Origin: a virus
Reading direction: 5' to 3' (one strand)
Virus record (IMG/VR): IMGVR_UViG_3300037069_001152
Coordinates: 1-28,320 of that record
Length of the DNA: 28,320 nt
In this document: positions 1 through 28,320 of the stretch, in pieces
Layout of the letters: each line of letters begins with the position of its first letter
Numbering within the stretch: the first letter of the stretch is position 1
Program-made: the position numbers and the translations under genes
Notes under the pieces: generated by a model
Told to the model about the DNA's origin: nothing
What the model saw: only the letters and a program-made list of their open reading frames with translations
The model's database searches: none

Positions 1-978
1 AATACCTACAACTATTATAACGGATTGCCAGGTTATGAACGCACAAAGAAATACACAGAAATGTATAGCCTCCCAGCCGTTGTAATGCAAATAGTTAGTG
101 GTGGCGTAATGCAGCCGGTATTAGGTTACCGTGTATATAGTAACCGAGCATATTCGGCACAGGAATATGACTTTAAAGGCGATACAGTTTCACACTTGAA
201 ATACTTTAACCCATTCTATACCACCTATGGTTCGCAGCTTTACGGGCAAGCACCATTAAGGGCATATCTCGAAACATTGCAGCGCAGCAAGGATAGCCGA
301 AATGAGCTAAACAAGCAAGCTAAGAATGGTGGCCCGATGGGAGTCTGGTCACCTAAAACATCATCAGGTGCGCCGCCTATTGATAACCCTAAAGTAAAAG
401 CAGACATTAAGATGCAGTTAGGCGAGGCACAATCATCAAGCGAACTGGCTAAACGCATCATAGTAGCAAGCGCAGAGGGCGCATGGCAGCAAATAGGCTT
501 ACCGTCAACAGATTTACAATTGGTGGAGAGTTTGGGATTGACAACTAAAGACATTTGCAAGGCGTTCCACCTGCCAATACAGTCCCTAGACTCGTCAACC
601 GGGGCAACTGATAACAACATGGGGTGGGCAGCCAAAAAAGTTGTTTACGATGCTGTAATGCCATTGGGTGGTATTATTGAAGATAGGTTAACAAGGGACT
701 TATGTGTTCCACATCAAAAATCAGGTAGCAAGTTATTTTTAATGTTCGATTACAGCGCACTGCCTGAAATGCAACAAGACCAAGTCGCTACTGCTGGTTG
801 GTTAAATACAAGCTGGTGGATGACAGGAAATGAGAAACGGGCGCAACAAGGTTTGCAACGTAGCACAGAACCAATGATGGATACGCCGCTTGTGCCGTCT
901 ACATACGTACCTATTACCGACCTATCAATGACCGCCGAAAACTTCACACAAGCCGGTAATGCAAACAGTACGCTTTAA
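1..978 (+). CDS. Phage portal protein (5' end cut by window edge)
   Basis: Portal proteins form the dodecameric ring at the capsid vertex through which DNA is packaged and to which the tail joins. The frame is open from base 1 without a stop, so the gene starts upstream; the TTG at 25 is not needed as a start. Of the visible 325 residues, the segment with YGQAPLRA and the later segment LGLTTKDICKAFHLP followed by a region ending in MPLGGIIEDRLTRDL match the HK97-type portal pattern (wing and stem, then clip-side helix). The gene overlaps the following MuF-type gene by 20 bp, and protease and capsid genes follow, which is the standard head gene order. The N-terminal part is missing, so total length is unknown. 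Family call is good; subfamily is uncertain. Confidence 0.87.
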   Translation, partial: NTYNYYNGLPGYERTKKYTEMYSLPAVVMQIVSGGVMQPVLGYRVYSNRAYSAQEYDFKGDTVSHLKYFNPFYTTYGSQLYGQAPLRAYLETLQRSKDSRNELNKQAKNGGPMGVWSPKTSSGAPPIDNPKVKADIKMQLGEAQSSSELAKRIIVASAEGAWQQIGLPSTDLQLVESLGLTTKDICKAFHLPIQSLDSSTGATDNNMGWAAKKVVYDAVMPLGGIIEDRLTRDLCVPHQKSGSKLFLMFDYSALPEMQQDQVATAGWLNTSWWMTGNEKRAQQGLQRSTEPMMDTPLVPSTYVPITDLSMTAENFTQAGNANSTL

Positions 979-1768
979 TCGTGCGCAATATCGCCGTGAT
1001 TGGCTACGTGCGCATCATAGCTACGAACGTGGGCAATACGTAAACTTTAAACGTGCATTAGATAAGCAGATACAGCCTGTTGTTGACTTTATCGGAAACG
1101 GCGGCATAGACCAATTAGCTACACATCTTAAATTGCTTATTCGTCCAGACCATATAGAAAAAGCTTATTATAATTGTTATGTATCTATTGGCACGAAGCA
1201 TGCAGGATGGACTTATCAGCATATTAACGGTATGGTAAAATCGGATGGGATAGGATTTTTTAGTTCGGCATGGAAACATTTAATGTCATTATTCTATACC
1301 GAACATTCATCGCAACGGGTAACGCGTGTTACTGAAACAACACGTGAACGAATAATGAATGCCTTAGATAAGGCGAATGAACAAAACCTATCAAAAGCTG
1401 AAACAGCAACCTTATTGCAAAAAGAATTAGATAGCCCTGATTTTAACCGCAATAGAGCGTTAATGATCGCACGTACTGAAAGCACAACAGCAGCAAATTA
1501 TGGAGCAACATTAGGTGCTGAAAGTAGTGATTACGAAACTGGTAAAGTCTGGATACCAGTAATGGATATGAACACTCGGCCAGACCATGCAGCAATGGAC
1601 GGGAGTGCGCCTATTGGCATGGATGAAACGTTTGCCGTAGGTGATAGTGAAATGTTATACCCTGGCGATCCGGCAGGTAGTGCAAGGGAGGTTATTCAAT
1701 GTCGATGCGTTTTAGGGATTGTACCGTTAATGGATTTTAGAGGGATGCCTGTGTTAAAGATGAGATAG
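959..1768 (+). CDS. MuF / SPP1 gp7-like head morphogenesis protein
   Basis: Minor head protein of 269 residues, of the family that binds the portal and aids DNA ejection and head assembly. The C-terminal third carries the family signature: ARTES near residue 170, then a K-x-W strand, DMNTRPDHAAMDG, an F-x-V-G segment, YPGDP and a closing CRC motif near residue 248. The N-terminal half is mostly charged helix. The ATG at 959 lies inside the end of the portal gene, so the two are probably translationally coupled. The C-terminus is short after the CRC motif, with no fused toxin or ADP-ribosyltransferase domain as seen in some MuF proteins. Its stop codon lies inside one arm of a 14-bp inverted repeat shared with the convergent gene. 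Confidence 0.88.
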   Translation: MQTVRFNRAQYRRDWLRAHHSYERGQYVNFKRALDKQIQPVVDFIGNGGIDQLATHLKLLIRPDHIEKAYYNCYVSIGTKHAGWTYQHINGMVKSDGIGFFSSAWKHLMSLFYTEHSSQRVTRVTETTRERIMNALDKANEQNLSKAETATLLQKELDSPDFNRNRALMIARTESTTAANYGATLGAESSDYETGKVWIPVMDMNTRPDHAAMDGSAPIGMDETFAVGDSEMLYPGDPAGSAREVIQCRCVLGIVPLMDFRGMPVLKMR

Positions 1769-1871
1769 TACAGCTCGAAGTCACGTCTGACATCCACATA
1801 TTACCCGAGTTGCACGGATGGGATTTTTCTCTGAACGCCCTGTACTGCCTATGTGTGCTGTACTATCTCAC
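1761..1871. repeat. 14-bp perfect inverted repeat spanning two convergent stop codons
   Basis: TGAGATAGTACAGC at 1761-1774 is the exact reverse complement of GCTGTACTATCTCA at 1858-1871. Both convergent genes end inside the arms: TAG at 1766-1768 on the + strand and TAG at 1865-1863 on the - strand. The 83-base loop holds no ORF I can support. It has a weaker 5-bp pair (CATCC 1791-1795 with GGATG 1816-1820) and a second CTGTACT copy at 1840-1846, which could compete with the outer right arm. Without T-runs it is a poor intrinsic terminator. It may be a two-way transcript end, an mRNA stabiliser, or the scar of the insertion that brought in the minus-strand cassette. Confidence 0.6.
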
Positions 1872-2123
1872 ACGTTTTAAAACCAAACCCACATTACACA
1901 CTTCCAAATAATCAATCTCTATATCAAGATACTTTTTATCAATCGGATTGATAAGCGATATTCTACCCGGTTTGTTTAGCCTGTCAAAAACATTATAGAA
2001 TGAGAATAGAATACCATCTCTATTTACATAAGTGGTAACATCCTGAATAAAAGCATCAGTATTTACATATTCTGTTTCAACTAAGGCGAATTTATCTATT
2101 ATTGATTGGGGGAGTTTACTCAT
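1863..2123 (-). CDS. Hypothetical protein, 86 aa, last gene of minus-strand cassette
   Basis: I do not recognise this protein. It has 86 residues, is mixed alpha/beta in look, with no signal peptide or membrane segment, and many hydrophobic beta-like stretches in the second half (ILFSFYNVF, then a run ending in VGLVLKRVR). Its ATG overlaps the stop of the upstream 67-aa gene in an ATGA tetranucleotide (2120-2123), so it is very likely translated by coupling. It is transcribed against the head operon and ends inside the 14-bp inverted repeat. The setting suggests an accessory gene inserted between head genes; no function can be assigned. Confidence 0.6.
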   Translation of the reverse strand: MSKLPQSIIDKFALVETEYVNTDAFIQDVTTYVNRDGILFSFYNVFDRLNKPGRISLINPIDKKYLDIEIDYLEVCNVGLVLKRVR

Positions 2124-2323
2124 TTTGAATCAAATGTAGGTTTACTAATATCTAATTGCATATAATTTCCATCTTTATCTTTTTGGCATAAATAATATAT
2201 TTTTAAAACTTCAAATATATGTGCTATGTTCCTTAGCCTTTCACCATAAATAGCATTAGCAAAATCACAGTTGAATGTAGATCGATTATCCCAAAAATAA
2301 ATTGTTATTTTAGGCTTTCTCAT
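2120..2323 (-). CDS. Hypothetical protein, 67 aa
   Basis: Unrecognised 67-residue protein starting MRKPKITIYFWDNRS. It begins with a basic stretch and a short beta-like segment; the middle (residues about 25-50) looks helical. A strong Shine-Dalgarno AAGGAGG sits about 8 bases upstream of the ATG (plus-strand complement at 2332-2338), which is rare in this window and argues that it is truly expressed. It overlaps both neighbours by ATGA: the 22-codon ORF upstream and the 86-aa gene downstream. Confidence 0.6.
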   Translation of the reverse strand: MRKPKITIYFWDNRSTFNCDFANAIYGERLRNIAHIFEVLKIYYLCQKDKDGNYMQLDISKPTFDSK

Positions 2324-2388
2324 TTCTTAACCTCCTTATCCTTAACCTCTTTTTTACCTTTTGGTGGGGGTGTTTCTTGTTTGCTCAT
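2320..2388 (-). CDS. Micro-ORF, 22 aa, lysine/proline rich
   Basis: A 22-codon reading frame (MSKQETPPPKGKKEVKDKEV, then KK) lies exactly between two coupled genes. It starts in an ATGA overlap with the RHH gene upstream and stops in an ATGA overlap with the 67-aa gene downstream. The last codons contain the AAGGAGG that serves the next gene. It could be a real micro-protein or just a leader that keeps ribosomes moving through the operon. The exact fit of both overlaps is the main reason to list it. Confidence 0.4.
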   Translation of the reverse strand: MSKQETPPPKGKKEVKDKEVKK

Positions 2389-2540
2389 TTTGTCTGCATT
2401 TTATCTTTACTGATAGCCCTTAACCCATTAAGGATAAACTTCCTAAGTAGGGCTGATTGTGTATCATCCTGCAATATAGCGGCAGCTTTTACTTTATCTA
2501 TAGTGCCATTTGGTAGCACAACGCTAATTTTTTCACTCAT
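2385..2540 (-). CDS. Small ribbon-helix-helix-like protein, 51 aa
   Basis: A 51-residue protein with the layout of an Arc/CopG-type ribbon-helix-helix DNA-binding fold: a short N-terminal strand KISVVLPN (residues 4-11), a helix around TIDKVKAAAIL (13-23), a turn, and a second helix TQSALLRKFILNGLRAI (27-43). Such proteins bind operators as dimers through the N-terminal ribbon and often repress their own operon. It is the first gene of the four-gene minus-strand cassette, which suits an autoregulator. Its stop overlaps the next ATG (2385-2388). No clear Shine-Dalgarno precedes it. The fold is inferred from pattern only. Confidence 0.6.
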   Translation of the reverse strand: MSEKISVVLPNGTIDKVKAAAILQDDTQSALLRKFILNGLRAISKDKMQTK

Positions 2541-2624
2541 ATTGGATGCTAATATATGCAATTAGAATATGATAAACAATAGCTATACAAAATAAACATA
2601 AGGTTTGTTATATTTTTACACTCA

Positions 2625-3395
2625 ATGAAGCATCAACAAGTTTCTTTAATGGAGTTCAAGGCACTAACCGGATCGGTTACGGATGTAGATACAAAGAACG
2701 GTATCGTTACCGGAATATGGTCAGCGTTTGATAATCTTGACAGCGATGATGATATTATCAGAAAAGGAGCGTTCACAAAAACAATTGCCGAACGTGGCCC
2801 GATGGGCAGCAATGAAATATTTTTCCTTAATCAACACAACTGGAATCAGCCATTAGGCAAGCCGACCTTATTACAGGAACGTCAAGACGGACTATATCAC
2901 GAAACACCCGTCAATCAAAAAACGTCCTTCGGAAAGGATGCTTTGGAGTTGATGGGTAGTGGTTTGGTTATACAAAACTCTATTGGCTATCAAACCATGA
3001 AGTGGAGTAACGTTGTTAAAGACGGTGCGACACAGTCATGGGATACATACCGAGATATAACCGAAATAAAGTTATATGAGGGTAGTTGTGTTACATTAGG
3101 CGCAAACGACCAAACGCCATTTACTGGCTTCAAGTCATTAACACCCGCACAAATCAACGACCAGGTTAGCATAATGATGAAGTTGTTACGTAATGGTACG
3201 TTAACGGATGAAACATTTGCCTTACTTGAAATAGGAATTAAACAATACGGTACGCAATTATACGAATTAGGTAAAAAATCACTTGTTGATAACGAGCCGG
3301 ATAAGTCCACTCCGCCAGTTAACGAGCCGAAGTCTTTTTTAGCAGGTTTCGCCGGGATTGAAATCACAAAATCAGAAAACTTTTTATTTTATTAA
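2625..3395 (+). CDS. HK97-type prohead protease (S78 family)
   Basis: Serine protease that trims the capsid N-terminus and itself during head maturation. The 256-residue protein shows the family pattern: FDNLDSDDDIIRKGAF (residues 35-50), a catalytic-type histidine in FLNQHNWNQPLG (His71), and the serine segment QNSIGYQT (Ser119). The acidic third member of the triad cannot be fixed by eye. The C-terminal tail from about residue 200 is variable and probably removed on maturation. It lies directly before the capsid gene with a 2-base gap. Between this gene and the MuF gene sits the inserted minus-strand cassette, so it probably needs its own promoter. A near-match to the -7 element (AAGGTTTG, 2600-2607) lies 17 bases before the ATG. 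Confidence 0.9.
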   Translation: MKHQQVSLMEFKALTGSVTDVDTKNGIVTGIWSAFDNLDSDDDIIRKGAFTKTIAERGPMGSNEIFFLNQHNWNQPLGKPTLLQERQDGLYHETPVNQKTSFGKDALELMGSGLVIQNSIGYQTMKWSNVVKDGATQSWDTYRDITEIKLYEGSCVTLGANDQTPFTGFKSLTPAQINDQVSIMMKLLRNGTLTDETFALLEIGIKQYGTQLYELGKKSLVDNEPDKSTPPVNEPKSFLAGFAGIEITKSENFLFY

Positions 3396-3397
3396 AG

Positions 3398-4669
3398 ATG
3401 GACATTTTATACAAGGTACTTGATACCGATACCGAAGAGGTAAAAAAAGGTAAAGAGGCATTAAACGCTGCCTTTAAATCCATGAGTGATGCTCAACAAA
3501 AATCATTAGCCGACCTTCAAAAGAAATTACAGGACGAGGTTGAGGGCGAACGCAAAGAGTCTGCCATCCTTAAAAAGTCACTGGCAGAATTAGGTGAGCA
3601 ACTTACCAACGAATTAAAAACCCGTGATGAGGCAATTACCGAATTGAAGTCGAGTTTGACCGAAATGAGCCGCATCAAACTGGAAGAAGGCAACACCCGC
3701 AAAAAATCGTTTAAAGACGAAATTATGGAAGGTGTTAACGCCAACGGGGAGCAGGTTAAAAAGTTCTTAGGCAACAAAAACGCCGGTTTGCAAATGGACA
3801 TTAAGGTAGCTGGTAATATGGGTGTTGTAACGAATGCCGTTGCGCCGATGTTCTCACCTATCGTTGGCCCTGCACACGAATTGATGCACGCCCGCAACTT
3901 TATACCGGTTAGCCCGACCAATAGCAACTTAATCCGCTACGTGAAGTTCACTAAAAAGGATGGTACTATCGGTATTGCTTTAATCAATAGCCTGAAAAAC
4001 CAAATCGATTACAACGAAATCGTAGTTGATGCACCTGTAGTTAAAATTGCTGGCTGGATTAACGTTGCCGATGAGTTCTTAGAGGATATTGATGGCGCAA
4101 GTTCATTCTTAGCCGATGAGTTGCCAGCTGCTTTGTACGATGCCGAAGATACGCAGATATTTAAAGGCGATGGTACTACAGGTAACTTAGCCGGTTTATA
4201 TGCGAGTGCAACTGCTTTAACATTCCCTTATGCCGGGGTGTTAACATCATCGAACGATATTGATAAAATTGCCGCCGCTGCAACTTATGTACGTAGGTTA
4301 AAACGCCGTGTTACCGCTGCTTGGGTATCACCGGAAGATTATCTTGGTATTTGGATCAACAAATCAACAGGCGATGTTCAGCTTTATACATACCCTATCC
4401 GCTTCAATGATGCCAATGGCATGTTGATGATTGGCAATATCCCGGTTATTGAGCATACAGTATTCGACCCTGGCGAAGGATTGGTAGGTGACTTTGCACA
4501 AGGTTGCCGTATCTTCCAAAAAATGGGTATGACATTGCGTTTTAGCACCGAGAACGTAGATAACTTCGTTAAGAACGTTACTACCGTATTGGTTGAAGAG
4601 CGTATCGCATTAGCTAATTATTATCCTGAAACGTTTGTTAAGTTTACTCTTAACGGTAACGCTTCGTAA
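3398..4669 (+). CDS. HK97-fold major capsid protein with N-terminal scaffold domain
   Basis: Main shell protein, 423 residues. Residues about 1-105 are a charged coiled coil (repeated K, E and L with heptad spacing) that acts as an internal scaffold (delta domain) and is normally cut off by the upstream protease. The capsid domain starts near residue 110, with NAVAPMFSPIVGPAHELMHA, a later segment VKIAGWINVADEFLEDI (spine helix and P-domain region), the loop with FKGDGTTGNLAGL, and a C-terminal strand set ending PETFVKFTL. No separate scaffold gene is present, which agrees with the fused delta domain. Codon use matches neighbouring head genes. A terminator follows. Confidence 0.94.
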   Translation: MDILYKVLDTDTEEVKKGKEALNAAFKSMSDAQQKSLADLQKKLQDEVEGERKESAILKKSLAELGEQLTNELKTRDEAITELKSSLTEMSRIKLEEGNTRKKSFKDEIMEGVNANGEQVKKFLGNKNAGLQMDIKVAGNMGVVTNAVAPMFSPIVGPAHELMHARNFIPVSPTNSNLIRYVKFTKKDGTIGIALINSLKNQIDYNEIVVDAPVVKIAGWINVADEFLEDIDGASSFLADELPAALYDAEDTQIFKGDGTTGNLAGLYASATALTFPYAGVLTSSNDIDKIAAAATYVRRLKRRVTAAWVSPEDYLGIWINKSTGDVQLYTYPIRFNDANGMLMIGNIPVIEHTVFDPGEGLVGDFAQGCRIFQKMGMTLRFSTENVDNFVKNVTTVLVEERIALANYYPETFVKFTLNGNAS

Positions 4670-4701
4670 AAAGATAAGGTTGTTAAGTGTTTAGTTTAGA
4701 G

Positions 4702-4727
4702 CCGGGGACGAAAGTTTCCGGTTTTTT
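4702..4727 (+). terminator. Intrinsic terminator after the capsid gene
   Basis: CCGGGGAC (4702-4709) pairs with GTTTCCGG (4714-4721) over a GAAA loop, followed by six T. Two pairs are G-U. It closes the capsid operon, which would allow high capsid expression to be set apart from the downstream modification genes. Confidence 0.85.
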
Positions 4728-4764
4728 ATTTGCATATATCATACGTATTTACGTTATTTGATAC

Positions 4765-4893
4765 ATGGCAAAAACAAGGATTGAATTTCAGATAGAAAGT
4801 GAACTACTGAAAAAAGCAAAGATAAAAGCTATCAATGCCGGGTGGAACATGACTAAGGTTATTACACATTTACTTCAACAATACATCAAATGA
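4765..4893 (+). CDS. Small ribbon-helix-helix protein, 42 aa
   Basis: A 42-residue protein that fits a minimal ribbon-helix-helix fold: strand TRIEFQIE (residues 4-11), helix ELLKKAKIKAINAG (13-26), turn, helix MTKVITHLLQQYIK (29-42). It is likely a DNA-binding dimer. It is the first gene after the capsid terminator. TTTG at 4729-4732 lies 20 bases before a poor -7-like element (4753-4760), so a promoter is possible but weak. The stop overlaps the start of a 25-aa membrane peptide by ATGA. It may control the modification gene cluster that follows; that is inference from position. Confidence 0.6.
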   Translation: MAKTRIEFQIESELLKKAKIKAINAGWNMTKVITHLLQQYIK

Positions 4894-4967
4894 CCTCAAT
4901 TGTTTTGGCTATATTTTGTATTGGCCTATTCTTATTAATACTGTTTAAACAAACACCTGAATTATGA
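4890..4967 (+). CDS. Single-pass membrane micro-peptide, 25 aa
   Basis: A 25-codon frame that is almost wholly one hydrophobic helix (SIVLAIFCIGLFLLILF) with a short polar end KQTPEL. It is linked on both sides by ATGA overlaps (4890-4893 and 4964-4967), so it lies exactly in the translation chain between the RHH gene and the 111-aa gene. That fit plus the clean membrane segment supports a real small membrane protein. Its role is unknown. Confidence 0.5.
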   Translation: MTSIVLAIFCIGLFLLILFKQTPEL

Positions 4968-5299
4968 AAAAGAAAATCGAATACCTACGCTTGCTTTGCC
5001 CAGGCAAGCTATCAATCCAAATAGACGACCATAAGCGATTTGGTGAAACGGCTGAACAAGCCATATCTACCGATAAAACAGGGGAATATAAAGAGATTAC
5101 AGGCGATGTTATTAGCCAGATGATAGAGCGTGATACCATTATTCGTGTTGAATGTTTTCCGCCATATCCTATAGTCGCTTTGTCTATTCATTGGGATTTG
5201 GATAAGGCATTAGAATCGTGTATTCAGCAAATCGAGGCAGCTAAAAAGAGTTTTGAAATGCAATTGGTAGTTGCAGATAGGGGGATAAATGCCAATTAG
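4964..5299 (+). CDS. Hypothetical protein, 111 aa
   Basis: Unrecognised 111-residue soluble protein starting MKKKIEYLRLLCPGKLSIQI. The middle is polar and acidic; the C-terminal third (about 75-105) looks like an amphipathic helix. Two cysteines stand near the start and middle, with a third late, but not as a metal-binding set. It overlaps the methyltransferase gene by 11 bp and so belongs to the same operon as the sugar-modifying genes. Confidence 0.6.
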   Translation: MKKKIEYLRLLCPGKLSIQIDDHKRFGETAEQAISTDKTGEYKEITGDVISQMIERDTIIRVECFPPYPIVALSIHWDLDKALESCIQQIEAAKKSFEMQLVVADRGINAN

Positions 5300-5831
5300 G
5301 ACAATTGAATTTAAGGGTCAAAAATATCCAGGATTTCAAGCTGATGGGCAAGCGTCACAATTTGCTATTCCTGCCGCATTAAACGTACTGTATGGCAATG
5401 GAATAGATATAGGCTGTAACCGACCTGAGTGGGCATATCCACATGCATCTTTTTTAGTAGACCCCGCATTAGATATTCCAGAGTTTTCCGGGTATGATGC
5501 AATGAAACTTCCAAAATCTCCTTATAATATAGATGGGAAATGGGACTATCTGTTTAGCAGCCATCTCTTAGAGCATTTAAATGATTTTGTTGCCGTGCTT
5601 GAATATTGGCATGCCAACATAAAGCGGGGCGGTACATTATTCCTTTATCTACCAGATTGCAACGCTCAAAACTATTGGAGGCCGTGGCATAACCGAAAAC
5701 ATGTAAACTATTTCACACCTGAAATATTTAAGCAATATTTTGCCGACATGTCAGATATGTGGGATATTTCGTTTGTGAGCGGAACCGATATTAATTGTTC
5801 ATTTATTGCTTATGCAAGGAAAAAAGTATGA
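5289..5831 (+). CDS. Class I SAM-dependent methyltransferase
   Basis: Protein of 180 residues with a compact Rossmann methyltransferase fold. Motif I is GIDIGCNRPEW (38-48), the place where S-adenosylmethionine binds. An acidic residue follows in VDPALDIP, then DYLFSSHLLEHL (86-97), which is the usual strand-4 motif with the D/S and EH(L) pattern, and RGGTLFLYLPD (about 116-126) as strand 5. The protein is short and resembles methyltransferases linked to glycosyltransferase clusters, which often cap or modify sugars. It overlaps the next gene by ATGA (5828-5831). The substrate cannot be read from the sequence; sugar, lipid or protein are all possible. Confidence 0.8.
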   Translation: MPIRTIEFKGQKYPGFQADGQASQFAIPAALNVLYGNGIDIGCNRPEWAYPHASFLVDPALDIPEFSGYDAMKLPKSPYNIDGKWDYLFSSHLLEHLNDFVAVLEYWHANIKRGGTLFLYLPDCNAQNYWRPWHNRKHVNYFTPEIFKQYFADMSDMWDISFVSGTDINCSFIAYARKKV

Positions 5832-7753
5832 AAGTAGGCTTGCTAATCTGCTGCAAAGATCGTCCCAAAGAATTAGCCGAATGTTTACGTTCGGTACAAG
5901 ATGCTGATTTGTCACAAATAAACGAGTTGATGATAGTTGATGATGGCAGTACAGACTTCAAAACAAAATCTCTTATCCAGTCGCTAAACTTTAAGGACAG
6001 CCATAAAAACCTTGTTCAGAAACCAGTATCGAAAGGCATAAAAAACAGCTTACTTTTAGGTTACGAATACCTATTCCAAAACAACGACATCGTAATCAAC
6101 CTTGACGGCGATGCCGTTGTTAAGCCTGATTTTGTGAGTAGGTTGGTGGAGTCATATTTGCCAGGCACTTTACTAACTGGTTTTCATTGCACCACTAAAA
6201 ACGAAAACGGAACTGATAGGCACAAAATAATAGATGATTCCGGGTTTAAAAAAATTGGTAATAACAAACATGGTTTTTTACTTAAACAATCGGTAGGGGG
6301 AATAAATTTTTGCATAGATAAACTTACTTATATCCACTTCATGAAAAGGGCACTAAACATGCCCGGTAACTTCGACCACAACGCCTGTATATTAGCTGGT
6401 GGTGCCTACTGTCTCAAACAATCCGTCATTCAACACATCGGCTTCTCATCATCAATGGGGCATACCGAATTACCCGACACCGCAGAAGATTTTCACCTAC
6501 TTGAATTACCCGGTGTAACATTGATAGGCGTGGATAGCAACCCACAGCGTTTGGAGTTAGCTAAACTAAAATGCACCAGCATGATAAAGTTTGGCGATGT
6601 CGTTACACTACACCCGCCAATAACAAGCAAGGAACAATACAGCGAGTTTTGCATCCGTGAAATGGCGCAACATATTCACACCTCACACGCCCTAATATTT
6701 CAACATGACGGCTTTGTAAATAACTGGCGCGCCTGGGATAACGATTGGTTACAATACGACTATATCGGTGCGCCGTGGTGGTATCAGGACGGAATGAACG
6801 TTGGCAACGGTGGTTTTTGCTTACGGTCAAAACGATTGATGGATATATTGGCAACAGATCCGAACATTACACAGCTACATCCCGAAGATCATCATATTTG
6901 CCGGACATATCGCCCGTATTTAGAAAGCAAGTACGGTATTAAATTCGCACCTTATGAAGTTGCGGAGCGTTTTAGCTTTGAGGGGTATATGAGGCATGGC
7001 GAGGTGGTTACAGACCAGTTTGGGGTGCATGGTAATTACACCGAACGTAAACCAATAAAACAAAATAAATATGTATTCAACCAATTCCTATCACTTGGTG
7101 ATATATTATTCCTTGTGCCAATGTACAGGGCTTTAGTCAGGGAGGGCAATTCAGTCTTATGGCCTATTGACAGCCAATATTTTGACATAGCTAAACACTT
7201 TCCCGATGTAAATTTTGTGCGCAAAGATGAATACCCCAAATTGCCTTATGATAGCCGTTCTGTTATCGGTACGGAATACGGAGCAATGTTGCCATACCGT
7301 TACGCAAGTGAAAATATGAGCCGATCTTTAAAAGACTGTATGCGTAGCAAATATGAGTTGTTTGGACATGACTATCGTATGTGGCGGGAGTTAAACTGGA
7401 AGCGGGACAAGGTATCTGAATTGGCACTGATAAAACACCTGAACCTACCATCAAAGTTTACTTTGGTTAACCGCACCTTTGGGCATGAAGCGAAACTATT
7501 CGTTACCCCTGATTTAAAATATGACATTCCAGTTATTGAAATGACAAATATATCAGGATATACACTTATTGACTGGACGGGTGTTATTGAATTGGCAAGC
7601 GAGGTACATGTGGCAAACTCATCTATTATGTATTTACTGGAATTATCCGATATAAAGGTGCCGATACATGTTTATAGGCGTGGTATTTGGGGGGAGGCCG
7701 GGTATGAGTATACCGAATATCTTTGGGAAAGCAATAAATTTATATTTCATTAA
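5828..7753 (+). CDS. Three-domain glycosyltransferase (GT2 + DUF5672 + GT9-like)
   Basis: Large glycosyltransferase of 641 residues. The start at 5828 is preferred because it overlaps the methyltransferase stop by ATGA and gives MKVGLLICCKDRP, a typical GT2 start; a longer frame from 5795 is possible. Domain 1 (about 1-220) is GT-A/GT2, with VDDGSTD (37-43) and a metal-binding DGD (93-95). Domain 2 (about 224-376) matches DUF5672: FQHDGF near 288-293, YDYIGAPWW and VGNGGFCLRS. Domain 3 (about 417-641) resembles GT9/heptosyltransferase-like GT-B proteins, with SLGDILFLVPMYRALV at its start; its end is less clear. Three sugar-transfer modules in one chain suggest a processive or multi-step glycan builder. 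It is followed by a GT4 gene. The acceptor may be virion or host glycans. Confidence 0.85.
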   Translation: MKVGLLICCKDRPKELAECLRSVQDADLSQINELMIVDDGSTDFKTKSLIQSLNFKDSHKNLVQKPVSKGIKNSLLLGYEYLFQNNDIVINLDGDAVVKPDFVSRLVESYLPGTLLTGFHCTTKNENGTDRHKIIDDSGFKKIGNNKHGFLLKQSVGGINFCIDKLTYIHFMKRALNMPGNFDHNACILAGGAYCLKQSVIQHIGFSSSMGHTELPDTAEDFHLLELPGVTLIGVDSNPQRLELAKLKCTSMIKFGDVVTLHPPITSKEQYSEFCIREMAQHIHTSHALIFQHDGFVNNWRAWDNDWLQYDYIGAPWWYQDGMNVGNGGFCLRSKRLMDILATDPNITQLHPEDHHICRTYRPYLESKYGIKFAPYEVAERFSFEGYMRHGEVVTDQFGVHGNYTERKPIKQNKYVFNQFLSLGDILFLVPMYRALVREGNSVLWPIDSQYFDIAKHFPDVNFVRKDEYPKLPYDSRSVIGTEYGAMLPYRYASENMSRSLKDCMRSKYELFGHDYRMWRELNWKRDKVSELALIKHLNLPSKFTLVNRTFGHEAKLFVTPDLKYDIPVIEMTNISGYTLIDWTGVIELASEVHVANSSIMYLLELSDIKVPIHVYRRGIWGEAGYEYTEYLWESNKFIFH

Positions 7754-8679
7754 TGAACATCCTATGTTGCACCTACAATTGGCTGGGTAAAGACATGACA
7801 GCGGGGGGCGAAATATATTTATATCGATTATTGTGCTATCTGCGAGATTGTGGGCATAGCATCAAGTGCCTAACGCGGCACGAAGAAAGTTATACCTATG
7901 ATGGGTTTGAGTGTGAGTACATGGGCGACATGTCAACTTTATGGACAGGAAACAACCATCATTTTGAATGGTGCGATATTGTAATTGGGCAATTGATGGG
8001 CGATAGTTACGCTCACAACAAGTCAGGACAATATAATAAGCCATACGTTTTTATAGCGCACAACCCATACACTTCATATTTCATTAGATGGAGCAAACGG
8101 CCTTATATCATTTACAATGCCGAAAATACCCGAAAGGAAACGGCGCACGAGTATGGCAATATACCGGGCATAGTTTTACACCCATTTGTTAAACCGCAGC
8201 CTAAGCCACGTGGCGCAGCGGTAACATTGGTTAATTGCAATGAAAATAAAGGCGGGGGTGTACTTGTTGAATTAGCAAAGATATTTCCGCATAGGCGATT
8301 TATAGGCGTATTAGGGGGATACGGCGAACAAGTTACCGCAGACCTGCCAAACATAACCTACCTGCCAAATGGGACGGAAATGGATGCGGTGTGGAAGCAA
8401 ACGGGTACATGCATTGTGCCATCAACCATAGAAAGCTATTCACAGGCGGCTTTAGAGGCTATTTCTTATGGTATACCTGTAATTTGTAGCGACCTGCCCG
8501 GATTGCGAGAAAATTTAGGCGATGCAGGTATTTATATTAAAGATAATAATGTACCTTTATACGTGAAAGCTATTGAGGGTAAAAAGCCGGATGTAACAGG
8601 ACGGGCGAATGAACTTTACCAGCAGTCGATAATTGAACTTGAACAAGTTAATGAATGGTTATTAAATATTGTTAAATGA
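7753..8679 (+). CDS. GT4-type glycosyltransferase (GT-B fold)
   Basis: Protein of 308 residues. The N-terminal Rossmann half has an AGGEIYLYRLLCYLRDCGH segment (about residues 17-35) typical of GT4 enzymes. The C-terminal half carries the diagnostic ESYSQAALEAISYGIPVICS segment with the E-x7-E pair that binds the nucleotide sugar, then DLPGLREN. It is shorter than many GT4 enzymes (about 350-400), mostly by a compact N-terminal half. Start and stop overlap the neighbours by one base (TAATG) and by ATGA. Sugar donor and acceptor are unknown. Confidence 0.85.
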   Translation: MNILCCTYNWLGKDMTAGGEIYLYRLLCYLRDCGHSIKCLTRHEESYTYDGFECEYMGDMSTLWTGNNHHFEWCDIVIGQLMGDSYAHNKSGQYNKPYVFIAHNPYTSYFIRWSKRPYIIYNAENTRKETAHEYGNIPGIVLHPFVKPQPKPRGAAVTLVNCNENKGGGVLVELAKIFPHRRFIGVLGGYGEQVTADLPNITYLPNGTEMDAVWKQTGTCIVPSTIESYSQAALEAISYGIPVICSDLPGLRENLGDAGIYIKDNNVPLYVKAIEGKKPDVTGRANELYQQSIIELEQVNEWLLNIVK

Positions 8680-9185
8680 CACCCTTAGACATCATAACGC
8701 TACAACAGGCAAAAGACTTTTTAAAGGTTGATTTTGACGATGACGATGATATAATTACGGGGCTGATAAAGTCAAGTGTATCATACATTGAGAAACAAAC
8801 TCAATACCGGCTTTGGAATAGGTCTGAATTAGAAACCACATCGTTTGATACGGAATTGTTCCAGTTCCCTATAAATAACATGGTAGTTACTGATTTGTCG
8901 GGCGGTACTCCGGTTTTTAGGCAGCAACAATACCCGATACGTTTGTGTTTGCAATTCCATTGCCAGCCAGGCCAATTTATAAACACATGGTCAGCGAGTT
9001 TACCTACCTATTATATAAATATGGATGTAGGGTACACCGATGTATCGCAAATACCCGAAGATTTTATGATAGCATTACGTGAGTTAATTACTTTTTGGTA
9101 TGAGCAACGTGGCTTAACTAAAATTGATGTACCCGATAATATCGCAAATTTAATTGACCCTTACAAACGTTTAATACTTAACTAA
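8676..9185 (+). CDS. Head-tail connector protein (gp6-like)
   Basis: Adaptor of 169 residues that attaches below the portal. It opens with LQQAKDFLKVDFDDDDDIITGLIKSSVSYIE, the usual helical start of gp6/YqbG-like connectors (LxxAKxxLRxDxxxDDxxIxxLIxAAxxYIE). A beta-rich middle follows, with a final helix pair (DFMIALRELITFWYEQRG). It resumes the structural operon after the glycosylation cassette and is joined by ATGA to the glycosyltransferase gene. Position before the head-closure gene supports the call. Confidence 0.85.
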   Translation: MTPLDIITLQQAKDFLKVDFDDDDDIITGLIKSSVSYIEKQTQYRLWNRSELETTSFDTELFQFPINNMVVTDLSGGTPVFRQQQYPIRLCLQFHCQPGQFINTWSASLPTYYINMDVGYTDVSQIPEDFMIALRELITFWYEQRGLTKIDVPDNIANLIDPYKRLILN

Positions 9186-9568
9186 TGAATCCAGGAGTAT
9201 TTAACAAGCGTATAAAGTTCATTCAGGTGTCAAGCACTCAAAACGAATTTGGGGGAGCCGCGCCAATTGAAACCGATATACTAACGACATGGGGTAGTTT
9301 AGAGCCAGTAAGGCAATATAACCAATGGGCGATAGAAGCAGGTGCGAGTGTATTAAACCAGGATCGGATATTGAAGATACGATATAGGGAGTCGTTTCAG
9401 CCAAGTAAGTCTATGCTGTTTATTGATGAAAGCGCACCGGATACTGCATATACAATACATGCCATTTCACCCTATTGGCCCGGCACAAAAACAGGGTTTG
9501 AAGTTGCAGATGATAAGGTATATCAGGATAAACGATATTTATATATAGTTGGCGTAAAACGTGGGTAA
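9185..9568 (+). CDS. Head-closure / head-tail joining protein (SPP1 gp16-like)
   Basis: Stopper or joining protein of 127 residues, made of a small beta barrel. Features are the start NKRIKFIQ, a glycine pair after a polar turn (NEFGGAAP), the TTWGSLEPV strand and a following RILKIRYR strand, which match the phage head-tail joining family. The start codon overlaps the connector stop (TAATG). Order connector, closure, gp10-like, terminator is the standard one. Confidence 0.82.
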   Translation: MNPGVFNKRIKFIQVSSTQNEFGGAAPIETDILTTWGSLEPVRQYNQWAIEAGASVLNQDRILKIRYRESFQPSKSMLFIDESAPDTAYTIHAISPYWPGTKTGFEVADDKVYQDKRYLYIVGVKRG

Positions 9569-10148
9569 TACATTTAGTATAACGGGTGTTAATGAAACTA
9601 TTGCAGGTTTCAAGTCGTTGGGGGATAATGCCGAACGTGTTGCCGCCTCTGTGGTTTCTGCCAATGCCGACAATATAGTTTTAGAGGCAAAACAAAGCGC
9701 CCCTGCCGATTTAGGAGGTATAAGACAGGGTATCATTAAAGAACAACTTGCACCGACATTATTCGCCATAGCAGCAACAGCGCCCGAAAGTGCGTACCAG
9801 GAGTTTGGCACAGGTGGCAAGGTTGATATACCCGCAGAAATGGCAGATATTGCCAGCGAATTTCAGGGTGCTGGTGGCGGTAGTTTTCAGGATTTTATAT
9901 TGGCATTGACCGAATGGGTGCGTAGGCATGGGGGCGGCTATGGAAGTTCATATTCCATAGCAACACACCGCAGGGTCGGAAACAGGGCCAGCAATGCCAA
10001 TATAGATGAGCAAGCGGCTTACGCCATAGCACGTAGCATTCTAAAAAACGGATTGAAGCCACAGCCATATTTATATCCGGCTTTTGTAACAAAATCCCCT
10101 GATTTATTACCTGCACTACAAGATGCTTTTACTAAATTAACGCTATGA
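9561..10148 (+). CDS. HK97 gp10-like tail completion protein
   Basis: Protein of 195 residues that starts with GTG, inside the end of the joining gene. The family pattern is clear: a helical N-terminus with SANADNIVLEAKQSAP, the core YQEFGTGG near residue 75, and a C-terminal QPYLYPAF segment. The inserted glycine-rich stretch (about 95-135, including GGGYGSS) is longer than in many homologues. Joins tail tube to head. It overlaps the next gene by ATGA. Confidence 0.82.
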   Translation: MGNTFSITGVNETIAGFKSLGDNAERVAASVVSANADNIVLEAKQSAPADLGGIRQGIIKEQLAPTLFAIAATAPESAYQEFGTGGKVDIPAEMADIASEFQGAGGGSFQDFILALTEWVRRHGGGYGSSYSIATHRRVGNRASNANIDEQAAYAIARSILKNGLKPQPYLYPAFVTKSPDLLPALQDAFTKLTL

Positions 10149-10567
10149 TAAACCCCGACAAATATATACGTAAAGCCTATTTAGGGTACATACTGGGTAC
10201 GCCAATATATGATAAAGAAGTGCCTAAAAATATTGATCCTATCCCGAAATCGTATATCCTAATAACAAGTCAAACAAAATCACAGGAAAATACATCGAAA
10301 TGCGGACATGACTGGAACTGCACCATTGTGTTAGATATTGTAGCTACATTTACGCAGGGATATGCCGATACGGCTATGGTTGATGATATTGAAGAGTCGA
10401 TAAGCAACGTTATCGACTTGCAACAAGACCAAATACTAATTGATGCCGGGTTTACCGTATACAACACACAAATGCTATCATCAACAGATATGACTTTAGA
10501 TACTAAAACACAAACTATCATACGCAAAATTGTGAGATACGGGCATCAGATTAGTGGGGTTTATTAA
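10145..10567 (+). CDS. Probable tail terminator protein
   Basis: Protein of 140 residues between the gp10-like gene and the tail-tube gene, the usual place of the tail terminator. Its start MINPDKYIRKAYLGYI, a beta strand set around IVLDIVATFTQG, and a long helix-like span DDIEESISNVIDL fit that family loosely. Motifs are weak, so the call rests mainly on gene order and size. Confidence 0.6.
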   Translation: MINPDKYIRKAYLGYILGTPIYDKEVPKNIDPIPKSYILITSQTKSQENTSKCGHDWNCTIVLDIVATFTQGYADTAMVDDIEESISNVIDLQQDQILIDAGFTVYNTQMLSSTDMTLDTKTQTIIRKIVRYGHQISGVY

Positions 10568-10600
10568 GGTTTCCCGTAATTTAATATCACTTTCTTTAGT

Positions 10601-10608
10601 TACGTTTG
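10601..10608 (+). promoter_or_regulatory. Candidate Bacteroidota promoter -7 element
   Basis: TACGTTTG matches TAnnTTTG exactly, about 30 bases before the ATG at 10638. No good TTTG is found 19-21 bases upstream, so only half of the promoter is convincing. The predicted transcript start falls near GAGC-GATGTT-GCTC (10613-10626), a short inverted repeat that could be an operator or leader hairpin. Confidence 0.4.
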
Positions 10609-10637
10609 TATTGAGCGATGTTGCTCGATTAAACTAA

Positions 10638-10952
10638 ATGTATATGCAAGAAAATGTAAATGCAAAAGAAATTGCAAGGGAAAACCCAAACTCCGTAAAC
10701 ATTATTAACTCACTTGTTCAAAATTTTGGCGACACGGCGGTATCATGTTGTGACGGCGGTGTAATTAAGTTGCAGGTAAATAGCTTAGCGAATGGTGATA
10801 TATTAAGCATATCGAATATGTTGGGATGGGCTGACATTCAAATACGCCGGTCTAACACCCGGATTTTATGTTTATTTATTCCTAAGCCGTGGGTTTCGGG
10901 GTATTCTGATGAAACTATTGCCGCCTTAGAAAGCATTGAAGCCGATGTTTAA
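10638..10952 (+). CDS. Hypothetical protein, 104 aa, in its own transcription unit
   Basis: Unrecognised 104-residue soluble protein. The start could be at 10638 or at the in-frame ATG two codons later. It has a CC pair near residue 37 followed by DGGVIKLQV, then a beta-alpha pattern and a conserved-looking end FIPKPWVSGYSDETIAAL. It has a candidate promoter upstream and a clear terminator downstream, and lies between two essential tail genes. That is the layout of a moron, an extra gene expressed apart from the structural operon. Role unknown. Confidence 0.6.
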   Translation: MYMQENVNAKEIARENPNSVNIINSLVQNFGDTAVSCCDGGVIKLQVNSLANGDILSISNMLGWADIQIRRSNTRILCLFIPKPWVSGYSDETIAALESIEADV

Positions 10953-11004
10953 TTAATGGCACATAATTGTTAAAATATAACTTCCCAAAGTTGATTAAAA
11001 AGTG

Positions 11005-11045
11005 AAAGCGGAGCGGTACAGTCGAGAGATTGAGCCGCTTTTTTT
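11005..11045 (+). terminator. Intrinsic terminator before the tail-tube gene
   Basis: AAAGCGG (11005-11011) pairs with CCGCTTT (11035-11041), with a 23-nt loop, followed by a T-run to 11045. A nested alternative pairs AGCGG (11012-11016) with the same CCGCT. It separates the 104-aa gene from the tail operon. Confidence 0.75.
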
Positions 11046-11052
11046 ATTTACA

Positions 11053-11082
11053 TTTGCATATCACAAAAAATGATTATATTTA
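11053..11082 (+). promoter_or_regulatory. Bacteroidota-type promoter for the tail operon
   Basis: TTTG at 11053-11056 and TATATTTA at 11075-11082, 18 bases apart, match the Bacteroidota -33/-7 pattern with one deviation (final A for G). It lies just after a terminator and 15 bases before the tail-tube ATG, the right place for strong expression of an abundant tail protein. Confidence 0.65.
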
Positions 11083-11097
11083 TCAAAAATTAAAGCA

Positions 11098-11541
11098 ATG
11101 GCAGACAAAATTAAAGGCAGTGATTTACAGGTTTATATCGGTACATTACCCATAGGATGTGATAAGACATGTACTTTTGAGGTGACTACAAAAACCGTAG
11201 ACACCACCTCTAAATGTAGCATTGACGCAAATGGTTTTCTACAAAGTGAAAATCAGGTTGTTATGACCATGACGAAGATAACCGGAAATGGCTTTACCGT
11301 TTACGATGTTGTTGCAAGCGGCGGGGCACCTGAATTTTCAACGTCACACATGCTAAGTTCTATTTTTGCGCAACAAAAAGTATATGCAGTATATAAAGCC
11401 GGTCACGGAAATTTAGCCCGTTATTATGGCGGTGACTTTTTCTTTACATCGGTTAAGGAAACAGCAGCTTTTGACGGTGTTGTTACCTACGATTACGAAT
11501 TAACGCAAGCTGGCCCTATTGTTGCATTCCCTGTAAGCTAA
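11098..11541 (+). CDS. Major tail tube protein
   Basis: Protein of 147 residues, the likely subunit of the tail tube. It starts MADKIKGSDLQVYIGT, has a beta-rich body with TTKTVDTTSKCS, and ends in a strand pair typical of small TP901-1/lambda gpV-like tubes. The size, own promoter and position before the chaperone frameshift pair and the tape measure support the call. A second, larger protein at 16695 begins with a related pattern (KG-x-DL-x2-Y, then a cysteine and T-T/S-K), suggesting duplication of the tube fold. Confidence 0.78.
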   Translation: MADKIKGSDLQVYIGTLPIGCDKTCTFEVTTKTVDTTSKCSIDANGFLQSENQVVMTMTKITGNGFTVYDVVASGGAPEFSTSHMLSSIFAQQKVYAVYKAGHGNLARYYGGDFFFTSVKETAAFDGVVTYDYELTQAGPIVAFPVS

Positions 11542-11544
11542 CAC

Positions 11545-11934
11545 ATGTTAGACACTATACAACTTGACTTCGGTAATGGCATAAGCCGTACATGGTGGTT
11601 TAACCTGTACGCATACCCTGAATTAGCTAAACTTACAGATGTTGATGCCATGCGGGCTATTGGTGAAATAATGGCTATAGCCAAAGAAAATGTTACGATT
11701 GCCCTGTCAATGGTTGTATATTCAGGATTGGCCGGATACCAATTATCACAAGGCAATCGTAAGTTTGATTTTACGTATCCAGAAATATGTACATGGATGG
11801 CAACTGCAGAAGATACACAGGTTTTACAATGCTGGGAGTCATTTAAAAAAGTTACCGGCATAAGTGATATTTTAGCTAAAATTACAGAAGGCAACCAATT
11901 GCCCGACGATAAAAAAAAAACGAAGAAGCAATAA
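11545..11934 (+). CDS. Tail assembly chaperone, short frame product (G-like)
   Basis: Protein of 129 residues lying between tail tube and tape measure, where lambda-like phages encode the G and GT chaperones. It is mostly helical, with a WWFNLYAYPELAKL start region and a lysine-rich end after the slippery A-run. Chaperones of this kind coat the tape measure before the tube forms on it. The frame stops at 11932-11934, 13 codons after the shift site begins. Confidence 0.75.
   Translation: MLDTIQLDFGNGISRTWWFNLYAYPELAKLTDVDAMRAIGEIMAIAKENVTIALSMVVYSGLAGYQLSQGNRKFDFTYPEICTWMATAEDTQVLQCWESFKKVTGISDILAKITEGNQLPDDKKKTKKQ
11911..11920 (+). other. Slippery A10 run, site of probable -1 programmed frameshift
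   Basis: Ten A in a row read in the first frame as AAA AAA AAA ACG. A -1 slip on A-AAA-AAA moves ribosomes into a frame that is open from here to 12266, giving NEEAITWNKFYEY and onward. The two frames together make a product of about 240 residues. The same arrangement is known in tail chaperone genes of many siphophages. Confidence 0.75.
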
Positions 11935-12266
11935 CGTGGAATAAGTTCTATGAATATGCTGTTGGCGAAATAGGATTACTGCCAAATGTTTTTTTATCTC
12001 TCACATTTTACGATTACTCATGTATCGTAGCAAGTCACCTCATTAAAAATAAAGAAGAGTGGAAACGGGCAAGGCTAATGGCTTATACCGTTTATGTCAT
12101 GGGTTCATCTAAGGATGGGCGTATGTCTATCGAGCAATTTTACCCCGTTATGGGCGATAAGGTAGAAGCACACGAGCAAACACCATATACCAAAGAAGAG
12201 ATAGAGGAAAAACGCATTGAGGCTATCAACCGAATGAATCAAATAAAACAATACCAAAATGGCTGA
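11919..12266 (+). CDS. Tail assembly chaperone, extension reached by -1 frameshift (T-like)
   Basis: This frame has no good start near 11919 but is open back to the A-run and continues through the ATG at 12078. The 115-residue segment begins NEEAITWNKFYEYAVGEIGL and includes a stretch HLIKNKEEWKRARLMAYTVY, then a charged helical tail. As a T-like domain it would recruit tail tube subunits to the tape measure when fused to the G-like part. It overlaps the tape measure start by 8 bases. An independent product from the ATG at 12078 (62 aa) is possible but less likely. Confidence 0.72.
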   Translation, partial: NEEAITWNKFYEYAVGEIGLLPNVFLSLTFYDYSCIVASHLIKNKEEWKRARLMAYTVYVMGSSKDGRMSIEQFYPVMGDKVEAHEQTPYTKEEIEEKRIEAINRMNQIKQYQNG

Positions 12267-14085
12267 TTTAAAAGTAACCGTTGGGGCTGACGTATCGGCA
12301 TACGAGGCCGGGATGAAGCAAAGCGCACAGGCAACGCAAGCGTTCTCTGACGATGCCACCAAATCACTTGCACAGGTTGCACAGGCATCTACAGCAGCCG
12401 GTGGAGCTGCCGCTTCATCATCTATGAAGTTTATGCAGATGCGTTCTGGTATAAGCGCTGCAAGGGATGGGGTAATGGCCTTTACCTTAGGTGGGCAAGC
12501 GGCCGAACGGTCATTATTGGCTATGGGGCATCACATCAATAGTTTAGTTAATGAAACCGGGTCTTTTAAAGGTGCTTTAGGTGCTTTAGGTTCATCGTTA
12601 TGGGGCCCGGGCGGTATTATACTTGGTATTACCGTTGCGGTTGAGTTGTTTAGTAAATTCAGCAAAGGCAGTAAAGAGGCTGGGGATGCAGCAGTTGATT
12701 ACGCATCGACATTGAGTGCAGTTAGACAGGCTACATTGGCGGGGCAACAGGCGGGAGATGGGGAAGTAACCAGGTTGCAAATACTTTATGCAGCAACGCA
12801 AAATCATACATTAGCCTTAAAGGACAGAAACGCAGCCTATACTGAATTAGAAAGCAAATATCCTAAATATTTCACAAATGCCGATAGAGAAAAAACACTA
12901 TTAGGAGAAAACACTACCGGCTATAATAAATTGGCCGATGCTATATTAGCTGCTGCAATGGCAAAGGCTTATGAGGATAAAATAACATCAAATACAAATA
13001 GATCGTTAGAGGATAATCAAAAAATACTCGATGCCGAAAAACAAATAGCCGATGTTAGAGCTAAGCTAGCCCTAGATCAAAAAACCAATGATGAAATATC
13101 TAAAAATGCAACATCTGGAGCAGGACAGGGCGCTGGCGGCTTGGCTATTAGTGATAGTTTTTTAAACAAACAATTAAATGACCTCATAGAAACTCGAAAT
13201 AGCCTTTTAACCGACCAATTAAAACTAAAAGAACAAAATTTAGCACTATCAAAAACAGCCACAGATGAAGAATCAAAAGCCGGATTCAAAACGGCTGGCG
13301 AAGATGGGAAGGGTGTTAAACCGGATTCTACAAAGGATACATCTCTTAAACTTCTACTACCAGTTGGGGGGGTTGATTTTTCATATAACCCAGATGATGT
13401 AAAAAAAGCATTAAAGAAATACCAGGAACAGGCAGATAAGCAACTAATGTCTGATGCAAAAAACAATTCTGATAAAAAACTGAATAATGTTGATTTGCAA
13501 GCTACGTCATTAGTGGGAACCGACAAAACGTTGAAAAATATGGATCGGATTCATCAGGCGATTGTTCGGGCAACCAATGACCAAGATACATACGATAAAG
13601 AGGTGGCTAACGGAACAAAGGCTGCATCTGATGGGGCGCAACTGTTGTCTGATATATTTAATTCAATAGGGCAACAAGGGGGCAATGTTTTTGGTTCTAT
13701 AATTACAGGGATAGAGCAATTGCTTATAAAATTGGCCGAAGCGGTCGCCGAAGCCGCAGTATTTGCTTTGATAATGGATGCTTTAGGCTTTGGTAGTTTC
13801 TCGTCTTTATTTTTGGGTTCTGCTGGTGGCAGTGGCGCCCTAAAACAGTTTACCGGGTTTTCAATACCGGGACATGCCGACGGTGGTATAACATTAAAAC
13901 CGCACCTTGCTATGGTTGGCGAAGGTGGTGAAAACGAAGTTATTGCGCCATTAAGTAAACTAAAAGACTTTATTGGTAATAGCGGTGGTGGAGCGCACAA
14001 CATTACTGTAACTGGTAAGTTAAGCGGAAACGATATATTAATTTCAAACAAACGTACACAGGCATCTAATTCAAGGCGAACATGA
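12259..14085 (+). CDS. Tail tape measure protein
   Basis: Protein of 608 residues that sets tail length. The N-terminal 110 residues are alanine- and serine-rich helix, followed by a hydrophobic stretch (GIILGITVAVELF, about 118-130), long coiled-coil regions, and a second hydrophobic block around LAEAVAEAAVFALIMDALGF. The C-terminal HADGGITLKPHLAMVGEGGE then NEVIAPLSKL is a signature often found at the end of tape measures. By the usual rule of about 0.15 nm per residue, the tail would be about 90 nm. The start overlaps the chaperone frame; the stop overlaps the next ATG. Confidence 0.87.
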   Translation: MADLKVTVGADVSAYEAGMKQSAQATQAFSDDATKSLAQVAQASTAAGGAAASSSMKFMQMRSGISAARDGVMAFTLGGQAAERSLLAMGHHINSLVNETGSFKGALGALGSSLWGPGGIILGITVAVELFSKFSKGSKEAGDAAVDYASTLSAVRQATLAGQQAGDGEVTRLQILYAATQNHTLALKDRNAAYTELESKYPKYFTNADREKTLLGENTTGYNKLADAILAAAMAKAYEDKITSNTNRSLEDNQKILDAEKQIADVRAKLALDQKTNDEISKNATSGAGQGAGGLAISDSFLNKQLNDLIETRNSLLTDQLKLKEQNLALSKTATDEESKAGFKTAGEDGKGVKPDSTKDTSLKLLLPVGGVDFSYNPDDVKKALKKYQEQADKQLMSDAKNNSDKKLNNVDLQATSLVGTDKTLKNMDRIHQAIVRATNDQDTYDKEVANGTKAASDGAQLLSDIFNSIGQQGGNVFGSIITGIEQLLIKLAEAVAEAAVFALIMDALGFGSFSSLFLGSAGGSGALKQFTGFSIPGHADGGITLKPHLAMVGEGGENEVIAPLSKLKDFIGNSGGGAHNITVTGKLSGNDILISNKRTQASNSRRT

Positions 14086-16673
14086 TATTAACAATAGATG
14101 TTTTTTTTACCACAAACGGGGATCAATACACAACTCAATATGATACGGTTGCCGATAATATATTCGTTGATTATAAACCGTCGGGCTTACCGCCAATAAC
14201 GGGACAGGTATCATCTGTTACGGTTGGGGAGCGTGGATTTACTGACGGTACTGTAATAAGCAACTTGTGTAACGGAACTACACTGGTTATAATTTCGTCG
14301 TTGACTACTGCCCCCTTTGCACAAATAGATAGCGAAACACCAAATTCAACAATTTGCGGGTTTTCTCCATCTTGCGACCTTGCGTTTACAAGTGTTACCC
14401 CGACAAGATGCACGACGCCATTTAACAGCGATGGGACTATAGTTGCGGTCGCTACCACAAGCAAAACCGGGTTACTATATTCTATTGACAACATTAACTT
14501 TCAATCATCTGGAACCTTTACTGGACTTATACCGGCGAGTTATACCGTATATGCAAAAGATGATGGTGGATGTAATATAAACCAAATAACTACTGTATTT
14601 CCATACCAAGTGGCAATATCTGGTGAAAAATACCGGATGGAATTTACTACTGAAAAAACGGAACTTCCAATTGTGGTTAAGTTATTTGACACTCAAAATC
14701 AGTTTTTAAGTCCCGTTCAACTTACTATAGCGGGCAGCAACCCATTAGAAAAAAAATACCAGGATGATAACGAGTATAAGTTTTCACCAATAATAGGATG
14801 TACTGTTACGGCCATTGTTGTTGCAGATGGAACTTTTGACCCGAATGAGTTTATTTTTTCAGATGAGCGAAGGTGGAGGATTGAGGTATACGAAGATGGT
14901 AGTTTAGATTTTCAGGGATGGTTACTCCCGGATGAAATGACAGACCAATACCAGGATTTCCCATATACTTTTACAATGGTTTTTACAGATGGAATAGCAT
15001 CTTTAAAAGGGATCGATTTTTACGATTTGAACAACTCAAAAATATACGGTCTTTATCCGGTTATTAAAGTTTGGGAGTTCTGCTTTAATAATTTGGGATA
15101 CAATATTGGAAATACCCACCTTATAAGCAGTTTAAACATTTCGCTCGCAGCTGACATTGTCGATCAATGGAATAAAACGCTTGTTTGGGGGGATGCTTTT
15201 TATGATACCAACGGCATACCGGATGATTGTTATACGGTACTTGAAAAAACAATGAACGGGTTTGGGCTTCGTTTATTTCAACATAATGGCTCGTTTTTGA
15301 TGGTTTCTACTGCCGATTTAACATATAACACAGCGTCATATAGCATACATTTTGACCAGTCTTTTGCAACGGCTGTCTTAGACTCATTAACTCCAAGCGT
15401 TCAGGGTATTGGATTAGGATTAGGTAATGAACCTGTTAACCCACCGCAAAATTTAAGATTCGATAAAGCAATATCAATTCTTAATGGCAATGTTGCCTTT
15501 AACGCTATATCATTGCTCAATAAAGACCCATCATTTGAATATGGAAACATTGAGGGGCAACTACCTGTAGGGTGGAAAAATGGGGGATATGGAGGGCCAC
15601 AAGCAGGTATGCATAAAGACCCAACAAAATCATACGATGGAGACTGGGTATTCGAAATCGGAAATACAGGAATTAACCCGGCTGATACCAATGCTTTTGG
15701 GATGATATTCGTTGATCAGAATAATGGAGGTTATTTAATCGACCAAGTAAATAAAAAAGTAAGCGTATCTTTTATGTTTAGACCAATTATAGCCGGAGGC
15801 GGTGGAGCGTCATTTATGATGATACCGGTGTTTGCTTTGATGTTTTATGATGCAAATAATACACAATATTGGTTTAATACGGGCGATAATAATGCGGATA
15901 TGCTCGGTAAATGGGATTCAAACCCAGAAAAGCCGTTTCCAAATTCGATTAAATATGGAGTCGGAAGCATATTGACAACACCCTATGTATCTGCTTTTTT
16001 TAATGAATATAATTTAAATATTTATTCTACTGTTTCATTTGAAACGAACGGGTTACCAGGTACAGGCAGGTTGTTTTTAAGAATTTGCGGGGCTGTACAA
16101 AAGCAATCAAATGGAGTAATAGTAAACAATTCAGGAATTTCATCCGAACAGGTTTATATTGACAACCTGCAAATTACATTATCCGATGCGGTTGATGATA
16201 GCGTTCTTCAAATATCTGAAACCCATAGGTTTACAAACCTTCAAACATTTGCAAAATCACAAACAAAAGATATTGACGCTGATTTATATACCTATACTCA
16301 AAATAAATATCTATCTGGCAATGTGCTTTATGGTACAAATTACGCCGATGCTCAAAATGTTTTAAATATGTGGAGTTATTCATTGGGGAATATATCAGGG
16401 GATAGACTACCAAAGATTATTTTTGAATCAATAGCAAGGAATTACCAGCGCCCGATGGTAATTTGGGAGGGGGATATTCATAGCGATACGATAAACTATT
16501 TCGACATTTATTCAATTTCGGCATATAATAATAAAAAGTTCATGCTGCTATCGCTTACAAAACAGTACAAAGAAAGTATCAATACAGTTGTTGCTGTTGA
16601 AATAGACAATTCTGATTTTAATAAAACGTATAAATATATTTCAAAGTATAAAAATAACGCACGTGCTATCTAA
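14082..16673 (+). CDS. Large distal-tail protein with SprB-like and jelly-roll-like inserts
   Basis: Protein of 863 residues directly after the tape measure, where the distal tail, hub or baseplate genes lie. Residues about 98-172 look like a SprB-type repeat, as in Bacteroidota surface adhesins: cysteine, NSDGTI, YSIDN, a TFTGLIPASYTVYAKDDGGC end. The next block, from about 180 to 310 (KYRMEFTTEKTELPI onward), is beta-rich and contains FQGWLLPDEMTDQYQDFPY, a pattern I associate with Bacteroidota phage tail hubs. Residues about 482-703 start DPSFEYGN and continue W-G-rich, as in carbohydrate-binding jelly rolls. The C-terminal part is again tail-like. Functions of the inserts are inferred from pattern. 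Confidence 0.65.
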   Translation: MILTIDVFFTTNGDQYTTQYDTVADNIFVDYKPSGLPPITGQVSSVTVGERGFTDGTVISNLCNGTTLVIISSLTTAPFAQIDSETPNSTICGFSPSCDLAFTSVTPTRCTTPFNSDGTIVAVATTSKTGLLYSIDNINFQSSGTFTGLIPASYTVYAKDDGGCNINQITTVFPYQVAISGEKYRMEFTTEKTELPIVVKLFDTQNQFLSPVQLTIAGSNPLEKKYQDDNEYKFSPIIGCTVTAIVVADGTFDPNEFIFSDERRWRIEVYEDGSLDFQGWLLPDEMTDQYQDFPYTFTMVFTDGIASLKGIDFYDLNNSKIYGLYPVIKVWEFCFNNLGYNIGNTHLISSLNISLAADIVDQWNKTLVWGDAFYDTNGIPDDCYTVLEKTMNGFGLRLFQHNGSFLMVSTADLTYNTASYSIHFDQSFATAVLDSLTPSVQGIGLGLGNEPVNPPQNLRFDKAISILNGNVAFNAISLLNKDPSFEYGNIEGQLPVGWKNGGYGGPQAGMHKDPTKSYDGDWVFEIGNTGINPADTNAFGMIFVDQNNGGYLIDQVNKKVSVSFMFRPIIAGGGGASFMMIPVFALMFYDANNTQYWFNTGDNNADMLGKWDSNPEKPFPNSIKYGVGSILTTPYVSAFFNEYNLNIYSTVSFETNGLPGTGRLFLRICGAVQKQSNGVIVNNSGISSEQVYIDNLQITLSDAVDDSVLQISETHRFTNLQTFAKSQTKDIDADLYTYTQNKYLSGNVLYGTNYADAQNVLNMWSYSLGNISGDRLPKIIFESIARNYQRPMVIWEGDIHSDTINYFDIYSISAYNNKKFMLLSLTKQYKESINTVVAVEIDNSDFNKTYKYISKYKNNARAI

Positions 16674-16694
16674 AAAAAAGTTACTTTTGAATAA

Positions 16695-17996
16695 ATGATT
16701 AAAGGGAAAGACTTAATATTATATGTTGATGTAAGTGGTGTACTTTCGCCGGTAAAATATGCAAAAGATTGCCAGATAAACATAAGTGTTGATTCATTAG
16801 AAACTACAACTAAAGGAAGCGGCAACTGGCATGGGTATGTAACGTCTGCAAGGGGTGCTACAATACAACATAGCGGGCTCCATTCTTTTGAACAATATAC
16901 AGCGTCTATGTTTTTTATAGATGCAATAATGAATAGGGCAAAAGTCGCCTTTACATTTTCTGATTATGAGAATCAGGGTATTGAAATGTCGGGAGAATGT
17001 ATTATTAATACTGCTAATATCACATCTCCATTTGACAATATATCTGAAATTACAGTTGGGTTAACACTTGACGGCCCGCTATTAGTTCAGCGCAACCCGA
17101 TAGTATCAAATCTTTTCTTAGCAGATCAATACGGTAATAAGCCGCAATATTGTATTAATGGGATGGGGTCTTTATTCCCAGTTGGTGTATACAACATTAA
17201 TAACTCCTACTTAGGGAGTGCCGCCAACAAAGCACAGGTAGTTTCTCTTTGGAACGCTGACGCCGCTAATCAATCAAAGGGGATGTTGGTTTCAACTACT
17301 ACTGATTGTCAGTACACCTTGAATAGCCCATTTGCTGAAGATTCACTGCCCCGATATATTATCGTTGACACAACTAATTTCATACCCACATACGGCACAG
17401 TAATAATCACAAATCAAACGTTAACTCTACCGGTTAATTCAGGTACGTTGTCATATACTATTGCACCAGGGGGTATTGCTTTGGTATCACATGCATGGAG
17501 TTATATATCCGGCCCAAATGTGCCTATTTTAAACACATCAACCGGGGCTTACTCTGGATTGGTACTTGGTGTATATCAATTTGGTTTAGCCATGACATAT
17601 TCAGACAGCCATATTGATAATTATATAGAAACCGTTACCGTTAACCCGCAATCCGCATTTACAAGCCATATACAATGGGGGTATTCAAATACCGACCAGT
17701 ATGCCGCCGTGGTTGGGGGCGCAACCCCAACATTTCAGTTCGGCAATATATCGCCTACTAATTTAACACCACAAACCTTAGGATTTACAAATTCAGCGCA
17801 AAACATGTATATTTACATGGCAAAACCAACTTCGGATAACGTTTGGACAAGTTGGCAAAACACAGGTAATAACTTGGGTATATTTATAAATGATTCGGTT
17901 ATGTACAATGTTTTTACATCCAATGGGCTGCAATATAACATGAGCCGTATACCGTTTCAATTCGATAGTTTTTCATCTGATTTATTACTTAAATAA
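16695..17996 (+). CDS. Tail protein: tube-like N-terminus plus PKD-like domain
   Basis: Protein of 433 residues. Residues 1-130 resemble the major tail tube protein at 11098: a KGKDLILYVDV start, a cysteine and a T-T-K stretch at matching spacing, and a similar beta pattern. Residues about 226-315 look like a K319L/PKD-type Ig domain: NQTLTLPVN, then HAWSYISGP, then SGLVLGVYQFGLAMTYSD. The last 110 residues form a further beta domain I do not recognise. The protein probably sits at the tail tip as a special ring with an outward binding domain. It overlaps the next gene at TAATG. Confidence 0.6.
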   Translation: MIKGKDLILYVDVSGVLSPVKYAKDCQINISVDSLETTTKGSGNWHGYVTSARGATIQHSGLHSFEQYTASMFFIDAIMNRAKVAFTFSDYENQGIEMSGECIINTANITSPFDNISEITVGLTLDGPLLVQRNPIVSNLFLADQYGNKPQYCINGMGSLFPVGVYNINNSYLGSAANKAQVVSLWNADAANQSKGMLVSTTTDCQYTLNSPFAEDSLPRYIIVDTTNFIPTYGTVIITNQTLTLPVNSGTLSYTIAPGGIALVSHAWSYISGPNVPILNTSTGAYSGLVLGVYQFGLAMTYSDSHIDNYIETVTVNPQSAFTSHIQWGYSNTDQYAAVVGGATPTFQFGNISPTNLTPQTLGFTNSAQNMYIYMAKPTSDNVWTSWQNTGNNLGIFINDSVMYNVFTSNGLQYNMSRIPFQFDSFSSDLLLK

Positions 17997-18520
17997 TGAG
18001 TTATCAACCATCATTAGGGTTAACATCGAACAAGAGTCTTGCAGTAACCGGCAAGCCTGATGGGTTTAGGACTTATTATGCTGACCCGACAAGTGGTATA
18101 CAGCGGCAATTTTTAAATATAGCAGAAGCATTAGCGTGGTTTGATACACCTGCAAAACGTGTAGGTCAATTCGATATTGTTATTAATACTGGTGGTACAC
18201 TTGCTTTTGGTGTTATTACCGGTGGGATTAATAATGTCTTTTATTTTAAAGATGGGATACAGGATAGCGACTTGAAATTAAAGGCCGGGGAAGTAGTATT
18301 GCAGCTATCACAAACACTTTATACCCCAATTGTTATTTCGACATTCGGGGCTACTTATTCTTATGTTATGCCTATACCTACATTGATAATAAGGGAAACT
18401 ATAAGCACCGGCGTATACAAATACCGTTGGGACATCCAACCCGTTTACGATAGCGTTGCCGATACGTTAACGATTGACTTTAATAATACGGCGGTAGGCG
18501 ATTTAACGATTAAGAAGTAG
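17996..18520 (+). CDS. Hypothetical tail-associated protein, 174 aa
   Basis: Unrecognised 174-residue beta-rich protein, coupled by a TAATG overlap to the tail protein before it. The start is polar; hydrophobic strands alternate with glycine turns up to the end YDSVADTLTIDFNNTAVGDL. No enzymatic motif is seen. By position it may be a tail tip or receptor-binding accessory. Its 3' end overlaps the convergent 49-aa gene by 11 bp. Confidence 0.6.
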   Translation: MSYQPSLGLTSNKSLAVTGKPDGFRTYYADPTSGIQRQFLNIAEALAWFDTPAKRVGQFDIVINTGGTLAFGVITGGINNVFYFKDGIQDSDLKLKAGEVVLQLSQTLYTPIVISTFGATYSYVMPIPTLIIRETISTGVYKYRWDIQPVYDSVADTLTIDFNNTAVGDLTIKK

Positions 18521-18659
18521 GGGCTAATACCCATTGCAAAACTTCAATCTGCGCTAATTGTTTTCCATATAACGATGGTGGGAGTCCGTTTGACTTTGCA
18601 TCGGAAACTAATTTATTAAGGTCGTTAATAAACGCCTGTATATCTTCTTTCTTTTTCAT
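18510..18659 (-). CDS. Hypothetical protein, 49 aa
   Basis: Small helical protein of 49 residues (MKKKEDIQAFINDLNKLVSD, then a KSNGLPPSLYGKQ turn and a second helix). AGGGGA precedes the ATG closely and may be a weak ribosome site. It is the last gene of the minus-strand cassette and overlaps the + strand tail gene end by 11 bp. It looks like a two-helix hairpin; function unknown. Confidence 0.55.
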   Translation of the reverse strand: MKKKEDIQAFINDLNKLVSDAKSNGLPPSLYGKQLAQIEVLQWVLAPTS

Positions 18660-18693
18660 TCCCCTATTTTAATTATTGGTGTGTCGTGGATGG

Positions 18694-19062
18694 TTAAAGC
18701 GAATTAAGGTCAATAGCCTCGTTATCAGGTATCATGTTAAAGACATCAAACTTGTTTTTGATAAGTATATTAACAATATAGTACGGCCAAAACTGATAAG
18801 CCTGGTTATCGCCTGAATAGTCATTGTAAATATCACCCCATTTAATATGCCTTCCTAATTGAGATTGCACTTCCAGTTTAAGTAGGTCAGTTAACGGCCT
18901 TAAAATCGGTTTGTACTTTAATCTAACAAAAGTACGCATGTAATATTTATCGATGTGCTTACCTTGCAATATGGTAACGTTGCCGTCATCCTCAAATGAC
19001 TTTATCTGTAGTGTATGCGGTAAATATACCGATAGGCACTCTTGTTTGGTTATATCGTTCAT
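18694..19062 (-). CDS. Hypothetical protein, 122 aa
   Basis: Protein of 122 residues with a start MNDITKQECLSVYLPHTLQI, then KHIDKYYMR and KPILRPLTDLLKLE. I recall similar proteins as unassigned genes in Bacteroidota phages and prophages, but no function is known to me. It overlaps the upstream frameshifted gene by 4 bp (ATGA). No signal peptide or membrane segment. Confidence 0.65.
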   Translation of the reverse strand: MNDITKQECLSVYLPHTLQIKSFEDDGNVTILQGKHIDKYYMRTFVRLKYKPILRPLTDLLKLEVQSQLGRHIKWGDIYNDYSGDNQAYQFWPYYIVNILIKNKFDVFNMIPDNEAIDLNSL

Positions 19063-19560
19063 AATTCAATGTTTAATTCTTTGCCGGTGAGGGCGTGGTA
19101 GAGGTTTTGTAGTTGGTGGAGGTGTTCAAACCCGATACCAATAGTGTATATGTGTGCCTCTTCATCATATCCTGCATTTTCATAACAGTGATACCATTTA
19201 CCATCGTATAGGCAGATATACCACCCATCGATAGAATGGATGTCTGTTACACCATTAAAATCAACACCGTCTAAATCGTAGCTATCAGACCAGTCGCTGG
19301 TTTCAGGGCGCAAAACGGGCGGAGCAAACCCCGCATTTACCAATATTTCAGGGGATAATGGAATGCCATCCATTTCACATGGCTTATATTGGTTTCTATT
19401 TTCTACTACAGTTATCAGGTGACTGTACATCGCCTTGTGTAAATCAGAATTATATACCAAAGTGTTTCTATCTGTATTGTCCGAAAATATCTAACACTGT
19501 TTGTACCCCGGCTATACCGAGAAACTTATTCCCTACCCTTAATTCATTCGCTTGTATCAT
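19059..19560 (-). pseudogene. Frameshifted gene of a common Bacteroidota phage family
   Basis: A family with N-terminal NELRxGN and C-terminal I-PL-x-PEIL and HQLQNLYxALTG is common in Bacteroidota phages. Here its two halves lie in different frames. The first part starts ATG at 19560 (MIQANELRVGNKFLGIAGVQ) and stops at TAG 19470-19468. The second, open from before 19483, carries GIPLSPEILVNAGF and LHQLQNLYHALTGKEL and ends at 19059. A +1 shift near TTC-GGA-CAA (about 19486-19480) would rejoin them into about 167 residues. It may be a broken gene, a sequencing error, or real programmed frameshifting; no classic +1 slip site is evident. An internal start (TTG at 19460 or ATG at 19430) could yield the C-terminal part alone. 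Confidence 0.65.
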
Positions 19561-19597
19561 ATTTCCCCCTCCTATTTTTAACCCCGGAATGGGGGTG

Positions 19598-19825
19598 TTA
19601 AAGTGTTTCGCCTGTTTTTAAGTAATGGTGAAATTGTAAGTCTGAAAACTCACTTTCACATATAAACTTCATATCAATCAATGTTTCGGCATCGAAAAAT
19701 ACCGGGTTTACTACACCGCCAGCTTCGTTTTTAATGCTTCTTAGTACAGCATGGTTTCCGTCTACATCACCCTCGATTTCGTATGTGATTGTATAATTGT
19801 CGTAGTTTGTTGTGTACCGGCTCAT
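19598..19825 (-). CDS. Hypothetical protein, 75 aa
   Basis: Unrecognised acidic 75-residue protein, beta-rich at its start (YTTNYDNYTITYEIEGDVDG) with a helical end. It is joined to the upstream RHH gene by an ATGA overlap. No membrane or signal sequence. Confidence 0.6.
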   Translation of the reverse strand: MSRYTTNYDNYTITYEIEGDVDGNHAVLRSIKNEAGGVVNPVFFDAETLIDMKFICESEFSDLQFHHYLKTGETL

Positions 19826-20001
19826 CTCCTTTTTTCTTCTAATTCCTTTGAATAGGCGGGGTCGAATTGCGCCCTGTAATTACTAACTGCTTTACGGCAA
19901 ATCTTGCTAACATCGGACTTTGTATCGTCTGCATGTGCCTTTAACCATTCGAGTGTTTGTTGCTCGAATTTGATCGGTGTGGGGGTGGAGTATGTTTTCA
20001 T
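19822..20001 (-). CDS. Small ribbon-helix-helix-like protein, 59 aa
   Basis: Protein of 59 residues. The ATG at 20001 is chosen over an in-frame upstream start (20034), because it leaves a 1-base gap from the upstream gene and gives an RHH-like start: strand STPTPIKFEQ, helix TLEWLKAHADD, turn, helix DVSKICRKAVSNYRAQ. A charged C-terminal tail follows. It is likely a DNA-binding regulator within the minus-strand cassette, in the same way as the RHH genes at 2385-2540 and 4765-4893. Confidence 0.55.
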   Translation of the reverse strand: MKTYSTPTPIKFEQQTLEWLKAHADDTKSDVSKICRKAVSNYRAQFDPAYSKELEEKRR

Positions 20002-20002
20002 A

Positions 20003-20239
20003 TTAATGGTTTTTAAAATCGTTCGCTTGTTCATTCAGCCAATGCAATACATCATCACTCAAATAATCTGTAATATCATACCCATTATGCTCAACCCGCT
20101 CAACCGTTGCGTGTTCACCAAAACCGTCTTGTTCTAAAGTTTCATGCTGTGCCGGATCAACTGTACCGTAGCAATCAACAGATATACTAACCGTATTTGG
20201 GGTTATTGTGTACTCGCCTAAAAATTCTCCCGATTTCAT
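20003..20239 (-). CDS. Hypothetical protein, 78 aa
   Basis: Unrecognised acidic 78-residue protein. The N-terminal half is beta-like (EYTITPNTVSISVDCYG), the C-terminal half helical with TDYLSDDVLHWLNEQ. The ATG at 20239 follows an A-rich leader, and the stop is 1 base from the RHH start. Function unknown. Confidence 0.6.
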   Translation of the reverse strand: MKSGEFLGEYTITPNTVSISVDCYGTVDPAQHETLEQDGFGEHATVERVEHNGYDITDYLSDDVLHWLNEQANDFKNH

Positions 20240-20245
20240 TATTTT

Positions 20246-20398
20246 TTATTTAGTTACTATTCCTCTATAAACAAATTGTTTTAATCTTACATCCATTTTC
20301 CAAACGCCATCCCAACATTTAAAACTACCTAAGTAGTCATTACCTATATAGTACATATAGCATTGTTGAACACGTAGGTAATGCCCCCTAATTATCAT
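20246..20398 (-). CDS. Hypothetical protein, 50 aa
   Basis: A 50-codon frame starting MIIRGHYLRVQQCYMYYIGN, rich in tyrosine and tryptophan, beta-like. Its ATG overlaps the stop of the 48-aa gene upstream (ATGA, 20395-20398), and the next gene begins 6 bases after its stop. The coupled position behind a strong promoter supports expression. Confidence 0.5.
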   Translation of the reverse strand: MIIRGHYLRVQQCYMYYIGNDYLGSFKCWDGVWKMDVRLKQFVYRGIVTK

Positions 20399-20541
20399 AC
20401 TACAGGATATTTAGATAGTTGCCTAACGTTTGTTGCAACCCAGCCCATACCTTTAATCCATTTGTTGCAAGCCGCTAATGTTTTAGCATCGTGGAACATT
20501 TGTGAACCGTCTGATAATGTAAAAGCAAATCTGAATTTCAT
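20395..20541 (-). CDS. Hypothetical protein, 48 aa, first gene of minus-strand cassette
   Basis: A 48-residue protein starting MKFRFAFTLSDGSQMFHDAK, with the look of a small beta-beta-alpha unit (strand, turn, helix with ACNKWIKG). It starts about 15 bases after the predicted transcription start of the promoter at 20563-20593 and is coupled to the next gene by ATGA. Function unknown. Confidence 0.5.
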   Translation of the reverse strand: MKFRFAFTLSDGSQMFHDAKTLAACNKWIKGMGWVATNVRQLSKYPVV

Positions 20542-20562
20542 AATCTCTCGTTGTTTGTATTA

Positions 20563-20593
20563 CAAAGGTATTACTTATTTCGGCATTACCAAA
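20563..20593 (-). promoter_or_regulatory. Perfect Bacteroidota promoter of the second minus-strand cassette
   Basis: On the minus strand TTTG (20593-20590), 19 bases, and TACCTTTG (20570-20563) fit the Bacteroidota -33/-7 consensus fully. The likely start is near 20556, about 15 bases before the ATG at 20541. It drives 18510-20541. Confidence 0.8.
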
Positions 20594-20658
20594 CTTTATT
20601 TCACTTTTCCCCCAACTATTTTTAAATCGCCGGTAAATACCCGAATAGTTAGTACTTT

Positions 20659-20686
20659 TTTGTTGTTTTTTATTTACTTATATTTG
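20659..20686 (+). promoter_or_regulatory. Bacteroidota promoter for the tail fibre gene
   Basis: TATATTTG at 20679-20686 is a perfect -7 element. A TTTG at 20659-20662 lies 16 bases upstream, which is short of the usual 19-21. The predicted start is about 10 bases before the ATG at 20703. The promoter is divergent from the one at 20563-20593. Confidence 0.65.
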
Positions 20687-20702
20687 GGACAAATCATATC
20701 AA

Positions 20703-23700
20703 ATGAGATTGAAAAATTTACTATTGTGTGTGGGGTTGATGTTGCTGGCTTCGGTAGGGGCGAGGGCGCAAAGAACGGCAGATCAACTACCAACAGGTGC
20801 AGCAAGTCAGGCGGTGTCATGGTTTCAAACCAATATCTCCGATACCACAAACCGGCAACTATGGGCAACTTTTGGCAGCGGAAAATCAAGCTGGATGCCG
20901 ACGTACCGCCAAATGATAAACTATACAGCCATTCACGCATGGAACAGCTACACTGCTGTACTCTCCACCAATGGACAAATAACCACGTTCAAACCAACAG
21001 CAAACACAGATGCTGCCAGGGGGATTGCCCTACAAAACGCAGTCACAGCAGCACAAGCAGGTGACGTAATTAATATAGGCGTTGGTTCATTTTTTGTAAC
21101 TACACGTTTGGTATTAAAATCAGGACAAACAATTATTTTAAACGGCTCAACAATATATCATACCGATGATACTATTGATATGTTTTATATCAGTAACGTT
21201 ACAGATGTAACAATCCAGGGCAACGGAACACTGCAAGGGTCTGGCCAGGCCGATGGGACTGTACATTCAGAAAATGGTATCAACATCGTTGGTAGTTCAT
21301 TGAATATTAAGATAAAGGGACTCACGATTATAAATTTTAAAGGGCAAGGTATTTGGGTCAATAATGTATGGAGTGGAGCACCACAATATTTTGGCGGTGG
21401 AAGCATTACCGATTGTACATTTTACTACAACAGAACAGGGGCGCAAATTGATGCAGAATATTGGAAGGTTGCAACCGCAGTATGTCGATATAATACTTGG
21501 GGTATCAGAAATACAGGGGGCAACCTAAGCATGGTAAATTCAAGTTTTTCTTTAAATGACTATGGGTTTAGCATGTATAATCTTGCCGGGAATGTAGGAC
21601 ATGGAACAGTTACTGGATGCCAATTTAACCATAATAATGTATCTGCTATTCATTTGGTTGGTTTAGATATAGGAATGAACTTCGTCGGAAATACATTTTT
21701 TGGCCAATATCCGTATGCTGAAACAGACAGCACTATTTATATTGAAAGTTGCAGGGGGGTAAATATAACAGGTGGGGTATTGGGCATCCCAATGCAAATA
21801 TATTTAGGTGGTACATTCACCGGGTATAATTATATCAGGGGTAACTTCTTTTATGGTTCAGCAGGGACGGCTACGCTACACGGCACCGATATTCAAAAAC
21901 AACATTTGATTTTTGAATTGAATAATAACATGGATAGCCCTACCAACCCCCTTGATAGTGGTGTTTATAATTCAGAACGGTTGAATATGTATAGACTTGA
22001 CCATAGCGCAGTTTATACGGGAGGGTTTGATAACTTGTTTGCAAGGACAACCGGAACTGCAGAAATGAGGTTAATAAGTTTGCCCGGCATTAAAACATGG
22101 TTGGGTATAACGGACGGTCCGTATCTGCCATTGACAGGTGGAAGTTTATCAGGAATGTTAACTTCTACTATGGGGAATGATGCAAGACTTTTTAATAGCG
22201 CATCGGCAACAAATGGGTATCAACTTATGTCCATGACAAATACGGGTGCAGGGCTGGTATGGGGGATAGAGGGCACTACGCCAACGATAATTGCGGGTGT
22301 AAACAATTATTCATCCTCAATGGCAACAAGTACGACAACCGATTTGGTATTTGGCACAAACCAATTAAAAGGGCTTACTTTAAATGGCAGCACGCAAAAG
22401 GCAACATTTTGGACTGGTCTTGATTTAAACAGCAATAAAATAACATCTGTAGCCGATGCTACTCTATCAACAGATGCCTTACCATTTGGACAGGCAGATG
22501 GTAGATACCTCCAAAAATCAGGTGGCGACTTAACAGGCTTGGTAACATCTAATCAGGCAGAGGCGATAAGGATAAAAAATGATGTTGGCGCAATAACGTT
22601 TTATAATACAGCGGGTACGACAAGAACTGGATACTTGCAAAGTAAAACAGGGGATAATTTTGGTATAGGTGCTGAAAACGGTGCTTATTTAAATCTGTCA
22701 ACTAATGATACAAATAGGGTAATCATAGGTAATAATGGGAATGTAATTATCAATAATACTGTTGCGAGCGATGATCTTAGCCACAAAATTCAAGTAACTG
22801 GGAATGGTATTTTTAGCTCATCGTTAGAGGCTAATTCATTTATAAAAACCGGAGCAACAGGTAATGATTTTTTACTGGGCGATGGAACAACAACTTCAAC
22901 GATACCGTATGCTTCACTGTCGGGAACTGTGCCAACGTGGAATCAAAATACAACAGGAAGTGCAGGAAGTGTGGCAGGAGCTAATATTACAGGAAGCACA
23001 CTTGCACCGGGGGTAATCACCTCATCGTTAACAGATGTTGGAATCTTGAATGGAGTGTCAGTTAACGGCCAAATAGTATCTACAGTGGGCGGCAATTCTA
23101 AAATATTCAGCAATTCAGCTTCCGGGAATGGGTATAGATGGAGTGGCATCAGTAATTCAAGTGGATATATAGGATTAGGTATTGATAGTTCAGCAGTTGC
23201 ATTCATTGGCAATGGAACTGCATCCGCCTCTTTTGTAGCTTCGATGAATACAACAGATATGGAGTTAGGTAGTAATCAAACAGCCGCTGTAATTATTAAC
23301 GGCATAACCCAAAAGGTTAAGGTCTTGACCGGATTGGATGTTAATAGCAATAAAATAACAAATGTGGCAGCAGGAACTACAACCAATGATGCAGTGAATT
23401 TCGGGCAATTATCAGCAATCCCTGCGCTACCAGCGGGGGCTGATGGACAAATAATTAGTTACTATGATGGGGGTGTACCAATAGCCATTGGGCGAATGAG
23501 CGTACAAAATGCAAAGATTAAGTTTACACCAACTACAGGAGGTACGGTAACTCTTACCAATAATTTTTATAATATAATTAACCCATCGGGTACATTAGCA
23601 ACACTAACAGTAACGTTACCTTCAAGTCCGTCAGATGGTGATAGAGTATTGATTAAGTTCACGCAAGCAATAACTGCTGTGACATATAGTGGTGGCACAG

Positions 23701-23780
23701 TTGTAGATGGCATTGCATCACCTATAGCAGGAAATTTAGTGCAACTTGTTTATGATAGTGCATCTGCATCATGGTATTAA
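20703..23780 (+). CDS. Tail fibre/spike with signal peptide and beta-helix
   Basis: Protein of 1025 residues. Residues 1-22 form a textbook signal peptide: MRLKN, a hydrophobic core LLLCVGLMLLASVG, and an ARA cleavage site before Q. Residues about 95-400 look like a right-handed parallel beta-helix (repeated short strands with N and G turns, as IQGNGTLQGSG), the fold of many depolymerising tail spikes. From about 470 tail-fibre repeats appear: YLPLTGGSLSGML, LDLNSNKITSVADA, YLQKSGGDLTGL, and LDVNSNKITNVAAG. Residues about 482-596 and 784-901 are a diverged duplication (NGYQ/NGYR start, shared TQK, TGLD/V-NSNKIT). The C-terminus is a beta-rich tip. A signal peptide on a tail protein is odd. 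No catalytic residues can be fixed. Confidence 0.75.
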   Translation: MRLKNLLLCVGLMLLASVGARAQRTADQLPTGAASQAVSWFQTNISDTTNRQLWATFGSGKSSWMPTYRQMINYTAIHAWNSYTAVLSTNGQITTFKPTANTDAARGIALQNAVTAAQAGDVINIGVGSFFVTTRLVLKSGQTIILNGSTIYHTDDTIDMFYISNVTDVTIQGNGTLQGSGQADGTVHSENGINIVGSSLNIKIKGLTIINFKGQGIWVNNVWSGAPQYFGGGSITDCTFYYNRTGAQIDAEYWKVATAVCRYNTWGIRNTGGNLSMVNSSFSLNDYGFSMYNLAGNVGHGTVTGCQFNHNNVSAIHLVGLDIGMNFVGNTFFGQYPYAETDSTIYIESCRGVNITGGVLGIPMQIYLGGTFTGYNYIRGNFFYGSAGTATLHGTDIQKQHLIFELNNNMDSPTNPLDSGVYNSERLNMYRLDHSAVYTGGFDNLFARTTGTAEMRLISLPGIKTWLGITDGPYLPLTGGSLSGMLTSTMGNDARLFNSASATNGYQLMSMTNTGAGLVWGIEGTTPTIIAGVNNYSSSMATSTTTDLVFGTNQLKGLTLNGSTQKATFWTGLDLNSNKITSVADATLSTDALPFGQADGRYLQKSGGDLTGLVTSNQAEAIRIKNDVGAITFYNTAGTTRTGYLQSKTGDNFGIGAENGAYLNLSTNDTNRVIIGNNGNVIINNTVASDDLSHKIQVTGNGIFSSSLEANSFIKTGATGNDFLLGDGTTTSTIPYASLSGTVPTWNQNTTGSAGSVAGANITGSTLAPGVITSSLTDVGILNGVSVNGQIVSTVGGNSKIFSNSASGNGYRWSGISNSSGYIGLGIDSSAVAFIGNGTASASFVASMNTTDMELGSNQTAAVIINGITQKVKVLTGLDVNSNKITNVAAGTTTNDAVNFGQLSAIPALPAGADGQIISYYDGGVPIAIGRMSVQNAKIKFTPTTGGTVTLTNNFYNIINPSGTLATLTVTLPSSPSDGDRVLIKFTQAITAVTYSGGTVVDGIASPIAGNLVQLVYDSASASWY

Positions 23781-23798
23781 CTTTAAATTAAAACAAAT

Positions 23799-23903
23799 AT
23801 GAAAAAACACAACAAAATGCCCGACCCGCCAGTGGATGGAGAAAACGATGGTAAGCCTCCAATTGATGATCCAACACACCCAACACCACCCGCAGACGAA
23901 TGA
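23799..23903 (+). CDS. Proline-rich acidic micro-protein, 34 aa
   Basis: A 34-codon frame with a basic start (MKKHNKM) and a proline/aspartate body (DGKPPIDDPTHPTPPADE). Its stop overlaps the next start by ATGA (23900-23903). It follows the tail fibre by 18 bases. Probably a real, disordered small protein; no function known. Confidence 0.45.
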   Translation: MKKHNKMPDPPVDGENDGKPPIDDPTHPTPPADE

Positions 23904-24256
23904 GACAGATATGGTTGTTAATATTGACCTTTTTGTACGGGTTATTTGCAGTGTGGCATTTAAGCTATGCTAAGGGTTGTATATTAACAACCGTTCTTAT
24001 TCACTCTGTGCCTGGTATTCTATTGGTTGGGATTATATTGTCAATCGTGCTTTGCGCAGGCAGGTTAAGGGTAGTTGAAAAAACAACGTTGCTGTGCCTT
24101 TGTACATTTATAATATTCCATTCGGCCTATATAATATTATGTGCATTCAGCACCCCCGACTGGATTTGGTATCATAATGTAAAAACAGCTATATTTATAG
24201 GCATAACAATATTATTCTATTCTATAACCATATATAAACTAAAACGTGAACAATAA
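23900..24256 (+). CDS. Membrane protein with four predicted helices (holin candidate)
   Basis: Protein of 118 residues with hydrophobic segments at about 4-24, 32-54, 62-82 and 93-112 and short basic loops. It stands at the head of a lysis-like block (membrane proteins, then an M15 peptidase), so it may be a holin, but holin families have few fixed motifs. Superinfection exclusion or other membrane roles are also possible. Overlaps neighbours at both ends. Confidence 0.55.
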   Translation: MRQIWLLILTFLYGLFAVWHLSYAKGCILTTVLIHSVPGILLVGIILSIVLCAGRLRVVEKTTLLCLCTFIIFHSAYIILCAFSTPDWIWYHNVKTAIFIGITILFYSITIYKLKREQ

Positions 24257-24437
24257 TGATAGCAGTAACGTATGGTGGTGGATATGTACCGGAATTTGCA
24301 CGTTGGCGGGAATGTGGCTTGCTAATTTAACTTTCGGACGTGGCAGGATAATTGCTGAATTAGAAGATATAATCGCAGAGCAGGATAAGATAATTGATGA
24401 ACAGAATGAAAAACTTAAAAAACTCATAGGGAAATGA
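24246..24437 (+). CDS. Small membrane-anchored coiled-coil protein, 63 aa (spanin-like?)
   Basis: Starts with GTG at 24246, inside the end of the preceding gene. One membrane helix (WWWICTGICTLAGMWLANL, about 10-28) is followed by a heptad-like coiled coil (IIAELEDIIAEQDKIIDEQN). This is the layout of inner-membrane spanins or Rz-like proteins, but it is short and lacks a partner lipoprotein that I can see. It could also be a holin accessory. It overlaps the next gene by ATGA. Confidence 0.5.
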   Translation: MNNNDSSNVWWWICTGICTLAGMWLANLTFGRGRIIAELEDIIAEQDKIIDEQNEKLKKLIGK

Positions 24438-24784
24438 CAGGTATCTCATCTTCGCATGTAAGCTGGACAAAGCTATGGGTAGTAATAGGAATATTCTTTG
24501 CGCCTTGTTTTGGGGGTCTTATTATGGCTGTACGGGGAGGCCAGCAGATCATTGATAAAATGGACGTTGTTATCATTAAGGTTAATGAACAGGGTAGCGA
24601 TATTAAAACCCTTAAAGATGATGTGACAAAGTTATCTATTAGGGTTGACACTATATATCACAGACAGGACATTAATAATGTTATACAGAACTTCCGCTAT
24701 CAAATGCAGCAACAAAACGGGCCTACAACCTACCGTACACAATCTTACAATCCGGTTACAAAAGTTAGGAGGATGAGTAGATGA
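24434..24784 (+). CDS. Membrane-anchored coiled-coil protein, 116 aa (holin/XhlA-like?)
   Basis: One membrane segment (WVVIGIFFAPCFGGLIMAV, about 15-33) is followed by a coiled coil (about 40-77, with VNEQGSDIKTLKDDVTKLSI) and a polar glutamine-rich tail. The topology is like haemolysin XhlA-type and spanin-type lysis proteins. It sits directly before the endolysin gene and overlaps it by ATGA. Assignment as a lysis protein rests on location and topology only. Confidence 0.5.
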   Translation: MTGISSSHVSWTKLWVVIGIFFAPCFGGLIMAVRGGQQIIDKMDVVIIKVNEQGSDIKTLKDDVTKLSIRVDTIYHRQDINNVIQNFRYQMQQQNGPTTYRTQSYNPVTKVRRMSR

Positions 24785-25203
24785 TATTAGGCAAACAATC
24801 ACTGAAAACACTTATCGGAATACACCCTGACTTAGTTAAGGTAATGCAGACCGCAATTATTGATACTCCGGTTGACTTTACCATAACCGATGGCGTTAGA
24901 ACAGTTGCGATGCAAAAAGCACTATATGCACAAGGTAGAACTAAGCCAGGGGGTATAGTTACCAAAGCAGACGGCATTATTCACAAGTCAAATCACCAGG
25001 TTAAAGCAGACGGGTATGGCCATGCGGTTGATTTATACCCATACGTTAACGGGGCTATAGATTTTAACGGTATAAAGTTGCCTGAAATAGCAACTCATAT
25101 TAAACAGGTTGCCGCATCGCTTGGGGTATCAATTACGTGGGGCGGTGACTGGACAATGGCAAAAGATGGCATTGTTGATAGGCCGCATTTTGAATTGAGA
25201 TAG
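24781..25203 (+). CDS. M15-family peptidase, probable endolysin
   Basis: Protein of 140 residues related to VanY/L-alanyl-D-glutamate endopeptidases that cut peptidoglycan cross-link peptides. Likely zinc ligands are His72 and Asp84 in SNHQVKADGYGHAVDL and His136 in DRPHFEL; Asp133 fits the catalytic acid. Arg40 in DGVRTVAMQ is the usual conserved arginine. The spacing between His72 and the G-x-A-x-D end is longer than in the usual S-x-H-x2-G-x-A-x-D form. No signal peptide is present, so a holin would be needed for release. A strong AGGAGG (24767-24772) stands 8 bases before the ATG. Confidence 0.88.
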   Translation: MILGKQSLKTLIGIHPDLVKVMQTAIIDTPVDFTITDGVRTVAMQKALYAQGRTKPGGIVTKADGIIHKSNHQVKADGYGHAVDLYPYVNGAIDFNGIKLPEIATHIKQVAASLGVSITWGGDWTMAKDGIVDRPHFELR

Positions 25204-25434
25204 CTATCATATTCCCGACACCAGGCAATGATAAATAAGAATTATGCTTGTCCAATTAACATCGGCTGAAATAAAGGCAATAAGAATATCATCTTATCAG
25301 GTACTGCTGCCTTGACCCGCTCTCGGTATAACCGATACCAGCTATCTATTCGTTATTTTAGTTTTTAGTGTAAAAGTAAAATAGCCCTGCGTATTTCTAC
25401 AACAGGGCTTCACTCGCTAAGAATAGCGATAAAC
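25204..25434. other. Gene-free stretch with hairpins after the endolysin
   Basis: No ORF is supported here. AAGGCA (25274-25279) plus ATAAGA (25280-25285) pair with TCTTAT (25292-25297) and TGCCTT (25308-25313), leaving a 10-nt one-sided bulge. GGTAT/ATACC forms a second small hairpin near 25325-25339. CGCTA/TAGCG forms a third at 25415-25428. They may belong to the 3' end of the lysis transcript or to the minus-strand terminator region. Confidence 0.45.
25372..25409 (-). terminator. Probable intrinsic terminator for minus-strand transcripts
   Basis: AGCCCTG (25383-25389) pairs with CAGGGCT (25403-25409). On the minus strand the stem is followed by ATTTTACTTTTA, a broken U-run. It lies 26 bases after the stop of the 74-aa minus-strand gene. 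Confidence 0.5.
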
Positions 25435-25659
25435 TTAACGGGTAGGCTCTTTGTCAATTACCGCCAATTGTTCAGAAAACTCATTAAGTAAATTATTTTC
25501 ACCCCCGCCAATGGGGTAACCGTAATCAAAATTATATCTACTCCCGCAATATAAGATTACAAAATCAAAACATTGATAGCCCATGTCTGACTTGTAACTT
25601 CTATAGTTTGATATTTCACACCCAAACCTTTTTGCTATTGATAATATTTTACGCTTCAT
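25435..25659 (-). CDS. Hypothetical protein, 74 aa
   Basis: Unrecognised 74-residue protein with a basic helical start (MKRKILSIAKRFG) and an aromatic middle (SYKSDMGYQCFDFVILYCGS). No Shine-Dalgarno and no convincing promoter lie directly upstream; it may be read as an extension of the tmRNA transcript. A terminator follows. Confidence 0.5.
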   Translation of the reverse strand: MKRKILSIAKRFGCEISNYRSYKSDMGYQCFDFVILYCGSRYNFDYGYPIGGGENNLLNEFSEQLAVIDKEPTR

Positions 25660-25706
25660 AATATTTCGCTATTTTTCACCGAACACCACGCCCGGATACC
25701 AACAAT

Positions 25707-25730
25707 GCCCCGTCCGTTTCCGAACAGGGC
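25707..25730 (-). terminator. Hairpin just after the tmRNA 3' end
   Basis: GCCCCGTCCG (25707-25716) can pair fully with CGAACAGGGC (25721-25730) when read as RNA on the minus strand, giving 10 bp including G-U pairs with a GAAA loop. It starts 4 bases beyond the tmRNA discriminator base. It lacks a good U-run, so it may end or stabilise the precursor. Confidence 0.5.
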
Positions 25731-25733
25731 TTG

Positions 25734-26046
25734 TGGAGGTGGAGGGGGTCGAACCCTCGTCCAGTAATGTCAGTTAATTAATAATATTGTTACACGCTTT
25801 TATTCGTATTAATTGGGGCTATTCCGGTTAAGGTAAGCGAATCCACCAATCCATTTTACAGTTGGATAACTGCCATTGTTTGTATTAAGCTACCGCTCTA
25901 ACCTGATTGAACATAGAAACTACTTTAGCTTCTTTTGTTCCAACTGTAAAGTTGTCTTTTGTTTTTTGATACACATTTAAAAGTATAGTATCATCCTTTG
26001 CGTGTTATTAATCACTTTAATCATCCTGTCAATTCCATGCACCCCC
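25734..26046 (-). ncRNA. ssrA: Transfer-messenger RNA (tmRNA), phage-encoded
   Basis: tmRNA rescues stalled ribosomes: alanine-charged, it enters like a tRNA, then its short ORF tags the unfinished protein. All core parts are visible. The 7-bp acceptor stem is GGGGGTG (26046-26040) with CACCTCC (25741-25735), with a G-U at the third pair, the alanine identity signal. The D-region has the TGGAATTGACAGG form. The T-arm is GAGGG-TTCGACC-CCCTC. Helix P2 pairs GTGATTAATAACACGC (26015-26000) with GCGTGT and TTATTAATTAAC (25797-25773). Pseudoknot 1 pairs GATAC/GTATC and CTTTT/AAAAG. The tag ORF probably runs from GGA at 25941 to TAA at 25885: GTKEAKVVSMFNQVRAVA. CCA is not encoded (A then CAA). Length is 313 nt. 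No SmpB gene is in the window. Confidence 0.92.
25885..25941 (-). other. tmRNA tag reading frame (18 codons plus stop)
   Basis: Read from GGA (resume codon) the tag is GTKEAKVVSMFNQVRAVA, then TAA. The choice of GGA is based on the preceding ACAGTT, comparable to the conserved bases before known resume codons, on Bacteroidota tags often starting with G, and on frame. A later start at GCT (25929) would give AKVVSMFNQVRAVA. The tag is longer than usual (8-15 residues in most bacteria) and ends AVA, not the common ALAA. Confidence 0.65.
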
Positions 26047-26053
26047 ATTTTTC

Positions 26054-26073
26054 CGTTACCACCATTGGTAACG
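26054..26073. repeat. 7-bp inverted repeat in the tmRNA leader
   Basis: CGTTACC (26054-26060) and GGTAACG (26067-26073) are exact reverse complements with a 6-base spacer. The repeat falls at the predicted tmRNA transcription start and just before the mature 5' end. It may be an operator or a leader hairpin for processing. Confidence 0.55.
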
Positions 26074-26076
26074 CAT

Positions 26077-26107
26077 CAAAGATAGGTAAAGGTTTGGACA
26101 AATCAAA
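26077..26107 (-). promoter_or_regulatory. Perfect Bacteroidota promoter of the tmRNA
   Basis: On the minus strand TTTG (26107-26104), 19 bases, TATCTTTG (26084-26077). The predicted start near 26070 leaves a leader of about 24 nt before the mature 5' end at 26046, suitable for RNase P processing. It overlaps the divergent promoter at 26093-26125. Confidence 0.82.
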
Positions 26108-26125
26108 ATAATTTTACTATATTTG
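26093..26125 (+). promoter_or_regulatory. Perfect Bacteroidota promoter, divergent to the tmRNA
   Basis: TTTG at 26093-26096, 21 bases, TATATTTG at 26118-26125. Transcription would begin near 26131, at or beside the ATG at 26129, so the mRNA may be leaderless or the promoter may use a slightly earlier start. It shares 15 bases with the tmRNA promoter. Confidence 0.75.
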
Positions 26126-26128
26126 TAC

Positions 26129-26494
26129 ATGGAATTACCTTTTGAATATATCAAATCAATACAGGCGCAATGGGCGTGGGATAAGTATTGTAAAACCGAA
26201 TGGGTTAAGCAGGGTGGACAATGGATACTTAAATGGCATCTAAGTACAGGCGGTTTATCAGACCATGAGCGCATAATTGATAAAATGAGTAAAATATTTT
26301 GGCTGGGATGCTGGGTACAATCTCGCAGGGGCGGACATTATGAATTTGAAGTTAACCCCGTACAATGGGGATGGAAACTTGTAAATGACTATGCAAGGGA
26401 TAAAGGAATATCCCGTCAATATATTTACCACAACCCACATAAATTTAAATGGATTGAGGTTTCTAAGAATGTAAAATTTATTCAAGAGGTTTAA
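26129..26494 (+). CDS. Hypothetical protein, 121 aa
   Basis: Unrecognised 121-residue protein, rich in tryptophan (nine or more), tyrosine and lysine. The ATG at 26129 is chosen over TTG 26123, because that codon lies inside the -7 element. The N-terminal half is helical with KYCKTEWVKQGGQWILKWHL; the C-terminal half (DKGISRQYIYHNPHKF) could be a helix-turn-helix, but weakly. It is transcribed from a promoter that overlaps that of the tmRNA, so the two are likely co-regulated. No function can be given. Confidence 0.6.
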   Translation: MELPFEYIKSIQAQWAWDKYCKTEWVKQGGQWILKWHLSTGGLSDHERIIDKMSKIFWLGCWVQSRRGGHYEFEVNPVQWGWKLVNDYARDKGISRQYIYHNPHKFKWIEVSKNVKFIQEV

Positions 26495-26497
26495 CCA

Positions 26498-26529
26498 TTT
26501 GCAATTGTCAAGTGGTGGGTGTATATTTG
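26498..26529 (+). promoter_or_regulatory. Perfect Bacteroidota promoter for an orphan small RNA
   Basis: TTTG at 26498-26501, 20 bases, TATATTTG at 26522-26529. The predicted start near 26536 is followed by no ORF until after a strong terminator at 26627-26662, so it appears to drive a non-coding RNA. Confidence 0.8.
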
Positions 26530-26535
26530 CCTAAG

Positions 26536-26662
26536 CGCGGATGCAGCTGAAATCCCACACATTTGTGCGGGAGTATCGTAAGATAGGTTGCATGGTGTTT
26601 TTCATAAGATGTATTTAGGTTTAGGTAAATAGCTGTCCGCAAGGGATGGCTATTTGTTTTTT
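26536..26662 (+). ncRNA. Candidate stand-alone small RNA, about 127 nt
   Basis: This segment runs from a perfect promoter to a strong intrinsic terminator and is followed by a new promoter. No coding frame is convincing within it. Hairpins: GGAT/ATCC around 26543-26559, then TCCCACACA with TGTGCGGGA (one A-C mismatch), then the terminator. It does not fit any RNA family I can recognise; in particular it is too short for 6S RNA and has no tRNA arm pattern. It may base-pair with host or phage mRNA, or act as a leader with a conditional terminator for the next gene, though that gene has its own promoter. Confidence 0.6.
26627..26662 (+). terminator. Strong intrinsic terminator of the small RNA
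   Basis: AAATAGCTGTCC (26627-26638) pairs with GGATGGCTATTT (26644-26655), 12 bp with two G-U pairs and a 5-nt loop (GCAAG), followed by G and six T. Confidence 0.85.
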
Positions 26663-26683
26663 ACGGGAATATGTTTAGATTTG
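26653..26683 (+). promoter_or_regulatory. Perfect Bacteroidota promoter overlapping the small-RNA terminator
   Basis: TTTG at 26653-26656, 19 bases, TAGATTTG at 26676-26683. The start near 26690 excludes the ATG at 26671 and supports translation from ATG 26716. Confidence 0.78.
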
Positions 26684-26715
26684 ATTATGAAACGATTAGA
26701 AATCATAGTAGGATA

Positions 26716-27006
26716 ATGGCAGACGAAACCAACCAACCAGTAATTACCCAACAACCGGTAGTTGCCGACGAATCGGACACTAAAACAGTAATCAGTTTAG
26801 AGGGCTTAACCCTGCCAACCCCTGAAAAAGTTAAAGCTATTTTTAAAATGGTTACATTCTTTACGGTGGTGGCCGGGGTGGTGCTTAATGGCATATCAGA
26901 AATACCACCTGAGGGTAAACGGATATGTGGCGAATACATATTGGTAATTGTCCTGATATTGCAAAAGGCGGAGGACTTTTTTGGGATTAAAGTAGATAAT
27001 AAATGA
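26716..27006 (+). CDS. Holin-like small membrane protein, 96 aa
   Basis: Protein of 96 residues with a polar, acidic N-terminal 40 residues and two hydrophobic segments (about 46-62, VTFFTVVAGVVLNGI, and 73-86, YILVIVLIL), ending in a short charged tail. The size and two-helix topology resemble class II holins. The ATG at 26716 follows GTAGGATA and agrees with the promoter. It overlaps the next frame by ATGA. Holin function is inferred from topology only; the endolysin is 1.5 kb upstream. Confidence 0.5.
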   Translation: MADETNQPVITQQPVVADESDTKTVISLEGLTLPTPEKVKAIFKMVTFFTVVAGVVLNGISEIPPEGKRICGEYILVIVLILQKAEDFFGIKVDNK

Positions 27007-27098
27007 ACCGCATACCATCACCTGTATTCTATACCATAATGGCCTTATTAATAGGCTTCATTATCGGTTGGTTTTTAGCTTATCAATTTGGAGTTTAA
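27003..27098 (+). CDS. Single-pass membrane micro-peptide, 31 aa
   Basis: A 31-codon frame (MNRIPSPVFYTIMALLIGFI, then IGWFLAYQFGV) that is one membrane helix. It starts in an ATGA overlap with the holin-like gene and ends 1 base before the next ATG, which supports translation in an operon. It could be an antiholin or a partner of the 96-aa protein. Confidence 0.45.
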   Translation: MNRIPSPVFYTIMALLIGFIIGWFLAYQFGV

Positions 27099-27099
27099 T

Positions 27100-27192
27100 A
27101 TGAAGTACAGAAAAACAGATGCTTGGTTTTACAGATATTTTAACCATGCCGGGTTTTTAACTTATTTAAAATATAAAAATGGAACATTATAA
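27100..27192 (+). CDS. Micro-ORF, 30 aa
   Basis: A 30-codon frame rich in Y, F and K (MKYRKTDAWFYRYFNHAGFL). It begins 1 base after the preceding stop and overlaps the nuclease start by 14 bases. Its place in the chain supports it, but it is short and has no family I know. Confidence 0.35.
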   Translation: MKYRKTDAWFYRYFNHAGFLTYLKYKNGTL

Positions 27193-27778
27193 AAGGCATA
27201 CCATTTCGTGGTGGGCGATATTATTGGGCTTCGCTGTGTTAGGTTTGTTGAGCGGGTGCCCGGCGGTGGCGCAACAAGTGGTAGTTAAATACCCTGGTTA
27301 CACATCATATTGGAACGCCACAACGAAGATACCGGATAGTGTGGTATATGTTGCCATTCCGCATAAGAAAGTCGCTGGTAGGGCCGCTACGTTCCATGTT
27401 AGCAATGGTATGCTAAATGAAGATAGAGATTATAAAGGCAGTGGCTACGATCAAGGTCATTTGTGCAATGCTTCGGATGAAAACGGTAACAAGGTTGACG
27501 AGTACAACTCATTCGATCAACATAACATTTACCCGCAAACGCCTAATTGCAACCGCTTAACATGGTTGGCTTTAGAAGATTATATACGGGGCCTGAATGT
27601 ACCTGTAAAGATATGGGTAGGATGGCATGGTATAGCTGGGAATATGGGCATTGATAAAATTGTTATCCCGGCTTATTGTGATAAGGAAATATGGTATTTG
27701 GGTAAGCACGAAAAATATTCAATACCTAATTGCGATACGGCTAATAGGCATTTATTTACTTATTACAGGGTAAAATAA
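27179..27778 (+). CDS. Secreted DNA/RNA non-specific endonuclease (NUC family)
   Basis: Protein of 199 residues. The N-terminus has a membrane/signal segment (WWAILLGFAVLGLLSGC) with a lipobox-like LSGC (Cys27) and also an AVA-Q site, so it may be a lipoprotein or a released enzyme. The NUC core follows: YDQGHLCNASD with catalytic His94, and NIYPQTPNCNRLTWLALE with the metal-binding Asn125 and Glu133. The usual D-R-G-H is D-Q-G-H here. It is short for the family (often 230-300). Such enzymes cut single- and double-stranded nucleic acid with magnesium. Outside the cytoplasm it could destroy incoming DNA of rivals or debris. Confidence 0.82.
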   Translation: MEHYKRHTISWWAILLGFAVLGLLSGCPAVAQQVVVKYPGYTSYWNATTKIPDSVVYVAIPHKKVAGRAATFHVSNGMLNEDRDYKGSGYDQGHLCNASDENGNKVDEYNSFDQHNIYPQTPNCNRLTWLALEDYIRGLNVPVKIWVGWHGIAGNMGIDKIVIPAYCDKEIWYLGKHEKYSIPNCDTANRHLFTYYRVK

Positions 27779-27804
27779 AAAACCCCGAACATTTCTGAAC
27801 GGGG
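27777..27804 (-). terminator. Intrinsic terminator for minus-strand transcripts
   Basis: Read on the minus strand, CCCCG (27804-27800) pairs with CGGGG (27787-27783), followed by six T (27782-27777). It lies directly after the four-way-junction RNA and overlaps the stop codon of the nuclease gene on the other strand. Confidence 0.75.
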
Positions 27805-27810
27805 GTAAAT

Positions 27811-27919
27811 AAACTTCTGTTGTAGTTTCAGCTACAAATAATACAGCATATCCGCAGAAATGAGTTCGTATTATCCCTCTATCAAATACCGACTGAAATC
27901 GTAATGAGAGCAGAAGTTT
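27811..27919 (-). ncRNA. Four-way-junction structured RNA with complementary hairpin loops
   Basis: Given in + coordinates: outer stem AAACTTCTG (27811-27819) with CAGAAGTTT (27911-27919), 9 bp. Inside are three hairpins with almost no unpaired bases between: TTGTAG/CTACAA (27820-27837), ATAATAC/GTATTAT (27838-27874) and CTCT/AGAG (27877-27910) with an inner TAC-C-GA/TC-GTA helix. The first loop is TTTCAG (27826-27831) and the third CTGAAA (27893-27898), exact complements that could kiss. The minus strand is preferred because a terminator follows there. It could be a stand-alone RNA or the 3' region of the gene at 27995. It lacks the cobalamin riboswitch core, and I know no matching family. 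Confidence 0.6.
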
Positions 27920-27994
27920 AAATCTTTAATAAACAGGCTCGGACGAGTTTCGCATGTTCCCTCCGATGGTTTGTAATGACACCTATTTAATTAT

Positions 27995-28318
27995 TTAGCT
28001 AATCAAATCCTGATTAGCATAGGCTACAGGTGTTGTGCTTATAGCATCCTGCATAGATATTGTTTTACCGTTCAACTCTGCTACCTTTTGATTAACGGCA
28101 GCAGCTATCGTTGTTAATGTACCTGTCTTTGAAGCATCAAGTTCCATTTGAGCAATAGTTGCCCCGGCGGTTGTAACAACTTCGTTTATATCGGTTATCG
28201 ACTTATCAACGAGGCCCAGGTCTTTTAAAAACTTATCGAGCCAAGTTCTGAAAATCGGTAGCGCAATGTTATCTAAGTTAGTTGGTGTTAGATCAACGAT
28301 ATACTCCGCAGCCGGGCT
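27995..28318 (-). CDS. Hypothetical protein, C-terminal 107 aa (cut by right edge)
   Basis: A frame open from the right edge to TAA at 27997-27995, with no start in view. The visible part begins SPAAEYIVDLTPTNLDNIAL, then a helical region (FRTWLDKFLKDLG) and a long coiled or helical stretch rich in T, A and V (VTTAGATIAQMELDA), ending ANQDLIS. No family is recognised. Codon use is like the phage genes around it. It starts a minus-strand block to the right of the window, with the structured RNA and terminator after it. Confidence 0.6.
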   Translation of the reverse strand, partial: SPAAEYIVDLTPTNLDNIALPIFRTWLDKFLKDLGLVDKSITDINEVVTTAGATIAQMELDASKTGTLTTIAAAVNQKVAELNGKTISMQDAISTTPVAYANQDLIS

Positions 28319-28320
28319 AT

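Follow-up and report, generated by a model that had tools for sequence, protein, structure and literature searches.

The locus examined here raises three questions: whether it encodes a complete tmRNA, whether the gene belongs to a phage or to a bacterial host, and what its tag peptide might do. It lies in a 28,320 nt stretch of DNA (hereafter the window), a linear virus fragment from IMG/VR with portal, protease, capsid, connector and tape-measure genes. An earlier note on this DNA had proposed a complete tmRNA gene on the minus strand, and a search with the Rfam covariance model RF00023 bore this out. The model matched the minus strand from 26046 to 25731 end to end (model positions 1–374 of 374) with a score of 71.4 bits (E = 3.7e-26) against a curated cut-off of 47 bits, and this was the sole Rfam match across the 28.3 kb window. 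ARAGORN, the alternative check, reported no tmRNA in the window and likewise missed three of the relatives described below (L121, L124 and L129), so the tool support for the gene (ssrA, 25731..26046, minus strand) comes from Rfam together with comparison.

The mature RNA would be approximately 313 nt before CCA addition, as the CCA is not encoded and the DNA reads A-CAA. The elements follow the order 5′ acceptor strand, tag and 3′ acceptor strand, which makes this a one-piece tmRNA and not the permuted form of RF04321; with a complete tag frame and the pseudoknot PK1 it is also distinct from the tRNA-like-domain-only RNA of the DS6A type. The full-length model match, the G3-U70 pair, PK1 and a tag frame with a stop after a small hydrophobic C-terminus together identify it as a tmRNA.

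To find relatives, virus contigs were scanned with sequence patterns. Four further copies were recovered, in L121 (54.5 kb), L124 (46.1 kb), L129 (94.3 kb) and L220 (4.1 kb), all of them above the Rfam cut-off (57.6–78.1 bits). The five sequences were aligned and covariation was assessed against controls in which the structure was slid along the alignment. In the proposed structure 98.7% of cells paired, compared to 35–41% when slid. Nine base pairs carried changes on both sides, with zero in every slid control, indicating that the pairing in PK1 and in the stems did not arise by chance; covariation extends to PK1, to the acceptor stem and to a second pseudoknot.

Each part named in the earlier note was present on the minus strand, namely the acceptor stem with G3-U70, the T-arm, the long P2 helix, PK1, the tag frame and an exact promoter. 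The 5′ acceptor strand GGGGGUG (26040..26046), placed by the alignment, pairs with CACCUCC (25735..25741), placed by the Rfam match, and both are supported by covariation. G3-U70, the alanine identity pair, was invariant in all five relatives, and in L220 it remained unchanged while the adjacent pair 2-71 had switched from G-C to U-A. Two stem pairs of the T-arm (GAGGG-UUCGACC-CCCUC, 25742..25758) had changed on both sides. The same was true of two pairs of P2, the 5′ side of which (26000..26028) covaries with the 3′ side (25762..25797). PK1 (25968..25999), just ahead of the tag frame, also covaries, its pair 48-67 being A-U, C-G or G-C depending on the relative. Within the tag frame, a hairpin over the EAKVVS codons (25915..25933) showed two pairs changed on both sides.

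A second pseudoknot, which went beyond the features of the earlier note, follows the tag stop at 25849..25872 (CAGU-U-AUCCA-ACUG-UAAAA-UGGAU). It is of the compact H-type and was present in all five sequences, the version in L220 being GGUU-U-AUCCG-AACU-UAAAA-CGGAU, the first stem of which depends on the placement of a 2 nt gap. An alignment-free search also recovered it in all five sequences, whereas none of 1000 shuffles had it in all five; this amounts in effect to two independent observations, because four of the copies are nearly identical there. The distance from the stop to P2 was only 80–89 nt, and this was the one conserved H-type pseudoknot found in that region; the later pseudoknot set is therefore probably reduced. 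A 12 bp inverted repeat flanking the tag (25950-25939/25866-25855) was considered as an extended P5 helix and dropped: in three relatives it is shorter and contains interruptions, it is absent from L220, and the overlapping pseudoknot covaries.

The resume codon was set by its position after PK1 and by comparison, and tags were counted from the codon after PK1. In the window the frame runs from GAC to TAA (25885..25956, minus strand), encoding DNFTVGTKEAKVVSMFNQVRAVA in 23 codons plus the stop. The corresponding peptides were DNSIVGTSGAKVVSMFNQVKAVA in L129, DNSLVGTLGAKVVSMFNRNVSAKLAA in L121, DNSIVGAKGAKVVPMFNREKVAA in L124 and GDIIVKNTEAKVVSMFTPLKAVA in L220. The tag, the length of which was the other feature beyond the earlier note, thus has 23 residues in the window and 23–26 across the five-member set. 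The frame, the position of the stop and the core AKVV(S/P)MF were kept in all five, even though L121 carries a 9 nt insertion and the start differs in L220. The C-termini were AVA, AVA, AVA, LAA and VAA, all small and hydrophobic and, by analogy, like known degrons; AVA differs from LAA, and degradation through the AVA end is an assumption. Differences between the relatives fell on all three codon positions. These counts alone do not show selection at the protein level, and the same bases are also under constraint from the in-frame hairpin.

The window tag is approximately two and a half times the length of those of the likely hosts. Chromosomal Bacteroidota tags had 8–10 residues in all but one of 57 ARAGORN calls, and 25 of the 26 distinct tags had 10 residues or fewer. 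Of 25 distinct standard-form virus tags called by ARAGORN in the pattern-matched loci, 12 had at least 21 residues; this set was chosen by acceptor patterns, is not drawn exclusively from Bacteroidota phages and includes a few doubtful calls (e.g. L004). The commonest tag length in the tmRNA database is 10 (PMC11915505). The library searched yielded no publication dealing with the length of phage tmRNA tags, which is not proof of absence. Long tags also occur in cultured phages: FpV4 (DNAQVEANMNMAFSLIREDVAVAA) and the Cellulophaga phages phi38:1 and Calle_1 (VNAQIEANMEAVNAILNLEVAVGV), a tmRNA having been reported for Calle (PMC8776804), have one-piece tmRNAs with tags of approximately 23–24 residues. 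They resemble the window in these respects and differ from it in RNA sequence and tag. The C-terminal halves, KVFSLL..EVAVAA among these cultured phages and KVVSMF..VKAVA in the window, show a similarity that is only suggestive; homology of the window tag with those of FpV4 and L012 is not claimed (shuffle p ~0.005–0.01, uncorrected). The FpV4 gene (Flavobacterium phage, L198, 1501-1915) was unannotated in the deposited record and missed by ARAGORN.

Whether the gene belongs to the phage was assessed by comparison with the ssrA of likely hosts, as the earlier note had proposed, and near identity to a host ssrA was not found. Among 395 Bacteroidota genomes there was no full-length match; the best matches covered 22–56 nt, nearly all of them in the 3′ T-arm, and for this reason the window tmRNA is not regarded as a copied host gene. 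The surrounding genes are those of a phage, with structural and lysis genes around the tmRNA, including the endolysin (24781-25203), and the same RNA occurs amid other gene content. The L124 tmRNA adjoins a holin-like gene 51% identical and an endolysin 29% identical to those of the window, and the window capsid protein was absent from the L121, L124 and L129 contigs. Since copies are found in contigs without this capsid, the RNA lineage seems to move between different phages, all records being fragments; this suggests that the RNA is retained or exchanged for a function of its own. In the contigs with a capsid-related structural module (L210–L213), which are fragments, no tmRNA was seen. As ssrA is often an integration site (PMC11915505), a host gene or attachment-site copy carried by a prophage was considered; given the 395 genomes, the phage surroundings and the failure to find an integrase in the four carrying contigs (window, L121, L124 and L129), it is scarcely credible. 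The ideas of an integration site and of tRNA-dependent lysogeny were likewise rejected, as no integrase was found in these four. The claim that this is a phage tmRNA thus withstood the comparison. One Bacteroidota chromosome (G122:C1:772761-773172, L217) carries a second tmRNA copy with the tag GENNYALAA; being degenerate, it was rejected as a relative.

The consensus TTTG-N19-TAnnTTTG is characteristic of Bacteroidota promoters. An exact instance, TTTG-N19-TATCTTTG (26077..26107, minus strand), ends 30 nt ahead of the mature 5′ end of the tmRNA. Five such sites were observed in the window against 0.69 expected from shuffles, four of them between 26077 and 26683. The 5′ leader (26047..26076, minus strand) contains a GTTACC/GGTAAC hairpin (leader fold −10.8 kcal/mol) and is presumably removed by RNase P. 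Directly past the 3′ end is a 10 bp hairpin with a GAAA loop (25707..25730, minus strand), which could be a weak terminator or a 3′ processing element, its T-run being poor. The description of the gene as its own regulated-looking unit holds in so far as a good promoter precedes the gene and a hairpin follows it, and the unit amounts to no more than these. Downstream on the same strand, an ORF of 74 aa (25435..25659), with no Pfam match, is possibly co-transcribed with the tmRNA; homology to the ORF at the equivalent place in L121 was rejected, as there was no similarity.

At 26077-26125 two perfect promoter motifs overlap on opposite strands, one for the tmRNA and one for ORF 26123-26494, which would consequently have almost no leader; a protein search with this ORF gave no match. 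A second RNA-like unit with a Bacteroidota promoter occupies 26498-26662 (plus strand), where approximately 130 nt fold at −44 kcal/mol and a 13-pair hairpin is followed by six T; it had no match in Rfam or in the fetched loci. Between the capsid gene and the head-tail adaptor (5289-8679, plus strand) are a methyltransferase, a GT2 + DUF5672 protein and a group-1 glycosyltransferase, genes that are kept in L210, L211 and L213 and for which virion glycosylation is a possible role. The window is probably from a tailed phage of a Bacteroidota host. The host group is suggested by the promoter sites and by the phages and bacteria with related RNA ends; the capsid protein was <30% identical to those of the best-listed cultured phages and does not identify the host.

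In chromosomal Bacteroidota ssrA genes, which are one-piece, the acceptor stem with G3-U70, the T-arm, P2, PK1 and the tag frame with its stop are all shared with the window, and the D-domain UGGAAUUGACAGG also occurs in a Cytophagales ssrA. In contrast, the window set is shorter (312–317 nt vs approximately 348–404 nt), encodes tags of 23–26 residues and not 8–10, probably has fewer pseudoknots past the tag and is unrelated in sequence outside the ends.

The gene, its conserved fold and its conserved frame are observed directly in these sequences. We consider it probable, judging from sequence comparison, that they represent a working phage tmRNA that would use the alanyl-tRNA synthetase and SmpB of the host and tag the proteins it rescues with an extended degron. 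Maturation would fall to RNase P and the CCA-adding enzyme of the host, and host alanyl-tRNA synthetase would charge the RNA with alanine through G3-U70. Host SmpB would then bring it to ribosomes stuck on broken mRNA; smpB was not found in the window, L121 or L124, and this dependence on the host counts against the reading. The ribosome would switch to the internal frame at GAC, add the 23-residue peptide ending in AVA and terminate in the normal way at UAA, with the AVA end serving as a ClpXP-like degron for proteolysis. The predicted outcome would be that stalled ribosomes are freed and their products cleared while infection proceeds; whether by replacing or by overriding host rescue, as the earlier note suggested, the RNA might do so in place of the host's own system. 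The phage RNA appears to have lost some of the usual pseudoknots, and the extended tag common to the five phage RNAs probably alters the handling of the tagged protein. In L219 (the contig of L006), a phage tmRNA with the tag GNVLDKMETLGLVRESEVTVA and a convergent smpB lie side by side (1416-1814 and 1911-2360).

Two other readings would deny the RNA this role. It might act as a decoy, sequestering SmpB or alanyl-tRNA synthetase and thereby blocking host rescue, as suggested for the RNA of mycobacteriophage DS6A, and an inhibitory phage tmRNA fragment offers a precedent (PMC4131195); a full mRNA-like part, a covarying PK1 and a conserved frame and stop would be needless for a decoy, however, and we regard this as very unlikely. 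That the gene is a degenerating remnant of an acquired tmRNA is more improbable still: its score is low (71 bits vs 105–200 on chromosomes) and ARAGORN missed it, but compensatory stem changes and open, conserved frames are found in five divergent copies.

If the RNA is a working tmRNA, the tag itself can be read in several ways: the extension may help a protease to engage, may hand the tagged proteins to a different protease, the situation in Mesoplasma florum, or may be a consequence of the in-frame hairpin. The codon-position counts do not separate these. That RNA architecture accounts for the length, with the frame stretched through the hairpin and the extension idle beyond the degron end, is a tentative possibility. 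It is favoured by the covariation of that hairpin, by nucleotide changes on all codon positions and by a stop-to-P2 region of only 80–89 nt. The peptide core AKVV(S/P)MF is nevertheless kept in all five members, and tags of 21–26 residues are also found in unrelated phage clades whose RNA sequences differ, which a single RNA constraint would not account for. The 23–26-residue tags add plausibility to the earlier suggestion that proteins are marked for other proteases. As a specific reading, redirection to another protease (e.g. Lon) or away from ClpXP would be analogous to M. florum, the chromosomal ssrA of which encodes a lengthened tag for Lon ending in NYAFA and tied to the loss of ClpXP (PMC9382460), and long tags built around a hydrophobic core are found repeatedly in phages. 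Two of the five members end in LAA or VAA, of the ClpXP type, though, and no phage protease was found beside the tmRNA, leaving this reading unlikely. Similarly doubtful, for now, is the broader proposal that several unrelated phage tmRNA lineages evolved tags of 21–26 residues with conserved, lineage-specific cores, acting as viral degrons or sorting signals that send rescued proteins to a fate unlike that conferred by the host tag.

Phage tmRNAs as such are already known. Complete ssrA genes are carried by the mycobacteriophages Bxz1, Wildcat and others, Bacillus phage G and huge phages, all with other hosts (PMC4131195, which lists phage tmRNAs; PMC7162821, in which huge phages have tmRNA and SmpB), and in permuted two-piece form by Melnitz, Pelagibacter phage Mosig and Crassvirales (PMC9004378). 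The tags of crAss-like phages have 13–14 residues compared to 23 in the window. Permuted tmRNAs above the Rfam cut-off were also seen in L202, L203 and L204 (Crassvirales) and in L201 (Chryseobacterium phage MA9V-3), and thus in Bacteroidota phages, whereas the sampled chromosomal Bacteroidota tmRNAs were one-piece. The statement that phage tmRNAs are known but rare stands for isolates, with 402 of 18,146 phage genomes (2.3%) carrying one (PMC9004378), but at least 120 virus stretches carry one tmRNA 3′-end pattern. Because ARAGORN misses a whole clade, phage counts such as 2.3% are lower bounds. What is unusual here is the length of the tag. With a structurally selected lineage, carried beside differing capsid genes and encoding a tag far longer than those of chromosomal Bacteroidota, the reason why phages carry tmRNA becomes testable.
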